NCBI GenBank assembly: GCA_903825645.1
Contig: CAIKBL010000017.1
Span: 62,001 to 126,000 of the forward strand
Direction of reading: 5' to 3'
Source: an uncultured Pseudomonadota bacterium
GTDB taxonomy: Bacteria > Pseudomonadota > Gammaproteobacteria > Ga0077536
Length of the DNA: 64,000 nt
The notes beneath the pieces are model-generated. The model was not told the DNA's origin, did no database searches, and saw nothing but the letters and a program-made list of their open reading frames with translations. This document shows positions 1 through 64,000 of this stretch, piece after piece (the stretch's first letter is position 1; every line of letters starts with the position of its first letter). The position numbers and the translations under genes are program-made.

Positions 1-4
1 CGTC

Positions 5-727
5 ATGTCCGGCTCCGCTCAAGGCGCTTCATCCGTATGGTCCGTGCTCCCGGGTAGGGTCACCTCCGGGGCGCGTGCGCAGGCCGTCTATACCGCGTTG
101 CTGGAGGAGCTGCTGGAAGGCGATTTGCAACCCGACGATTGGCTGTCGGTAGTGGACATTGCCGAGCGGATGGCTTGTAGCAGAGCACCGGTAATGGAAG
201 CCATTAAACGTCTGGCGAGCGAGGGTTTCGTGACTATTTTCCCGCAGGTAGGCTGTCGCGTGACCATGCCGAATCCTGCCGAAGTCGGTGATTTCTTCCG
301 AGTATTCGCCGCCGTCGAAGGCTGTGTAGCTCGGCTGGCCGCTGAAAGGCGGACCGCAGTTGATCTCGAGGAATTCGAACTGGCCTGGACACAGATGGCG
401 CGCCTGCTACGCAACGCGGGCGGACCGACGGCAAGCGACCCCGTCTACCGCCGAACCAACATTCTATTTCACAAACAAATCCACCGCATGGCCCATGGGC
501 ACAGCGCCAGTCAAATCGCCGCGGCACTGTGGGAACGCAGCGATTTCTACATCAAGGTCGCCTTTGGCTCCCTGTACTTTTCGAGACGCGTGAAAGATGC
601 TCACGAGAGCATCCGGAATGCCATAATCGAAGGAGATCCGGATATAGCAGAGTCCGCAGTGGTGGAACATCTTCGCACGGTCGGCGTCGAGGTCAGCCGG
701 CGCCTGCGCGAGCTGTCATCCTGTTGA
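5..727 (+). CDS. GntR-family transcriptional regulator, FadR/FCD type
   Basis: DNA-binding regulator, 240 residues. An N-terminal GntR winged helix covers about residues 25-85 (recognition region IAERMACSRAPVMEAIKRL, then a wing ending in GCRVTMP), followed by an all-helical FCD ligand domain (about 95-225) with the acidic/His residues typical of metal-assisted carboxylate sensing. Members usually repress catabolic genes and are released by an organic acid or acyl-CoA. It starts only four bases into the window, so an upstream start cannot be excluded, and its likely target genes lie outside. It converges on the hydrolase that ends at 740. Confidence 0.85.
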   Translation: MSGSAQGASSVWSVLPGRVTSGARAQAVYTALLEELLEGDLQPDDWLSVVDIAERMACSRAPVMEAIKRLASEGFVTIFPQVGCRVTMPNPAEVGDFFRVFAAVEGCVARLAAERRTAVDLEEFELAWTQMARLLRNAGGPTASDPVYRRTNILFHKQIHRMAHGHSASQIAAALWERSDFYIKVAFGSLYFSRRVKDAHESIRNAIIEGDPDIAESAVVEHLRTVGVEVSRRLRELSSC

Positions 728-739
728 GCCAATGCCTCC

Positions 740-1654
740 TTACAGCAACGCCCGTCCGTGATAGTTGAGAAAATCTATCGCGGTGTTCCGGGGTCGCTCG
801 AGCATGGGGCAATGGCCCATATACGGCATGATACGAATGGTGACATTGGGGAGTAGCTTCTTCAGCACCGCGGCACCGGATACGTCGAGGACGCGATCGT
901 CATCCCCCCAGACGATAAAGGCTGGGGTGGCGAGTCCTTCGAGCCGTGACTCGAGCGTAACGGGCTCAGCAAATAATTCATTGAAAATCTTGGTGTTGAA
1001 TTCACAGTCCCGCATCGCCCGGTGACGCCAAATGCGGCGGAACTCCCCTGGTAGGAAGGGTGCCTTGGCGAAAAGCATACCGTAGAGACGTTTTGCGGTG
1101 ACTTCGGAATCGACCAGCAAAAGATTGTCGCCGCGCGCCAGCATCGCAAGGAATTCGCTCGGCGCAGCAGAGCCCACACCGGCAGGCGCTAGCAACCACA
1201 AACTCAGAACCGAATCAGGTGCATGCTGGGCATACATCGCCGCTAAATAGCCGCCCATGGAATTGCCGCCAAGATGAAAACGGGCGAGCCCTAACCCTGC
1301 GACGAACTGGCCGAGCCGCGTTAGCTGTTGCTCCAAATCATAGCGAGCGTCGGACAACCGTGAACTTTCGCCGAAGCCCGGCAGGTCGGGCACAATGACC
1401 CTAAAATGCGGTGTCAGGTGTTTCGATATCTGACTCCAATGGTCTTTGTCGGCACCGAATCCATGTAGCAAGAGCAGCGGCTCACCCTGTCCGCCTTCCA
1501 AGTAGATCACGCGATGCCCGTCCACCGTGATTTCCCGGCGCTCAAGACCTGCGGCACGACGCTGAAGGCGCGCCGCCAAATCGAACAAAGGTTCGGGGAA
1601 AAGGCGGTAGCCCAAATAAGTCGCTGCAGCGATGAGTAGCAAAAGGCCCAACAT
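740..1654 (-). CDS. alpha/beta-fold hydrolase with N-terminal membrane anchor
   Basis: 304-residue hydrolase with one hydrophobic N-terminal segment (residues 2-18), so probably tethered to the inner membrane. Visible fold: oxyanion region LLHGFGADKDHW, nucleophile elbow GNSMGGY (Ser132), acid in WGDDDRV (Asp252/253) and catalytic His281 in YMGHCPML. The frame is open upstream to 1930, but I chose the ATG at 1654 because it has an AGGAG six bases upstream, begins with the membrane segment, and the extension lies across a strong opposite-strand promoter. The substrate cannot be read; ester or C-C bond hydrolysis are both possible. Confidence 0.82.
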   Translation of the reverse strand: MLGLLLLIAAATYLGYRLFPEPLFDLAARLQRRAAGLERREITVDGHRVIYLEGGQGEPLLLLHGFGADKDHWSQISKHLTPHFRVIVPDLPGFGESSRLSDARYDLEQQLTRLGQFVAGLGLARFHLGGNSMGGYLAAMYAQHAPDSVLSLWLLAPAGVGSAAPSEFLAMLARGDNLLLVDSEVTAKRLYGMLFAKAPFLPGEFRRIWRHRAMRDCEFNTKIFNELFAEPVTLESRLEGLATPAFIVWGDDDRVLDVSGAAVLKKLLPNVTIRIMPYMGHCPMLERPRNTAIDFLNYHGRALL

Positions 1655-1982
1655 AAGTAGCTCCTGAGGGGGCAGTGGTGTCCAGTATAGACGCCAACGC
1701 CCAACTACCCCAGAGATGAGGTAGGGGCGCGGTCTGCGGCAGTAGCCGATGGCAAGTATATCCGCCGGAGTTAACGGAAGTCCGGGTACACGACAACGAC
1801 GTTTTTGTCGAAATTCATCCACGCCAGAGGCGCCCCAATTTGGCTGGACGTTTGTTATTGCAATGGCAATGCGATTGACAGGAACGGTGTGGAGCACTAT
1901 AAAGACGACTTGATTATTGCAGTGCAGCAAATATTCTGCATAATCCCTTCATAGCCACGCCGACTTCCAAGGAGGATTGATC
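1655..1982. other. intergenic region between divergent hydrolase and phasin genes
   Basis: 328 bases without a gene. It carries the phasin-operon promoter (1875-1903), a weaker overlapping TTGCAG-16-CATAAT pair at 1917-1944, and the phasin ribosome binding site AAGGAGG at 1969-1975. Nothing else is recognised. Confidence 0.6.
1875..1903 (+). promoter_or_regulatory. near-consensus sigma70 promoter of the PHA operon
   Basis: TTGACA at 1875-1880 and TATAAA at 1898-1903 are separated by exactly 17 bases; only the last -10 base departs from consensus. Transcription should start near 1910, giving a leader of about 70 bases before the phasin ATG at 1983. A second, weaker pair (TTGCAG 1917-1922, CATAAT 1939-1944) lies just downstream. 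Confidence 0.7.
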
Positions 1983-2411
1983 ATGACTTCTACCGCCAAA
2001 CCCGAGAACGTAAAAGCCGCTTTGTTCAGCCCAGAAAAACTCGCGCCCTATTTGGACAAACTCGCCGAACACCAAGCGAACTTAGGCACAGCGCTGAAAA
2101 ACACCCAAGCACGAACCCAGCGAATTGGCGCGGAATGGATGGATTCTTACCTCGCCAGCCAGCGGGACATGCTAGAACTGACCAAGAAGGTCTTGCTTAA
2201 GCCGCAGGATTTTGACGCCAGCATGAAGTCCGCCATCGAAGCTTCCGCCGCAAATCAAGAGCGCGCCATCACGCTCGCGAAACAGGTGTATCGCGAACAC
2301 GCTGACGTCTTTACTGAGGTGCGCAAATGGTTCCAGTCGAGTACGGATGCCGCAGGCGCACTGACTCAGCCCGGGCGTGGATTGATGAGTTTCTGGTCTC
2401 GGCAAGCCTGA
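1983..2411 (+). CDS. phasin-family protein
   Basis: 142-residue, almost wholly helical and charged protein of the phasin family. Phasins coat polyhydroxyalkanoate granules and control their size and number. Supporting features are the heptad-like amphipathic sequence, the absence of catalytic motifs, the length typical of small phasins, and its place as first gene of a locus encoding a PHA synthase. An in-frame TTG at 1977 lies against the Shine-Dalgarno; the ATG at 1983 is seven bases from AAGGAGG and is preferred. It is transcribed from the strong promoter at 1875-1903. Confidence 0.75.
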   Translation: MTSTAKPENVKAALFSPEKLAPYLDKLAEHQANLGTALKNTQARTQRIGAEWMDSYLASQRDMLELTKKVLLKPQDFDASMKSAIEASAANQERAITLAKQVYREHADVFTEVRKWFQSSTDAAGALTQPGRGLMSFWSRQA

Positions 2412-2490
2412 GGAGAGTTGTGCTGCCCTCCTCGACATGCAATAGAGTGACCACGTTAAATGGTTATCGTTGAAAAGTAGCCCACCTGCC

Positions 2491-3339
2491 ATGTCGCGCG
2501 AACCTTTCACACCACAGGATGATCCGGCAGATCCCTTCGCCCATGATCCATCCGTTGAGAGCGTACTGACGCCGCTTTGGCGGGAAGCACGCTGGCCGAT
2601 CGAGTGGTTAGGCTTACGAAGCAGCCCGGTTTTTTTCGGTTATGGCGTCCCGCATGGTGCCGGCGAACCGGTCCTGCTTATTCCGGGGTTCATGTCCGGT
2701 GACGGCTTCATGCTCGAACTTCATCAATGGTTGCAGCGCATCGGCTATCGATCCTACCTATCAAACATAGTCTGGAACAATGACTGCCCAGATCGTACCT
2801 CGCGAAGTCTCGCGCGGAAACTTGAGGCCATACAACGCCGGCATGCTACCCGGGTACGTCTGGTCGGACATAGTCTTGGGGGTATGTTGGCCAAGAGTCT
2901 GCTGCAGGATCACCCGCAACTGATAGACCGCGTGGTCACGCTTGGATCCCCATTCCGCTCGCTGGTTAAAGCGCATCCGGCAGTGGTTGGTATCTGGGAG
3001 CAGCTCAAAATTATGCGCGGTAAGCTAATAGGCCGCAACCTTAAGCCATCGTGTGGTACTGGCCATTGCTTATGCGATTTCGTTCGGAACATGGTGCGGC
3101 CGGAACCACGAGATGTGCCGCAGTATGCAATCTACTCACGGGTGGACGGCGTCGCAGACTGGCAAAGTTGTCGAGAAGATCTCGACTCGGCAAACACGGA
3201 AGTGAACTGTACTCATCTCGGAATGCCTCTCCATCCGGAAGTCTACCGCGCGATCGCGGCTCGCCTCGCAGAGGTGCAACCGAGCCCGGCGCTACGTAAG
3301 CAGACCGACGAATTATCGGCGGATCCACCATCCGTTTAG
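2491..3339 (+). CDS. lipase-like alpha/beta hydrolase in the PHA locus
   Basis: 282-residue alpha/beta hydrolase with the elbow RLVGHSLGGMLAK (nucleophile Ser128) and an upstream LLIPGFMSGDG strand-loop that supplies the oxyanion hole; the closest look is that of triacylglycerol-lipase-like hydrolases. It sits between the phasin and synthase-subunit genes, only nine bases before the latter, so a role in granule turnover (PHA or lipid ester hydrolysis) is inferred. An in-frame TTG at 2470 would add seven residues; neither start has a convincing ribosome binding site. Confidence 0.75.
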   Translation: MSREPFTPQDDPADPFAHDPSVESVLTPLWREARWPIEWLGLRSSPVFFGYGVPHGAGEPVLLIPGFMSGDGFMLELHQWLQRIGYRSYLSNIVWNNDCPDRTSRSLARKLEAIQRRHATRVRLVGHSLGGMLAKSLLQDHPQLIDRVVTLGSPFRSLVKAHPAVVGIWEQLKIMRGKLIGRNLKPSCGTGHCLCDFVRNMVRPEPRDVPQYAIYSRVDGVADWQSCREDLDSANTEVNCTHLGMPLHPEVYRAIAARLAEVQPSPALRKQTDELSADPPSV

Positions 3340-3348
3340 GAGGAATGT

Positions 3349-3750
3349 ATGACAGACGAAAAAATGAACCCCGTGGCGTTATGGCGTGATTGGTTCGTGA
3401 AGTCGGAAAAAGCTTGGAGCCAAGCGCTGACCGAAATGATGGGAGACGAAAAATTCTCCAAGGGTATGGGACGCTATATGCAGGAAGCCCTGCACACGCA
3501 CCGCATGTTCAGCGAGGGGATGAGTCAATACTTGGCAAACCTCAACCTGCCTTCTCGTTCAGATGTGCTCGACATCAGCGACCGACTCGGTCAAATCGAA
3601 GACACATTGGCGGCGATCCAAGTCGAATTGCGGGAACAGCGGATCCAGATCGCACGCACTACCGCGCCGCACGCCGGAGACAGCCCGTCCAATAGCGCGC
3701 GCCCTGCAAAACCCGCGCGCACTAAACGACCGCCGACGTCAGCCAAATAA
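3349..3750 (+). CDS. short PhaE/PhaR-like PHA synthase subunit
   Basis: 133 residues: a helical N-terminal half, then LNLPSRSDVLDISDRLGQIE, which resembles the C-terminal signature of PhaE (Pro-Ser-Arg-x-x-Val followed by a coiled coil), and a basic Pro/Ala/Lys tail that may bind DNA or granules. PhaE is normally about 360 residues and PhaR about 200, so this is a strongly shortened partner. A strong AGGAGG lies six bases before the ATG. The phaC start is 14 bases after its stop, as expected for a two-subunit synthase. Family assignment rests on the C-terminal motif and the context. Confidence 0.65.
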   Translation: MTDEKMNPVALWRDWFVKSEKAWSQALTEMMGDEKFSKGMGRYMQEALHTHRMFSEGMSQYLANLNLPSRSDVLDISDRLGQIEDTLAAIQVELREQRIQIARTTAPHAGDSPSNSARPAKPARTKRPPTSAK

Positions 3751-3764
3751 CGGACATTACCATC

Positions 3765-4862
3765 GTGACCAAATCGACCAAACCCGGTCAGATCCCTGCG
3801 CCTGAAGCTGTCGAGGCCAGCATCAAGAAAGCAGTTGATCGCGCACTCTCGCGTAATATTCCGGGGCTGGCATTACAGCAGGCCAACCTCGACCTGGACG
3901 TCGGCCAGACGCCAAAGGAAGTCGTTTACACGCGAGATTCGATGCGGCTCTACCACTATCACGCTATGACACCTGAGATTTATCGAGTCCCCGTGTTGAT
4001 TGTAATGTCGCCCGTTGCTCGCGGATATATCCTCGACCTCGCCAAGGGACAGAGCTTTATCGAATACCTTTTACTGCAGGGATATGACGTCTATCTCATG
4101 GATTGGGTTCCTCCCCGACGGGAACATGCCCACCTCGGGATGCGAGATTTCGCGCTGACACTGCTCGATGAGAGCATTGCTCAGGTCCAACAGGACTCAG
4201 GCGAACAAGAAGTTTCTCTCATCGGTTACTGCATGGGTGGTTTATTAGCGGTAATGAACGCAGCCATTCACCACGACGGCCCGATCAAAAATCTGGTTTG
4301 TTTCACGACCCCAGTGAATGCCGAAGGCATGCCCCTCTACAAAGCGTGGGCCGACAGCGACGCCTTCGACATTGACCGGATAGTCGATGCCTTAGGGATC
4401 ATCCCGGGTGATATGGTCAATGCCTCCATTCAGGCCTTACGTCCACTCCAGAAGCAGGCAAATCAGATGCAGCTTCTGAACAATGTCGAAAATGATGCGT
4501 TTGTAAAAGCCAGTTTGCGTTTTGACCGCTGGGCAACTGAGCAGTTGCCGATCCCAGGTGAGCTTGCGCGTGACATGGTCCGCGACTTCCTACGCGGCAA
4601 TCTGCTCGTAAAGAATGAATACCGGCTGGATGACAAACTCATTGAGCTCGGTAAAATCCACGTGCCCTTCCTTCATGTGGCGGCGGAATACGATCATATC
4701 GTTCCCACCGCGGCGTCGAGCGACTTGATAGGTCTCGTGGGTAGCAAGGACAAAAGCGAGATAGTCGTACGTGGTGGTCATGTGAGCCTAGTGGCCGGCG
4801 GCAACGCTGTCTACCGGCTGTGGCCGCAGCTGGACAACTGGCTCAGCTTGCGCTCAACCTGA
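3765..4862 (+). CDS. phaC: polyhydroxyalkanoate synthase PhaC, class III/IV type
   Basis: Polymerises (R)-3-hydroxyacyl-CoA into PHA on granules, releasing CoA. The 365-residue length is that of class III/IV enzymes, which need a PhaE or PhaR partner, here the preceding gene. The lipase-box variant GYCMGG supplies the catalytic Cys156; Asp310 (AAEYDHIVP) and His339 (RGGHVSLVAG) complete the triad, and the conserved LMDW motif is at about 111-114. Translation starts at a GTG with only a weak ribosome binding site, so coupling to the upstream subunit is plausible. A GNAT gene follows on the same strand. Confidence 0.92.
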   Translation: MTKSTKPGQIPAPEAVEASIKKAVDRALSRNIPGLALQQANLDLDVGQTPKEVVYTRDSMRLYHYHAMTPEIYRVPVLIVMSPVARGYILDLAKGQSFIEYLLLQGYDVYLMDWVPPRREHAHLGMRDFALTLLDESIAQVQQDSGEQEVSLIGYCMGGLLAVMNAAIHHDGPIKNLVCFTTPVNAEGMPLYKAWADSDAFDIDRIVDALGIIPGDMVNASIQALRPLQKQANQMQLLNNVENDAFVKASLRFDRWATEQLPIPGELARDMVRDFLRGNLLVKNEYRLDDKLIELGKIHVPFLHVAAEYDHIVPTAASSDLIGLVGSKDKSEIVVRGGHVSLVAGGNAVYRLWPQLDNWLSLRST

Positions 4863-4905
4863 CTTGAATAGAACAATCCGGTGATGACCCTGGAGATCTC
4901 TCGCG

Positions 4906-5514
4906 ATGGCTAACCCTACCAAGACCATGCCACCTGAAACCGCCAACCTATATCCGCGCAAGGTGAAGCTTGGCGCAAAGCCTTATGTGTTACGGCGCAT
5001 GGAAGAAACGGATGGTCCACTCATTCAGGCGTTCGCGCTCAAGCTGCCTAAGCACGATCTGCTGTTCATGCGCCGCGACATTTCAAAAAAAGAAGGCGTC
5101 GATCGCTGGGTCGCTGCAATGCGTCGAGGCGCGATGCATACGGTGCTTTGCGAAGACGATGAAGGAATTGCGGGCTACGCCTCCATCCATCTTACCGAGC
5201 TCGACTGGTCTGCTCACGTCGGTGAGCTCCGCGTACAAATAGCGGAGCGTGCGCGTGGAGGCGGTCTCGGCCGCTACCTGGCGCGCGAGGCGTTTAACCT
5301 GGCGCTCTCATTGAACATCGAAAAAGTTGCGGCACGCATGACACCCGATCAAAATGCCGCGCGTGCTCTTTTCCAAGAGCTGGGCTTCCGACCGGAAGCC
5401 TTACTGAAGGATGAAGTCCGAGATCTCAATGGTGAATATCACGATCTCCTCATCATGGCGTGCGATGTCAAGACATTCCTCGCCCAGCGAGACGCCTTTG
5501 GCGTGACGCGCTAA
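4906..5514 (+). CDS. GNAT-family N-acetyltransferase
   Basis: 202 residues with the GNAT fold: LRRMEETDG strand-helix entry, central GELRVQIAERARGGGLGRYL with the acetyl-CoA pyrophosphate-binding R-x-x-G-x-G/A type loop (residues about 116-128), and NAARALFQELGFRPE of the C-terminal motif. Acceptor unknown. It is last in the PHA locus, 43 bases after phaC. A GGAG near 4892 serves the ATG. A role in modifying granule proteins would be speculation. Confidence 0.8.
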   Translation: MANPTKTMPPETANLYPRKVKLGAKPYVLRRMEETDGPLIQAFALKLPKHDLLFMRRDISKKEGVDRWVAAMRRGAMHTVLCEDDEGIAGYASIHLTELDWSAHVGELRVQIAERARGGGLGRYLAREAFNLALSLNIEKVAARMTPDQNAARALFQELGFRPEALLKDEVRDLNGEYHDLLIMACDVKTFLAQRDAFGVTR

Positions 5515-5835
5515 TCACCCTTATCTGCGCCGCCCACGCGGGCAAAGACCATCGCCGCTTCACGCGATCCTCCGGCGAGTGATCTGCTAGTCGGGGCCAC
5601 GAGGGAGTTCGGAATAGCTCATAAAATAGAAACGCGCAAAACGCCTGGGCTCACGTATTCGGGCTCAGTACCGGCGAGCGCCAAGCCCGACTTGCTACTG
5701 ATTAAACGTGGGGAAAAATTGCGGTAAAAATATCCGAGATGCCTGGGCAGGCACCTCGGTTCAGGGTCTCACGAGGACGTCGTCCTTCTTATCGTTCTAA
5801 TACAGGGCTGGGCCGCCTCAGCGGCGCGCTCGCAC
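5515..5835. other. intergenic region between convergent PHA operon and LLM gene
   Basis: 321 bases. Apart from the inverted repeat at 5734-5759 (listed separately) I see no open frame of interest and no RNA gene. Confidence 0.55.
5724..5759 (-). terminator. Rho-independent terminator of the LLM gene
   Basis: Stem CCGAG-A-TGCC / GGCA-C-CTCGG (5734-5759) with a six-base loop and a single A-C mismatch. On the minus strand the hairpin is followed by ATATTTTTACC, a T-run. It lies about 77 bases beyond the stop of the minus-strand gene ending at 5836. Confidence 0.65.
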
Positions 5836-6873
5836 TTACCTGAAACGCGGCGCTACTTCCTTAGCGAACAGCTCCATGCTTGCGCGAATATGGCGAGGAG
5901 CGAGTCCGGGCAACGCTTGGGCTGTCACCAAATGGGTCACGCGCCCACGTGAGACGTAGTCAGCGATCATTTCGCATGCGTCTTTCGGTGTCCCGACAAT
6001 GGCGTCTTCACCGAAGAAGCTAAAATGTTGTTTCCTAATCATCTCGTCAACGCTAGCGATCCCCTCCATCGCCTTGTCATCGCCAGGTTTGTCATTTGCT
6101 TCCGCAAACCACTTCGCGTAACAACTTGCCATGTAATGCACTGGCTTGGCGGCTAATTCCCAAGCTTGTTCACGACTAGGCGCCACATGAACAGCCCGCA
6201 ATTGGGCAATATTGAAATTCTCAGGATTGCGCCCAGCCGCACGTAATGCGTCATCATAGAGCTTGTCCAGCATCGTTGAGCCAACTGCCTGAAAGTGGAA
6301 ACCCATTTTCGCAGCACGCTCGATGGCTTTGGGTGCAATCGCACCCAGCCATAGCGGGGGATGCGGGCGCTGCAACGCCGGTGGCACAATCTGTATATTC
6401 TTCAGTTGGCTGAACTTGCCATTAAACGTCACGGACTCTCCGCTCAGCAGACGCTGAATGAGCGCAATCCCTTCCTGCAAGCGCGCGCCACGCTCCGTAG
6501 GTGAAATTCCTTGGTCTGCAAATTCTTCACGTCGGTAACCCAAACCGACGCCGAGCTCAAAACGGCCGTTCGAAATAAGATCAACCGTTGCCGTGTCTTC
6601 TGCGAGCCGAACAGGATTGTGGAGGGGCAAGAGGACGAGGAATGTGCCGATCCGAATGCGCCGAGTCCGGGCGGCGACCGCAGCGGCAATCGGCAGCAAT
6701 GACGGTGAATAGCCATCATCGACAAAGTGATGCTCGGTCAGCCACGCATCGTCATAGCCCATGGCCTCGGAGTCGGCAATAAGGTCGAGATGCGTGCTGT
6801 ACAGCGTCTCCCAAGGAACGCGTGCAAATTCTGGGTTTCGAAACGGCCACAGGACGCCAAAGCGTAAACTCAT
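5836..6873 (-). CDS. LLM-class flavin-dependent oxidoreductase
   Basis: 345-residue bacterial-luciferase-like TIM-barrel monooxygenase/oxidoreductase using FMNH2 or F420. Family marks: AWLTEHHFVDDGYSPS near residue 45, the IRIGTFLVLLPLHNPVRLAE strand, LISNGRFELGVGLGYRREEF (about 101-120), and the C-terminal GTPKDACEMI substrate-channel region. The GAGGAGG nine bases before the ATG fixes the start. Substrate unknown. It is divergent from rlmJ, with a terminator downstream, so it is probably a single-gene unit. One of six LLM genes in the window. Confidence 0.88.
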   Translation of the reverse strand: MSLRFGVLWPFRNPEFARVPWETLYSTHLDLIADSEAMGYDDAWLTEHHFVDDGYSPSLLPIAAAVAARTRRIRIGTFLVLLPLHNPVRLAEDTATVDLISNGRFELGVGLGYRREEFADQGISPTERGARLQEGIALIQRLLSGESVTFNGKFSQLKNIQIVPPALQRPHPPLWLGAIAPKAIERAAKMGFHFQAVGSTMLDKLYDDALRAAGRNPENFNIAQLRAVHVAPSREQAWELAAKPVHYMASCYAKWFAEANDKPGDDKAMEGIASVDEMIRKQHFSFFGEDAIVGTPKDACEMIADYVSRGRVTHLVTAQALPGLAPRHIRASMELFAKEVAPRFR

Positions 6874-7025
6874 CAGAAGCCTCCTCGCAAAAAATCAAGG
6901 GATCGGTTGCCCGATAGTGTTACTAGCCGGTCGGAAGGTACACTTGACGCTAGGGTTCAGCAAGCTGCTGAGCTTTTATTGATGCGGTGCAAAATGTTGT
7001 CATTCGCGCGCCGGAGGCGCCACTC

Positions 7026-7874
7026 ATGCTGAGTTACCGTCACGGCTTTCATGCAGGCAACCATGCCGATGTACTGAAGCACCTTGTCTTTGTTCAAATC
7101 CTTCAAAGTCTGCATAAAAAGCCGGCCGCGTTGTGCTGCATAGATACCCACGCGGGGGCAGGCTCGTACGACCTGCGTGCAAAGGAGGCTGAGAAAGTCG
7201 GAGAGTTCCGTGCGGGCATAGAGAAAGTCTGGCAAGCACCCGCTCCCCCTGCACTGATACAGACATATCTCGACGCCGTCTGCGCAAACAACCCATCACG
7301 ACCCGATGAGCTCCGTTATTATCCCGGCTCACCGGCACTTGCTCACCATTTCCTACGCCCGCAGGACCGCATGGTGTTGATTGAGCGACATCCGAGTGAT
7401 CATGCCCGCCTAGATCGAATTTACGCACCGAATGCGGCCTGTCGGGTAGAGCTCGGAGACGGTTATACGCTGTTGAAAGCCTTCGTGCCGCCACGCGAGA
7501 AACGAGGGGTGGTGTTAATCGATCCCGCCTACGAGTTGAAAACCGAATACCAAGATTTATTGGATTCGCTGACCGCCGCCTATCAGCGTTGGGCAACCGG
7601 CGTGTATGTGATCTGGTATCCGCATGTAGCACGCGCTCAGACGGGTCGACTCTTGAAGCGAATCGCCGCGAGTGGTCTGCGACGAATCCTAAAGGTGGAG
7701 CTCGCGCTGACGGCTCCACGTGCTGAGTTCGGCCTATGGGGGTCGGGCCTGCTCATTGTCAATCCGCCCTATGAACTGGATGTTCAGATAGCAGCCATCC
7801 TGCCATGGCTCCGCCATATCTTGGGAGCTACCTCCGAAGCCCCCGCGGGGGTGAACTGGCTGGTCCCTGAATAG
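7026..7874 (+). CDS. rlmJ: 23S rRNA (adenine(2030)-N(6))-methyltransferase RlmJ
   Basis: Methylates A2030 of 23S rRNA using S-adenosylmethionine. 282 residues, matching the family length; begins MLSYRHGFHAGNHADVLKH, the RlmJ N-terminal signature, followed by SAM-loop IDTHAGAGSYDL (39-50) and the block YYPGSPALA. The ATG at 7026 has GGAGG nine bases upstream and is preferred to an in-frame start at 6987. Oddity: catalytic motif IV, which is Asp-Pro-Pro-Tyr in the E. coli enzyme, reads Asp-Pro-Ala-Tyr here (residues 166-169). Confidence 0.95.
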   Translation: MLSYRHGFHAGNHADVLKHLVFVQILQSLHKKPAALCCIDTHAGAGSYDLRAKEAEKVGEFRAGIEKVWQAPAPPALIQTYLDAVCANNPSRPDELRYYPGSPALAHHFLRPQDRMVLIERHPSDHARLDRIYAPNAACRVELGDGYTLLKAFVPPREKRGVVLIDPAYELKTEYQDLLDSLTAAYQRWATGVYVIWYPHVARAQTGRLLKRIAASGLRRILKVELALTAPRAEFGLWGSGLLIVNPPYELDVQIAAILPWLRHILGATSEAPAGVNWLVPE

Positions 7875-7887
7875 GACGGACGACCGG

Positions 7888-9528
7888 CTACACGTCGATG
7901 ACCCGCGAGACCAGCACCTGCGCTTCTGTCTGTATTGACTTCAGATGCGCCTCATCGCGAAAGCTCTCTGCGTAAATTTTGTAAACCTCCTCAGTCCCCG
8001 AAGGCCGCGCGGCGAACCAACCCCATGCCGTGCTGATCTTGAGCCCCCCGATTTCCTCGCCGTTGCCAGCCGCCGTAGTCTCAATGCCGATTATGGGATC
8101 GCCCGCAAGCGTCTCCGCAGTAATCGACGTTGGACTTAGCTTTTTTAGCGCTCGTTTCTGCACTGCATTTGCCGGAGCGTCGATTCGGTCGTACCACGGA
8201 GCACCGAATTCGGCGGCTAGGGTGGCATAACACACCGAAGGGTCGCGACCCGTGTTGGCCGTGATCTCCGCCGCCAGTAGGTTGAGGAGTATGCCGTCCT
8301 TGTCGGTGGTCCATGGGGATCCGTCGAAACGCAGAAACGACGCACCCGCACTTTCTTCACCACCGAATACCAATTGTCCTTGGCGCAACCCTTCGACAAA
8401 CCACTTAAAGCCAACTGGGACCTCGTAGAGGCTGCGCTGACGGTGCGCGACTACACGATCGATCAGGCTGCTGCTGACTAGTGTCTTACCCACCGCCGCC
8501 GCCGTCGGCCATGCGGGGCGATGCTGCAACAGGTAATCGATGGCCACCGCCAGATAGTGATTCGGCGGTAGCAATCCGCCCGTACGCGTAACGATCCCAT
8601 GGCGATCATGATCCGCGTCGCATGCAAAGGCCACATCAAAGCGATCTTTCAAGGTGACGAGTCCCTGCATCACGAAACGGGAAGACGGATCCATTCTAAG
8701 CTGCCCATCCCAGTCCCTTCTCAAAAACCGAAAAGTTGGATCGACTAGTGGATTGATCACTTCGATGTTGCAGCCATAACGATCTGCAATGTCTGGCCAA
8801 TAGTGCACGCCGGCTCCCCCGAGGGGATCAACGCCAATTGCGAGACCTGATGCGCGGATGCAGGAAAAATCGATCGCGGCGGCTAAATCGTCTACGTATG
8901 CCCGCCGGTAATCACGACGCAGTGTAGTCACCGCCCTTAAAGCACGTGCATGCGTAATTCGCCGCACCGCGCTTGGCGTCCCTAATAGTTCATTCGCGCG
9001 CGCCTCGATCCAAGCGGTCTCCCGGGTACCCGCCGGACCACCATGTGGTGGGTTGTATTTGAAGCCACCATCCCCGGGTGGGTTATGCGAGGGGGTGAGG
9101 AGGATCCCATCCGCAAGCCCCCGGGTCCGAACTCGGTTGTACCCGAGAATCGCATGCGAAATCACCGGGGTCGGGGTGTACTCGTCGTCATCGGCAATAA
9201 AGACCGTAATTCCGTTCGCCGCAAGGACTTCAAGGACAGTGGCATGTGCCGGCGTGGAGAGCGCATGCGTGTCCATACCGAGGAAGAGCGGTCCGTCGAT
9301 CTCTTCAATTTTTCGATAATCACAAATTGCCTGGGTGATCGCGAGTACATGCGCTTCGTTGAAAGCGCCTGTTAATGCTGATCCTCGGTGACCCGAGGTC
9401 CCGAACGCCACTCGTTGAGCTGCCACATCCGGGTCCGGCTCGATCGTAAAGTACGCGGTGATAAGTCGAGAGATATCAATCAGCTGGTCCAATTCTAACA
9501 GATGGCCGGCGGCAGAATGAATGGTCAT
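7888..9528 (-). CDS. pgm: alpha-D-glucose phosphate-specific phosphoglucomutase
   Basis: Interconverts glucose-1-phosphate and glucose-6-phosphate, linking glycogen/exopolysaccharide synthesis with central metabolism in the cytoplasm. 546 residues, the usual length of the E. coli Pgm type. Visible: AFGTSGHRG near residue 41, catalytic phosphoserine loop TPSHNPPGDGG (Ser147), Mg2+ loop CDADHDRHG (Asp304, 306, 308), sugar loop GGEESAG and the C-terminal phosphate loop RPSGTEEVYK. It converges with rlmJ with 13 bases between the stops. Confidence 0.95.
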   Translation of the reverse strand: MTIHSAAGHLLELDQLIDISRLITAYFTIEPDPDVAAQRVAFGTSGHRGSALTGAFNEAHVLAITQAICDYRKIEEIDGPLFLGMDTHALSTPAHATVLEVLAANGITVFIADDDEYTPTPVISHAILGYNRVRTRGLADGILLTPSHNPPGDGGFKYNPPHGGPAGTRETAWIEARANELLGTPSAVRRITHARALRAVTTLRRDYRRAYVDDLAAAIDFSCIRASGLAIGVDPLGGAGVHYWPDIADRYGCNIEVINPLVDPTFRFLRRDWDGQLRMDPSSRFVMQGLVTLKDRFDVAFACDADHDRHGIVTRTGGLLPPNHYLAVAIDYLLQHRPAWPTAAAVGKTLVSSSLIDRVVAHRQRSLYEVPVGFKWFVEGLRQGQLVFGGEESAGASFLRFDGSPWTTDKDGILLNLLAAEITANTGRDPSVCYATLAAEFGAPWYDRIDAPANAVQKRALKKLSPTSITAETLAGDPIIGIETTAAGNGEEIGGLKISTAWGWFAARPSGTEEVYKIYAESFRDEAHLKSIQTEAQVLVSRVIDV

Positions 9529-9600
9529 AATGGAAAAGCCTCGACGTGTACACGAACGTCCAGCTTACCTTAGCCCGCGCAGATTTTATCGCCTAATCCA

Positions 9601-11382
9601 ATGTCAAAAATTCAGTACACCCATCATTCTTCTGCTTCAAAAGAGTTGCACCACCTTGACCTTTTGTGGCGCTATCTGAAGCCCTACCGTTGGCGAATCG
9701 GTGCCGCAGCCTGTGCCCTCGTGATCGCCGCAGGGAGTGTGTTGGCGATCGGTCAGGGACTACGGCTCGTCATTGACCAAGGGCTCGCCCGTGGTGATGC
9801 GGGACTGCTCGACAAGGCCCTGCTCGGACTTCTCGCGGTAGTCACAGCTATGGCCGCGGCGACTTATTACCGCGCAAGCCTGGTCACCTGGCTTGGCGAG
9901 CGTGTGACAGCGGATATCCGGCGGAGCGTTTTTGACCACTTGCTTGCTCTATCACCAGCCTTCTTCGATGAACTTCGGACGGGCGAAATAATCTCCCGAT
10001 TGACGAACGACACCATGCTGCTCGAAGTCGTCGTCAGCTCATCCGCGTCGTTTGCGCTCCGTAATCTGCTGCTCCTCATTGGTGGCTTGGTAATGCTCGG
10101 CTTTACGTCACTAAAACTTACGCTGTTTGTCCTTTTTGGCATCCCGGTCGTGGTCGTACCCATCATTGCGCTCGGGCGACGCGTCCGCGGACTGTCCCGC
10201 CAAAGCCAAGATCGCGTAGCCGATGTCGCCGCTTATGTTGATGAGACGCTGCACGAAATCCGAACCGTACAGGCCTATAGCCATGAGGAGCATGATCGCG
10301 CGCAGTTCGGTGCGCGTGTCGAAGCCCAATTTGGGACGGCGCGAACACGCCTAAAGACACGGGCCCAGATGATCGCAAGCGTCCTATTTCTGGCCTTCAG
10401 TGGCATCGGCGCTATTCTGTGGATCGGTGGCCATGACGTCGCCGCCGGCCGTCTCTCCGGCGGGGCACTCTCCGCATTCGTCTTTTACGCGGTGTTAGTT
10501 GCAGGCGCCGTGGGGGCTATCGCTGAGATGATGGGCGATTTGCACAGAGCGGCAGGTGCCGCCGAACGGCTCATGGAGCTCCTCGCGAGTACGCCAACAA
10601 TCGCCGCGCCGGGCGGGTGGGCTCCCGCGAAATTGCCCGTAAGTTCCCAAGGGCGTCTTACCCTAAATAGCGTGTCTTTTTCTTATCCGACGCGATCCGG
10701 AAGTCTTGCCTTAAACCAGCTATCACTTAGCATCGCGCCGGGAGAGAAAGTCGCCCTGGTCGGACCATCCGGTGCGGGCAAGACCACGCTCTTTCAATTA
10801 CTACTCCGTTTTTATGACCCGAGTACCGGCGCCATTTACTTGGACGGGCAGGACTTAAGAAATTTCGACCCTAATGAGTTGCGAAATGCATTCGCGCTCG
10901 TCCCCCAAGAGCCCGTCATCTTCGCAACCACCGTTGCCGAGAATGTCCGCTATGCGAGACCTGAAGCGTTGGATACGGAAGTAATCACGGCATGCCAAGC
11001 CGCGTATGCCTGGGAATTCATTTCCGAGCTCCCGCAAGGGATCCATACCGAACTCGGCGAACGCGGCGTTCGTCTTTCAGGTGGCCAACGCCAGCGCCTC
11101 GCAATTGCCCGCGCCGTCTTGGCCCAACGCCCCATCCTTCTCCTCGACGAAGCAACCAGTAGTCTCGATGCCGAATCGGAACGTCTCGTTCAACGCGCAA
11201 TAGACGCCCTAATGCACGATCATACGACGCTTATCATCGCCCACCGACTAGCTACCGTCCAGAACGTCGACCGAATCATCGTCCTCGACCATGGCCGCAT
11301 CATCGAACAAGGCACGCACGCCGGTCTGATGACCGCCGGTGGTCTATACGCAAAGCTCGCCGCTCTACAATTTGGATTTTAG
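9601..11382 (+). CDS. ABC exporter half-transporter (MsbA/multidrug-like), fused membrane and ATPase domains
   Basis: 593 residues: an N-terminal ABC type-1 exporter membrane domain with about six helices (residues 30-320), then a complete nucleotide-binding domain with Walker A GPSGAGKTT, Q-loop PQEPVIFA, signature LSGGQRQRLA, Walker B ILLLDEATSSLD and H-loop IIAHRL. It should work as a homodimer exporting lipid, drug or other hydrophobic cargo across the inner membrane. No periplasmic binding protein or second subunit is nearby, and the cargo cannot be told from sequence. Confidence 0.9.
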   Translation: MSKIQYTHHSSASKELHHLDLLWRYLKPYRWRIGAAACALVIAAGSVLAIGQGLRLVIDQGLARGDAGLLDKALLGLLAVVTAMAAATYYRASLVTWLGERVTADIRRSVFDHLLALSPAFFDELRTGEIISRLTNDTMLLEVVVSSSASFALRNLLLLIGGLVMLGFTSLKLTLFVLFGIPVVVVPIIALGRRVRGLSRQSQDRVADVAAYVDETLHEIRTVQAYSHEEHDRAQFGARVEAQFGTARTRLKTRAQMIASVLFLAFSGIGAILWIGGHDVAAGRLSGGALSAFVFYAVLVAGAVGAIAEMMGDLHRAAGAAERLMELLASTPTIAAPGGWAPAKLPVSSQGRLTLNSVSFSYPTRSGSLALNQLSLSIAPGEKVALVGPSGAGKTTLFQLLLRFYDPSTGAIYLDGQDLRNFDPNELRNAFALVPQEPVIFATTVAENVRYARPEALDTEVITACQAAYAWEFISELPQGIHTELGERGVRLSGGQRQRLAIARAVLAQRPILLLDEATSSLDAESERLVQRAIDALMHDHTTLIIAHRLATVQNVDRIIVLDHGRIIEQGTHAGLMTAGGLYAKLAALQFGF

Positions 11383-11451
11383 TGCCCAAACATTCACTCG
11401 CCTGCCACGTGCGCGACCGACGCACGCTGGCGCCGTGCCATCTCGGCCCCA

Positions 11452-11493
11452 CGGCCGCCGCCGTCCAGTTGACATTCGTCAAACGGGCGGCCG
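11452..11493. repeat. GC-rich inverted repeat downstream of the ABC exporter gene
   Basis: CGGCCGCC at 11452-11459 pairs with GGCGGCCG at 11486-11493; inside lies a second perfect small hairpin, TTGAC-ATTC-GTCAA. There is no T-run, so it is either a Rho-dependent pause structure or an mRNA-stabilising hairpin after the exporter gene ending at 11382. Confidence 0.35.
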
Positions 11494-11636
11494 CCGAAAC
11501 AGGGCTATCCTATAGGTGCCATCACGCCCCGCTTGGCTAGCGTGTGAGTCGGCTATAGGGTTTTTGCGTCAGCTAGTAGACATCGGCACGTCTTCGCCTT
11601 GGCTGGGCGATTGCATCAAACATGGGAGAATGGACC

Positions 11637-11852
11637 GTGAGCGACCGCGATATGATTCGGCATCATCTCGACGCCCTGCTGTTAGACGCGCGGGCACGCA
11701 AAATCCCCACCGACATCGTCGGCCGCGCACTCCTCGACGAAGTTATCGCCCTTTGGCTGAGAGAACGACCCGCGAGCGACATAGGAGCTGAGCTCCAATA
11801 CGTTATTGACAATCTAGACCCCGATAAAGAACACGCATTCATGCGACCCTAA
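11637..11852 (+). CDS. small hypothetical protein
   Basis: 71-residue acidic helical protein, family not recognised. It contains DARARKIPTDIVGRALLDEV and ends in DNLDPDKEHAFMRP; no membrane segment or cysteine. I chose GTG 11637 because GGGAGA at 11624-11629 is seven bases upstream; an ATG at 11622 overlaps that site. It stands alone between the ABC exporter and a convergent globin gene. Confidence 0.6.
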   Translation: MSDRDMIRHHLDALLLDARARKIPTDIVGRALLDEVIALWLRERPASDIGAELQYVIDNLDPDKEHAFMRP

Positions 11853-11940
11853 GAAAGTCGCCGCCGAGCATTTAGTACGACCCTCAGCGGTAGCGGCGGC
11901 GCTTGGTGCGCTGCGAGAGTCGCTCCGCTTCACGTTCCAC

Positions 11941-12399
11941 TCAGCAAACGACCGCAGACTCCGCTCCGCCGCGTAATGAATGCCCCCCCACCATGGGGCC
12001 GGCAGCATCCAGCATAACGCCCGCCAAGAGCCCGTAGGCGGCAGCCCACGCCTCACGCACCGCCGTCGAAAAATCGACTCCCAGTCCCTTGTCCAGGGCC
12101 CAGAGCAAGGCCAAACCCACCGTGTCGTAATCCTTCTCCACGACCCCGTAAGCCGAATGTCGACGCCCTAATGACTGCACGGCGCCCAAGATCTCCTCCG
12201 GTTGATGCAGCTTATCCACCACAAGCCTCAACGTCGTCATCAGCTTCTGACCCTGTTCGATCGTATCGTTGCTGAATAAGCTCCTAAGCGCCGGGTCGAG
12301 TGCAAATAAACGACCATAAAATAGCGAAGCCGCCTGCTCCGCAATCGGCACCACCTTCCGAAAAGAAGCTTGGACAAGTTCAATTTGTGCTGGATTCAC
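11941..12399 (-). CDS. single-domain globin (flavohaemoglobin/Vgb-like)
   Basis: 152-residue haem protein. The family pattern is clear: NPAQIELVQASFRKVVP at the A helix, FYGRLFALDPALRSLF in the B-C region with Phe and Tyr positions, and proximal His in LGRRHSAYGV (F8, near residue 80), then YDTVGLALLWAL in the G/H region. It lacks the FAD/NAD reductase domain of flavohaemoglobins, so it resembles Vitreoscilla-type globins that bind O2 or NO. Start is a GTG with GGAGGA six bases upstream. No reductase partner is adjacent. Confidence 0.88.
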   Translation of the reverse strand: MNPAQIELVQASFRKVVPIAEQAASLFYGRLFALDPALRSLFSNDTIEQGQKLMTTLRLVVDKLHQPEEILGAVQSLGRRHSAYGVVEKDYDTVGLALLWALDKGLGVDFSTAVREAWAAAYGLLAGVMLDAAGPMVGGHSLRGGAESAVVC

Positions 12400-12732
12400 G
12401 GCGATCCTCCGAGATGCAACTTGGTTTTACAGACGTCTTGTTCACGAACAAACGCCATAAACTCAAAGCGTTCGCCCCGACCCAGCTCCGCGGCAAAGAA
12501 CGGAGGTCCATACAGCTATCGGCATTGTTGAAAAACGCCGTAGGGATCGACACAAGTTTTTTGATGGGAATCGTGGGATAAGCGGCTCGGTTATCCAAGA
12601 CTGCATAGGGCCGAAGGCCCCGGCAAGCGCTAGCGACGAAAACGCTGTCGCTCTCTAAAAAGCGCCCAGACAGTTCAGACTGCAACCCTTGCACCTACCG
12701 ATCGACCCACGGGCCGGACGCCACGAGGAATA
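12400..12732. other. intergenic region upstream of the globin gene
   Basis: 333 bases with no convincing gene, RNA or repeat. It must hold the globin promoter on the minus strand and the 3' end of the convergently oriented neighbour; I cannot place either. Confidence 0.5.
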
Positions 12733-13989
12733 TTAGTGATCGAAAAAAGCTGATTCGAGCTCTTCTCGCATGGAAGGGTGTGCGATACGAATGAGTGCTT
12801 TTGAACGTTCGCGCATCGTGCAGCCCCGGAGATGTGCGACGCCGTACTCCGTCACGACATAATCGACATCACCACGCGTGGTCACGACACCTGCCCCGCG
12901 CTGGAGACGAGAGACAACGCGCGACAATCCGCCCTTAGTCATTGAACGCAAAGCGATGATAGATTTCCCGCCTTGCGATGACGCAGCCCCCCGAATAAAA
13001 TCGAGTTGCCCGCCAAAACCGGAAATTACTTTCGGGCCGATAGAGTCTGCACATATTTGACCGGAAAGATCCACTTCAATGGCCGAATTAATCGCCACCA
13101 TCTTGGGTTGCTGCGCAATTATGGAGTGTGCGTTCACGACATCGCTACCTAAAAAAATTACCGCGGCATTGCGTTCGACGAAATTGAAAAGATCGCGCGT
13201 GCCCGAGACAAAAGAAGTGACCGTCCGTCCTCGGTGAAGACTTTTATGTTTGTTATTGACAGTGCCGGACTTTAATAGCGCTAAGAGGCCATCACTGAAC
13301 ATCTCGGTATGAACACCGAGATCGCGATGTCCCTCTAGCGCGGTCAGTACAGCATTCGGAATGGAGCCGATACCCACTTGGACCGTTGACCCATCCTCTA
13401 TCAATGACGCAACGTGCCTACCGATGCGAAGTTCATCGTCCCCGAGACGTTCAGGCAGCGATTCGAAGAGCGGTCGATCAACTTCAATAGCAAAATTGAC
13501 GTCGGCAGTCGTAATTTCGCCAGCGCCGAAGGTATAGGGAAGTTGGGGATTTATCTCGGCAATCACGATTCGCGCCTCCCGTACCGCCGTACGTGTGACG
13601 TCGACACTGGTGCCGAGAGAACAACGACCAAACGCGTCCGGAGGCGATATCTGGACCAACGCGACGTCCGGCTTTCTGCTCGCCGCAAGGAGCCCGGGAA
13701 CGGCTGAAAGGAAACAAGGCAGATAATCCACCCGGTCGTAGTTGAGCCACGGTCTGGTGTTCGCGCCGACAAAAAAATTACAAACTCGGAAATTTTCGGC
13801 ATACCGCGGCTGGCAATATTCCGCGCCACCCATCGTATGCAGATGTACGATCTCTAAATCACGGAAACGTTCGGCTCCCGCTACTAAGGCATCAATGAGG
13901 GTGATTGGCGTCGCTGCCGCCCCTTGAATAAAAACGCGCCCCGCCGGCGGAATTAAATTGGGGATTTGTGATGCTAAAACTATCTTCAT
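12733..13989 (-). CDS. acetyl-CoA hydrolase/transferase family CoA-transferase
   Basis: 418-residue class I CoA-transferase of the acetyl-CoA hydrolase / 4-hydroxybutyrate CoA-transferase group. Marks: VQVGIGSIPNAVLTALEGH, the NSAIEVDLSGQICADSIG segment with the putative CoA-thioester glutamate, and the glycine loop ISGFGGQLDFIRGAASSQGG of the C-terminal domain. Cytosolic transfer of CoA between acetyl-CoA and a short hydroxy or carboxylic acid is expected; it could supply hydroxyacyl-CoA to the PHA synthase at 3765, but the two loci are far apart. Ribosome binding site weak. Confidence 0.88.
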   Translation of the reverse strand: MKIVLASQIPNLIPPAGRVFIQGAAATPITLIDALVAGAERFRDLEIVHLHTMGGAEYCQPRYAENFRVCNFFVGANTRPWLNYDRVDYLPCFLSAVPGLLAASRKPDVALVQISPPDAFGRCSLGTSVDVTRTAVREARIVIAEINPQLPYTFGAGEITTADVNFAIEVDRPLFESLPERLGDDELRIGRHVASLIEDGSTVQVGIGSIPNAVLTALEGHRDLGVHTEMFSDGLLALLKSGTVNNKHKSLHRGRTVTSFVSGTRDLFNFVERNAAVIFLGSDVVNAHSIIAQQPKMVAINSAIEVDLSGQICADSIGPKVISGFGGQLDFIRGAASSQGGKSIIALRSMTKGGLSRVVSRLQRGAGVVTTRGDVDYVVTEYGVAHLRGCTMRERSKALIRIAHPSMREELESAFFDH

Positions 13990-14217
13990 AATCTGACCCT
14001 GGAATTTCTCTGTGACTGAGATCGCGAAGACAGGCGAACGGGCTTATGAACTCGGTGAACCTCTCGAGCTGTCTCGGTCTAGCAACTTGCCCACCCAAGT
14101 TCTTCTTTAAAGGCCCGCGAGACAGGGGGCCGACCTAGTCGAAGACTCACCTCAACTCAGGTTTGGTCAATTTTTTTGGCGCGATTCCTCTCCGCTCACA
14201 TCCGGCTAGAGAGCACT

Positions 14218-15486
14218 TCATAAGAGCCTAAATGCAAGCGCAGCGACGACCGTTGGTGGCAAAGCTCCGAGAAAAAGACCGAGCGGGGATATCACTTCGT
14301 TAGGGAAAAATCGCCTCAAGATAGCGACACCCACTGGGTTAGGCGCATTCGCAATGATGGTAAGTCCTCCTCCGGTTACAGCCCCGGTAAGTAAGGCATA
14401 CTTCAAATCAGGTGCCATATCCTCGATTAACGAACCGAGAAAAGTAAGCGCTGCGTTATCGGTAATCGCCGTCAAAGCGGTCGCGCCCCAAAATATAGGG
14501 GCGTTACCTAACCCGGACAGCAACGGCTGCAGCCACCATTGCTGCAAGGGACCGAGTACAACTAACCCCGACAAGAAAAAGGCAACCAACAAACCCTCGC
14601 GTAGCATTAGTCGATCTTGGTGCTCTTCGTAAGCAAAAGATACGCCCACAAAAAACAAGAAAATCCCCATAAAAACCAGAGAATGCTGGCTAAACCTTAC
14701 AACACCGATCATCATCACGATATTGAAAACCATCAATGATAGAGGGACCCAAGCCTTCGTTCGGGTGGTCAGATGTTCGAGAGTTTCGAGTTCTTCTCTG
14801 AAGTATAACGCGCCACACATCGCGTTGATGCTGACCGCTAGTGCGGCTTTCCATCCGATGTTCAGAAACATAAACGACGTGTCCCATTGCCACTTCGACG
14901 CGATCATCACAACTGGTGGGGCAGCGAAGGATGTAAGGACGCCGCCGATAGAAACATTCACGAAAAGAATACCGAGAGTGGCGTATTTGAGTCGTGCAGG
15001 GGTACTCGTTTTGAACACCGTATTACCCAGAATCAGTGCAGCCAGCGCCATAGCACCAGGTTCCGTCATCAACGATCCGAGGAGCGGAACAAGGGCGGTC
15101 GCGCAAAAATAGAAGGCCACGCCTTTTGGGAGCGGAAGGAGATGTACAAGGGCATCGACCGCTGCCATTGATGCTTGAAGAATGGCACGGGTACCTGCCA
15201 TTATCATGATGGCAAGACAGAACATCGGTTGTGAGACGTCTCTTGAATCTAAATAACGCAGCACCTGTTGAGATTCCCCTAAGCAGAAGAGGAGTACTGT
15301 GAAAATAGCAGCCCACACGCCGAAAATAATCTCTGCCTCACCCAACAGGTGCCACAAGGCGCTGTGCCTTGGATAACGCAACGCGATACGTTGAAAAAAA
15401 CCGGTGGAAAAGGTGTGGAGGATCGCACAAGCAAAAATAATAGTCCCTGTGATCTCAAGAGTGCCAGGGGAAAAATGCGAATCCAT
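14218..15486 (-). CDS. putative Na+/H+ antiporter (integral membrane)
   Basis: 422-residue protein with about 11-12 hydrophobic helices, resembling the putative Na+/H+ antiporter family Pfam PF07399. Polar conserved stretches inside the membrane include LTEPGAMALAALILG-like, SFAAPPVVMIASKW, ITDNAALTFLGSLIE and IIANAPNPVGVAIL, the last two typical of ion-transporter re-entrant loops. The frame is open to 15642, but the first 52 residues are soluble and unlike the family, so the ATG at 15486 (GAGG 11-12 bases upstream) is preferred. Ion specificity is inferred from family only. Confidence 0.75.
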   Translation of the reverse strand: MDSHFSPGTLEITGTIIFACAILHTFSTGFFQRIALRYPRHSALWHLLGEAEIIFGVWAAIFTVLLFCLGESQQVLRYLDSRDVSQPMFCLAIMIMAGTRAILQASMAAVDALVHLLPLPKGVAFYFCATALVPLLGSLMTEPGAMALAALILGNTVFKTSTPARLKYATLGILFVNVSIGGVLTSFAAPPVVMIASKWQWDTSFMFLNIGWKAALAVSINAMCGALYFREELETLEHLTTRTKAWVPLSLMVFNIVMMIGVVRFSQHSLVFMGIFLFFVGVSFAYEEHQDRLMLREGLLVAFFLSGLVVLGPLQQWWLQPLLSGLGNAPIFWGATALTAITDNAALTFLGSLIEDMAPDLKYALLTGAVTGGGLTIIANAPNPVGVAILRRFFPNEVISPLGLFLGALPPTVVAALAFRLL

Positions 15487-15911
15487 TGTTGCTATTGCCT
15501 CTTCAGAGTAACGATTTTTCGACAAAGATAGCCTAGAGCAGTAGGTGAAAGGAAACCAGTAAGCGTCCAGATACTCAATGCGGACGACAGGTAATTTATC
15601 GAGGCCTAGATCGCCTGTAGCAAAAACACGTAAATTTGCCATGAAGTCGCTCGGACAGCATGGACACCGGCTTAATCGCGCGGCGAGTTGTTACGAAAAT
15701 TCACGTCAGCTCTGACGCACCGGAAACCAGCTCGCCACGCACTCAGAAAGACAATTAGTTACGGCGCACGCGGCGTCGCAGAGAGAGGTAATAGCGAAGA
15801 CAATGGATGCGCTGCCCTCTCTCCGTGTGGCCACCGTGATGAAGCGTTCCAGAGGGTTTGTGGCTCGTCGCATTTGGCAGCAGATTTTTCCAGACCCCTC
15901 GCGAGCCTGTT
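15487..15911. other. intergenic leader region of the antiporter gene
   Basis: 425 bases. The antiporter frame remains open on the minus strand to an ATG at 15642 without a ribosome binding site. No other gene, RNA or clear terminator seen. Confidence 0.45.
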
Positions 15912-16808
15912 TTAGGGGGGCGTTTTAGCGGCGTACAACATCGTGATCGTTCCGCTCATCAAGACGATGAGGTTGCCGCAAAGACTGTATCGGTCCGGCA
16001 ACTGTCCAAAAAAAATATATCCCGTGCCCGTTGACCAAATGAGTTGCATGAAAAGGAGTGGGGCAATAAACGCGACATTTGACCAAACATAAGCGCGGAT
16101 GAGACACCACTGACTGATTGCACCCAACACACCGAGCGAAAGAAGCCTCCATAGTTGACTATTATCTAGTCCAGTGGGCCAACCACCCCAAAGACCTTGC
16201 AAGGGAAGGAGAGCAGTGGAGACGATTACGCTCACCGCAGCGGAAAAAAACATGGTCGTGAAGGAGTTATCAGTGAGTGCTAAGCGTCGCGTAAGCAGTT
16301 GGAACGCTACGTTACACACGATGGTGGCCAACGCGAAGGCGATACCGATTTTGTCGAGATGACCGCCGGGCCGGACAAGCAGAAGCATCCCGAGAAAGCC
16401 GATCCCGGCGCCGATCCAGCGTATCCCGGAGATTTTTTCATTGAGAAGGAATCCTGCGAGCAACATGACCAGGAATGGGCTGATAAAATTAATCGCGGTC
16501 GCCTCTGCTTGAGGTAATCGGAATAACGCGCTGAAAAAAAACAAGGTAAACCCGCTGATAGCCATACCGCGACACAGCTGCAATCCGAAGTTTTGCGTTT
16601 GAAATAGCCGCGTGCCCATCCGAGGTCCAAGAACTAAAAGCATCAACAAGGCCTGTCCGCCGTGTCTAATTAAGGAAATCAGTGGGATCCCCATGTCGCG
16701 CGCGAGTGTCTTTCCCGTCGCATCAAGGAGCGCGAACAAGATCTGGGCACCGCATAGCAAGAACAGAGCGCGGAGAGGGCGATAGGTAGCGGCCTGCGGT
16801 AGAGACAT
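15912..16808 (-). CDS. EamA/DMT-family transporter
   Basis: 298-residue drug/metabolite transporter with ten predicted helices in two five-helix EamA repeats (first repeat about 10-140 with LICG/LLLNEKISGIRWIGAGIGF; second ends in FIAPLLFMQLIWSTGTGYIF). Exporters of this type move amino acids, purines or other metabolites. The ATG at 16808 starts the hydrophobic part; a longer frame to 17003 adds 65 residues of poor character and is rejected. Same strand as the monooxygenase further upstream but nearly 300 bases apart. Confidence 0.82.
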   Translation of the reverse strand: MSLPQAATYRPLRALFLLCGAQILFALLDATGKTLARDMGIPLISLIRHGGQALLMLLVLGPRMGTRLFQTQNFGLQLCRGMAISGFTLFFFSALFRLPQAEATAINFISPFLVMLLAGFLLNEKISGIRWIGAGIGFLGMLLLVRPGGHLDKIGIAFALATIVCNVAFQLLTRRLALTDNSFTTMFFSAAVSVIVSTALLPLQGLWGGWPTGLDNSQLWRLLSLGVLGAISQWCLIRAYVWSNVAFIAPLLFMQLIWSTGTGYIFFGQLPDRYSLCGNLIVLMSGTITMLYAAKTPP

Positions 16809-17104
16809 CAAAAATGGGCTGTCTTTGGTGTTACGGGTGAGGGCCGTGCAAAGGTGAACCGTAAGAGATCCGTGAGGATGCGCTGCACTGAAGATCGCTA
16901 GCCGCGAGGACAAGCGCGCTCTATTGCAGCAGCACAGCGCCGACCAGGGAAGAAGTGTCCCTGGAGTTCCGTTCGGCTTTTTGCGCACCGCAGGTCTCGG
17001 CACCTACTGCTTCAAAAATTCGGTGCACTCTAGCGGAGCGCCGAGGGATCCCCGGCGCCATCGCGGATAGGGTCAATTCGGCGTGAATGCCGCCTCAGCA
17101 CGCC

Positions 17105-18949
17105 TTATCTAACGTTGAGCCCGGCATAGTCACCTTTCGCACGCCACTCGGCAAGCATCTCATAGAAGCGCAGACCACCCTCGGGATACTGTCCTTGCAG
17201 GAAGCCGTCATTGGCCGCCTGCGCGGAGCCCTCTGCATTATAGTAGCCTGGTGTACAAGTGCTGAGGTAATCACTCATCGGGTTCGGCGCCATGACGAGC
17301 GCGAGGTAATCTTCTTCAGCCTGCTTTGTCGGTTCCAGCACTTTGTGTCCGCGGGCTTTCGCATCAACGAGCATGGCCGCGAGGTGTTGGGACTGCTTAT
17401 CGAGTTGATAGGTAAAGTTGGGCGTATAGCCGGTCTGCGTGAACCCCATGTGATAGCAGTTCGGAAAGCCGTAGCTCATCAGTCCGTGGTAGGTCCGCAT
17501 TCCTCGGGACCAATAGTCACCGAGCTTCGCGCCGTCGCGGCCGAAAATTTCTAGCGCAGCTTGTCGGGTATACGTTGCGCGGCTTACCTCGAATCCCGTG
17601 GCAAAAATCAAACAATCGACTTCATACTCCACACCGTCTACCACGATGCCTTTTTCCGTAAGACGTTCCACACCTTTACCTTTTGTGTCCACCAATGTCA
17701 CGTTGGGCCGGTTAAAGGTCGGTAAGTAGTCGTCGTTAAACGTCGGTCGCTTGCACCAGGGGCGGTACCAGGCCTTTAGCGCTTCGGCGGTTTTCGCGTC
17801 TTTGACGATAGTGTCTATGCGTGATCGGACACGCTCGTCGTGTTGGAAATCCACAATCTCACCGAGCAACTTAACCTCTTCTGAGGTCAAGGCGGTCGCA
17901 CCGGTGGTGTCCATCAGTTCCCCGAGCGACTTGAAAAGCTCGGTCCAGCCATCGTTGACAAGATCTTGTTCGACGGCAACTCCCACAAGCAGCTTGGTAA
18001 AATTATCGTTGCGATCTTGTTGCCACCCAGGCCTAAGCGACGCGAACCACGCGGGATCGGTCGGGCGATTGCGACGCTCATCCACTGCCGATGGCGTCCG
18101 CTGGAACACGTACAGCTGCTGCGCGGTCGCACCGACATGCGGGATGGACTGAATGGCCGTCGCACCTGTGCCAATAATCGCTACACGCTTGTCGCTAAGT
18201 TTGTCGAGATTTCCCGTCGGGGAGCCGCCCGTATATGCGTAATCCCAACGGCTGGTATGGAAAGTATGGCCTTTGAAGTCACGGATGCCTGGAATCCCCG
18301 GCAACTTCGGCCGATTCAAAGAGCCGCTCGAAATCACGATATGCCGCGCGCGGATCACGTCGCCTCGATCGGTGGTGATGGTCCAACGCGTCTCTATGTC
18401 GTCCCACCGCATCTCGCGGGCTTGAGTCTGGAAGTAGGCGCGCGAATAAAGATCAAAGTGATTCCCGATGCGCTTTGCGTGTTCGTAAATCTCTGGCTGG
18501 AAGGCGTACTTCAGCGAGGGCATGTAACCCGTCTCATCAAGCAGCGGCAGATAGATGTAGGATTCCACGTCACACTGGGCGCCTGGGTAGCGGTTCCAGT
18601 ACCACGTGCCACCAAAATCGCCCGCACGTTCGATGATCCGAAAATTAGTAATGCCGGCTTCCTGCAGCCGGGCAGCCATCAGCATACCGCCGAAACCCGC
18701 GCCGAGGACCGCGACATCGATATCTTCGGCGACGGGTGCCCGCTCGATGCGAGACGTGATGTGCGGATCATCACTGTATCGTTCTAAATCACCGTCTATT
18801 TCCTGATATTGCGTTGCGCCTTCCGTGCGCAAACGGCGGTCACGTTCGAAGGCGTATTTTTCACGCATCGCTGCCGGGTCGAAACCGAGTTCCGCTGCGC
18901 TCGGAATGCGCAATTTGCCGTCGCTAAAAAACTGATTGGGCTTGTTCAT
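17105..18949 (-). CDS. flavin-containing Baeyer-Villiger-type monooxygenase
   Basis: 614-residue FAD/NADPH monooxygenase that would insert oxygen beside a ketone carbonyl to give an ester or lactone. Two Rossmann motifs are seen: FAD-binding GAGFGG (83-88) and NADPH-binding GTGATAIQ (about 258-265); between them is the fingerprint FKGHTFHTSRWD (225-236), which fits the class B Baeyer-Villiger pattern with Asp in place of the usual final Pro position. GTWYWNRYPGAQCDVES (114-130) is typical of the cyclohexanone/phenylacetone monooxygenase branch, as is the N-terminal extension of about 75 residues. Single-gene unit. Confidence 0.88.
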   Translation of the reverse strand: MNKPNQFFSDGKLRIPSAAELGFDPAAMREKYAFERDRRLRTEGATQYQEIDGDLERYSDDPHITSRIERAPVAEDIDVAVLGAGFGGMLMAARLQEAGITNFRIIERAGDFGGTWYWNRYPGAQCDVESYIYLPLLDETGYMPSLKYAFQPEIYEHAKRIGNHFDLYSRAYFQTQAREMRWDDIETRWTITTDRGDVIRARHIVISSGSLNRPKLPGIPGIRDFKGHTFHTSRWDYAYTGGSPTGNLDKLSDKRVAIIGTGATAIQSIPHVGATAQQLYVFQRTPSAVDERRNRPTDPAWFASLRPGWQQDRNDNFTKLLVGVAVEQDLVNDGWTELFKSLGELMDTTGATALTSEEVKLLGEIVDFQHDERVRSRIDTIVKDAKTAEALKAWYRPWCKRPTFNDDYLPTFNRPNVTLVDTKGKGVERLTEKGIVVDGVEYEVDCLIFATGFEVSRATYTRQAALEIFGRDGAKLGDYWSRGMRTYHGLMSYGFPNCYHMGFTQTGYTPNFTYQLDKQSQHLAAMLVDAKARGHKVLEPTKQAEEDYLALVMAPNPMSDYLSTCTPGYYNAEGSAQAANDGFLQGQYPEGGLRFYEMLAEWRAKGDYAGLNVR

Positions 18950-19243
18950 AAGCGCTGTCTCTACTGATCAGTGGCAATGCCGTCCGATGGCGGGCGGGTA
19001 CGGACACAGAACCCCGAGGAACTACGCTAACCCCGCGTCGCCAGGGCACAGAGGTTAGGACGGGAATCTCCGGTCGTATGTAAGATTAAAACATGTGCGC
19101 CGCAACAAGGGAGAAAAGCTTGTGCCAATATCTGTTCTTTTGGTGCCAGTCCATTCGAGGGTACAACGTTGCGTCGAAACTTGTCCGATAAGGAATAAGA
19201 ACGGGCTGTTGTAGCCCGTGTTCATCACCGTTGCTTATTCGCC
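18950..19243. other. intergenic region with LLM terminator
   Basis: 294 bases between two minus-strand genes. Holds the terminator at 19186-19219 and presumably the monooxygenase promoter; no gene seen. Confidence 0.5.
19186..19219 (-). terminator. Rho-independent terminator of the LLM gene ending at 19244
   Basis: Perfect seven-base stem ACGGGCT/AGCCCGT (19201-19207 and 19213-19219) with loop GTTGT, extendable by GA/TC pairs around a bulge. On the minus strand it is followed by TCTTATTCCTTATC, a T-rich tail, 25 bases after the stop. Confidence 0.7.
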
Positions 19244-20359
19244 TTACGCGGCAGCCGACGCTTTCTTTCCCGGGGCCTCAGCGGACCACTGGCGCAGGAC
19301 AGGCATCACTTCGGTTGCAAAGAGCTTCATGCCGCGTTCCACCACATCCATCGGAGTGCCGGCGAAACGGAAACAGGCCAAAACGCCATAGGGGCCAAAA
19401 TAATCCCAGCGCTCCTCGAACTTGCGCAGCATCTGGTCCGGCGTTCCCCAGATTTGCTGGTCCACGTAAGCCTTCAGAATTCCTTCCTTGCCTAGGGCCT
19501 TCATCATATCGACCGCGTCGCCGTAGGCCTTATAGCCTTTAGCCTCCTTGTAATGTTCGCCCAACATCTCGTAATGATGGAGCACCGAAGTGCAATAACC
19601 CGCAACATACTGCTCCGCGTTTTCCCGCGCCCGCTTCGCATCATGGTCTACGATCGTCATTTCCGTCAGTAGCGGTGGCCGCGGCGCATGACCGTGTAGC
19701 TTAGTAAATAGTGCCTTGTAGTCGTCCAATTCTTGTTTTTGCTTATCCGGTGCCTTGTAGTTAAAGGCCATCATCTGCACACCAAGTTTCGCCGCCTGCT
19801 CAGCAGAATCCGGACTCATCGCCACCTGTGTGACGCGTGTTTTGCGCCACTCGTTGGAAAGCGGTGCTGGACGCAGGGGAGCCCTTGGCTGTTGGTAGTG
19901 CTTGCCGTGATGTTCCGGAAATACCCCGGTTTCGAGCGCTTCGAGAATAAGTGGCGACGCTTCATCGAAACGCTCACGGGAATCGTCCATAGAAATGCCG
20001 AAACGCGCAAATTCTCGCCGAGCCAGCCCCCGGCCCATCCCGAAAATCGCTCTGCCACCGGAAAGCTGGTCAAGCAAAGCGGCTTTTTCGGCCACTCGTA
20101 GCGGCTGAGCGTTCCACGGAATAATGCAAGCGCCGGTGGCTAATTTGATACGCCGAGTTTTCGCGGCCACATGCGCAAGATAGACAAAATTATCCGGACA
20201 GAAAGAGTAATCCTCAAAATGATGTTCCACTGTCCATACGTGGTCGTACCCTAACTCGTCGGCCAGCACCGCGCATCGTAATTCCTGTTCGTAGACTTGA
20301 GCATCGGTAATGCCTTCGAACATATAGCTCTGCATTACTTGGACAATTCCGACTTCCAT
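19244..20359 (-). CDS. LLM-class flavin-dependent oxidoreductase
   Basis: 371-residue luciferase-like oxidoreductase. Family segments: DHVWTVEHHFEDYSFCPD near residue 40, RIKLATGACIIPWNAQPLRV, and SGGRAIFGMGRGLARREF (about 102-119). The last motif is nearly the same in the protein at 40948-42072 (SDGRAIFGMGRGLARVEY), so the two are paralogues of one subgroup. The ATG at 20359 follows an AAAGGGATTGG purine run; a frame extension to 20425 is unlikely. Substrate unknown; clustering with a Baeyer-Villiger-type enzyme suggests oxidation of a cyclic or carbonyl compound. Confidence 0.88.
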   Translation of the reverse strand: MEVGIVQVMQSYMFEGITDAQVYEQELRCAVLADELGYDHVWTVEHHFEDYSFCPDNFVYLAHVAAKTRRIKLATGACIIPWNAQPLRVAEKAALLDQLSGGRAIFGMGRGLARREFARFGISMDDSRERFDEASPLILEALETGVFPEHHGKHYQQPRAPLRPAPLSNEWRKTRVTQVAMSPDSAEQAAKLGVQMMAFNYKAPDKQKQELDDYKALFTKLHGHAPRPPLLTEMTIVDHDAKRARENAEQYVAGYCTSVLHHYEMLGEHYKEAKGYKAYGDAVDMMKALGKEGILKAYVDQQIWGTPDQMLRKFEERWDYFGPYGVLACFRFAGTPMDVVERGMKLFATEVMPVLRQWSAEAPGKKASAAA

Positions 20360-21470
20360 TTTCCAATCCCTTTTCAGTTTGTTGATAACTCGACGGCAGC
20401 GCATCGAGGATCGGTTCGAAAACATTTCATAACCCCTCCTGCGTTAAGGGCTCGCTGATGCGCGAGTGTAGCCTCAATCCCCAGCGCACGCGAAGGGGCG
20501 ACCTCAGAATCGAGCGACCGCCAACTCGGCCCGCCGCCTCACGCGCCCGGGGATATTTTGCGACCTCTCGTCATCTTAGGTTCACGCCTATCCTACCGCG
20601 GGGCCATTGCTCGGGTTCTCGGACACATCAACCTAATTTAATGGCACATAAGAACCAACGCTGAGCCGCACAAATACGGTAAGCCACCGCTCGAGCGGAC
20701 GTGGTCCTTTCCTACACGAACAAATCGCTTCACAAAGCCTCAAGCGATAAGCCACCCTCGCTCATCGCCCCGCCCGCAAGCCATCAGTGCCGCGACGCGA
20801 CATCCTCGCTTTCCTCTCTCTGCTTTAGCGTCCGAATCCTCCGAGACGGCGGCTGCCGGACGCACGTCCACTTTACAACCCCCAATGGCCCGACGTCAGT
20901 CTTGTCCGCCGCCGCCCCCGCCGCGCCGGGGACAATTGTCTGCGCCCCCCCTGCTGAACTTTTTTCGCGGCACAAAAACGACCATAAAACCCGACATGGA
21001 AATCATTCCCGTAGTCTGCTCCCTCCGACCGGTCTTTGCGGACTCGCCGAAGTCTGGCTCCATGTAGAAAGCGTATTAAGCCTTGGCGAAAATTTTTTTT
21101 CCAGTAGACAACCAGCAACGCGCCACCTCCGAGCACTGCCAGCGGCTCGCTGCACCGAATGAGCGCCCCTATTTTTTATAGCAGCCCTTCCCTGCCCGAC
21201 GCACCCCTGACGCCGACGGGTTAGGTTTCTTCCTCTCTAAGCTCTCGCACAATTGCTCCTGTGTCGGTAGACGAACACGCACGTTCTGCTTGGCATCGTC
21301 TTTGCTGGAGGTAGGTAGTTTTGCGGGTATTTACAAGGGTCTAAAATCTAATCGAAAGTTCTTCGCCGCGTGAAAATTCACTCAAAAACGCAAGTCTCCT
21401 CAACTCGAGCGAAGAAACGCAATGCCACAGCCCCCTCGAGATTCGTCCCGCCACGCCCCTGGAGATCGAT
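20360..21470. other. 1.1 kb gene-poor region
   Basis: 1,111 bases without a recognisable gene. The + strand is very C-rich around 20905-20955, with homopolymer runs of C, A and T at 20940-21100. Short frames exist on both strands (for example 20701-21162 plus and 20873-21136 minus, the latter with one hydrophobic N-terminal stretch), but none has a ribosome binding site or family resemblance. Since the next gene is a decayed one, this may be further eroded sequence. Confidence 0.5.
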
Positions 21471-22726
21471 ATGGCAGACATGAATTTATTCAAGTCACTG
21501 GATCTCGACGGCGATGGCAGTATCACTCGCGAAGAGTTCTTGAATGCTTTTATTTCTGCGGGACTCCAACTCAGCGACCGTCGTTTTTCCGAAAGCCTCG
21601 ACCAACTCGAGGCATTAGCGCCGAAGTCGCGTGACACGATCACGCCCGCCACGTTCCAAAAAATCATACGACCTAACATTCATCTTCTGCGTCGAGTACT
21701 AAAAGCGCAACTCATCCTGCCCGATTTCAATGATTTCTGTAGCGATCTAAGTCAACTCTTTGACCTTGCGAAGAGAAATACGGCCGGCACCGTAGCGAAC
21801 CACATACAGCAATTGGCACGTGTGGACGAACGACATTTTGCGCTCGCGGTATGCAGCATAGACGGCCAGCGGTACTTCCGCGGCGACGTTCTGGATCGTT
21901 TTACTATTCAGAGCACGAGCAAGACCATAAGTTATTGCCTCGCTTTAGAAGAACTCGGTCGGGACAAGGTTCACCAGTACGTCGGGCGAGAGCCCTCCGG
22001 TCTGGGTTTCAACGAGTTGACCTTGAATGCGCTGGGCCTGCCACATAATCCGATGATCAACGCCGGTGCCATTATGGATTGCTCCCTCCTAGGACACGAG
22101 ATGGATCAGGCGGACCGTTTCGATTTCGTGATGAGCAAGCTAAGCCCCATGGCTGGGCATAATAAACCCGCATTCAGCAATGCTGTGTATCTGTTGGAGC
22201 GTGAAACCGCTCACCGAAATCGGGCACCGGCGCATTACATGATAGAAAAGAGGACATTTCCGGAATTGGCTGATCTCGAACAACCACTGGAATTTTACTT
22301 TCAATGCTGCTCAATCGAACTTAATGCCGACCAGATGTCCATTGTCGCGGCGACACTGGCAAAGGGCAGCACTTGCCCTATCACAGGTGAAAAAATCATT
22401 AAAACAAGCATCACCTAGGCTTTTTTATCGCTCAGGTCATCCTGCGGCATGCATGACTTCAGTGAAGAATAGGCGTTTACCGTAGGTTAGCCCGCTAAAT
22501 CGGGGATTTCCGGCGCCATCATGATCGTCGTTCCTAATGTGCTCGGACTCTGCGTCTGGTCACCGAAGCTCGATGCGCAGGGAAACAGCGTCAGGGGCAT
22601 AGATTTTTCAAAAAAATTGTAGACAAGTGTAGCTTTCACACCTATAGCAATCCGGACCTGCAAAGCGAGAAAAAAATTCGCGCATTAGTCCGATTCAACG
22701 GGAATCCGAAGAGGTCACTACACTGA
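21471..22726 (+). pseudogene. glutaminase with N-terminal EF-hand, inactivated (catalytic part)
   Basis: Remnant of a glutaminase (glutamine to glutamate plus ammonia). Residues 1-75 form an EF-hand module with the Ca2+ loop DLDGDGSITREEF; the beta-lactamase-like glutaminase domain follows, with Ser-x-x-Lys in QSTSKTISY, KEPSGL-like GREPSGLGFNEL and NAGAIM. Translation stops at TAG 22416, yet homology continues in the same frame through CGMHDFSEE, a TAG at 22470, AFTVG, a TAG at 22488, then [19 protein letters not shown] and [19 protein letters not shown] one-base loss at about 22620 shifts the frame into SFHTYSNPDLQSEKK, ending at 22726. The three ambers replace three different residues of the family (Arg, Phe, Leu), so this is decay. 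Confidence 0.85.
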
Positions 22727-23346
22727 TAGAAGTCGCAAGTCGCGGCGACTTGACGGCGGTAGATCAATATCATATCCGCGGAACGAATATAGACGCCGGC
22801 GACTATGACAAACGCACCCCTCTACCTCTGGCGTGCGCCGGCGGGCACTTGAACGTAGCAGAATTCCTTGTGACACACGGAAAAAATGTAAACTGCCACG
22901 ATCGTTGGGGTAGCACGCCGTTGAACGACGCCATTCGCAATCATCATGATCCCGTGGCTCAACTTCTCCGAAAGCACGGTGGGAAAGAGGGCGCGAACGA
23001 CTACCAACAGTTCGACGATGTCACCATCCCGATATCGGTCACCTCAGATGTGACCGCATTTATTTGGGCTTCCAGCAAAGGAAATCTTGATGCCATGCTC
23101 CCTTATGTGGCGCGCGGCGTCTCGCTCGACAGCGCCGGCTACGATGCTCGAACAGCACTCCATTTGGCGGCGTCGGAGGGGTATCTTTCTGTGGTCCGCT
23201 ACCTGCTCGCCAACTATGCCAATGTCAATCCGCTGGACCGCCGGAGTCAGACCCCCTTGGACGATGCCATTCGGCACGGCCATAGCAATAGCAACGTCGA
23301 AGCGATATTGAGAGAGGCCGGTGCCGTAGAGTGCACCGCGTCCTAA
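22726..23346 (+). pseudogene. ankyrin-repeat segment, C-terminal part of the broken glutaminase
   Basis: Open frame of about 200 residues encoding two pairs of ankyrin repeats. Segments are DKRTPLPLACAGGHLNVAEF with DRWGSTPLNDAIRNHH, then DARTALHLAASEGYLSVVRY with DRRSQTPLDDAIRHGH. This is the arrangement found after the catalytic domain of animal KGA-type glutaminases. Ankyrin homology (IEVASRGDLTAVDQ) begins at 22726, upstream of any ATG, directly after a second frameshift, so it is not an independent gene with a natural start. It remains open for 620 bases and a shortened protein could in principle be made. Confidence 0.75.
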
Positions 23347-24120
23347 TACCCTTCATCTGCAGGGAGGCACTGATCGCACTGCAGGAACTTGGTCGGCGCA
23401 AGCGCGGCACACCTGTTATTCGGTCTACGTCAATGCGCTCGACCGAGCGCTGAGTTAGTCTGCCGGATCTCTGGACCCCGTCGATCCGGGGCTCTCGCCC
23501 GTCTAACACCACATCTGGTCGGTCCGGCGATGTCCCGCTTCGGGTAGGCAGATTTGTGACCATGCTCAAAACACTGCCTTACATCAATCAACCTGTAGAA
23601 CCGTCAAGAGCGCGAGCTGGGCGAATAGATCGTCAGGAACAGCCTAGGCGCTGATGTAGTCGCCGGTCATTCTTTCTTCGGATTGATCTCCTAGGCACGA
23701 TCATTACGGCCGGCACAATGACGGTACTGCGTGGCTCCTTGCCTGGCCATGTGCTCTTGCGGACCTACTTAACGTGACACTCACCGATGCGGATAATCAC
23801 AAGACTACTCGCCGTACTGATAGCGCCATGTCGGTCGCCTTCGTACCGCAGACTGCTACAATTCTATATAGTCGGTCCAACGAAGCGGCTATCAACTGCT
23901 ATGCACTTCAGCCAGCGTCCACCATTCACTCAAACGATGATAAGTCGAGGCATGTATCACCGAATCCAAAATCATCCTCGATACCCCCTGCGTTTACTAG
24001 TCCAACGTATACACAGAAAAAGATACGCCGGAGTCTTTACGGCTCAAGGCGACTAATATTTAGCCGTCCTATCCAGCGCACAAATGCGTAGGTTAAGAAC
24101 TCCTGTCAACCTCAATCAGT
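23347..24120. other. gene-poor region after the glutaminase pseudogene
   Basis: 774 bases. Frames at 23774-24091 and 23787-24056 overlap each other, lack ribosome binding sites and resemble nothing I know. No RNA gene, insertion element or terminator recognised; probably eroded sequence like the region before the pseudogene. Confidence 0.5.
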
Positions 24121-25161
24121 ATGTTAAGAATCATTAATTCACCATCAACTGGAATCAAATCGGCAAATCCCGCGTTGCTCTCCGGTTGGCGGTTAGCGCT
24201 CGCGATGCTCGCGGCAGCCGGCGTAATAGGATGTTCGTCGGGCATCAAAATTGCTTTGCACGTAAATCAATTTATTCTGCCAGAGATGGGTGCGTTAGCC
24301 TATGGCGTATTCACCCGCCCAGGTGGCGCGTGGGCGCGTGCGCCGCTGCATGTGACGTTGATTCCAGGGGTAGTCGCCGTGATTGGCACGCTGGTGGCCC
24401 GTCATATACCTTACGGATACTGGTCCGTATTGCTCACCGTGAGCGGGGGGATTTCGGTACTCAGACTGTGTCGTTCACCCATTGCCCCCGCTATCTCTTG
24501 CGGATTGCTACCGGTTATCTTCGGGATAACGGACTGGTGGTACCCGGTGAATGTCGTAACCACCACCGTCATGCTCGCCATCGCCGCCAGTCTATGGCAA
24601 CGCCTACCCTGCATTGCGTCGCGCAGCTTCCTGAAAGTTGAATCCCTCGAATCTCAGCAACAATCGGAGGAAAAGCGCGAGCCAAACATTTTGGGGATCG
24701 TCGCCTGCGGGGTGTTTTTAGTTCTGGCCGTCACGCTCGTCAAAATCACCGGCCTGCGCATGCTACTGGCCCCTCCAATAGGGGTTCTCGCCGTCGAGAT
24801 GTTCCGTTACCCGTGGACCGCCCCTTGGGCTAAACGGCCGCTGTGGCTTCCCCCGATCGCTTGTTTTCTCTCAGCTTCCATTGGGCTCGCCGCGTTCAAT
24901 TTTTTACCCATGGGTCCGTTAGTCGGCGCTACGGGCATCGTGGGCACTGGCCTTATCCTTTGGATGCTTAAAATTTATCTACCACCCGCGGTTGCCGTCT
25001 CCATGTTGCCGCTAGTCATGATCGATTCACCGCCGACGCTTTATTTCCCTTTATGGATAGCGTTCGGTGTCGGTTTTTTTTGTCTCTGCATCGCGGCCTA
25101 CCGGCGCGTGATCGATATTTTCTTTCCTTCTCGACCCGAAGATCTCGTCGAGAAAACATGA
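24121..25161 (+). CDS. HPP-family-like integral membrane protein
   Basis: 346 residues with about ten hydrophobic helices in two halves separated by a charged linker (about residues 170-200, SLESQQQSEEKREPN). Each half has Pro-rich membrane motifs (ILPEMGALAYG, and LLAPPIGVLAVEMFRYP), which look like the HPP domain Pfam PF04982, some members of which transport nitrite. Assignment is by resemblance only. ATG start with no clear ribosome binding site. It stands alone beside the decayed region. Confidence 0.55.
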   Translation: MLRIINSPSTGIKSANPALLSGWRLALAMLAAAGVIGCSSGIKIALHVNQFILPEMGALAYGVFTRPGGAWARAPLHVTLIPGVVAVIGTLVARHIPYGYWSVLLTVSGGISVLRLCRSPIAPAISCGLLPVIFGITDWWYPVNVVTTTVMLAIAASLWQRLPCIASRSFLKVESLESQQQSEEKREPNILGIVACGVFLVLAVTLVKITGLRMLLAPPIGVLAVEMFRYPWTAPWAKRPLWLPPIACFLSASIGLAAFNFLPMGPLVGATGIVGTGLILWMLKIYLPPAVAVSMLPLVMIDSPPTLYFPLWIAFGVGFFCLCIAAYRRVIDIFFPSRPEDLVEKT

Positions 25162-25529
25162 GGAAAAAAAATATCTATTTTCGAGAACAAGCGAGTCGAC
25201 TCTGCACGGCCGCCTTTTTAAGGTACCGGCGACCTGGATGTTCAGCCTCGAATCCTAAAGTGCTTTATCGCACGAACGAAGGTAACTTCCTGGCCGGAAG
25301 CGCGGCTTTAAGCTGGCGATTGTGAAGTCTCCGATAAAAAAATATTTTCCTATCATAGTTTTTTTGCGGTGCAACATGACGAAACGGCGCTCGTATAGGG
25401 AAAGGGCCTTCGTCAGCTTCCGCCACACTGGTTTTAGCGCTTCCCAGGTCGTAACGAGATGGCATTGGCGTTTGCTTATGCGACACTTAAGGCAAGCAAC
25501 GTCAATTATCCCCAGCGGAGGAGACATCA
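25162..25529. other. intergenic region upstream of LLM gene
   Basis: 368 bases, AT-rich in the middle (runs of A and T at 25335-25375). No gene recognised; short frames on both strands lack family resemblance. GGAGGA at about 25518-25523 is the ribosome binding site of the following gene. Confidence 0.45.
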
Positions 25530-26600
25530 ATGGATTTCGGTTTTGTATTCATGGGCTCGGTCAGAGCGGCACCACAGGTAAAGCATGCGGAAGAACGCGG
25601 CTATTCACATGCTTGGCTCTACGATTCGCAGATGCTCGCAAGCGAAGTTTACGCCTCTCTCGCCCTATGCGCGGCCGCGACGTCCAAGATAAAACTAGGA
25701 CCTGGTGTCACTAATCCGAAGTCGCGCATCGCTCCCCTAACGGCGTGCGGAATGGCCTCTCTAAATGAAATCGCGCCGGGACGTGCGATTCTGGGCATAG
25801 GGACAGGCAATACCACTCGACGTACGATGGGTATGCCGGCCGCCCGTCTTTCTGAGTTGCGCGAGCACATAGAGGTTTGCCAAGGTTTATTCAAGGGGGA
25901 ATTAACTGACTACACTGAGGGTGAAAGGCATCGGAAGATCCAATTTCTCAATCCCGACATGGGCTATGTCAACATCAAGGATAATATCCCCGTCTATGTC
26001 TCCGCCAGCGGCCCAAAGGTCGCGCAGATGGCGGGCGAAATCGCCGATGGCGTGATTCTGTTTGGGGCTGTCCACCCCTCGATCATCAAATGGATGGTCG
26101 ATAACGTAAAAGAAGGGGCCCGACGCGCAGGCCGTGATCCGGATAAGATTTATATTCTATCGATGACAGCTTTTTATCTGACTCAACATGAGAAAGATAT
26201 TGAACGCAAGGAAGTACGTGAAGCCGTTGGACCGATGGTCGCGTCCAGCAGCAATATTTTCGCGCTGTCCACCTACAAAAATCCAGAAGTACTACCGTCG
26301 GATTTTAGAGCTGAACTGGGAGCCTTTACGGACGTGTACAAAGAGCCAGATGCGTCGGTTGAAACCCGCCATCTGAAACTTTATAGCGGTTATCTTCAAA
26401 AATTACGACCGGAACACGAGGCGCTGATGACCGAAAAAATCATGCGCGCCACAACCTTGGTAGGCACCCGGGACCAAGTGATCCAGGCGATACGTGAGAT
26501 GCAGGCCGCAGGCGTTCATCAGGTCGCGGTTCAGCCCATCCTCGATACCAACGAAACGATTGATCAGTTTGCGAACGAAATTATGCCGGCTTTCCGTTGA
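25530..26600 (+). CDS. LLM-class flavin-dependent oxidoreductase (MER-like)
   Basis: 356-residue TIM-barrel oxidoreductase resembling F420-dependent methylenetetrahydromethanopterin-reductase-like proteins. Seen: YSHAWLYDSQML near residue 26, KIKLGPGVTNP, GRAILGIGTGNTTRRTMG (about 86-103), IPVYVSASGPKVAQMAGEIA (about 150-170) and C-terminal LVGTRDQVIQAI. A GGAGGA lies seven bases before the ATG. It is followed by an iron-dependent alcohol dehydrogenase on the same strand, 148 bases away, so the two may serve one oxidation pathway. Confidence 0.87.
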   Translation: MDFGFVFMGSVRAAPQVKHAEERGYSHAWLYDSQMLASEVYASLALCAAATSKIKLGPGVTNPKSRIAPLTACGMASLNEIAPGRAILGIGTGNTTRRTMGMPAARLSELREHIEVCQGLFKGELTDYTEGERHRKIQFLNPDMGYVNIKDNIPVYVSASGPKVAQMAGEIADGVILFGAVHPSIIKWMVDNVKEGARRAGRDPDKIYILSMTAFYLTQHEKDIERKEVREAVGPMVASSSNIFALSTYKNPEVLPSDFRAELGAFTDVYKEPDASVETRHLKLYSGYLQKLRPEHEALMTEKIMRATTLVGTRDQVIQAIREMQAAGVHQVAVQPILDTNETIDQFANEIMPAFR

Positions 26601-26748
26601 CGCTTTAATCGCCGGGGCAAAAGATGCGGGCGGACGGCAATAAGATGAGTAAGTTTCTAATCCCCGACCTGCTGTTGCCCCTTAGATATAAATAATTCCA
26701 AATGGCGCAATGCGAGTAGGGAAATTTTTCGCAAAAAAAGGCGTTCTA

Positions 26749-27963
26749 ATGAATTATTCCATCAACAGATCCTTAGCCGGCGTATTTAAGTTTCTGCCTA
26801 TTGACGAGGTGCACTACGGCGTGGGTAGCGTGCGTGGTTTGGGAGCAACACTGGCGGCTCATGGGGTAGAGCGGGCACTACTGATCACGGGGCGTACGCT
26901 TGCGACGAAGACGCCTCTTGTCGAAAAAGTACGTGAGGCCGCACAAGGTCGGATCGCAGAGGTGTTCTGCGACACGATCCAGCACGTCCATCGTGCCTCT
27001 GTGCTGCGGGCCGCCGAAGCGGCACGGGATCTCGGCGCGGATGGGATTGTGTCGTTCGGCGGAGGAACGCCAAACGATACGGGGAAGGCGGTCGTGCTTG
27101 CACTGGCCGAGAATATTCGGACACGGGATGCCTTCGATGCAGCGCGCGTCAGATTCACTTATCCATCCGATATTGTCGTTCCACCGATGAAGGGGAATGC
27201 TGTACCGATGGTTGCGGTGTCAACAACGCTCTCGGGCGGGGAATTCACACATTTCTCTGGCATAACAGACGAAATCCGAAAGGTTAAAGATTTATATATC
27301 GATCCGAAGCTGACGGCCCGGGCGGTGTTTCTCGATCCGGAGCTGACCCTTCACACGCCACTGTGGCTGTGGCTTTCGACCGGCATGCGTGCGGTCGATC
27401 ATTGCATCGAGGCGCTCTGCTCGACAAATGCTCATCCCTTCACCGACGCGCTAGCAGCTCATGCGCTATCAGCGCTATCTCAGCGACTCCGTGACTGCAA
27501 GAACTCGCCAAGAGATCTCCAAGCGAGAACTCAGGCTCATATCGCGGCATGGATGTCGATTTGCGGTATTGCGAACGTCAATCTTGGACTGAGTCACGGG
27601 ATTGGTCATCAACTCGGCGCCCGTAACAACGTCCCGCACGGCGTTACCTCTTGCGTAATGATGGTGCACACGATGGCCTATAACGCGGGGCACATCGGCG
27701 CGCGTCAGGCGCAAATTGCGGAACTCATGGGACGAAATATTAAAGGTTTGAGCGAAGCGGCGGCGGCCGCCGAGGGTCGGGCAGCCGTGGCACAGCTTGT
27801 CACCGATCTCGAGCTACCGGCTCGGCTGCGCGATGTGGGGGTTACCCCCGGTGATTTCACCGCCATTGCCCAAGATGCGATGGAAGATCTCGTCGTCGCA
27901 ACCAATCCACGCCCCGTCGGATCTGCGTCGGAAATTGTCGCGCTGCTCGAATCCGCTTACTAA
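26749..27963 (+). CDS. iron-containing alcohol dehydrogenase / maleylacetate reductase-like
   Basis: 404-residue group III (iron) dehydrogenase. NAD-binding GGGTPNDTGKA (the GGGSxxDxAK motif) is near residue 105; metal ligands are seen in RAVDHCIEAL and in SHGIGHQLGARNNVPHG (His residues). Maleylacetate reductases of ring-cleavage pathways and short-chain alcohol dehydrogenases share this form; the sequence does not decide between them. ATG 26749, with AAGG eight bases upstream, is preferred to ATG 26710, which has no ribosome binding site. Confidence 0.85.
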   Translation: MNYSINRSLAGVFKFLPIDEVHYGVGSVRGLGATLAAHGVERALLITGRTLATKTPLVEKVREAAQGRIAEVFCDTIQHVHRASVLRAAEAARDLGADGIVSFGGGTPNDTGKAVVLALAENIRTRDAFDAARVRFTYPSDIVVPPMKGNAVPMVAVSTTLSGGEFTHFSGITDEIRKVKDLYIDPKLTARAVFLDPELTLHTPLWLWLSTGMRAVDHCIEALCSTNAHPFTDALAAHALSALSQRLRDCKNSPRDLQARTQAHIAAWMSICGIANVNLGLSHGIGHQLGARNNVPHGVTSCVMMVHTMAYNAGHIGARQAQIAELMGRNIKGLSEAAAAAEGRAAVAQLVTDLELPARLRDVGVTPGDFTAIAQDAMEDLVVATNPRPVGSASEIVALLESAY

Positions 27964-28235
27964 AAAATTCAGGATTCAGCCTGCGGTTTTGGCCGGCGGA
28001 CCGTGGCGTTCGCTAATAAAAGATACGCTCCCGCATCACCCGGCCGGGATAACGCGGGGTAGTGCAGGGGAGCTTGCACCTAAGCCCCATGCGGTCGGGA
28101 AAACCTCCCGAGCATTATCACCGTGTCATCACTAGCAAATTCTTCGTCTTGCACTATATTCAGGGTGTAGGTCCCCTGCGCTGGTTAGATCTGGCACTCA
28201 ATCGACACGAGACGTTTGAATAGAGGGTAGCGAAC

Positions 28236-28352
28236 ATGGCAAAGAATCTTGATGAATTTCTGGCGTCCTGCGGCGTCGCATTTGCGGGTTTCGCGATGTG
28301 GTCAGTTCTTTTCGGCTTTCTCGCGACGCGACAACTTCAACCGCTCCTCTGA
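28236..28352 (+). CDS. possible 38-residue single-span membrane protein
   Basis: Short frame with a GAGGG eight bases before the ATG. It encodes a polar N-terminus MAKNLDEFLASC, a hydrophobic segment of about 18 residues (GVAFAGFAMWSVLFGFLA) and a TRQLQPLL tail, the layout of small membrane proteins. It is alone between the alcohol dehydrogenase and the convergent fhs gene. No family recognised; it may be chance. Confidence 0.35.
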   Translation: MAKNLDEFLASCGVAFAGFAMWSVLFGFLATRQLQPLL

Positions 28353-28408
28353 GCATCATCGCAGGAAGAACGGCTCGGATAGAGGTCTCGGAATCCGCGT
28401 GGGCTTTT

Positions 28409-30079
28409 CTAAAAAAGTCCCGTGATACGTCCATTGTCATCGACATCGATGCGCTCAGCAGCCGGGGATTTGGGTAAGCCGGGCATCGTCCTTATGTCGC
28501 CGGCAATAGCCACAACAAAGCCGGCACCGGCTGCTAACCGAACGTCGGATATCTCGAGAGTATGCCCGGTAGGTGCACCCCGTGCGGTCGGATCGGTGGA
28601 AAAGGACATCTGAGTCTTGGCAATGCATACCGAAAAATTTCCATGCGTCAGATCCCACGCCAGGAGCTGAGCGCGTACCTTGGCTGGTGCGCTGATCCCG
28701 GCCGCGCCGTAGATACGTGTAGCGACCGTCTCGATCTTCTCCCAGAGTGGCAACGTATCGGGGTACACCATCCGGTGCTGGTTCGTCTTGCCATCAATCA
28801 TTGCCGTCACCGCGCGTGCAAGTTCCGTGGCGCCGGCGCCGCCTTCCGCCCAATGGCGAGCCACGACACTGGTCGAACCCAGCTCCGCTATTTTTTCCTG
28901 GAGAAGGGCAATTTCGGCAGGGGTATCTTGTGTAAAGTGGTTGATGCTGACCACGCACGGGAGACCGTAATGCTCGCGGATGTTGTTGAGATGGCGCTCA
29001 AGATTAGTGCAACCGGCGGCGAGCGCGACCAGGTTTTCCTGCCCGAGGTCGGCGACGGCGACCCCGCCGTGATACTTAAGTGCGCGTACCGTGGCAACAA
29101 GCACGACGGCCTGCGGTTGGAGGCCCGCCATACGGCATTTAATATCGATAAATTTTTCTGCCCCCAGATCGGCGCCGAACCCTGCCTCGGTCACCACGTA
29201 ATCCGCTAATTTGAGTGCCGTGCGCGTGGCAATTACGGAGTTGCAACCATGGGCGATATTGGCAAAGGGTCCGCCATGGACAATGGCAAGATTGTTTTCG
29301 AGCGTCTGGACCAGATTTGGACTGATAGCGTCTTTGAGGAGTGCTGCCATCGCGCCATGCGCTTTAAGATCTGCGGCGGTAACCGGTTGTCGTGTAGGGG
29401 TATAACCCACCACGATACGACCCAGCCGTGTTTTTAGATCTTTGATGGAAGTTGCCAGGCAGAAGATGGCCATCACCTCGGAAGCGACCGTAATATCGAA
29501 GCCGTCCTGGCGAACAAAACCATTCGCAACACCCCCCAAGCCAATCACGATCTCGCGCAACGCGCGATCATTCATATCAAGCACCCGCTTGTAGGTGATA
29601 AGGCGCGGATCAATGTCGAGCGCATTCCCATGCGTGATATGGTTGTCGATCATGGCGGCCAGAAGATTATGGGCAGCGCCTATCGCATGGAAGTCGCCCG
29701 TAAAATGCAGATTGATGTCTTCCATCGGAACGACCTGTGCGTACCCTCCACCGGCTGCTCCGCCTTTGACGCCAAAACATGGACCGAGCGACGGCTCTCG
29801 TAGGCAGATCAGGGTGCGCTTCCCAAGGAGGTTCATCGCATCGCCAAGACCAACCGTGGTCGTAGTCTTGCCCTCACCGGCCGGCGTCGGGCTAATGGCC
29901 GTGACTAGGATCAGACGACCATCCGACAGATCCTCTAGGCTGCGGATAAAATCGAGTGACACCTTCGCCTTATAATGCCCGTAGGGCACCAAATGTTCGG
30001 CCGGAATACCGTACTGCTGACCCGCGAGCGCGACGATCGGGGTTTTATGCGCCGCCTGGGCGATTTCAATATCAGACAT
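28409..30079 (-). CDS. fhs: formate--tetrahydrofolate ligase
   Basis: ATP-dependent formation of 10-formyl-tetrahydrofolate from formate and THF, in the cytoplasm. 556 residues, the family length. P-loop [18 protein letters not shown] starts at residue 65; other family blocks are [20 protein letters not shown] and [20 protein letters not shown]. The ATG at 30079 (AAGAGA about ten bases upstream) gives the standard N-terminus; a further in-frame ATG at 30109 is less likely. It is divergent from folD, so together they connect formate to the C1-folate pool. Confidence 0.96.
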
Positions 30080-30268
30080 GTCAATCAATTCTCTTGATAA
30101 AATTGGCAAAATACCGGGCCTGCCGCGCCGCCCGACCCCACTTTAAGGGACCGACGTCAATCCATGGGGAAAAGCATCCCGGACAACCGGAGTAGACGCG
30201 GCATCATACCCGTCCCGTCCGTCGAAGAATCCGAATTATCCTGCTGCAAAACTAACTGGGGCTAGGCG

Positions 30269-31120
30269 ATGAATGTTGACAAGATACTAGATGGCAGAAA
30301 AATCGCACAGTCCATACTGGACGAATCGGCACGTAAAGTGACGATTCTGCGACAAGAAAAAGGGCTTGCGCCCTGTCTCGCTACCGTATTGGTCGGATGC
30401 GATCCTGCTTCTGAGACCTACGTCCGAATGAAGCGCAAGCGGTGCGAGGAGGTGGGCATGATTTCACGTCCAGTGGAAATGGACGTAACGACCTCAACCG
30501 CCGCATTAGTCAGACAGATTGAGTTGCTGGCACGTGATCCGGCCGTCAACGGCATCCTGCTCCAACACCCGGTCCCGGCACAGATAGATGAGCGGGCTGC
30601 GTTTGAGGCCATTCCGCCGGAAAAAGATGTCGACGGCGTGACCGCCACGGGCCTTGGTCGCATGTGGCTTGGCCTGCCTGTCTTCGGCTCATGTACACCA
30701 GCCGGTGTAATGCATTTGTTGCGGGCATACGAGGTCGATCCGACCGGTCTAAACGCCGTGGTGATCGGACGTAGTCCCATTTTAGGTAAGCCGATGGCTG
30801 CCATGCTGCTCCACAGCAACGCAACGGTCACCATTGTGCACTCTCGAACCAACGGAATCGCTGATCTGATTCGCCAAGCTGATCTCGTGGTTGCCGGCGT
30901 CGGACGTGCAAATTTCGTTCAAGGCGACTGGATTAAACCAGGCGCCGTGGTCGTTGACGCGGGGTACAACGCCGGAAACGTCGGCGATGTTGATTATGCT
31001 GGTGCGTTCCCTCGCGTCCGGCTGATTACACCGGTGCCCGGCGGCGTCGGCCCCATGACGATCGCGACGTTAATTGCGCAAACGGCCGACGCAGCCTTGC
31101 GTCAACATGGCCTCGCTTGA
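30269..31120 (+). CDS. folD: bifunctional methylenetetrahydrofolate dehydrogenase / methenyltetrahydrofolate cyclohydrolase FolD
   Basis: NADP-dependent oxidation of 5,10-methylene-THF and hydrolysis of the methenyl form to 10-formyl-THF. 283 residues, as expected. Catalytic pair Tyr51 and Lys55 (SETYVRMKRKRC), substrate loop LLQHPVPAQID, and the dinucleotide loop VIGRSPILGKPMA are present, as is the C-terminal PVPGGVGPMTIA. It shares the divergent region with fhs and precedes a glycerate kinase gene by 56 bases, probably one operon. Confidence 0.96.
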   Translation: MNVDKILDGRKIAQSILDESARKVTILRQEKGLAPCLATVLVGCDPASETYVRMKRKRCEEVGMISRPVEMDVTTSTAALVRQIELLARDPAVNGILLQHPVPAQIDERAAFEAIPPEKDVDGVTATGLGRMWLGLPVFGSCTPAGVMHLLRAYEVDPTGLNAVVIGRSPILGKPMAAMLLHSNATVTIVHSRTNGIADLIRQADLVVAGVGRANFVQGDWIKPGAVVVDAGYNAGNVGDVDYAGAFPRVRLITPVPGGVGPMTIATLIAQTADAALRQHGLA

Positions 31121-31176
31121 GTGGCCACCCGCGAGCGCGATCTGACGCAGGACGGTCAGGGCGACCCGCCTGCTCC

Positions 31177-32322
31177 ATGAAGATTCTCATTGCCCCCGAT
31201 AGCTTTAAGGAAAGCTTAGGCGCGGCAGAGGTCGCGACCGCCCTCGCCCGCGGCATCGCGACCGTGCTGTCCGACGCGGAGTTTGACCTATTACCTATGG
31301 CAGACGGGGGAGAAGGTACCGTGGAGGCGATAGTTCGCGCCCGCGGCGGTCAGTACCATTGGGTCAGTGTGACCGGGCCGATGGGTGAGCGGATTAACGC
31401 GCGCTACGGGATCCTCGACGACGGCCGCACGGCAGTGGTTGAAATGGCGTCGGCTTCCGGTCTTGGGCTCGTGCCGCCCGCAACCCGCGATCCCACGAAA
31501 ACGACAAGCTACGGCACCGGGGAAATTGTCCGGCACATAATCGAGCAACGTGTTGAAACGATCATCCTGGGCATCGGGGGATCCGCCACGGTCGACGGCG
31601 GGGCTGGCCTTTGCCAGGCTCTCGGGGTGCAATTCACGGATCGGACGGGTCACACCCTATGCCATCCGATTTCGGGCGGACAACTCACCACCATTACGAC
31701 TTTAGATCGTTCAGCCGTCCCCCAACAATTGGGCCGCACCCGCCTTCGCATCGCCTGCGATGTTGACAATCCACTGTTAGGGGCCCGCGGCGCCGCGGCG
31801 GTATTCGGGCCACAAAAAGGCGCTAGCGCAAGCGAAATCGCGACGCTTGAAACAGGCCTCAGTTCGTTTTACGACCTGGCAGAGCGCGCGTTGGGGATCC
31901 GCGTCCGTGATCGCCCCGGCGCGGGCGCTGGCGGCGGCGCCGGGGCCGCACTTTGCGCGTTTTTTGGTGCGGAGCTGGAGTCAGGTGTCGCGATTATGGC
32001 GGATGCGCTGCGACTCGCTGATCGGATCCGACAGGCTGACGTGGTGATTACGGGTGAGGGGAATCTAGACGCACAAACCCTTTTCGGAAAAGCGCCGCAC
32101 GGGATCGCGAGCCTGGCGCGCCAGTATAGTGTTCCGGTGATTGCGGTAGGCGGAAGCATCACCGCCGCGGCAGAACCCGCGTTGTCGCGTCTGTTCGACG
32201 CCATGGAAGCCTGCGTGACCGCGCCAGGGCCGCTTGCGACGGCGCTCTGCGAAAGTCAACATAATCTGGAACGTGCCGGGGCCCGCATTGGGCACTGGCT
32301 GGCCCTTTGTAAACGTCTTTGA
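31177..32322 (+). CDS. glycerate kinase (GlxK/GarK family)
   Basis: Phosphorylates D-glycerate to 2-phosphoglycerate with ATP. Counted from ATG 31177 the protein has 381 residues, matching E. coli GlxK/GarK, and begins MKILIAPDSFKESLGAAEVA, the family N-terminus; an in-frame start at 31117 overlaps folD and is rejected. Other blocks: LPMADGGEGTVEAI, GIGGSATVDGGAG and TGEGNLDAQTLFGKAPHG. With fhs and folD this looks like a serine-cycle or glyoxylate-assimilation fragment, although no serine hydroxymethyltransferase or hydroxypyruvate reductase is in the window. Confidence 0.93.
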   Translation: MKILIAPDSFKESLGAAEVATALARGIATVLSDAEFDLLPMADGGEGTVEAIVRARGGQYHWVSVTGPMGERINARYGILDDGRTAVVEMASASGLGLVPPATRDPTKTTSYGTGEIVRHIIEQRVETIILGIGGSATVDGGAGLCQALGVQFTDRTGHTLCHPISGGQLTTITTLDRSAVPQQLGRTRLRIACDVDNPLLGARGAAAVFGPQKGASASEIATLETGLSSFYDLAERALGIRVRDRPGAGAGGGAGAALCAFFGAELESGVAIMADALRLADRIRQADVVITGEGNLDAQTLFGKAPHGIASLARQYSVPVIAVGGSITAAAEPALSRLFDAMEACVTAPGPLATALCESQHNLERAGARIGHWLALCKRL

Positions 32323-32401
32323 GGCCGAGCCTGTCTTGATGAGGCTGACATCGTAGGCCAGCGCGCTATCATAATGAAGTCCACATTCCGAGCGTCTGCG
32401 T

Positions 32402-33421
32402 ATGATTGAAGGTATTGAAGAATCCCGCGTCACCAGCTGGCTGGCGGCCCACGTCCCTGCGTTAACCCCCCCGGTTACGTATACCCTAATTGCGGGTGGT
32501 CACTCGAACCTCACGTTTGCGTGTGACGATGCGGCAGGCCGACGCTATGTCTTACGTCGCCCGCCGCTCGGCCACGTGCTCGAAAGCGCGCACGACATGA
32601 GTCGTGAACATCACGTCGTCTCGGCACTAGCTAACTGTGGGGTTCCCGTCGCGCCAACGTACGGTCTATGTCCCGATACCGCGATAAATGGCGCGCCATT
32701 TTTTGTCATGAAATTCGTTGCGGGTCTCGTCCCACATGACGCGACTGCTGCGCAGGCACTGACGCTCCCCGAACGGGAACGTCTGGGCCTTCACGTCGCA
32801 GAAGTCCTGGCAACTTTGCACTGTCTTGTGCCTGAGCAGGTGGGGCTCGGCAATTTAGGAAGAAAGGAAAATTATATCGCACGGCAACTCAAGCGCTGGG
32901 CAAGCCAGTGGGAGCAGACCAAAACCCATCCGGTTCCCGCCATGGAGGAAGCCTTTCAACTCCTTAGTGCTCGTATGCCCATCCAAGTCGGGGCGAGTAT
33001 CGTGCATGGCGACTATCGACTCGGAAACATGATCGTCGCAGACGGAAAAATTCGCGCCCTCCTCGACTGGGAGCTCTGTACCTTGGGTGATCCGCTCGCC
33101 GACCTCGGCTATCTCCTCAATACCTGGCTCGGGCCCGAAGAACGCATGGGAGACGTTGAAGACGCGCTACCGACCACCATCGGCGGCTTTCCATCCCGCG
33201 CGAAATTGATGACACACTACGCCGCCATTACCGGTTTCGATTTAACGCATATTGACTATTATCGCGCGTTCTCGCACTGGCGAATCGGGGCGATCCGTCA
33301 GGGCGTCTACAAGCGCTATCTGATGGGCGCGATGGGCAGTGACCGTGCCTTTGATCTTGAGGGGTACAAGCGCAATATCGCCCGAAAGGGCGAAATCGCC
33401 GTACAGCTACTCAGCCAATAG
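32402..33421 (+). CDS. APH-type phosphotransferase (ACAD10/11-kinase-like)
   Basis: 339-residue aminoglycoside-phosphotransferase-fold kinase. Seen: GGHSNLTF glycine loop near 30, catalytic loop SIVHGDYRLGNMIV (Asp about 203) and metal-binding ALLDWELCTLGDPLADLGYL. This form is common in bacterial fatty-acid and steroid degradation loci and resembles the kinase half of ACAD10/ACAD11, which phosphorylates 4-hydroxyacyl-CoAs. Here it precedes, by 51 bases on the same strand, a halohydrin-dehalogenase-like gene and a thiolase gene, consistent with a hydroxyacyl-CoA role, not drug resistance. Confidence 0.85.
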   Translation: MIEGIEESRVTSWLAAHVPALTPPVTYTLIAGGHSNLTFACDDAAGRRYVLRRPPLGHVLESAHDMSREHHVVSALANCGVPVAPTYGLCPDTAINGAPFFVMKFVAGLVPHDATAAQALTLPERERLGLHVAEVLATLHCLVPEQVGLGNLGRKENYIARQLKRWASQWEQTKTHPVPAMEEAFQLLSARMPIQVGASIVHGDYRLGNMIVADGKIRALLDWELCTLGDPLADLGYLLNTWLGPEERMGDVEDALPTTIGGFPSRAKLMTHYAAITGFDLTHIDYYRAFSHWRIGAIRQGVYKRYLMGAMGSDRAFDLEGYKRNIARKGEIAVQLLSQ

Positions 33422-33472
33422 CGACACGTTAACCGACCTCTCACGGAAGAGACCTACCACAAGGACTGCGCC

Positions 33473-34156
33473 ATGAACGAAACCTCTATTCAGGGAAAGC
33501 GGGTGCTCATCACCCAGCGACATGATTTTATGGGGCCTGCCTTGTGCGAAGTCTTCGCCGAACGGGGCGCCGAAGTCATTGCAGATCCGCAACCGCTCAC
33601 AGATCCCGATTTGCCGGCAGCACTGATCTCGGCCAGTGGACCTATCGACATCCTGATTGTGAATCTTGCCGTGCCAGCGCCAAGCTCGCTCCTGGAAGAC
33701 GTCGAGGAGGCCGAATGGCGTGATGTGTTCAGCCATCTGGTTGATCCCCTGCCCCGTCTGGTACGGGCAGTGCTGCCCCAGATGTTCGCGCGAGGGACAG
33801 GGAAGATCCTCGTCATGGGCAGCGCCTCGGCGTTGCGGGGAATGCGACGGACCTCGACCTACGCGGCCGCACGCGGGGCCCAGCTGGCGTACGTTCAGGC
33901 GGCAGGCGTAGAACTTGCCCCCCGCAATATCCAGATCAACGCGATAGCGCAACATTACGTCGATAACCCAACCTATTTTCCGCCGGCCGTGCAGGAATCC
34001 CCGCGATTCAAGGAGCGCCTCTCCCGGGAAGTTCCCTTGGGCCGGTTAGTTGCCCCTCGGGAAGATGCCTCGTTTGCGGCCTATCTATGCAGCCCCGCGT
34101 CAAATTGCTTCGTCGGCCAGGTTTTCCCCGTCTGCGGCGGGTGGGTGACACGTTGA
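33473..34156 (+). CDS. halohydrin dehalogenase-like SDR-fold protein
   Basis: 227-residue SDR-fold protein that has lost the cofactor motif and the catalytic lysine. In place of TGxxxGxG it has T14-x4-F19-x-G21 (ITQRHDFMG), and its catalytic set is S117-x12-Y130-x3-R134 (MGSAS...TSTYAAARG). These are the two sequence fingerprints of halohydrin dehalogenases, which use Ser-Tyr-Arg to interconvert vicinal haloalcohols and epoxides, with a halide site where NAD(P) would bind. VDNPTYFPP (163-171) resembles the halide-site region of HheC. A strong AAGGA precedes the ATG. Its native nucleophile and substrate are unknown; an inactive SDR is the alternative. Confidence 0.72.
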   Translation: MNETSIQGKRVLITQRHDFMGPALCEVFAERGAEVIADPQPLTDPDLPAALISASGPIDILIVNLAVPAPSSLLEDVEEAEWRDVFSHLVDPLPRLVRAVLPQMFARGTGKILVMGSASALRGMRRTSTYAAARGAQLAYVQAAGVELAPRNIQINAIAQHYVDNPTYFPPAVQESPRFKERLSREVPLGRLVAPREDASFAAYLCSPASNCFVGQVFPVCGGWVTR

Positions 34157-34217
34157 AACGTTGCCCCGGGATGTGGGGCTCGAGGCCCGCGAGGCTCCCT
34201 CTTCATGGTGCGTGCGC

Positions 34218-35420
34218 ATGAATCCGATATTTATTCCCTACGGCGCCTACTGGTGCACTCCGTTCGCACGGTGGCAGGGCAGCTTGTCTCATCTGCACAG
34301 CCTTCGATTTGCGGCGCATGTGGCCCGAGCAGCACTCGAGACCCGCGATATCCCCGTCACGGTATTCGACCAGGGTCTCCTCGGCATGACTGTGCCGCAG
34401 CGGCAGTGTTTCTATGGATTCCCTTGGCTGGCGGGAGAGTTAGGCGCGCCGCACCTTGCTGGGCCTACGATCATGCAAGCCTGCGCTACCAGCGCGAGAG
34501 TGATTACGCACGCGGCACATGACATTTCGCTGGGTAATGCCGATTGTGTACTGGCCATAACGGCCGACCGTGTCTCCAACGGCCCGCATGTTTATTACCC
34601 TAATCCGCGTGGTCCCGGTGGCACCGGAGAAACCGAAGATTGGGTCCTCAGCAATTTTGAATCCGATCCCTTTGCGCGCTGTACCATGGTCGCAACCGCA
34701 GAGCGCTGCGCAAGTCGATGGGGGATCTCGACAGCAGAGCAACACGCGCTGGTCCTAAGACGCCTAGAGCAGTACCAGCAAGCGCTTATCCCGGGCCCAG
34801 CGGGGACTTTTCAGACGCGCTACATGACGCTTCCGTTCCCGGTGCCGGATGCAAAATTCAGTCGAACCTTAACGACCCTGACAGGTGACGAGGGGATCCA
34901 CGCCTCCACCGCAGAGGGACTTGCCCGCCTACGACCCGTTAACACCGGCGGGACAGTGACCTTCGGCGGTCAAACTCACCCCGCGGACGGCAACGCGGGC
35001 ATGGTGATAACAACGAAAGCACGGGCGCGCGAACTCGCGCGCGACCCGGCAATCAGCATCGAGATCCGCGCCAGCGCTCAGGCCCGTACCGAAATCGCGA
35101 TGATGCCGGCTGCGCCCGTCGAAGCCGCCCGCCGGGCGCTCGCCGGTGCAGGGATCACCGTTAACGATTTGGCCGCCATCAAGTCGCACAACCCGTTCGC
35201 CGTAAATGATATTCTTTTTGCGCGCGAGATGGGTGTGGAACTGGAACATATGAACAACTACGGTTGCTCTCTCATCTGGGGTCACCCACAGGCGCCTACC
35301 GGGATGCGGGCGATCATAGAACTGATCGAAGAACTCGCCCTACTGGGAGGCGGCTGGGGTCTGTTTCATGGCTGTGCGGCCGGCGATACCGCCATGGCCA
35401 TGGTCTTTAAAGTGAACTGA
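34218..35420 (+). CDS. thiolase-family acyl-CoA acetyltransferase-like protein
   Basis: 400 residues with thiolase active-site positions: nucleophile Cys89 (MQACATSAR), His324 (KSHNPFAVND), His356 (GCSLIWGHPQAPTGMR) and Cys386 (FHGCAAGDTA). It would cleave or form 3-ketoacyl-CoA. It departs from standard degradative thiolases in spacing and in the KSHNPFAVN motif, placing it near the SCP2/lipid-transfer type or uncharacterised thiolase-like group. ATG 34218 is preferred on homology to thiolase N-termini; a TTG at 34161 lies five bases past the upstream stop. Third gene of the run starting at 32402. Confidence 0.85.
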   Translation: MNPIFIPYGAYWCTPFARWQGSLSHLHSLRFAAHVARAALETRDIPVTVFDQGLLGMTVPQRQCFYGFPWLAGELGAPHLAGPTIMQACATSARVITHAAHDISLGNADCVLAITADRVSNGPHVYYPNPRGPGGTGETEDWVLSNFESDPFARCTMVATAERCASRWGISTAEQHALVLRRLEQYQQALIPGPAGTFQTRYMTLPFPVPDAKFSRTLTTLTGDEGIHASTAEGLARLRPVNTGGTVTFGGQTHPADGNAGMVITTKARARELARDPAISIEIRASAQARTEIAMMPAAPVEAARRALAGAGITVNDLAAIKSHNPFAVNDILFAREMGVELEHMNNYGCSLIWGHPQAPTGMRAIIELIEELALLGGGWGLFHGCAAGDTAMAMVFKVN

Positions 35421-35432
35421 ATGAAGTTGATA

Positions 35433-35467
35433 TTGAAGCCGCAGGACAGCGCGCCCTGCGGCTTCAA
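35433..35467. terminator. bidirectional terminator between convergent genes
   Basis: Perfect 13-base inverted repeat TTGAAGCCGCAGG / CCTGCGGCTTCAA with a nine-base loop. It begins 12 bases after the thiolase stop and ends three bases before the stop of the minus-strand amidohydrolase. Short T-containing tails exist on both sides (AATCTTTAGG on the plus strand). Confidence 0.8.
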
Positions 35468-35470
35468 TCT

Positions 35471-37216
35471 TTAGGCCACAGCGGACCCAACAACGGACAA
35501 GGCTACCGCTGGCGAGGGCTCGTAAGCCGATGTCCGTAAGATACGGCCCGGCAACGCCCCCGTGCACTCGTCGTTCTCAAAGGTCGGGACCCCGTTGACG
35601 ATGACGGCACGATAACCTTTGGCCTTCTGAATAAGCCGCTTACCACCGCCAATGATGGGCTCATAAACGGGCTCTTCAGGTGTGACCTCAAGCTTCTCTA
35701 GATCGTAGATGACGATGTCGGCCGGCATTCCTGGTTGCAACGTGCCAATCCCCTCAAGACCAATCGCTGCCGCGCACATATGCGACAGACGCCAATGGGC
35801 CTCTTCTAGAGACATGACCCCTTCATCACGAACCCATTTACTCAACATGACCGTCGGGTACTTACCTAGACACAGAAACTGGGTGTGCGCACCGCCGTCC
35901 GACAATCCAGGAATGACGAGCGGATGTTTCATAATTTCCGCCACCGCCGCATCTTCTGAATTGTTCAAGTCTTCGATCAGGAAAAGCGTCTTTAAAGCCT
36001 CCCCTAGGGCAATTTCACAGAATGCATCAAGCGGTGCAATTCCTTTAGATCGGGCGATTTCGCCGACATACCGACCCTCATATTCAGTTTGGACTGAGTC
36101 GAAGACCTTCATCCTATCCCAGTTTCCCGCCCATAGCCGATTCGTATGGAAATCCAGATCGTGCTGCAATCGGGCGCGCACTTCGGGATTCGTGAGGTTG
36201 GCGATCCGCTCCTCCATTGAACAGGCAAGCGCCTTGTTCCATTCGGGCATGTCATCGAAAAGGTTGTACTCGACCAGATTAAAAAGTGATTCAATGCGAT
36301 GGGCATTACCGAGCGCAAAAATGCGATGACGTTTATTCATTTCCTCCAGACGCCCGAGCGCTTCCTTCCACTGCCCCGGCAAATGATGAACTTGAAGAAT
36401 CGCATTGTAATAGACGGGACGACCGCTTAACTCTGCCCAACGTTCGAGCATGGCCGCTTCATCGGGACCAAGATGGAGGGACTGCGGCGTCACCTCGATA
36501 GAGCCCACGTTGAATTCGCGTGCCACAGAAATAAGCGCCTCCGTTTCCTCCGCACTGGCAATAAGACTTGGCAATTTCGAACCATCAAAATCACGGTCAA
36601 TGAGATTCAGGTCGGTGGAAAGTCCGAGCGCACCGGCCCGATAGCCATCTCGCACAAGCTCTTTCATCTGCTCGAGCTCATCGGGCGTCACTTTCTCTCG
36701 CCGCGAATCCTCTTCCCCCAAGACCCACGCGCGAATGGGGGACTGCGGAATATAGCTCGCTACATTCACGCCGAGCCCCGCGCGTTCGAGCGAATCAAGG
36801 TATTCTCGCTGGGTCACCCAGTCCCACCGCATCCCTTCCTTCATCGCGGCATAGGGGATCGCCTCCACACGCGTCATACGCTGCATGGCGCGTTCGCGGT
36901 CTTCCGGACGACAAGGTGAGAATCCGAAACCGCAAGCTGCGACAACGATGCTGGTAATACCGTGCCAGCACGATTGCGAGGCATACGGATCCCAGTTCAG
37001 TTGCGCATCATAGTGCGTATGTACATCGATAAATCCCGGCGCCACGATAAGTCCACGGGCATCTATCTCGCGACGTCCCTTGCCACGGACCTGACCGAGT
37101 TCCGCGACGCGTCCATCTTTGATCGCGAGATCTCCGGTGAAGGCGGGCATGCGGGTGCCGTCTACAATTCGGCCACCCCGGATAACGATGTCGTATTCGA
37201 TCGATGTCTCTGGCAT
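35471..37216 (-). CDS. N-acyl-D-amino-acid deacylase family amidohydrolase
   Basis: 581-residue metal-dependent amidohydrolase. Begins with the small beta domain YDIVIRGGRIVDGTRMPAF and GFIDVHTHYDAQLNWDP (metal ligands His66 and His68), with further family blocks CGFGFSPCRPEDRE, LSDGGAHTQFLC and C-terminal GMPADIVIYDLEKL. Such enzymes cleave N-acyl-D-amino acids; many in catabolic clusters act on other amides or lactones. ATG 37216 gives the family N-terminus; the frame is open to 37258. A broken paralogous N-terminus occurs at 43738-44048. Confidence 0.88.
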   Translation of the reverse strand: MPETSIEYDIVIRGGRIVDGTRMPAFTGDLAIKDGRVAELGQVRGKGRREIDARGLIVAPGFIDVHTHYDAQLNWDPYASQSCWHGITSIVVAACGFGFSPCRPEDRERAMQRMTRVEAIPYAAMKEGMRWDWVTQREYLDSLERAGLGVNVASYIPQSPIRAWVLGEEDSRREKVTPDELEQMKELVRDGYRAGALGLSTDLNLIDRDFDGSKLPSLIASAEETEALISVAREFNVGSIEVTPQSLHLGPDEAAMLERWAELSGRPVYYNAILQVHHLPGQWKEALGRLEEMNKRHRIFALGNAHRIESLFNLVEYNLFDDMPEWNKALACSMEERIANLTNPEVRARLQHDLDFHTNRLWAGNWDRMKVFDSVQTEYEGRYVGEIARSKGIAPLDAFCEIALGEALKTLFLIEDLNNSEDAAVAEIMKHPLVIPGLSDGGAHTQFLCLGKYPTVMLSKWVRDEGVMSLEEAHWRLSHMCAAAIGLEGIGTLQPGMPADIVIYDLEKLEVTPEEPVYEPIIGGGKRLIQKAKGYRAVIVNGVPTFENDECTGALPGRILRTSAYEPSPAVALSVVGSAVA

Positions 37217-37442
37217 TGTATGCGCTCCCTGATGCGGCCGTGGAACAGAAACCACCATTCCCCCTATTTTCTAGCGGCGGAGGGGAGCAATGGGTTTGAG
37301 TGTCGCACCTAATTTGCGCGCAGTGCGCGCCACGGTCAAGCCAAAACGAACAGGCTCAGCGACCGGGTGTTCAACGGAACAGCTCGTCCTTTCAAATACT
37401 GCGCCGCAATATCCTAATGACGTGCCAAGGAGTAAACAGACG

Positions 37443-38213
37443 ATGGATTTGGGACTGGATAAAAAACGGGCAATTGTTACGGGCGGCACACGAGGGATCG
37501 GTCGGGCGATTGCAGAGCGACTTATCGCGGAAGGCTGTTCGGTCGGGATTTGCGCCCGTAATGAGGACGAAGTTGCGCGGGTCACCTCGGCGCTGCAAGC
37601 AAGCGCGGCACCCGGGGTACTCGTCACCGGCGCGGTCGTAGACGTCGCGGATACCCACGGCGTCACCGCTTGGGTTAATGAGGTCGCGGCCGCCTTTGGC
37701 GGGCTCGATATCGCGATCGCAAACGTCAGCGCGCTGAGTGGATCTCCGGATGAAGAAAGCTGGCGGCTAGCGATGGAAATCGACATGTTGGGCACCATCC
37801 GTGTCGTCGAAGCCGCGCTCCCGCATCTCGAACGCTCGGCCGCGGCCGCCATTGTCGCGATCTCGTCAACGGCGGCACTAGAGGCCTTTGGCGGACCTCG
37901 TCCTTACAATGCGGTGAAAGCGGCCGTTATCAACTACATGTCAAACTTGGCGACAGTCTCCGCGCCAAAGCATATCCGGGCGAATACCGTTTCCCCCGGT
38001 ACGGTCTATTTCGATGAGGGGATCTGGGGCAAGCGTAAACGCGAACAACCTGCGGTTTATGCCAGCGCGTTGGCCAACAATCCTATGGGTCGGATGGGAA
38101 CCCCAGAAGAAGTGGCCAATGCCGTTGCCTTCATCGCGAGTCCGGCCGCGAGCTTTATCACCGGGGCAAATCTTGTCGTAGATGGCGGTTTTACCCGACG
38201 GGTACAATTCTAA
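37443..38213 (+). CDS. short-chain dehydrogenase/reductase
   Basis: 256-residue classical SDR: cofactor loop TGGTRGIG (residues about 13-20), NVSALSG in place of the common NNAG, catalytic Ser in ISSTAALEAFGG and YNAVK (Tyr/Lys). C-terminal GANLVVDGGFTRRVQF is typical. NAD(P)-dependent oxidation or reduction of an alcohol/ketone. ATG 37443 has AAGGAG ten bases upstream; the longer frame from 37290 is unlikely. Its stop overlaps by four bases the stop of the convergent AraC gene. Confidence 0.9.
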   Translation: MDLGLDKKRAIVTGGTRGIGRAIAERLIAEGCSVGICARNEDEVARVTSALQASAAPGVLVTGAVVDVADTHGVTAWVNEVAAAFGGLDIAIANVSALSGSPDEESWRLAMEIDMLGTIRVVEAALPHLERSAAAAIVAISSTAALEAFGGPRPYNAVKAAVINYMSNLATVSAPKHIRANTVSPGTVYFDEGIWGKRKREQPAVYASALANNPMGRMGTPEEVANAVAFIASPAASFITGANLVVDGGFTRRVQF

Positions 38214-39232
38214 ACAACTGGGGCCAACGCGTGTCGTGACCGATAACCGCCGGGGGACACGCCATACCAGCGCTTGAATACCTTGCCAAAATTGGCGGGA
38301 TTCTGGAAACCTAATGCTGCGGCAACCTCTTTGATCTGAGCACCTTCATTCGCGAGTAGCTCGACGGCCCGGGTGCGCAGAAAATAATCGGTAATCGACT
38401 GATAGCTAGTCCCTAGCTGCCGAAGGCGCCGAATGAGGGTGCGGGGCGCGACGTGCAGGTGTCCGGCCACTTCATCAAGCGTGGGTAACGTCCGGTCGCG
38501 TTCAAAACGTTCACACAAGAAATTCCGGACTTGGCCGAGGGCAGTCCGCTCACGCGAAGCGGCGATCCCTATACATTGTGCGAGTGCGTGGGACCACATC
38601 GATTCGTGATAATCGAGATTGCGCAACGCGCGCCAGCTCGCCGGAATCACTAGTGCATGGCGCGGTGCGCCGAACACCACCGGCGACTTGAAATACAGCG
38701 CATAACGGCCGGCATGTGGCGTCGGCGGGTAGTCGAGTTCGATGCGTGCGGCGCGGAAATCAACCGCGTACACCATATGCAGATACTGCTCGAGGATAAT
38801 GAACGGCGTCTCAACGAGGAGAGGCGTCGCGTCGCCCAGCGGAATCAATGGCCAGATCTCCGCAAATGACAAGGCCCCCTCCGTGCGTCCCTGCATGTGC
38901 AGATAAGGGACACGACGGGGGAAATAACGGAGAAAAGTATCAAGCCCTTCCCCCAGCGTAGGCGCGCTCATCAGGGCGATGCTGACGGGTCCATGAAAGT
39001 GGTCGGCAAGCGTGGTCGCCCACGCGAGATACCAGTCGGGCGCCTCCGCCGCCGCCAACGTGTTCTTAATGTATTGCAACGCTTGGCGAACCGTGATGCG
39101 CCGCTCAGCGTCATTCAAATCATTCGGGGTAAGGCCCGTGCCGGCCAGTAGGCGCGCCACTGGAAACAGGCGCGCCAGATGCCGCCCGTAAGTGGCGGGC
39201 ATCAACAGATCTTCAATCGCCTTTATATCCAT
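38210..39232 (-). CDS. AraC-family transcriptional regulator (OruR/ArgR-like)
   Basis: 340-residue regulator with a long N-terminal effector domain (LPARTYG-like ATYGRHLARLFPVARLLAG, then about 190 residues) and a C-terminal double helix-turn-helix, including TLDEVAGHLHVAPRTLIRRL and IKEVAAALGFQNPANFGKVF. This is the arrangement of AraC activators of catabolic genes. It lies between an SDR gene (convergent) and the GST-LEH-LLM genes (divergent, 222 bases away), so it is the natural candidate to activate the latter. Confidence 0.9.
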   Translation of the reverse strand: MDIKAIEDLLMPATYGRHLARLFPVARLLAGTGLTPNDLNDAERRITVRQALQYIKNTLAAAEAPDWYLAWATTLADHFHGPVSIALMSAPTLGEGLDTFLRYFPRRVPYLHMQGRTEGALSFAEIWPLIPLGDATPLLVETPFIILEQYLHMVYAVDFRAARIELDYPPTPHAGRYALYFKSPVVFGAPRHALVIPASWRALRNLDYHESMWSHALAQCIGIAASRERTALGQVRNFLCERFERDRTLPTLDEVAGHLHVAPRTLIRRLRQLGTSYQSITDYFLRTRAVELLANEGAQIKEVAAALGFQNPANFGKVFKRWYGVSPGGYRSRHALAPVV

Positions 39233-39454
39233 TCAAGTCATCCTGGGCGGTCGGCGGCGTGTCATCAAAATAACAGAGATTGACATTGACGTCCCTTCCC
39301 GGTCCCCCAACACGCGCGCTATTGTCTGAGTTAATGGTGAGACAGGACAGCGGACTCTACGAGCCGGGGGCGTTCTGCCGCAGTGGCCAGGTCGACGCCC
39401 CAACTGACAATCGAATCTGCGACCGCGACCACTACCATTTCAGGGAGTCCTCGC

Positions 39455-40402
39455 ATGCCCCAAACAGGTGATCTCATCCTGCACCATTACGACGAGGCGC
39501 CTTTCGCCGAGAAGGTGCGTCTAGTATTTGGGATCAAGGATCTCGCGTGGCATTCGGTCATTCAACCCGCGGCGCTGCCCAAGCCAGATCTGATTCCCCT
39601 GACGGGCGGCTACCGTCGCACCCCAGTCCTTCAGATCGGTGCGGATATTTTCTGCGATACGCAGCTCATCATCGCAGAGATTGAGCGTCTCTATCCGCTA
39701 CCCAGTGTGTTTCCCGACGGCAATCCAGGCCTTGCCCTTGCGCTCGGAAGCTGGGCACACGGGCCGTACGTCGTCACCTCGGTCGCCTTGTACATGGGGG
39801 CCGCTGATCCCTTTGCGGGGGATATAAACCTGCCGTCACATTTTTTTGAAGATCGCAAAAAAATGTGGATGACGCAGTTCGACACCGAACAGCTGAAAGC
39901 GAAACTGCCGGGCTATCGCACCCGTCTGCGAGCGCACACCGACTTTCTCAATCAACAGTTGGCGGATGGCCGCGCATTCCTGACCGGTGACCGGCCAGGA
40001 TTGGTTGACCTGCACGCACTATGGAACCCCTGGTTCCTGCGGCGCTTCGCGCCCGCGGACGCGCGCTGGGCCTACGACCCCTATCCTCAAATTGCGGCAT
40101 GGGAAGCACGTCTGGACCGCATCGGTCATGGCACTCGACAGGAAATGGCACCCGCTCAAGCGCTGGATATCGCACGGCAGTCCATCCCCTTGCCTGCTTG
40201 CGGTGTGAGCCCCGACGATCCTCTTGCCATCGACGCGGGAACACCGGTGGTCGTCACGCCCAGTGACTATGCGCAAGTCCCGGTGACGGGCACATTGGTC
40301 GGCACAACCGTTCAGTCTGTGTCCATTAGGCGGGAGGATCCGCGGGTCGGCGAAGTGGTCGTTCATTTTCCCAAAATTGGCTACGAAATCGTCCGTAGCT
40401 GA
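39455..40402 (+). CDS. glutathione S-transferase family protein with C-terminal extension
   Basis: 315 residues: thioredoxin-like GST N-domain (LHHYDEAPFAEKVRLVFGIK, TGGYRRTPVLQIGADIFCDT), helical C-domain (about 85-230), and about 80 further residues (240-315) of beta character. The extension recalls GST proteins of degradation clusters. Glutathione transferases conjugate or dehalogenate electrophiles, including epoxides; the neighbours are epoxide-hydrolase-family genes. ATG 39455 with AGGGAG upstream fixes the start; the leader CAGGGAGTCC also precedes the next gene. Confidence 0.85.
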   Translation: MPQTGDLILHHYDEAPFAEKVRLVFGIKDLAWHSVIQPAALPKPDLIPLTGGYRRTPVLQIGADIFCDTQLIIAEIERLYPLPSVFPDGNPGLALALGSWAHGPYVVTSVALYMGAADPFAGDINLPSHFFEDRKKMWMTQFDTEQLKAKLPGYRTRLRAHTDFLNQQLADGRAFLTGDRPGLVDLHALWNPWFLRRFAPADARWAYDPYPQIAAWEARLDRIGHGTRQEMAPAQALDIARQSIPLPACGVSPDDPLAIDAGTPVVVTPSDYAQVPVTGTLVGTTVQSVSIRREDPRVGEVVVHFPKIGYEIVRS

Positions 40403-40458
40403 AAATATCTGTACCGCTAGCGAAGTAAAACTAGAGACGAAATCCTCAGGGAGTCCGC

Positions 40459-40872
40459 ATGACCGAAGCAGAAATCACCGAACGAAACGTCAGAAAAGTC
40501 CGCCTTTTCATCGACGCTTGGGCAGCTATTGATCCCGACGTCGCCATGGCGTGTCTGTCCGATGACATCATCTACATCAACCAGCCGTTGGCGCCAGTCG
40601 TCGGTCAGCGGGATGTACGTAAAATTGTGGAAGGGATCATGAAGCTTTCACGCAAAGTGCACTGGGAATTACGTAACTGCTTCGGGCGGGGCAACACCGT
40701 CGTGACTGAGCGGCTGGATTGCTGGGATTTCGACGGCCATGGTTGGGGTCTCAAGTTACCCTGCATTGGCATGTTCGACGTTGATGCGGCAGGGAAGATT
40801 TGTGGGTGGCGTGATTATTTCGACAACCGCATGTGGTTCGAGAATGGCGGACCTACCCTTCACCTAGATTGA
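40459..40872 (+). CDS. limonene-1,2-epoxide hydrolase family protein (copy 1)
   Basis: 137-residue NTF2-like alpha+beta barrel. All five active-site positions of Rhodococcus limonene-1,2-epoxide hydrolase are present in order: Tyr39 and Asn41 (IYIN, matching Y53/N55), Arg85 and Asp87 (ERLD, matching R99/D101) and Asp119 (WRDYFD, matching D132). The enzyme adds water to an epoxide in one step, giving a vicinal diol, without a covalent intermediate. Ribosome binding site AGGGAG. It lies 56 bases after the GST gene and about 75 before the LLM gene. The true substrate is unknown; other NTF2-like isomerases share the fold, but not this residue set. Confidence 0.8.
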   Translation: MTEAEITERNVRKVRLFIDAWAAIDPDVAMACLSDDIIYINQPLAPVVGQRDVRKIVEGIMKLSRKVHWELRNCFGRGNTVVTERLDCWDFDGHGWGLKLPCIGMFDVDAAGKICGWRDYFDNRMWFENGGPTLHLD

Positions 40873-40947
40873 ATACGCCGCGTATCGTGCACGTCACGAA
40901 GGCGCGTCAATACGCTGATACCGACAAAAACACGGGAGACCGCGCAC

Positions 40948-42072
40948 ATGCACGTAGGACATACCGCAATATTTCAGAACCCAAACCAAGCGGTCACCGA
41001 TTACCAGATCTATCGGGAAGACATGGCCCTTGCCAAAGAAGCCGCTGATCTGGGTTTCCAGTCCGTCTGGGGTATAGAACACCATTTCACGGATTATATT
41101 ATGAATCCGAACGTCACCCAATTCTTGTCCTATATGGCAGGCTATCACCCGACGGTCAAGGTGGGATCGATGGTCGTCGTGATGCCTTGGTATCCGGCGA
41201 TACGGATCGCGGAGAACATGGCCATGCTTGACGCCATGTCGGACGGACGGGCGATTTTTGGCATGGGCCGGGGCCTTGCACGTGTCGAGTACGAAGGTCT
41301 GCAGATCGATCAAAATGAATCAACTGACCGCTTCATTGAAACGGCTCGGGCGGTATTGGCCGGTCTTGAACAAGGCTACGTGGAAAGCGACGGGAAGTTC
41401 ATCAAGCAACCCCGCGTACGCATTCGACCCGAACCTTTCAAGACCTTCCATGGCCGTTGTTACGCGGCTGCCGTATCACCTTCTTCCGCACCCATTCTCG
41501 CCCAGCTCGGCATCGGCATGCTGATTATTCCGCAGAAACCGTTTGCCGATCACCTCAAGGATGTGGAAATTCACGCGGCGCTCTATGGCAAGGTACACGG
41601 TAGCGCCCCACCCAAACCGATTATTACTTCTTACGTATTCTGCGATCGTGATGCCGGACGTGCGGAAGAGATGGCCCGAAAATATATTGGTGGGTACTGG
41701 CGGGAGGTCGTTCGTCACTACGAATTACTCGGCGAACATTTCAAGGACATCAAGAACTACGAGCACTACCAGCAACAAGCCGCGGCCTATGACGAAAATG
41801 GCGTCGTGGATCTATTCCTTTCTATGCAGGTTTATGGAACGCCCGAACAATGTTACGAAAAAGTCTTCGCCATGCATGCGATGTTTGATATCTGCGGAAA
41901 TGTGTCCGCTTTCAAATTCGCCGGCATGCCCTTCGTCGATGCCCAAGCAAGTCAGAGACTCTACGCCAAGGAAGTCATGCCGGAATTACGTAAGTTAGGC
42001 ACCTCGGCGCCGTTCGACGATGGGGCGATAGTGCCGCCGGCCTTCATGACCCATAAGGCCCACGCGGCCTGA
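40948..42072 (+). CDS. LLM-class flavin-dependent oxidoreductase between two epoxide-hydrolase-like genes
   Basis: 374-residue luciferase-like oxidoreductase. Marks: SVWGIEHHFTDYIMNP near residue 40, VKVGSMVVVMPWYPAIRIAE, SDGRAIFGMGRGLARVEY (about 98-115) and C-terminal VYGTPEQCYEKV. Closest relative in the window is 19244-20359. GGGAG lies before the ATG. Being flanked by LEH-family genes (40459 and 42108) on the same strand with small gaps, it may supply the epoxide or oxidise the diol; this is inference from gene order. Confidence 0.88.
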   Translation: MHVGHTAIFQNPNQAVTDYQIYREDMALAKEAADLGFQSVWGIEHHFTDYIMNPNVTQFLSYMAGYHPTVKVGSMVVVMPWYPAIRIAENMAMLDAMSDGRAIFGMGRGLARVEYEGLQIDQNESTDRFIETARAVLAGLEQGYVESDGKFIKQPRVRIRPEPFKTFHGRCYAAAVSPSSAPILAQLGIGMLIIPQKPFADHLKDVEIHAALYGKVHGSAPPKPIITSYVFCDRDAGRAEEMARKYIGGYWREVVRHYELLGEHFKDIKNYEHYQQQAAAYDENGVVDLFLSMQVYGTPEQCYEKVFAMHAMFDICGNVSAFKFAGMPFVDAQASQRLYAKEVMPELRKLGTSAPFDDGAIVPPAFMTHKAHAA

Positions 42073-42107
42073 GGGGCGCGCGACTTGACTAACTCCGGAG
42101 ATTTTTT

Positions 42108-42527
42108 ATGAGCAACTCGATGAATGCTAGAATTATGCGCAACGAGGCGGTGGTGCGCGCGTTCCTCAAAGGCTGGGATGATCGCGACGTCGATGCCTGC
42201 ATGGCGCAGGTCACCGATGACATGTGTTATCTCAACCAGCCATTGGAAGCGATCCGAGGAAAAGAGAATGTGCGAAAAATGATTGCCTCGATCTTCGCGC
42301 CAGCGAAACATGTTGAATTCAAACTCGTCCATGTTTTCGGACATGAAAACAAGGTCATCACGGAACGTCTTGATCAATGGGACTGGAATGGCAATGGGAC
42401 ATGGGAACTACAGTTGCCGGTCTGCGGCATGTTCGAACTCACGGAGGACGGAAAAATCCATGAATGGCGTGAGTACTATGACAATCAGCACTGGAGCGGC
42501 AACGGCGGACCAAGTCTTGTTCTTTAA
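42108..42527 (+). CDS. limonene-1,2-epoxide hydrolase family protein (copy 2)
   Basis: 139-residue NTF2-like protein, paralogue of 40459-40872 (shared NQPL, ENVRK/RDVRK, TERLD and NGGP segments). Active-site equivalents Tyr41, Asn43 (CYLN), Arg87 and Asp89 (ERLD) are kept, but the position of the LEH catalytic Asp132 is Glu122 (WREYYD). It may be a slower hydrolase, have changed specificity or form a heterodimer with copy 1. CGGAGA lies six bases before the ATG; 35 bases after the LLM stop. Confidence 0.78.
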   Translation: MSNSMNARIMRNEAVVRAFLKGWDDRDVDACMAQVTDDMCYLNQPLEAIRGKENVRKMIASIFAPAKHVEFKLVHVFGHENKVITERLDQWDWNGNGTWELQLPVCGMFELTEDGKIHEWREYYDNQHWSGNGGPSLVL

Positions 42528-42766
42528 AATTGCACGCCTAGTCCGCAGGCGCCGGTTTGCGCCGCTCGTCTGACTCACACCGGCATCGGTCAGGTGCTCC
42601 AGAAGACGGCGAAGGTAGGATGGGCCCGTAGGGTTCGCGCGACACGGCGGCACCCTAGGCTCGGGCCACCGTATCACCCGATCTGCTCGGGCAGGGTTCA
42701 ACTCTCGTCGCTCCTGTACCCGGACCTCACACGCGTCACGATGCGACCCATCGCGCGAGCGTCGGG

Positions 42767-43163
42767 CTACCCGTAATCATGATAATCGTAGACTCGACCG
42801 TCGCGGACGCTCCAGATACATGCCAACTCCAGGCCAACGTCTCTCCTCGGGTGGCAAACCCCGGGATGTCGACGATCGGGATAGCTTCCCAGGTCAACTC
42901 CATCACAACATGGACATTGGCAACGAACTGGCGGCGCACTGAATGAAACTGCCGGTCGGACACTACGAGGGCAAACTCACGCATGATTGCTAGTATCGCT
43001 TCCGCGCCTTGCAGGACCACGCCGCGGTTGTGATGTTCAACGTGCAGGTCGCCATGCATCAGGTGGCGGAGCGTTTCAAAATCCTTGGCGTTGTAAGCCT
43101 CAATCCAATTATTCGCGACAGTAATCTAGCCGTTCGTAAAGAAATTTCCTCAGCAAGGGCCAT
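42767..43163 (-). pseudogene. SnoaL/NTF2-like protein, frameshifted
   Basis: Remnant of a small NTF2-like protein. The central frame carries NWIEAYNAKDFETLRHLM and continues GDLHVEHHNRGVVLQGAE, typical of SnoaL-like proteins. Upstream the frame is closed by TAG at 43126-43128 with no start codon before the homology, while MALAEEISLRT from ATG 43163 lies in another frame. Near 42828 a one-base loss shifts the rest: the expected C-terminus VRDGRVYDYHDYG followed by TAG (42767) is in the third frame. At least two frameshifts, so not functional. Confidence 0.65.
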
Positions 43164-43342
43164 GTGGGTAGGTAGGACATAACCCTCGGACCCTCGTCGC
43201 CAATCGCGGTGACTGTCCTGAGCTTGTTTCTGAAAGTTGAGGATGAAACGGCGCACGCAGGGGTATCAGCGGATTCAAGCCAAGCCGTTAGCCGAGGAGG
43301 CATAGCGCGCCGATGTAACCGAATTCAGCGCACAGGCGCGGA

Positions 43343-43740
43343 TTAAGAACATCGCACGGTCCCGTCAGCACGGTACTGCGTAATTTCGTCGTCACTGTAA
43401 CCTGCTTCCTTCAACAACTCGCGCGTATGTTCGCCGAGCCGGGGAGGTACCCGCCCCAGCGCGGTGCGCGCACCATTGAAGCGAAGCGGCTGCGCCACCC
43501 CGCGAAGCGTGCCGCGGGTGGCACTGGTATAATCATGCACCATCCCTGACTCGTGCGTATGCGGGTGGGCCGACAACTCGCCCAGATTATGCGCCGGTGA
43601 GCACGGGATCCCGCTGTCCGCCAGCGCAGCTATCCAAGCGGCACGGGTACGGTTACGCATGATCGCGCTGACTATTGAGACGGTCTCCTTGCGATGCCAC
43701 ACTCGATCGGCATTGGTCAAGAATTCAGGTCGAGAGGCGA
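43343..43740 (-). pseudogene. C-terminal fragment of a CaiB/BaiF (family III) CoA-transferase
   Basis: About 130 residues matching only the C-terminal third of a family III CoA-transferase: EFLTNADRVWHRKETV, GIPCSPAHNLGELSAHPH and PPRLGEHTRELLKEAGYSDD. A complete protein would be about 400 residues and carry an N-terminal catalytic Asp; none of that is present. Homology begins at about 43740, exactly where the broken amidohydrolase fragment ends, so both appear joined by a deletion. The first ATG (43720) is inside the conserved region and not a natural start. Confidence 0.75.
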
Positions 43741-44048
43741 GTCCCGTTTAGCCGGGTGCGCCGGTGCAAACCCCACGCCGCAATTGCCCATCACCGCCGT
43801 CGTCACCCGATGCCAGCAAGGATGGCGTGAGGCACGCGTCCCAAGTCGCCTGTCCATCGTAGTGGGTATGGATGTCCACCCAACCTAGCGTTAAAAAAAA
43901 GCCCATCGGCTTTAATTTCGCGGTGACCCCTCCCAAGTTTGCCACCAACCGCGGTGATCCGATCCCCGTCCAGTGCGACGTCTCCCGAACGCGCGGCCGC
44001 GCCAGTACCATCGATAATCAACGCATCGCGGATGACGAGATCATGCAT
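43738..44048 (-). pseudogene. N-terminal fragment of an N-acyl-D-amino-acid deacylase family amidohydrolase, frameshifted
   Basis: From ATG 44048: HDLVIRDALIIDGTGAAARS, then a frame change at a run of eight Ts (minus strand, near 43895), GWVDIHTHYDGQATWD with the metal HxH, another change near 43820, and WHRVTTAVMGNCGVGFAPAH. Homology stops after about 100 residues; about 450 are missing. Related to the intact gene at 35471-37216. The remainder was replaced by the CoA-transferase fragment at 43343-43740. Confidence 0.75.
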
Positions 44049-44081
44049 GGGAAATACTTTGGGTGGAAAACACAAACACTA

Positions 44082-44126
44082 ACGGGCTGTTGCGAGCCTG
44101 TCTGCGCCCGTTCGGGCGCACAGACA
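44082..44126 (-). terminator. tandem hairpins downstream of the C45 gene
   Basis: Two adjacent inverted repeats: TGTCTG/CAGACA enclosing CGCCCG/CGGGCG (44099-44126), then ACGGGCT/AGCCTGT with loop GTTGCG (44082-44101). On the minus strand they are followed by TAGTGTTTGTGTTTTCC. They lie 20-64 bases after the stop at 44146. The left arm ACGGGCTGTTG is identical to that of the terminator at 19201. Confidence 0.5.
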
Positions 44127-44145
44127 CGGACATCCGCGATGCGCG

Positions 44146-45198
44146 TCAGACCCGATAGGCTGTAAAAGGCTGGTCGGACTCGGGTCCTTTGCGGGCGTGT
44201 AACATTCCCGCAGGCAAGTCCATGATGATGGTCGCACAACTGCCGACCGGCTCCCCCCCGAGGAGCGGCTCCGGTCGGTAGTGAACTCGAATCGACGCGG
44301 GCGAACCGTCCTCAAAATCGAGGATCCGACGCAGGGCGCTCACTCCGCCCGTCGCGGTGGCTGCGCCCACCTCGTCCGCCAACCGACAGGCCGCCGCGAG
44401 TCGTTCGCGTGAGGTCGGTACCACGAATCCTTCCGGGTCACGAGACGAGGCAATGCAGTGATTCGTATGTGCGTAAATACCGCCGATGGCCTCGGCTTCG
44501 GCGACAATACTACCGGCAAACTCGATGCTGATTGCTTCCCCGTTTGCGTCCGCAATCAGGTAGTGACTCGACTTTCCAAGTCCGGCGCGCGCCAGCGTAC
44601 TTCTAGCCTCGGCCAAGCTAGAGCACTCCAGTAGCGCGCGCCCCAACACATGAATCGGGACGCCTTCGGGGCCATGGAGGGCCACCATAAAATTCAGGCA
44701 CACACCGAGACCGGCGCTGTTCAAGCCAATCTTAGCCAGTTGCCCCGGTTCGGCGAAGGTGAGGATCCGAAGTCCAGAGGGGTAGGTATAGCGGGTCAAG
44801 GTGGCGAGATCTGCGAGCGCGGCGAGCCAATCCCAGGTCTGACCGAGCACGCGGCTTGCCGGCAGATACAACGCCGTACACTCACCTACGCGCGCATTGA
44901 GGATTTCGCTGCGCGCATTGAGTGCGTACGCTTCCCATCGTGCAATCCCCGCCGCGTCCGCAAGCGCATCTATCTCGGTGCCATAATCCGCATGAAAATC
45001 CGAGATGCGTTCGCGCACCTGCCCCGCCATCACACGGATCTCGGTAGCGGACAGCTTGCTCGTCGCAAAGACGGTCTGCCCGTAATAACGCCAAGCAGCC
45101 CTGATCCGTTGGCGATACAGGCTGCCTACCATAGCGCCCCGCATCTTGGGGTCGCCCTTCACGTCGATCAATGGCAAAGGGTTTTCAACAGCAGTCAC
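44146..45198 (-). CDS. C45-family peptidase / acyl-CoA:6-aminopenicillanate acyltransferase-like (Ntn hydrolase)
   Basis: 350-residue relative of the penicillin acyltransferase IAT. The expected autocatalytic Cys is Cys107 in VGECTALYL, preceded by ALNARSEIL and followed by the family block LGQTWDW. LNSAGLGVCLNF and ANGEAISIEF also fit. Ntn hydrolases of this group self-cleave before the Cys and then hydrolyse or transfer acyl groups on amides. Start is read as GTG 45198, seven bases from AGGAG; a TTG at 45204 abuts that site. Divergent from the phosphatase gene, 153 bases away. Confidence 0.87.
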   Translation of the reverse strand: MTAVENPLPLIDVKGDPKMRGAMVGSLYRQRIRAAWRYYGQTVFATSKLSATEIRVMAGQVRERISDFHADYGTEIDALADAAGIARWEAYALNARSEILNARVGECTALYLPASRVLGQTWDWLAALADLATLTRYTYPSGLRILTFAEPGQLAKIGLNSAGLGVCLNFMVALHGPEGVPIHVLGRALLECSSLAEARSTLARAGLGKSSHYLIADANGEAISIEFAGSIVAEAEAIGGIYAHTNHCIASSRDPEGFVVPTSRERLAAACRLADEVGAATATGGVSALRRILDFEDGSPASIRVHYRPEPLLGGEPVGSCATIIMDLPAGMLHARKGPESDQPFTAYRV

Positions 45199-45351
45199 AC
45201 GCAATCTCCTGTCCCGAGAGCGGCGAGGACAACGCCGTGAGACAATAGTCTACCCGACTGTGACCCCGGCAATCGGTCGTAATAAGCCTTACCGGGAAAA
45301 TTGTCGCGAAAACCGGTGGTCAGTGTCGTGGCGACACAGGATAATCAGCGG

Positions 45352-46374
45352 ATGGACGACATACTCGCAATAGAAATTATCCGCACCGCGCAGGCATCCC
45401 ATCGCATTGCGTGGACGCCTGCGCTGACCGATGCGCCCCTGACCGTGTTCGGTGGCCAGACCCCTGACACCATCGATTACGCGACGCCGCTCGCGCGCGG
45501 GGTGCGCCACCCGATTGAAATTCCGGGACTTGCGGTACCCAGCTTTTTTGCCCTTCAGGCCCCCGATCGACCTATCTGGATTGCGGGAGCCCGGCAACTT
45601 GCCCTCGATGGGGCGGTCAACCTTCGTGACGTCGGCGGCTATGCGACGGACACCGGAAGACGCGTGCGCTGGGGCACCTTGTATCGTTCGGGACACCTTT
45701 CCCAACTCGCCGCAACCGCGCGCGAGGAAGTCGCCGCCTTGGATATTCGGACTGTCTGCGATTTTCGGCTGGCCGACGAACGCGCAACCGAGAACGCGAC
45801 ACTGCCCAATAACCCACGCCTCGAGACCCTTGCGATTCCGCCCGGGCGTAATGACCAACACTTCTTCCATCGATTGTTCGAAAGCACTGACGATCCGACG
45901 CGCGTGGTCGAAGAGATGCATCACCTATTGCGCGCCTTCGTCATCGATCTGGCGCCGCACTACCGGAAAATGTTCGAGGTGCTACTGGAGACACGCGGCC
46001 CCGGCGCCGTCCTGCTGAACTGTTCTGCCGGGAAAGAGCGAACTGGGGTGGGCGTCGCCCTGCTCCTGCTAGCCCTTGGGGTACCCCGCGCGACCGTCAA
46101 GCATGATTTTTTGCTTTCCGGACGGTACTTCCCCGCGGAGAGCGAGATGCCAAGAGTCCTGCAAAAATATGCGGTGCCGGGCAAAGATCCCGCGGTGATG
46201 CGCCAGTTAGTTGCCCCTCTGCTGCGTATGCAGGATTCCTATCCGGACACGGTACTGGAGGCAATAGATACTATTGTTAAAATCGACGGCGGCGGCCTAC
46301 CCGGGTTCTTCCAGAGTCACTATGGTCTCGGCACGGCCGAACTGGCTCAACTCCGAGACACCTTTACGACCTGA
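45352..46374 (+). CDS. tyrosine-protein phosphatase (Y_phosphatase3 type) with N-terminal extension
   Basis: 340 residues. The phosphatase domain starts near 88 with NLRDVGGYATDTGRRVRWG and LYRSGHLS, and has the P-loop NCSAGKERTG with nucleophile Cys224 and Arg230 (CX5R). The family hydrolyses phosphotyrosine or phosphoinositides. The first 85 residues are beta-rich and not part of the domain. ATG 45352 (AGGA ten bases upstream) is preferred to TTG 45301. First of a tight same-strand series; the next gene begins 19 bases after its stop, so its substrate may be a phosphorylated intermediate of that series. Confidence 0.85.
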   Translation: MDDILAIEIIRTAQASHRIAWTPALTDAPLTVFGGQTPDTIDYATPLARGVRHPIEIPGLAVPSFFALQAPDRPIWIAGARQLALDGAVNLRDVGGYATDTGRRVRWGTLYRSGHLSQLAATAREEVAALDIRTVCDFRLADERATENATLPNNPRLETLAIPPGRNDQHFFHRLFESTDDPTRVVEEMHHLLRAFVIDLAPHYRKMFEVLLETRGPGAVLLNCSAGKERTGVGVALLLLALGVPRATVKHDFLLSGRYFPAESEMPRVLQKYAVPGKDPAVMRQLVAPLLRMQDSYPDTVLEAIDTIVKIDGGGLPGFFQSHYGLGTAELAQLRDTFTT

Positions 46375-46393
46375 ATCTGGGGAGAAAACCCGT

Positions 46394-47122
46394 ATGGCGA
46401 CCCTATACACAGATACCGACAAATACGCCACTCAGTCCACTTTTGCGCTGGTGGAGGCCTACAATGGCGCGGTAAAAGATCTCGTCCGACGCCGCTTCGC
46501 GGCGAGCGGGTTGTCCTGGCAGGCATTTGTCGCCGACACCGCCTACGAGACGATCACCCGGGAGGACATCGCCGCCGTCGAGCAACAGTTGCTGGCGAGC
46601 GGATACCGCTTCGAGCCCTCGGCCATCTCATCTGCCCGGGAACGCCCTGAAGCCTATAAGGACTCGGGCCTCTATCAGGAAAACTTCAGCTTTGAACACC
46701 CGGCCGCGCCAACCGCCCCCGCGGACGCCCGTGGCCGCTCGCTGAGCGGAGTCGGCGACAATGTTGTCACCCGGACGGAGAACCTCGTCGGCATCGCACG
46801 GTACGTGCGAACCAGTGAAAAGGTCCTTGAATATCTCACCGGCGGGGTACCGGCTGACACGATCGCCATCGTTGATGACTCCGGCGGAACACTCACAGCG
46901 CCTATCCTAGAAAAATTTCGGGGGGTGCTGTGTGCCGGTGGGACAACCCGCTCCCATCTCGCGATCCTTACCCGCGAATATGGCATCCCTTGCCTCATGA
47001 ATGTGCGACTGTCGGGGATCAAGGACGGTATGCGAATCGAAATCGAGTGTGCTGCCCGGTCAAAAACTGGCGACGATTACGCGAATAATGTCGACGCCCC
47101 AGCGTATGTCTGGCGTCTCTAG
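46394..47122 (+). CDS. stand-alone PEP-utilising enzyme mobile (phosphohistidine swivelling) domain protein
   Basis: 242 residues: a helical N-terminal 110 residues of unknown type, then the swivelling phosphohistidine domain, with TIAIVDDSGGTLTAPILEKF, VLCAGGTTRSHLAILTREYG and IPCLMNVRLSGIKDGM. His188 is the expected phosphocarrier. Canonical domains have GG-x2-SH; here three residues separate GG from SH. The domain normally ferries phosphate between an ATP-grasp site and a TIM-barrel site (PEP synthase, PPDK, phenylphosphate synthase); neither is fused. GGAGA lies eight bases before the ATG. It is followed 36 bases later by the 723-residue protein, its likely partner. Confidence 0.82.
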   Translation: MATLYTDTDKYATQSTFALVEAYNGAVKDLVRRRFAASGLSWQAFVADTAYETITREDIAAVEQQLLASGYRFEPSAISSARERPEAYKDSGLYQENFSFEHPAAPTAPADARGRSLSGVGDNVVTRTENLVGIARYVRTSEKVLEYLTGGVPADTIAIVDDSGGTLTAPILEKFRGVLCAGGTTRSHLAILTREYGIPCLMNVRLSGIKDGMRIEIECAARSKTGDDYANNVDAPAYVWRL

Positions 47123-47158
47123 GACGCACGCCCCCCAGATTTAGACAAGGACTCCAGC

Positions 47159-49330
47159 ATGCCTGACTTCAAACTAACTTATGCGCAATTGCTCGAAACG
47201 AACAATCTCATCCAACAGAACGCGGATGAGATCTACTGGTTGTGCGCGACACGTACCGTGCAGGAATCCAAGATTTTCCCGGTCTCAGCCTACATCCTTT
47301 TTTCTTATCTGAATGCCTATTACCGATATCCGGCCTTACTTCGAAAAATTGAAGCGCAGATGTCCGCAGAGGAAATTGGCGACCGGGCGCGCAATCAGGG
47401 CATCAAAATCGTTGCCTGGTGTTTTCCTTGTTTCTATCTGCTCGGGCGCGAGATGCTCATCAACTGGGGTGTCATCAAGCCGACCGACGCGGTAGAAGAT
47501 GTCAGCTATGTGCTCGATTTCTGGAAGCGCTTTCAGCTCGCCTGGCATCGTAATAACGGCAACCTGACTAACCGTCAGGCCGGTCACCGCGCCCAGATCA
47601 TGCCGGAGCAGCGGCTACAGGTCTTTCATGCCGATGCTTTCGAATGTCGGGCTGGCGATCCGCTCCACAAGGCCGCACAGGCCTTTCTGGCGACAGTCGC
47701 CCAATATGGGTTTCTGGTTTCCTGTGAATCACGTCTAACACTGCACAATCACGGCCCCTACAAGCTCACCGATAAGCGGGAGATGTTGGTGCGGGATTTC
47801 AACGAACTCTCGGAAGCGACGGTGCCTTGGCTGGACGGCATCGGCGAGGACATCCCTTACAACAACCTGACCGTGACGATGATTATCGAAGGCGTCCATA
47901 TCAATCTACTGGATGATTGGGGCTCGTTCGAATCGACGCCAGAGCTAAAGGCCGAACACATGGTCGGCGTTGGGCTCTATACGGCGGACACGCTCTCCGA
48001 CGGCCATCAGCCTGTCGGCATGGGGAGTACCGAAGAACTGACGGCCACGTTCATCGATCTCACTGAACGGATCAAACGGGCAACCACGCGTCTGTGGCAT
48101 GTGATGGCGGGCTGGACGCGCGACCAGCAACTCGATGCCGGGGCGTTGACTTATTCCGGTGTCATCCGCGAATTTGCCCTCATCGCGGGCGTCTACGATC
48201 CCGCTGACTGGATGCTCATCGATGAACGCGCCGAGCGCTTCCGCCCGCTGATGAACGATGAATATGGGAATCTGTTTTTAGGGGAACTGGTCGGCTATAT
48301 CAGCACGCCCAGCCAGCGCATGCATGGCTATGCCATGATGCAACACACTGACAATCCGACTAAATCACTGAGCTATTTCCCGTACGCCATGCTGGTCGAT
48401 CAGGAATACACCCGCGGTGTGGGGCCGATGCGACCCGGGATCAGCAATCTGCCGCAAAAAAATAATCGCTATCGGACTTCCCAGGGCGTCCTGACTCTCG
48501 AAGAATACATGCAGCGGGCGCGCGAATTCGTACCCGCCGCCTGTACTGAACCTTATCGATTTCTCTGTGCCGATTGGGTGAAGTATCACTATGACACCCC
48601 GCAGGCAGGCAACCTGTTCAAAATCGAGCAGCGGCATTCTCGTCTGCTCCGGGACAAAGGCGCAGGCTTGTCGCGGGAGGACGTCGAGACGCTTCGCGCC
48701 GGGTCAAAAAAGACACGCCGCGGAGGCCCGACAAGCCACCATCAGATCATGCACGCAGCGGCCATCAAAAAGCACGGTGACTCGGCTCAAATCACCGCTA
48801 TCAGCGGCGAAACGATCGAGATCGCCGCGCAGGAGATTGCTTGGGCCGTGGCCAACGGTCGCCTCGCAGAAGCAAACGGACGCTATCTGTTGACGCCGGC
48901 AGGTCAAATGATACTGGCCAGCGAATACTCGCGTTTTTATAGCGCGTTGAGAACTAACGCGAACTTTCGCGACGCCTACGCGCGGTTTGAGCGGATTAAC
49001 CGTGAACTGAAACAGATCATCACGGATTGGCAGACAATCGAAATCGGCGGACAGCGGATGTCCAATGTTCATGCCGATCAGGCGTATGACGCCCGGGTAA
49101 TTGCCAGACTCGGTGATTTACATGAACGTTTCGAACCGATTCTCGCTCAATTCGTAATAGGCGCAGCCCGCTTGCGCTATTACGATCGCGGATTAGCGAA
49201 TGCGCTCGAACGCGCCGAGGCGGGCGATCTGGCCTGGGTCAGCGAAGTAAAAATCGAGAGCTATCACACCCTTTGGTTCGAGCTGCACGAAGAGCTCCTG
49301 CGACTTCTCGGAGAGCAACGAGAAGAGTAG
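47159..49330 (+). CDS. large hypothetical protein, unrecognised family
   Basis: 723 residues, soluble, aromatic-rich and mostly helical; I do not recognise a family. No signal peptide, P-loop, ATP-grasp or flavin motif is seen. Features: QNADEIYWLCATRTVQESK (about 19-37), hydrophobic KIVAWCFPCFYLLG (about 83-96), a polar central block ending GYAMMQHTDNPTKSLSYFPY (about 383-402) and RPGISNLPQKNNRYR, and a possible winged-helix-like segment AVANGRLAEANGRYLLTPAG (about 560-580). Ordinary codon use, good spacing to both neighbours (36 and 91 bases). Position between a phosphohistidine protein and a carboxyltransferase-like barrel suggests a catalytic partner, perhaps a kinase half that has diverged beyond recognition. 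Confidence 0.8.
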   Translation: MPDFKLTYAQLLETNNLIQQNADEIYWLCATRTVQESKIFPVSAYILFSYLNAYYRYPALLRKIEAQMSAEEIGDRARNQGIKIVAWCFPCFYLLGREMLINWGVIKPTDAVEDVSYVLDFWKRFQLAWHRNNGNLTNRQAGHRAQIMPEQRLQVFHADAFECRAGDPLHKAAQAFLATVAQYGFLVSCESRLTLHNHGPYKLTDKREMLVRDFNELSEATVPWLDGIGEDIPYNNLTVTMIIEGVHINLLDDWGSFESTPELKAEHMVGVGLYTADTLSDGHQPVGMGSTEELTATFIDLTERIKRATTRLWHVMAGWTRDQQLDAGALTYSGVIREFALIAGVYDPADWMLIDERAERFRPLMNDEYGNLFLGELVGYISTPSQRMHGYAMMQHTDNPTKSLSYFPYAMLVDQEYTRGVGPMRPGISNLPQKNNRYRTSQGVLTLEEYMQRAREFVPAACTEPYRFLCADWVKYHYDTPQAGNLFKIEQRHSRLLRDKGAGLSREDVETLRAGSKKTRRGGPTSHHQIMHAAAIKKHGDSAQITAISGETIEIAAQEIAWAVANGRLAEANGRYLLTPAGQMILASEYSRFYSALRTNANFRDAYARFERINRELKQIITDWQTIEIGGQRMSNVHADQAYDARVIARLGDLHERFEPILAQFVIGAARLRYYDRGLANALERAEAGDLAWVSEVKIESYHTLWFELHEELLRLLGEQREE

Positions 49331-49421
49331 ACAGCTATCTCCAGCCGGGTGATCCGGCTGGCAGGACTGAACGTTCCGCGGCAAACTTGCCGCCCCTGAC
49401 AGTAATTGGAAGAACATCAAC

Positions 49422-50879
49422 GTGGCCCATATCGAATTCTTGGATGAGACCATGCGCGACGGGCAGCAGAGCCTGTGGGGCATGCGCATGAAAGCAGGCA
49501 TGGCGCTGCCCGTCGCCCCCTTGATCGATCAGGTTGGCTACCGAGTAATCGACCTGACGGGCTCTTCGCAGTTTGAAGTGCTAGTCCGCGAGTGTCAGGA
49601 AGATCCCTGGGCCGGCCTAGATCTGCTGGTGCAGGCAATGCCCCGCACACGCCTCAGAGCCGGCATGCGGGCCAATGCCGCCGTGACTTTCAGTGTGACG
49701 CCAGATGCCCTCATGGACGCCTGGATGCGCCAACTGAATGTACATGGCTGCCGTAGCTTTTGGGTCTACGACGTGCTGTTCAACATCGACAAGATGCACC
49801 GACTGGCGAAGATCGCGAAGGGCTTTGGCTCCGAGGTTGCCGGCACCATCATGTATACGCTAAGTCCGGTCCACACTGATGCCTATTATGCCGCCAAGGC
49901 GGCGGAAATCGCGGCATCCCCCGATATTGACACGCTGCTGCTCTACGACACCGCCGGTGTGCTGGACGCCTCGCGGGTGCAAACATTAGTGCCGGCAATT
50001 CTTGCGCAGGCCCGCGGAAAACCGCTTGAACTGCACTCCAACAACCGCCTCGGGCAGTCGGTTCAGGCCTATCTTGCGGCTATCGATCTCGGCGTCACCA
50101 TTCTCCACACGAGTACCCGCCCACTGGCAAATGGTCCGGCCGTGCCCTCAATCGAAATCATGGCTGCAAATGTCGCCCGGCGTGGACATACCCATGGGAT
50201 AGATACCACTAAACTGGCGCCAATCGCCGAACATTTCGAGCAGGTCGGCAAGGCCGCCGGCTTCCTCGTCAATCAATTCGCCGAATACGACGTGCTATCA
50301 GTCGACCACCAAATCCCCGGGGGCATGGTCGGGACGCTGCGGGCACAGCTCGCCAAACATGGCATGAGTGATCGCCTTCAGGAAGTATTCGAGGAAACGG
50401 CCGTTGTCCGCCGCGAGCTCGGCTATCCAGGCATGGCGACACCGTTCAGCCAGCTGGTAGGTATCCAAGCGGTGCTGAACATCGTGAGTGCGCGACGCTA
50501 CGCGGTCGTGCCCGATGAAGTGATCCAATACGCTGCCGGGTACTACGGACAACCTGTCGCCCCGATCGAAGCCGAAGTCCTCGACCGGATTATGTCGGCC
50601 CCGCGCGCCAAAGAAATACTGGCCAATCCCCCGGCCCAACCTTCCCTAGCTGAATTGCGTCGGCAATATGGCACCGAGGATGATGATGAACTCATTCTGC
50701 GCGCGCTGGTCCCCGCGACTGATCTCGAACGGATGCGGGCAGCCGGCCCGGTCAAGACCACCTTTCCGCTCTTATCTTCAAGTGAGCTCGATCAAGTCCG
50801 GCGCCTGATGAAGCTCGCTACCGCAGCCGTGGTACGCGTCAGCACACCGGAGTTCAAGCTTCAGCTACGGCGTTTTTGA
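49422..50879 (+). CDS. pyruvate-carboxylase/oxaloacetate-decarboxylase carboxyltransferase-like TIM barrel with altered active site
   Basis: 485-residue DRE-TIM-type protein. The start FLDETMRDGQQSLW and the overall path match the carboxyltransferase domain of biotin enzymes. But the carbamylated lysine of IKDMAGLL is Tyr175 here (LLLYDTAGVLD), the second metal His of HxH is Asn207 (LHSNN), and there is no biotin attachment motif (AMKM) in this protein or any neighbour. So transcarboxylation from biotin is unlikely; a lyase or aldolase reaction on an acid is possible. Follows the 723-residue gene by 91 bases and precedes an SDR gene by 31. Confidence 0.82.
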   Translation: MAHIEFLDETMRDGQQSLWGMRMKAGMALPVAPLIDQVGYRVIDLTGSSQFEVLVRECQEDPWAGLDLLVQAMPRTRLRAGMRANAAVTFSVTPDALMDAWMRQLNVHGCRSFWVYDVLFNIDKMHRLAKIAKGFGSEVAGTIMYTLSPVHTDAYYAAKAAEIAASPDIDTLLLYDTAGVLDASRVQTLVPAILAQARGKPLELHSNNRLGQSVQAYLAAIDLGVTILHTSTRPLANGPAVPSIEIMAANVARRGHTHGIDTTKLAPIAEHFEQVGKAAGFLVNQFAEYDVLSVDHQIPGGMVGTLRAQLAKHGMSDRLQEVFEETAVVRRELGYPGMATPFSQLVGIQAVLNIVSARRYAVVPDEVIQYAAGYYGQPVAPIEAEVLDRIMSAPRAKEILANPPAQPSLAELRRQYGTEDDDELILRALVPATDLERMRAAGPVKTTFPLLSSSELDQVRRLMKLATAAVVRVSTPEFKLQLRRF

Positions 50880-50910
50880 GCCATTTCACGAATCATCCGA
50901 GGGAGTGTCC

Positions 50911-51693
50911 ATGGGTCGTCTGGATAACAAAATAGTCTTAATCACCGGGGCAAGCGCGGGTATCGGCCGGGCCTGCATGTTGCTTTTCGCCAAAGAGGGC
51001 GCGACCGTATGTGGGGTATCGCGGACCCAGTCAAACCTCGACGACACCTTGAGGGACGTGACTGCCGCCGGCGGGAAGGGCAGCACTATCAGCGCCGATC
51101 TCTCCACCCCAGAAGGTGCTGAAAAGGCGGTGGCGCAATGCCTTGCCCGGTATGCGCGCATCGATATCCTCGTTAACGCGGCGGGTGTCGGTTACAGCTG
51201 GCGGCATAGTAGTCCCGGCTCGATGAATCCAGTTCACTCAACACCCATCGACAAGTGGCGCGAGGTCATGTCGATCAATTTGGACAGCGTTTTCTACATG
51301 TGCCGTCTCGTGTTGCAGCAAATGAAGGCGCAGCAAAAAGGTTCGATCGTCAACGTGGCGAGTATTTTCGGTCTCGGCGGAGCGCCGGACGCGCATACCT
51401 ATACCGCCACGAAGGGGGCCATCATCAATCTATCGCGCTCCATGTCGGTCGCTTATGTGGATGACCATATCCGCTGCAATGTCGTCGCACCTGGTTTCGT
51501 CCAAACACAGATGGTGGAAGACGTCCTGCCGATGTTGTTCTCTGCGGAAAACCCCAAATTAATCTCGCCCATGGGACGCCCGGCAACGGTGGAGGAAGTG
51601 GCCTATGCGTGCCTCTTCTTTGCTTCGGAGGAATCCTCTTACTGCACCGGCTCGGTCCTCGCGGTCGATGGAGGCTCCACCGCACGCGCTTGA
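50911..51693 (+). CDS. short-chain dehydrogenase/reductase
   Basis: 260-residue classical SDR: TGASAGIG cofactor loop (about 11-18), NAAGVG, catalytic Ser in VNVASIFGLGGAPD, YTATK (Tyr/Lys) and C-terminal GSVLAVDGGSTARA. ATG 50911 stands five bases from GAGGGAG; a GTG at 50905 overlaps that site. In the run after the carboxyltransferase-like gene it may reduce or oxidise the product of that step. Confidence 0.92.
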   Translation: MGRLDNKIVLITGASAGIGRACMLLFAKEGATVCGVSRTQSNLDDTLRDVTAAGGKGSTISADLSTPEGAEKAVAQCLARYARIDILVNAAGVGYSWRHSSPGSMNPVHSTPIDKWREVMSINLDSVFYMCRLVLQQMKAQQKGSIVNVASIFGLGGAPDAHTYTATKGAIINLSRSMSVAYVDDHIRCNVVAPGFVQTQMVEDVLPMLFSAENPKLISPMGRPATVEEVAYACLFFASEESSYCTGSVLAVDGGSTARA

Positions 51694-51809
51694 TTCGAGG
51701 TATTGCGACGATAATCAACGACCTCGCTTGGTGGTTGAATCTGTCCCTGCGGCAGACAATGGGATATCATTTCGGAAAGGTGCGTACCGCCAACCGATCG
51801 AGGTCACCC

Positions 51810-52607
51810 ATGGAATCGGATCCCTACTTTCAATTCAAGGCGGCCCAACGCGAAGGCTGGGCGCTGTTCGCCCCGCTGGAAGCCCTCACGACGCCGCCGG
51901 CAGGCGCCTTAGTGTCGTTCGCAGGGATCGCGGCAGATGTCCAGATCCTTGATGTCGCCTGCGGGACCGGGGTCGTCGCAGTCACCGCGGCGCGCCGGGG
52001 CGCGCACGTAAGCGCACTCGATCTCTCGCCGGTTTTGCTAGAACGTGCCCGCCACAATGCCGATCTCGCCGGGGTGAACATTGCCTTCACCGAGGGCGAT
52101 GTCGAAGCGCTGCCCTACCCCTCCGCCAGCTTCGACATCGTGATGAGTCAGTTTGGTCACATGTTCGCACCACGGCCCGCCGTGGCATTGGCCGAGATGC
52201 TGCGAGTACTAAAACCTGGCGGCTGCCTAGCCTTTTCAACTTGGCCGCCGGAAATGTTTACCGGGCGCATGTTCCTGTTGATTAATCAGTATCTTGCACC
52301 ACCGCCGGGCGTTCCACCCAGCACCGACTGGGGCGACGTCCGTATCGTACGAGAGCGACTGGGTGAGGCCGTCAGCGAGCTCGTATTCGAGCGCGAACTG
52401 ATGACGGCGCCGACGCTCAGTCCGGCGCATTACCGTGCGGCCATCGAACGGACGGCCGCACCGGTTATCAAGCTGGTGGAGTCTTTGCGGGAAGACCCGC
52501 CTACGCTCGCCCGCTTCCGGGGAGAACTAGAGGCGTTGATCGCCCTTTATTTGGTAGCCAATGTCGTGCGTCAGCACTTTCTGATGACGCGGGCCAAAAA
52601 ACGCTGA
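51810..52607 (+). CDS. class I SAM-dependent methyltransferase
   Basis: 265 residues. SAM motif I ILDVACGTGVVAVTAARRG (about 47-65), acidic motif II VSALDLSPVLLERAR, EGDVEALPYPSASFDIVMSQ and LAEMLRVLKPGGCLAFSTWP are all typical of UbiE/COQ5-like small-molecule methyltransferases. The frame extends upstream into the SDR gene, but the ATG at 51810 with GAGGT ahead fits the family. Last gene of the same-strand run that starts at 45352. Confidence 0.9.
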   Translation: MESDPYFQFKAAQREGWALFAPLEALTTPPAGALVSFAGIAADVQILDVACGTGVVAVTAARRGAHVSALDLSPVLLERARHNADLAGVNIAFTEGDVEALPYPSASFDIVMSQFGHMFAPRPAVALAEMLRVLKPGGCLAFSTWPPEMFTGRMFLLINQYLAPPPGVPPSTDWGDVRIVRERLGEAVSELVFERELMTAPTLSPAHYRAAIERTAAPVIKLVESLREDPPTLARFRGELEALIALYLVANVVRQHFLMTRAKKR

Positions 52608-52688
52608 GGCGGCGTCCTTAAGGGTGCTAACGTCGTGGGCGCCGGGTAGCGCCCCACACGGCGCATCCGGACATCTCGGCCCGTGATG

Positions 52689-54017
52689 TCAGTCAAAGTT
52701 GCGATTCGCCGGACGCGGCAGACCCAGATTCTCGCGTAGAGTGCGCCCCGTGTAAGCGGTTCTATAAATCCCTCGACGCTGTAACTCGGGAACCACGAGA
52801 TTTACAAAATCATCCAGCCCTTCGGGCAAGTAGGGAAACATCACGTTGAATCCGTCACAAGCCCGGGTCTCAAGCCACGCCTGCATCTCATCAGCGATCG
52901 TCTGCGGGGTGCCTATTAGCTCCAAAGTTCCGTAACTGCCCCCAATCCACTGCGCGAGTTGCCGAATAGAAAGTCCCTCAGCGGCCGCTCGGACGATGAT
53001 TTTCTCCCGCGCGCTCTTGCTTCCATTGGTCTCGGGGATCACCGGTAATGGTCCTTCCAAGTCATAGCCTGAAATATCATGCCCGAGCAGCCCGGATAGC
53101 GAAGACAGCCCGCTGTCCGGATGCACCAGACTATCGAGATGCTGTTTTTTAGCCCGGGCTGCGCTGACAGTCTCCCCCACCAGAACAAAGGCGCCGGGCA
53201 TGACCTTAAGGTGCTCGGGATCGCGACCCAGCTTGCGCATACGACCTTTGACATCCGCGTAAAAAGCACAGGCTGCGGCACGCTGACTGTCTGCGGAAAA
53301 AATCATCTCGGCGGTCTCCGCGGCAAGTTGGCGCCCGTCTTCGGACGAGCCCGCCTGCACGATGAGTGGCCAACCTTGTATGGGTCGCGCGACATTGAGC
53401 GGGCCACGAACCCTAAAATAGGGCCCTTCGTGATTGAGGACGTGCAGCCGATCAGGATTGAAGAAAACGCCGGATTCCACATCCCGAATAAAGGCATCGT
53501 CCGCCCAGCTATCCCACAGACCTGTGACCACGTCATAGAACTCGCGGGCTCGCCGGTAACGATCTGCGTGCTCGAGATGTTCCTCCCGTCCAAAATTGAG
53601 GGCCTCCCGTGGATTGACTGAGGTCACCACGTTCCAGCCGGCGCGGCCATTACTCAAATGGTCCAGCGACGCGAATTTCCGGGCAATATGGTAAGGATCG
53701 TTATAAGAGGTCGAGGCGGTCGCAATTAAACCCAGATGTTCGGTAACGGCTGCAAGCGCAGGTAGGAGCGTCAGAGGATCAAAGGAGGTAACGGTGGCAC
53801 TACGTTTTAGCGCCGCCATGGGCATATTCATAACGGCCAGATGGTCGGCCATAAAAAACGCATCGAAGCATCCCCGTTCGAGGGTCTGGGCAAACCGTTT
53901 GTAATGCGAAAAATTAAAGTTCGCATCCGAAAATGCCCCAGGGTAACGCCAAGCGCTGGTATGGATACTCACCGGACGCATGAATGCACCCAGTTTTAGC
54001 TGCCGGTCGTGATCCAT
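52689..54017 (-). CDS. NtaA/SnaA/DszA-family FMN-dependent monooxygenase
   Basis: 442-residue two-component LLM monooxygenase. Family traits: N-terminal KLGAFMRPVSIHTSAWRYPG, FFMADHLAVMN, SNGRAGWNVVTSVNPREALN, the segment FRVRGPLNVARPIQGWPLIV and VQAGSSEDGRQLAAE. Relatives oxidise nitrilotriacetate, dibenzothiophene sulfone, dimethyl sulfide and similar compounds using FMNH2 from a separate reductase, not seen here. AAGGAGA lies six bases before ATG 54017; a frame extension of 137 residues to 54428 runs over the divergent gene and is rejected. Confidence 0.9.
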   Translation of the reverse strand: MDHDRQLKLGAFMRPVSIHTSAWRYPGAFSDANFNFSHYKRFAQTLERGCFDAFFMADHLAVMNMPMAALKRSATVTSFDPLTLLPALAAVTEHLGLIATASTSYNDPYHIARKFASLDHLSNGRAGWNVVTSVNPREALNFGREEHLEHADRYRRAREFYDVVTGLWDSWADDAFIRDVESGVFFNPDRLHVLNHEGPYFRVRGPLNVARPIQGWPLIVQAGSSEDGRQLAAETAEMIFSADSQRAAACAFYADVKGRMRKLGRDPEHLKVMPGAFVLVGETVSAARAKKQHLDSLVHPDSGLSSLSGLLGHDISGYDLEGPLPVIPETNGSKSAREKIIVRAAAEGLSIRQLAQWIGGSYGTLELIGTPQTIADEMQAWLETRACDGFNVMFPYLPEGLDDFVNLVVPELQRRGIYRTAYTGRTLRENLGLPRPANRNFD

Positions 54018-54182
54018 CCCGTTCTCCTTATATCGCCGCGCTGAAGGTAGACACATACTGCCATATCCCGCAGGCGCACACTGCCGACATCGAAACCGAT
54101 CAAGGCAGCACGGCGGAACGCTCAAGGCGCTGTTTGGTGGATAATGCGACCTTGCACTACCGGTCACGCCTTGGAGCATGTT

Positions 54183-55268
54183 GTGAACGTTTTCAAACTC
54201 GCTGTTTTTGGCACCAACGTCAGCCACGGGTGCACCATCTCCACGGCGCCCGGCGGTATCGAGGTCGAGTGGACCGAATCGGTCCGCCTCGCCCAGCTCG
54301 CCGAAGTGATTGGCATCGAGGCCTTGATCCCGGTCTGCCGCTGGAAAGGCTTTGGCGGCCCAAGCGACTTTAATGCCAGGACCTTCGAGACCTACACCTG
54401 GGCCGCCGGCCTTGCTCAGGCGACCCACCGGATCCAGATCTTTGCAACAACCTCAGTGCCTTCCATTCACCCGGTCCTAGCCGCAAAACAGGCGGTCACC
54501 ATCGATCATATCTCTGGCGGACGCTTCGGCATGAACGTGGTGGCCGGCTGGAACAGCGCCGAAATCGACATGTTTGGCACCGCGCAGTTGGCGCATGACG
54601 ATCGTTATGCGTATGCGGACGAGTGGATGACGCTGATCAAGCAACTCTGGGAGGCGGGTGCTCCCTTCGACTTCCACGGGCGCTATCTCAATGCCCTGGG
54701 TTGTAGTGCAGAGCCCAAGCCCGTGCAACATCCCCGCCCCCCGATCATGAGTGCGGGCGTCAGTCCCGCAGGCCGCCGTTTCGCGGCGCGGCACGCGGAT
54801 ATGAATTTCATTCTCGCACCCAATCTGGACCATGCTCGGACTACTGTCGAGGATGTCCACCGGATCGCACGCGACGAGTTTGGACGCGACGTCGAAGTCT
54901 GGGGCAATGCCGCTATTTTTTGCCGCTCGACGACCGCGGCCGCGCAAGCGCACTACCACGACATCATCCACACGCATGGCGATTTAGTCGCTGCCGGCAA
55001 CTTGCTCGATACCTTCACGCGTGAATCGGGTAGCCAGACGGACGATCCAGCACTGCGTGAGGCCTACCTGCGAAACATGATGGCGGGCTATTCCGGTTTC
55101 CCGGTAGTCGGCACCCCACGCGAGGTGGCCGACTTTCTGACAGCCATGCACGCCCGCGGGATGGCCGGCGCAACCCTGTCCTGGCCTGATTATGCCCAAG
55201 GATTACAACAATTCGCTGACGATATCCTGCCTCTGCTCGAAGCCCGCGGATTACGGCAGCCGGCCTGA
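54183..55268 (+). CDS. SsuD/SfnG-like FMNH2-dependent monooxygenase (LLM class)
   Basis: 361-residue LLM monooxygenase, divergent from the NtaA-type gene. Seen: FGTNVSHGCTIS, LIPVCRWKGFGGPSDFNA, the strand TTSVPSIHPVLAAKQAVTID, SGGRFGMNVVAGWNSAEIDM and VVGTPREVADFL. It resembles alkanesulfonate, dimethylsulfone and RutA-type enzymes. I prefer GTG 54183, six bases from GGAG; ATG 54144 lacks a well-placed site. The pairing of two different LLM monooxygenases suggests sequential C-S, C-N or ring oxidations. Confidence 0.88.
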   Translation: MNVFKLAVFGTNVSHGCTISTAPGGIEVEWTESVRLAQLAEVIGIEALIPVCRWKGFGGPSDFNARTFETYTWAAGLAQATHRIQIFATTSVPSIHPVLAAKQAVTIDHISGGRFGMNVVAGWNSAEIDMFGTAQLAHDDRYAYADEWMTLIKQLWEAGAPFDFHGRYLNALGCSAEPKPVQHPRPPIMSAGVSPAGRRFAARHADMNFILAPNLDHARTTVEDVHRIARDEFGRDVEVWGNAAIFCRSTTAAAQAHYHDIIHTHGDLVAAGNLLDTFTRESGSQTDDPALREAYLRNMMAGYSGFPVVGTPREVADFLTAMHARGMAGATLSWPDYAQGLQQFADDILPLLEARGLRQPA

Positions 55269-55352
55269 GCCTATCGTGAGGATGAACGCTTGTCGCAAAC
55301 GCGGGACCGGGTATGCTGCAAGCTCTCGCAGGTCGCCAATAAAGGAAGTCTG

Positions 55353-56423
55353 ATGTCCCTTGAAAGCCCCATTGGCCCCCTCGATCGACTCGCCTACGGC
55401 CTACGCGGTCATATCAATCGGTTCTCGCACGTGGTCATCAACGTGTCCGATCTAGATCGCGCGGTAGAATTCTATGAACGAACCTTTCCGGTTAAACGGC
55501 GGCAACGTCTGAACGGCCCGGCGCAGGCGTATCACGGTCTCGGAATCGCACAGGGTCAGTTCGATGGTTGGGTGCTCGAAAACAAAAAAGACGCCTCGCC
55601 GCCCGGTGATCTGATCGCCGAATTCCCGGCCCGCCTCATGCATCTGGTGGAATGGAAGTCACCCCGCCCCGTGGGAGCTCCGTATCGCGAAGCCAATCAT
55701 GTCGGTATTTATCGCCAAAACTCACTCGTCAGCAATCTCGTAGACGCGTACGCCAACGTGATTGCTCATGGCGGTCGGCCCTATGGGGAGCCGAGCCGAA
55801 TTGTGCTCACACCAGAAGGTTTTGGCGTGACCGTGTTTGCCTATCGAGATCCGGACGGCAGTACACTCGAAATGATCGGGGCGGAAGATCCGGCAGGGAA
55901 AATTATCTATCCCGGGATGATGCATCATTGCAACCTGAACGTACGGAATCTGGAGCGTTCTTATCGCTTCTACCACGACACCCTCGGACTTGACCCGACG
56001 GCTTACCTCGCACCGGCCATTCAACCCGCAGCCAATGGTTCGCTCGGCGATGCACTCCGCAATCCGGACGGCAGTGAATTCAATGAAGGACATATGCGTT
56101 TTGCCGCGACCCTGATGGGGGTTCGCTCCGACTCTCGCAGTCCGATCGATGTCTTGGAATGGGCCGTACCGAAACCCTACGGGGCTCCCTATCCGTGCGC
56201 AAATCATCTCGGCATCATTCGGGTCGGACTCGAAGTTGACGATATCGTCGCCGCGCGTCAGCGGCTACTACTGACCGGACACTCTCCCGTGGGGCCCGTT
56301 GAAACTTGGGATATGGGCGAATTCGGGACCCGCAAGGTGGTCATCTTCGAAGATCCAGACGGCATCATGCTAGAACTCATCGAACAGCAAACGCTACCCG
56401 ACAGTCGTCCACCTTTCGCCTGA
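55353..56423 (+). CDS. two-domain VOC protein (extradiol-dioxygenase/glyoxalase-like)
   Basis: 356 residues with two vicinal-oxygen-chelate modules: module 1 about 22-170 (RFSHVVINVSDLDRAVEFYE ... EANHVGIYR ... YRDPDGSTLEMIG) and module 2 about 190-345 (HHCNLNVRNLERSYRFYHDT ... ANHLGIIRVGLEV ... FEDPDGIMLELIE). Metal ligands of the His/His/Glu kind are visible at the usual strand positions. It could cleave a catechol-type ring or act as isomerase/lyase; sequence alone does not decide. Ribosome binding site AAAGGAAG before ATG 55353; 84 bases after the LLM gene. Confidence 0.82.
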   Translation: MSLESPIGPLDRLAYGLRGHINRFSHVVINVSDLDRAVEFYERTFPVKRRQRLNGPAQAYHGLGIAQGQFDGWVLENKKDASPPGDLIAEFPARLMHLVEWKSPRPVGAPYREANHVGIYRQNSLVSNLVDAYANVIAHGGRPYGEPSRIVLTPEGFGVTVFAYRDPDGSTLEMIGAEDPAGKIIYPGMMHHCNLNVRNLERSYRFYHDTLGLDPTAYLAPAIQPAANGSLGDALRNPDGSEFNEGHMRFAATLMGVRSDSRSPIDVLEWAVPKPYGAPYPCANHLGIIRVGLEVDDIVAARQRLLLTGHSPVGPVETWDMGEFGTRKVVIFEDPDGIMLELIEQQTLPDSRPPFA

Positions 56424-56425
56424 TC

Positions 56426-58003
56426 TCAGCTCCCAAACAGCGCCGCGAGCCGATTGCGTTGTAGCTTGCCGGTGGTGGTGAGTGGCAGTGTGGCGGCCTC
56501 GACAAAGCGGTAGTGCCGGGGGATCTTGTAGGCGGCCAGCACACCCTGACAATGCGCCCGTAATGCGTCGGCATCCGCCTGGTGCCCACTGCACAACACG
56601 ATGACCGCGGCGAGGGCCTCATCAAGCCGTGCATCCGGGATCCCGGTCACAAACGCGAGTTCTACCGATGGATGGGTGACCAAAATCTCTTCTACCTCGG
56701 CTGGAGCCACATTTATTCCGCCGGTTTTGACCATTTCCTTCAGGCGTCCGCGGTAGTGCAGATAGCCTTCGGCGTTCACAAACCCCAGATCGCCGCTACG
56801 AAACCAGCCGTCTGCCGTAAAAGCCTCTGCCGTGCGGACCGCATCCTGCCAATAGCCCGGCATTACGTTGCCGCGAATTTGGATTTCGCCGGCGGTTCCG
56901 GACGTCTGCTCCGTACCGGTGTTCGGATCGACGATCCGAATCTGGTTGCCCGCCAGTGGCTGACCGACGGTCTCAAGCCGGCGCACAAGGGGAAGATGAG
57001 CATCGGTCACGTTACTGTTCCCGTAGGTTTCCGTGAGTCCATAGACATTGCAGATCTGTTGGGCACCAAGGTCGACTACCCGCTGCACCTGTCCTGGCAA
57101 CCCGATGGTCACGCCCGTGCGCAGGGATGACAAATCACGCTGCGGCCGGTCCGGATGTTCAGCCAAGGCAAGGGCCATATTCGGCGTCCCGTAGAATACC
57201 GTGCAGCGTTCCGCTTCGATAATTCGCAAGGCCTCTCCTGCGTCGAAGTGAGGCTGCAGCACGATGGTGCCGCCGTGCGTGATCACGGCGAACACTGCGT
57301 TCACACAAGCCAGCGACCAGAAGAGCGATACCGCCAACCAGAGACGGTCATCGGACACGAGATGTTGGCGCTCGCCAATCTCCCACATATTGTCGATAAG
57401 CCCGCAGTGCAGAAGCGGGACGCCCTTGGGCAACGCGGTTGAACCGGAGGTATACAGCAAGCAGGCGACGTCTTCGGGACTCACGCCCTCTGCGGTAGCC
57501 CGCATCACCGACGGGTCGACGGCCGCGCGCGCCAAAAAGGCGGCATAGTCGGTACATTCAGCGGAGGAGAGCTCCCCTAAGGCGATGACTTCCCGCAAGC
57601 AGGGCAAGCCCTGTCCGAGGACTCGCGCCTCGGCGAGCAGCGCACCGAAGTCTCGATCCTTGAACTGCGGCGAGAGGAACAGCATCACGGTTTCCGAATG
57701 CTCCAGCTGGTAAGCCAGTTCACGCGCGATAGACCACGTATTCAGTCCCACCGTGATGGCACCAAGCGACATGATGGCAAAGTCTAATAGTAGCCATTCC
57801 GCCTGATTTCCGGCGAGGATACCGACCCGATCGCCATGCCGGATCCCGGAGCCGTGCAGCGCGCGAGCGCACTGCTCAACGTCGGTGAGGAGCGCGTGAT
57901 AAGTCCAGTGGCGCTCACCATCGATAATGGCCAGGTGTGCGGGGGCACGATGCGCAATTTCCCGCAAAAGAGTCGGCACAGTTCGGCTGGAGGGTTTGTT
58001 CAT
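56426..58003 (-). CDS. AMP-forming acyl-CoA synthetase/ligase
   Basis: 525-residue ANL-superfamily ligase that activates a carboxylic acid to acyl-AMP and then acyl-CoA. Motifs in order: phosphate loop LLYTSGSTALPKGVP, VYGLTETYGNSN, hinge GWFRSGDLGFVNAEGYLHYR and the catalytic Lys in TTTGKLQRNRL near the C-terminus. It ends two bases after the VOC stop, convergent. Start read at ATG 58003; an ATG at 58036 is possible and neither has a strong ribosome binding site. Acid substrate unknown, presumably an intermediate of the neighbouring oxidative genes. Confidence 0.9.
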   Translation of the reverse strand: MNKPSSRTVPTLLREIAHRAPAHLAIIDGERHWTYHALLTDVEQCARALHGSGIRHGDRVGILAGNQAEWLLLDFAIMSLGAITVGLNTWSIARELAYQLEHSETVMLFLSPQFKDRDFGALLAEARVLGQGLPCLREVIALGELSSAECTDYAAFLARAAVDPSVMRATAEGVSPEDVACLLYTSGSTALPKGVPLLHCGLIDNMWEIGERQHLVSDDRLWLAVSLFWSLACVNAVFAVITHGGTIVLQPHFDAGEALRIIEAERCTVFYGTPNMALALAEHPDRPQRDLSSLRTGVTIGLPGQVQRVVDLGAQQICNVYGLTETYGNSNVTDAHLPLVRRLETVGQPLAGNQIRIVDPNTGTEQTSGTAGEIQIRGNVMPGYWQDAVRTAEAFTADGWFRSGDLGFVNAEGYLHYRGRLKEMVKTGGINVAPAEVEEILVTHPSVELAFVTGIPDARLDEALAAVIVLCSGHQADADALRAHCQGVLAAYKIPRHYRFVEAATLPLTTTGKLQRNRLAALFGS

Positions 58004-58108
58004 GGCACGCTGCTTGCTCTGCCGAGGGAAGATCACAACGTTTCCCGCGACAATTTGTTGGTAAGATGTTGGCCCCGTCGATTGAACGCAGATAGCGCCG
58101 CGGAGTCA

Positions 58109-58612
58109 ATGTCCTCCCCCATCAAGTGCACGTTTTCGCCCTGCCGGGAATACCGCTATACTTGGGAATACGAGTGGGATCGGGTCAGCCGACCCTGCGC
58201 GTTCATCGGCCTCAACCCCTCTACCGCCGATGAAGACGGTCCCGATCCGACCGTGCGGCGCTGCATCAATTTTGCCCGTGATTGGGGTTATGGCAGTCTG
58301 CTCATGCTCAATATTTTCAGCTATCGGGCGACTGAACGGGCACGCATGCGGGCGCACCTGGCGCCAATCGCGCCGCCCGCGACGCCCACGCGGAACGACC
58401 ACTATTTGCGCCGAACCGTGGCACGCGTCGTCCAGGCGGATGGCGTGGTAATCGCAGCCTGGGGGACCGACGGTGCACATCTGGCCCGGGGGGCTGCGGT
58501 ACGATCAATGCTCGCGTCGTTTCCGTTGCATCATCTCGTGCTCACGCGCAGTGGCGAGCCAGGACATCCCCTCTATCTCCGCGGGTCGTTGAAACCGGTG
58601 CCCCTGCGCTGA
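58109..58612 (+). CDS. DUF1643 domain protein
   Basis: 167 residues with the DUF1643 pattern: CAFIGLNPSTADEDGPDPTV, RRCINFARDWGYGSLLMLNI and VIAAWGTDGAHL, ending GEPGHPLYLRG. The biochemical role of this family is not established. ATG 58109 follows CGGAG with a short gap; a longer frame from 57836 would overlap the divergent ligase gene and is rejected. Divergent from the acyl-CoA ligase and about 80 bases before a hydrolase. Confidence 0.82.
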   Translation: MSSPIKCTFSPCREYRYTWEYEWDRVSRPCAFIGLNPSTADEDGPDPTVRRCINFARDWGYGSLLMLNIFSYRATERARMRAHLAPIAPPATPTRNDHYLRRTVARVVQADGVVIAAWGTDGAHLARGAAVRSMLASFPLHHLVLTRSGEPGHPLYLRGSLKPVPLR

Positions 58613-58694
58613 GCCGCGCTTCAAGTCGACGCGCTTTGCCCCCATGGGCCATCTGCTCTAGGCTTGCCTCATTTTCCAATAATCAGAGTCCGTC

Positions 58695-59576
58695 ATGATC
58701 GCTACCAGCACCGGCCCCACTTCACATACCTATTTTTCTCAGCGGCTGCGGCTACATTATGTAGACTGGGGCAATCCGAGCGCACCGCCGTTGCTGCTGA
58801 TTCACGGCGGACGGGATCACTGCCGCAGCTGGGACTGGATAGCGACGACGCTGAGAGACCGCTGGCATGTCATCGCCCCGGATCTTCGTGGGCATGGCGA
58901 TAGCCAGTGGTCCGCCGAGGGCAGCTATCGGATGGACAGCTATATTTATGATCTCGCGCAGCTGATCCATCAGCAGCAACTCGCCCCAGTCACCATCATC
59001 TCTCACTCGCTGGGCGGCAATATTGCGCTTCGCTACACCGGCATCTATCCCGAGACCGTGCGTAAACTGGTGGCTATCGAAGGGTTGGGTGCATCACCGC
59101 GAACGGTCGCCGAACGTGCAAAGCTCCCGTTGGATCAAAGAATGCAGGCGTGGCTGGGTGAGCAGCGGGAATTTTCTGGACGGCTACCGCGACGCTACCC
59201 GTCCATCGAAGAAGCCTTCAAACGGATGCAGGGCGAAAACAAACATCTGTCGCCTACCCGAGCACGCCACCTCACCGAGCATGGGGTTAATCAGAACGAA
59301 GACGGGACGTTCTCCTGGAAATTCGATAACTACGTCCGCTCCTGGCCCGCGTATGACATGGCCACAACGGAGGTCGAACAACTGTGGAGCAACATCACTT
59401 GCCCAACCCTTCTCGTTTACGGCAAAGAAAGCGGCGCCTCGGATCCGTCGCTTGATGGTCGTGCCCGCCACTTCCGGCAGGCAAGCGTCGTGACCTTTGA
59501 CCAGGCTGGTCATTGGGTCCATCACGACCAATTCGAGGGTTTCCTTAAGCTCGCCCGCGAATTCATCGCCGATTAA
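58695..59576 (+). CDS. alpha/beta-fold hydrolase
   Basis: 293 residues, cytosolic. Oxyanion motif LLLIHGGRDHCRSWD, DLRGHGDSQW strand-loop, nucleophile elbow SHSLGGNIAL (Ser about 110) and catalytic His in QAGHWVHHDQ near 275. Resembles meta-cleavage-product hydrolases and related esterases, fitting the dioxygenase and ligase neighbourhood, but the substrate is not readable. Confidence 0.87.
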   Translation: MIATSTGPTSHTYFSQRLRLHYVDWGNPSAPPLLLIHGGRDHCRSWDWIATTLRDRWHVIAPDLRGHGDSQWSAEGSYRMDSYIYDLAQLIHQQQLAPVTIISHSLGGNIALRYTGIYPETVRKLVAIEGLGASPRTVAERAKLPLDQRMQAWLGEQREFSGRLPRRYPSIEEAFKRMQGENKHLSPTRARHLTEHGVNQNEDGTFSWKFDNYVRSWPAYDMATTEVEQLWSNITCPTLLVYGKESGASDPSLDGRARHFRQASVVTFDQAGHWVHHDQFEGFLKLAREFIAD

Positions 59577-59597
59577 TAGTGTTGCCTTGGGCCCCGG

Positions 59598-60083
59598 TTA
59601 GGCTATGGATCCTGCCGGCATAGCCCAGTCAAAGGTGTAGGTGGCGAGGGGTCGGGGGGCCCCCGCTGCCCCGATGTCACTGTATTGATGGTATTCGTAT
59701 CGAACCTTGCCAAAACGCAGGGTGATGGTTTCCCGAAACACGCTTTCCTCGAGCCCCCCCCCAGTACTGATCCGCATCACCTGCACGTCCTCTAGGGTGA
59801 GCGCGAGGTACTTTTGGGGAACGTCGCGTTTGCCCAGATTAGGAATAATACTAAGCTCCGCGACACGCACGATCGTCGCCGCTGTACACAGGGTCATCAG
59901 CACGGCGCTATCGGGACCGACGGTCTTGACCAGCGAGAGTTGGTTGACGCCCTCGCCAAGCGCGTCCCCGGCACGGGGCGCTAGATCCCATTGGTACGAG
60001 AGGCAGTCTGCCCACCCCTTGTGACTGTAATTGAGGGTCCCGCCTTCGACCCCCTCCATGCGGAAAAACATCTCGACCGACAT
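59598..60083 (-). CDS. Hcp-family protein (type VI secretion tube protein-like), orphan
   Basis: 161 residues with the Hcp fold pattern: MSVEMFFRMEGVEGGTLN, an aromatic strand SYQWDLAP, VNQLSLVKTVGPDSAVLM (the strand-turn before the helix), KYLALTLEDVQVMRISTGGG and ETITLRFGKVRYEYH. Hcp hexamers form the inner tube of type VI secretion machines. No other T6SS gene is in the window. AGAGGA lies eight bases before ATG 60083; a frame extension to 60248 is rejected. Could serve a T6SS encoded elsewhere or be a cargo-carrying Hcp. Confidence 0.8.
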   Translation of the reverse strand: MSVEMFFRMEGVEGGTLNYSHKGWADCLSYQWDLAPRAGDALGEGVNQLSLVKTVGPDSAVLMTLCTAATIVRVAELSIIPNLGKRDVPQKYLALTLEDVQVMRISTGGGLEESVFRETITLRFGKVRYEYHQYSDIGAAGAPRPLATYTFDWAMPAGSIA

Positions 60084-60304
60084 GCAATGGTCCTCTGGCT
60101 GGGATGCCGCCCCCATCCGGATAAATCGAGAGCACCCGGCGGGCGGGCCGGTTGAGCACCCAAGGTGGTTAAGCCGAGGCCCACCAAGTCTGGGGGGCCT
60201 GCAGGGGGGATACAAGGACAAGTCGCGCCGCCAGCGCAACCGATGCACGCACGCCGCGGTTTCTCTATGATGTCAGCGTGATTTTGACACCGGGAGCGTT
60301 AGAC

Positions 60305-61738
60305 GTGTCTGATTTGACCACAATGGATGCCATGGCCCAGGCCGACCTGGTCCGGCAAGGCAAAGTCTCGGCGCTAGAACTGGTCGATGCGGCTATCGCA
60401 CGTGTCGAGCGGGTGAATCCAACCGTGAACGCGGTCGTACACACGATGTTCGAGCAAGCGCGCCGCGCCGCCCGCAGGCCCCTCGCCGAGGTTCCCTTCG
60501 CGGGCGTCCCCTTCCTGGTCAAGGATTTTCTCGCGGAGGTGGCCGACGAGCCCTTCACGGAAGGCTCCGCCTATTTGCGCGGCTACATCCCTGCGCTCGA
60601 TAGCGAACTCATCGCCCGTTACCGTCGCGCAGGACTCCTGATCATCGGCAAGACGAATACGCCTGAGTTGGCGGTTGGTCCGACCACCGAACCCCGTCTG
60701 TTCGGCCCAACGCGAAATCCCTGGGATACGAGCCGTACCGCTGGTGGTTCAAGTGGGGGGGCCGCCGTCGCGGTCGCGGCGGGCATAGTCCCGATGGCCC
60801 ACGCCAGCGATGCAGGCGGATCCATTCGGGTACCGGCCGCCTGCACAGGAGTCTTCGGCCTCAAACCAACGCGAGCGCGCAACCCGCTCGGGCCTCACTA
60901 CGGCGACTTGATGAGTGGTCTACTGGCTGAGCACGCGCTGACCCGAACGGTTCGGGACAGCGCCGCGCTGCTCGATGCCACCGCCGGACCCGATCTCGGC
61001 GACCCTTACCATGCGCCGCCCCCCGCCAGACCCTTTCTCCAGGAAATCGGCGCGCCCGTGGGTCGGCTGCGGATCGCGTTTTCGACGCGCACGATTACGG
61101 GTGCAGAGATCGCGCCTGATTGCGTCGCTGCCGTCACCGATGCGGCAACGCTGTGTGCAGCGTTGGGACATGAGGTGGTCGAAATCGCGCCTAAAATCGA
61201 TCCGGAGCAGTTTTTTCTCGCCTTCACCAAAGTCCTCGCCGCTGGTTTTACCTGGGCCATCGAGGACTGGACGCGACGGCTCGGACGCGCGCCCCTTGAA
61301 ACAGAATTCGAGCCGTTCGTGTGGGCCTTCACCGGTCGCGGACGCGAGTTGAGCGCGCCGGATTATTTACTGGCGCTGCAAGATCTCCAGCAAATCTCGC
61401 GGACCGTCGCACGCTTCTTTGTTCACCACGACATCTGGCTTACGCCGATGCTGGGTGAACCTCCTGTCCCGCTAGGCACCTTCGCCTACTCACCGGGGAC
61501 TGATCCCTTCGAATTGAGGCGCCAGATGGCCCGTTTTACGCCGTTTTCCTATTTCGCGAATGCCACTGGTCAACCCGCCATGTCCGTCCCGACCTACTGG
61601 ACAGCCGGGGGATTGCCCGTTGGCAATCAATACATCGGACGCTTCGGCGACGAAGCCACGTTGTTCCGGCTCGCGGCTCAAATTGAATCCGCACGTCCAT
61701 GGGCCGCGCGCCAACCGGCTGTGTGGGCCGGCCAATGA
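60305..61738 (+). CDS. amidase signature family enzyme
   Basis: 477-residue serine hydrolase of amides. Triad: Lys73 ([10 protein letters not shown]), cis-Ser150 and nucleophile Ser173 in the signature [15 protein letters not shown] and [10 protein letters not shown]. Cytosolic; would release ammonia or an amine from an amide. Start read as GTG 60305, eight bases from GGGAG; GTG 60278 has no site. Its stop overlaps the next start (ATGA at 61735-61738), so translation of the oxygenase is coupled to it. Confidence 0.9.
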
Positions 61739-62928
61739 GCATCGGCACCCCCATGAATGCTGCCCTGGCGACGCTATTTGAGCGCATGCTGGATGAAATG
61801 GACCAATCCGAAAGCATGGAATGGGATGCCACTGAAAGTGTGCTCCCGACGGCTGTGTACCATGATCCCGCCGTCCTCGCGCAAGAGACAGAACACCTGT
61901 TCAAACGAATGCCACTCTGTCTGGGTCATGCGGATCAACTCCCTGCGCCGGGAAACATGCTGGCCCGCGACTTGTTCGGCCTCCCCCTCTTATTGGTGCG
62001 TAATCGCGAGGGCGAAATCAACGTCTTTTTGAATGTGTGCCGGCACCGCGGGGCGCGACTCGTCGCGGGCGAAAACAGGGTGTGCCAGCACAGCACACTC
62101 TCCTGCCCCTATCACGCATGGACCTACGATTTGAACGGCGTCCTTCGTGGGATTCCAGGCGCCGAGGGATTCCCGAACCTCGACAAAGCCACCCGCAGCT
62201 TGCGACGACTGCCTGCGACCGTACGCCACGGCCTGATTTGGGTAAGCTTAGATCCTGCGGCGACGCTCGATGTGGCGGGTTTCCTGGGCGGCCTTGACGA
62301 AGATCTGACTGCGCTTGATCTGGGATCGCATCGATTTTTTCGCCAACATGCGCGCCGACGTGCGATCAACTGGAAGCTGATGATGGACGCCTTCCAGGAG
62401 GTGTACCACATCAAGCGCCTGCACGCTTCGACCATCGCCCCCTTTTTTCTCGACATGAAAGCCGCTGGTGAAGGCGTCGGCCTGCATACGCGTATCCTGG
62501 TCGGACGCGAAACACTCGCCCAAGCCCGCCAGCTCCCCCGCGAGGCCTGGAGTCTGCGGCAACATGCCACGCTCACCCATGTCATCTTCCCTAATAGCCT
62601 GATTATTTATCATCCGGATTCCACGAGTCACATGGGGATGTTTCCAGTAGGCCCGGAAGAAATTGAGTTTGTCCACACGATGTTCACACCGCATGCGCCG
62701 CGGGATGCCAAGGAACTTGCCCATTGGGACCGAACTTTCGAGATGATCGATGCAGGCGTATTCGGCGCCGAAGATCTCTATATATCGGAACAAATCCAGC
62801 TCGGCATCAAGGCCGGGGCCAATGATGATTTAGTGCTTGGGCGCTTCGAACAGCATCTTCGTCGCTTCCACGGACACATCAAGACTATTCTCGAGGCAGC
62901 ATCCGCCAAGGCGGAAAGGAGCACTTAA
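61735..62928 (+). CDS. Rieske-type ring-hydroxylating oxygenase, alpha subunit
   Basis: 397 residues. Rieske [2Fe-2S] ligands Cys102 and His104 (CRHRGARL) and Cys124 and His127 (CPYHAW); mononuclear iron site NWKLMMDAFQEVYHIKRLH with His225 and His230. Catalyses O2-dependent hydroxylation or demethylation, fed by a reductase and often a ferredoxin; neither is in the window, and there is no beta subunit, as in homotrimeric (alpha3) oxygenases. Coupled by overlap to the amidase before and the reductase-like gene after (TAATG at 62926). Confidence 0.9.
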   Translation: MSIGTPMNAALATLFERMLDEMDQSESMEWDATESVLPTAVYHDPAVLAQETEHLFKRMPLCLGHADQLPAPGNMLARDLFGLPLLLVRNREGEINVFLNVCRHRGARLVAGENRVCQHSTLSCPYHAWTYDLNGVLRGIPGAEGFPNLDKATRSLRRLPATVRHGLIWVSLDPAATLDVAGFLGGLDEDLTALDLGSHRFFRQHARRRAINWKLMMDAFQEVYHIKRLHASTIAPFFLDMKAAGEGVGLHTRILVGRETLAQARQLPREAWSLRQHATLTHVIFPNSLIIYHPDSTSHMGMFPVGPEEIEFVHTMFTPHAPRDAKELAHWDRTFEMIDAGVFGAEDLYISEQIQLGIKAGANDDLVLGRFEQHLRRFHGHIKTILEAASAKAERST

Positions 62929-63926
62929 TGAAAGCCATCGTCAGCGAAGTCGTGGGGGGACCCGACACACTGGTCTTACGGGAGTTACCCGCACCCACCC
63001 CGGGGAACGGGGAAGTATTAATCCGGGTACACGCATGCGGCGTCAACTATCCTGATACCCTCATGCTCGAGGATAAGTATCAGTTTCGGCCAACGCGTCC
63101 CTTCGCGCCCGGTGGCGAAGTCGCCGGCGAAATCCTCGCCGTCGGTGACGGGGTATCAGAATTCGCCGTTGGCGCCCGCGTGATCGCGCTGGTCGGCTAC
63201 GGCGGCATGGCCGAACAGGTGGTCGCCAAAGCCACCAAGTGTCTCCCCATGCCGGAAGGCATGCCTTTCCAGGAAGCCGCCGCGTTCATTTTTACCTACG
63301 GAACCTCTTATCACGCCCTCAAGCAACGTGCCGCACTGCAGCCGGGTGATACGCTACTCGTACTCGGCGCCGCTGGTGGTGTCGGGCTAGCGGCGGTGGA
63401 ACTCGGCGTAGCAATGGGTGCTCGTGTGATCGCCGCCGTATCCAGCGCCGAAAAAGCGGCGCTCGCTAAAGCGCACGGCGCAGCGGCCACTGTCATCTAC
63501 CCGCGGGGGCCCTTCGACAAGGACGGTACACGAGCCCTCGCTGATCTTTTTAAGGAAGCCTGTGGCAAAGAGGGCGCGAATGTCATCTACGACGCCGTCG
63601 GTGGGGATTACGCAGAGGCCGCCTTGCGGGCAATCGCGTGGGAAGGCCGTTTTCTGGTGGTCGGCTTTCCGGCAGGGATCCCGCGCATCGCCCTCAACCT
63701 CGCATTGCTCAAAGGGTGCCAGATTGTGGGCGTCTTTTGGGGCGCTTATACCGAACGCGCCGTCATCCAAAATGCGCAGAACAACCGAGAGCTGATCGAC
63801 TTGTATAGTCGTGGAAAAATTAAGCCACACGTTTCAATGTGCGTGCCCCTCGCCGAAGCCGGTCGTGCAATCCAGGAACTGGCCGACCGCCGGGCGCTCG
63901 GCAAGATCGTCGTCACGCTCAACTAG
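62928..63926 (+). CDS. NADPH:quinone oxidoreductase-like MDR protein
   Basis: 332-residue zinc-free medium-chain dehydrogenase/reductase. Seen: N-terminal MKAIVSEVVGGPDTLVLREL, HACGVNYPDT, FAPGGEVAGEILAVGDGV, cofactor loop LVLGAAGGVGLAAVELG (about 146-162) and YDAVGGDYAEAALRAIAW. Likely reduces a quinone or enone with NADPH. Start codon overlaps the oxygenase stop by one base, so it is in the same operon; it is not the flavin/iron-sulphur reductase that a Rieske oxygenase needs. Seventy-four bases remain to the window end with nothing seen. Confidence 0.92.
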   Translation: MKAIVSEVVGGPDTLVLRELPAPTPGNGEVLIRVHACGVNYPDTLMLEDKYQFRPTRPFAPGGEVAGEILAVGDGVSEFAVGARVIALVGYGGMAEQVVAKATKCLPMPEGMPFQEAAAFIFTYGTSYHALKQRAALQPGDTLLVLGAAGGVGLAAVELGVAMGARVIAAVSSAEKAALAKAHGAAATVIYPRGPFDKDGTRALADLFKEACGKEGANVIYDAVGGDYAEAALRAIAWEGRFLVVGFPAGIPRIALNLALLKGCQIVGVFWGAYTERAVIQNAQNNRELIDLYSRGKIKPHVSMCVPLAEAGRAIQELADRRALGKIVVTLN

Positions 63927-64000
63927 TCCGATACGGCGGGTGGCACAGCACCCGCAACTAACCCGGGCATCGCCAGCTGGAGACAGCTACACTGTGGCAT

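What the first reader, a model, noticed from the sequence alone, without database searches (positions are those of the whole stretch)
45352..52607. Undescribed operon-like run around a stand-alone phosphohistidine domain
Tyrosine phosphatase, swivelling phosphohistidine protein, unknown 723-residue protein, carboxyltransferase-like barrel, SDR and methyltransferase follow each other on one strand with small gaps. The phosphohistidine domain is normally a phosphate shuttle between two catalytic domains; here both are missing, and the only adjacent partners are an unknown protein and a barrel without its usual catalytic lysine. A phospho-activation followed by C-C bond chemistry and dephosphorylation is one reading.
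Basis: inference. Interest (0 to 1): 0.8.

Follow-up and report, generated by a model that had tools for sequence, protein, structure and literature searches.

The report
Split kinase for phosphorylation-dependent carboxylation
This gene run looks like one half of a bacterial pathway that tags a small molecule with phosphate so that carbon dioxide can be added to it; the ATP-burning half lies elsewhere in the genome, and two of the protein families involved have no known function.

Summary
The run is real. The conserved core in relatives is phosphatase, swivel (pHis), a 515-aa domain (D515), a 200-aa domain (D200) and an SDR; barrel and methyltransferase are optional. The 723-residue protein is a D515-D200 fusion, separate genes in most relatives, with no sign of an ATP-grasp. 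The missing catalytic half exists: contig C81 of the same genome carries paralogous pHis, D515 and D200 plus a truncated PPDK (ATP-grasp with its own pHis), BCCP, biotin carboxylase, a 73%-identical barrel, CoA ligase and thiolase. In seven family genomes the only strong D515 set and a PPDK-BCCP-BC-barrel cluster lie on different contigs. Two Rhodococcus plasmids carry kinase, carboxylase and phosphatase genes as one run. A third fuses pHis, D515 and D200 into one 793-aa chain next to a phosphatase. The logic matches the known Hpe pathway (phosphorylate, carboxylate, dephosphorylate), and the barrel is related to the carboxyltransferase of an hpe-like operon. But D515 shows no sequence relation to the Hpe substrate domain, the phosphatase is of another family, and the barrel's Lys and one metal His are replaced (Tyr always with HxN, 30 of 30). 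Likely a new variant of a known kind. Substrate unknown; no activity shown.

The parts
45352..46374 (+). Phosphatase, PF13350 (Y_phosphatase3), CX5R motif with Cys241 (45301-46374 numbering)
   Evidence: Pfam 8.1e-52; Cys and Arg kept in 28 of 28 distinct matches; a PF13350 or 'tyrosine-protein phosphatase' gene sits in Rhodococcus runs
46394..47122 (+). Stand-alone swivelling phosphohistidine protein (PF00391 at residues 156-219, His188) with a conserved N-terminal part of about 130 residues without a Pfam match above cut-off
   Evidence: Pfam; alignment of 22; His in 49 of 49
47159..48703 (+). D515 module (residues 1-515 of the 723-aa protein), proposed substrate-binding module
   Evidence: Separate gene in most relatives; no Pfam match in 20 of 20 members; fused with a swivel domain in Rhodococcus
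48722..49330 (+). D200 module: MarR-like winged helix plus helical C-terminus, proposed docking adaptor for the ATP-grasp protein
   Evidence: AlphaFold model pLDDT 96; VIA-align Z about 12 over about 70 residues to winged helices, Foldseek best E only 0.013; fused to PPDK, to a CoA ligase and to pHis-D515 in other bacteria
49422..50879 (+). Carboxyltransferase-type barrel (HMGL-like plus PYC_OADA) with Tyr175 and Asn207 in place of Lys and His
   Evidence: tree
50905..51693 (+). SDR oxidoreductase, part of the conserved core
   Evidence: Pfam; in 15 of 20 type-A loci, the other five being cut by a contig end at or before this gene
51810..52607 (+). SAM-dependent methyltransferase, accessory
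   Evidence: Pfam; 4 of 20 type-A loci; alternative start

Best explanation
The locus encodes the swivel and substrate half of a multi-part dikinase, plus the phosphatase that removes the phosphate again. A truncated PPDK made from another locus (C81) loads phosphate from ATP. The swivel protein (His188) carries it to a small molecule bound by D515. D200 docks the shared ATP-grasp protein. The phosphorylated compound, most likely a hydroxylated ketone, is then carboxylated next to its carbonyl by a biotin carboxylase (BC and BCCP from C81, barrel from here or C81). It is dephosphorylated by the phosphatase and finished by CoA ligase and thiolase; the SDR probably makes the ketone. Shown here: gene content, conserved catalytic residues, fusions, two-locus arrangement, relation of the barrel to the carboxyltransferase of an hpe-like operon. 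Inferred: every reaction, the substrate class, the docking role of D200, supply in trans.
For: Paralogous operon with ATP-grasp, BC, BCCP, barrel, ligase, thiolase. Runs with kinase, carboxylase and phosphatase genes on two Rhodococcus plasmids. Fusions: pHis-D515-D200 (793 aa) with a phosphatase as next gene in R. opacus B4; pHis-D515 in R. oxybenzonivorans and R. pyridinivorans; PPDK-D200 in Kibdelosporangium; ligase-D200 in Rhodococcus sp. LW-XY12. In seven genomes the sole strong D515 set and a PPDK-BCCP-BC-barrel-thiolase-SDR locus are on different contigs. A PPDK ortholog (54% identity or more) is found in 23 of 29 genomes with D515 and 0 of 7 without (Fisher 2e-4 uncorrected for kinship). 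The barrel clade groups with the CT of an hpe-like operon (98/93). The Hpe pathway proves the chemistry for a similar system.
Against: No activity is known for any D515 or D200 protein. D515 has no detectable sequence similarity to the N-terminal domain of the one HpeH-like protein compared and no PDB fold match. Six of 29 genomes with D515 lack an intact PPDK ortholog (G001, G007, G008, G009, G030, and G023 with a fragment at a contig end; the G030 cluster is cut by a contig end), and G001 (94% complete) has no barrel either. 'Different contigs' in draft genomes does not exclude closeness: three of the seven PPDK clusters begin within 1.4 kb of a contig end and a fourth within 3 kb. The barrel's altered metal site could mean it no longer carboxylates. 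Most type-A loci lack the barrel. Another ATP-grasp (C44) could be the donor.
Confidence: 0.6

Rival explanations
1. Kinase and phosphatase act without carboxylation: the phosphate protects or activates an intermediate for the SDR, and the barrel is a later, optional addition.
For: Barrel in only 3 of 20 type-A loci as a full ORF, one more cut; Lys and His of the metal site replaced; G001 has the type-A locus but no detected barrel or PPDK ortholog.
Against: 24 of the 29 genomes with D515 have a barrel of this clade (63% identity or more) somewhere, in the clusters examined together with BC and BCCP (one of ten stretches cut before those genes); Rhodococcus runs link kinase and carboxylase genes tightly.
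Confidence: 0.2
2. Same swivel kinase, but fed by a different ATP-grasp, for example the 416-aa PPDK_N protein next to another swivel protein on contig C44.
For: C44 carries PPDK_N at 205 bits next to a pHis protein.
Against: The C44 ATP-grasp already has its own swivel partner; D515 presence tracks the C81-type PPDK, which is also the type paired or fused with D200.
Confidence: 0.08
3. A signalling system: the swivel passes phosphate to regulate transcription through the winged-helix D200, and the phosphatase resets it.
For: D200 has a MarR-like winged helix; truncated PPDK VadK is reported to act as a histidine kinase that fine-tunes the methylcitrate cycle (PMC13400623, start of abstract and passages).
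Against: D200 is fused to enzymes (ligase, PPDK, D515); the neighbours in C81 and Rhodococcus are catabolic enzymes; D515 is a large conserved domain of the kind expected for a substrate. The VadK paper reports that VadK does not act on methylcitrate-cycle transcription (section heading seen).
Confidence: 0.1

Closest known systems
Hpe pathway of Rhodococcus rhodochrous GD02 (hpeHICBADEF) and Acv pathway of Sphingobium SYK-6
   Same: Swivel-type dikinase, three-part biotin carboxylase with a barrel of the same family, phosphatase, CoA ligase; phosphorylation precedes carboxylation (PMC9618137, parts 1-3 of 6 and passages read)
   Different: Kinase in up to four pieces with a substrate module not detectably related, PPDK-type ATP-grasp with its own pHis, D200 adaptor; PF13350 phosphatase instead of a NagD relative; thiolase instead of beta-keto hydrolase; barrel lacks Lys and one His; genes spread over two loci
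HpeHI, CreHI, PpsAB and rifampin phosphotransferase (small-molecule dikinases)
   Same: ATP-grasp plus swivel histidine plus substrate domain (PMC12167813, parts 1-3 of 6 read)
   Different: D515 shows no sequence relation to the N-terminal domain of an HpeH-like protein and no PDB fold match; the swivel is a separate protein; a second pHis sits in the ATP-grasp protein
VadK (Rv1127c) of Mycobacterium tuberculosis with operonic partner Rv1126c
   Same: Truncated PPDK without the PEP domain that autophosphorylates a histidine; a partner gene next to it (PMC13400623, passages read). On one Mycobacterium avium plasmid a relative of the C81 PPDK (50% identity) has D200 as next gene
   Different: Reported role is tuning of the methylcitrate cycle; homology of Rv1126c to D200 is assumed from gene order and was not tested with its sequence. 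In M. pinniadriaticum PPDK and D200 are two genes apart
Oxaloacetate decarboxylase alpha, pyruvate carboxylase subunit B, transcarboxylase 5S
   Same: Barrel plus PYC_OADA by sequence
   Different: Catalytic Lys and the second metal His replaced; function must differ in detail (inference)

Membership tests
Hpe-type phosphorylation-dependent carboxylation pathway | HpeH/HpeI kinase pair | tested here: not met
   Only the swivel part matches the HpeH-like protein of a plasmid operon; D515 gives no BLAST hit to it and hhalign probability 0.07%. HpeH itself was not at hand
Hpe-type phosphorylation-dependent carboxylation pathway | Carboxyltransferase homologous to HpeB, with BC and BCCP | tested here: met
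   39% identity to the CT of an hpe-like operon in R. leguminosarum; BC and BCCP in C81 of the same genome. HpeB itself was not at hand
Hpe-type phosphorylation-dependent carboxylation pathway | Catalytic Lys and HxH metal pair in the barrel, as in the hpe-like operon | tested here: not met
   Tyr with HxN in 30 of 30 Tyr-type relatives that cover both sites, the window's included; the hpe-like operon keeps Lys and HxH
Hpe-type phosphorylation-dependent carboxylation pathway | NagD/HAD-type phosphatase HpeD | tested here: not met
   The phosphatase is PF13350
Hpe-type phosphorylation-dependent carboxylation pathway | Activity on hydroxyphenyl ketones | not testable with these tools
   needs enzyme assays
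Swivelling PEP-utiliser phosphohistidine domain (PF00391) | Domain match and conserved His | tested here: met
   3.6e-8, above cut-off; His in 49 of 49
Rifampin phosphotransferase-like substrate domain | Fold of the substrate domain | tested here: inconclusive
   AlphaFold model pLDDT 78, no Foldseek or VIA match worth trusting
PF13350 tyrosine phosphatase | Profile match and CX5R | tested here: met
   8.1e-52; Cys and Arg 28 of 28
   No Pfam match for the 723-aa protein or any of 20 D515 and 24 D200 members; no ATP-grasp among fold matches, which does not exclude it; a separate PPDK_N protein can fill the role

The most novel reading that the evidence does not exclude
Truncated PPDKs with a D200 partner are shared phosphate donors for exchangeable swivel/D515 modules encoded elsewhere. 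Phosphate moves in a two-histidine relay (PPDK His to stand-alone swivel His to substrate), and the carboxyltransferase works without the lysine and with a changed metal site because its substrate is already phosphorylated. The unexplained mycobacterial VadK would then be an ATP-grasp donor looking for its swivel partner.
Probability: 0.3. Interest if true: 0.85.

Novelty: new variant of a known kind. Interest (0 to 1): 0.66.

Why it matters
It gives two families without a Pfam match (D515, D200) a testable role, and extends a recently found route, phosphorylation before biotin-dependent carboxylation, to a kinase built from separate, possibly shared parts. It also offers a carboxyltransferase clade with a rebuilt active site, useful for asking what the carbamylated lysine is for, and a possible explanation for orphan truncated PPDKs.

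Tried and rejected
ATP-grasp in the 723-aa protein: no support. D515 as a homologue of the HpeH/RPH substrate domain: no BLAST or hhalign signal against one HpeH-like sequence or the Kibdelosporangium 575-aa protein; profile search of the PDB found nothing; Foldseek best E 0.3 and VIA best Z 3.8, which does not exclude a shared fold. First alignment of fused and split rows together (A1) seemed to misplace the D200 rows and was not used. D515 in a class-wide sample: 4 of 369 genomes, all four of the window's own family, so narrow in this class. Substrate from neighbours: apart from ORFs overlapping the core genes on the other strand or in another frame, no gene outside the core is in more than 6 of the 20 type-A loci. 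Counts treated cut copies of one gene as distinct; they were redone and only the latter are used. Papers: one search listed acetone and acetophenone carboxylases, not this; searches returned none; some searches listed 11 of 11, 10 of 10, 20 of 28, 20 of 34, 20 of 68 and 12 of 19 papers. Of these only the Hpe papers and the VadK paper (for Rv1126c) bear on it, as far as titles and abstract starts show; the library lacks most subscription papers.
Full report
What is there. The window carries, on one strand with gaps of 19 to 91 bp between the first five genes, a PF13350 phosphatase, a stand-alone swivelling phosphohistidine protein, a 723-residue protein without any Pfam match, a carboxyltransferase-type barrel, an SDR and a methyltransferase.

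The 723-residue protein is two modules. In the family's genomes it is one unbroken type-A frame only in G000, G002, G003 and G004 (and in a divergent G008 copy); elsewhere, where both parts are seen, residues 1-515 (D515) and 525-723 (D200) are separate genes or have a stop between them. D515 has no Pfam match in 20 of 20 members and D200 none in 24 of 24. The D200 model (pLDDT 96) starts with a MarR-like winged helix (VIA Z about 12 over about 70 residues; Foldseek best E only 0.013) followed by helices. The D515 model (pLDDT 78, pTM 0.81) has no PDB match (Foldseek best E 0.3; VIA best Z 3.8). That is inconclusive, not proof of a new fold.

What is conserved. I compared 20 type-A loci: 19 of the 33 (L007-L028 without L014, L024 and L025; L014 is a near-duplicate, the other two and L029-L039 are not type A) plus the window. 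The swivel is in 20. The phosphatase is in 19, and cut by the contig end in the twentieth, L008. D515 is in 17; D200 in 17 (14 as a separate gene, 3 fused); the SDR in 15. The misses of D515, D200 and SDR are loci cut by a contig end. The methyltransferase is in 4; the barrel is in 3 plus one cut copy in L018. So the core is phosphatase, swivel, D515, D200, SDR. Among all loci held, the swivel His is kept in 49 of 49 distinct matches, the phosphatase Cys and Arg in 28 of 28 each, and the PPDK His in 43 of 43.

The other half of the system. The same genome has on contig C81 a second set (type B): SDR, swivel (52% identical), D515 (61%), AMP-binding ligase, D200 (50%), a 581-aa PPDK_N plus PF00391 protein without PEP domain, BCCP, biotin carboxylase, barrel (73%), thiolase, SDR. 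The tree separates type-A from type-B D515 (99/100), so they are old paralogues. Two Rhodococcus plasmids have swivel, D515, ligase, D200, PPDK, BCCP, BC, barrel, OB-fold, thiolase, phosphatase and SRPBCC genes as one run, without the SDR. That places the window's type of phosphatase in the same system.

Two loci. A PPDK ortholog (54% identity or more) is found in 23 of 36 family genomes, all 23 among the 29 with D515. The seven without D515 have none (Fisher p 2e-4, not corrected for kinship). The D515-bearing exceptions are G001, G007, G008, G009, G030, and G023 with a fragment at a contig end. In G023, G027, G029, G032, G033, G034 and G035 the only strong D515 set lies on another contig than a PPDK-BCCP-BC-barrel-thiolase-SDR cluster that shows no swivel, D515 or D200. 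Three of these clusters (G023, G029, G033) start within 1.4 kb of a contig end and one (G027) within 3 kb, so for them closeness of the two loci is not excluded from that side. The simplest reading is supply in trans. G001 (94% complete), with a type-A locus but neither PPDK ortholog nor barrel, speaks against a strict need, unless genes are missing from the assembly.

Fusions. In R. opacus B4 a 793-aa protein joins swivel (HMM E 2e-15), D515-like (4e-22) and D200 (3e-28) in the window's order. The next gene is a PF13350 phosphatase, and a PPDK lies about 7 kb away. Rhodococcus 542- and 577-aa proteins join swivel and D515 (hhalign 99.9%). D200 is also fused to PPDK in Kibdelosporangium and to an AMP-binding ligase in Rhodococcus sp. 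LW-XY12. These support one functional unit of PPDK, D200, swivel and D515.

The barrel. Among 47 distinct relatives, Tyr goes with HxN in 30 (one more Tyr row is cut), Lys with HxH in 10 and with QxH in 1, Glu with HxH in 4, and one row covers neither site. In a tree of 43 rows the Tyr rows form one group (100/100), and Tyr and Glu rows together another (100/99). Their nearest neighbours (98/93) are the barrels of an hpe-like operon of R. leguminosarum and of two plasmid clusters whose first gene is a Tm-1-like protein instead of a kinase. One Glu-type barrel (L087, R. opacus G13) has BC and BCCP but no D515 within its 31 kb, so the loss of lysine is not tied strictly to a neighbouring D515. 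Lys to Glu could replace the carbamate's carboxylate; Tyr with Asn cannot do so in an obvious way (inference).

Closest known system. In the Hpe pathway a swivel dikinase phosphorylates 4-hydroxyacetophenone or acetovanillone, a biotin carboxylase acts only on the phosphorylated compound, and a phosphatase removes the phosphate (PMC9618137, parts 1-3 of 6 and passages; kinase in PMC12167813, parts 1-3 of 6; a later paper, PMC13101465, passages). The present system works like it, but does not meet three features: related kinase pair, NagD-type phosphatase, intact barrel site. Hence new variant, not member. The label 'hpe-like' for the R. leguminosarum operon rests on gene order and annotation, not on experiment, and no authentic Hpe sequence was at hand.

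Link to VadK. M. tuberculosis VadK (Rv1127c) is a PPDK without its PEP domain that autophosphorylates a histidine; co-expression with its operonic partner Rv1126c improves its solubility (PMC13400623, passages). On one M. avium plasmid the gene after the truncated PPDK is D200. That Rv1126c is D200 is my inference; its sequence was not compared.

Mechanism and limits. Proposed: ATP, PPDK, swivel His188, substrate in D515; then carboxylation, dephosphorylation, CoA transfer and thiolysis. Whether the PPDK's own His takes part in a relay is open. The substrate is unknown; neighbours gave no consistent hint. Literature searches showed no title or abstract start describing such a system, apart from the Hpe and VadK papers; the library holds open-licence papers only.

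Noticed in passing
L073 (G000 contig C44), 2-2598: A second small-molecule dikinase pair: swivel protein followed by a 416-aa ATP-grasp protein whose C-terminus reads like a cyclic-nucleotide-binding domain (recognised by eye, not tested).
   Followed up: no
L017, L020, L021, L022, L028 flanks: These type-A loci are flanked by two genes whose starts read like hydantoinase A/B or acetone-carboxylase-type subunits (by eye).
   Followed up: no
L088 (Methylibium petroleiphilum PM1 plasmid), 8010-10226: D515-like 415-aa protein and a 149-aa swivel, no PPDK annotated within the stretch, about 4 kb before a B12-binding domain, ligase and MeaB gene.
   Followed up: partly
L078 11905-16275 and L079 9311-12882: Two further D515-like modules, one fused to a swivel, upstream of the run with a single PPDK on both Rhodococcus plasmids: possible sharing of one donor by three modules.
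   Followed up: partly
L080 (Novosphingobium resinovorum plasmid), 14806-15903 minus: A gene whose start reads like biotin synthase next to the biotin-dependent cluster (by eye).
   Followed up: no
window 44146-45204 minus: C45 autoproteolytic acyltransferase-like gene just upstream on the other strand; a relative lies beside the type-B locus of G002 (L157) and near the PPDK locus of G035 (L152).
   Followed up: no
G008:C225:1355-5372: A third, divergent D515-D200 (46% identity) with a Glu-type barrel about 1 kb downstream.
   Followed up: no
L007, L010, L018 (record titles): Metagenome records titled Klebsiella pneumoniae carry type-A loci 72-81% identical to the window's; the titles look wrong for the organism.
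   Followed up: no
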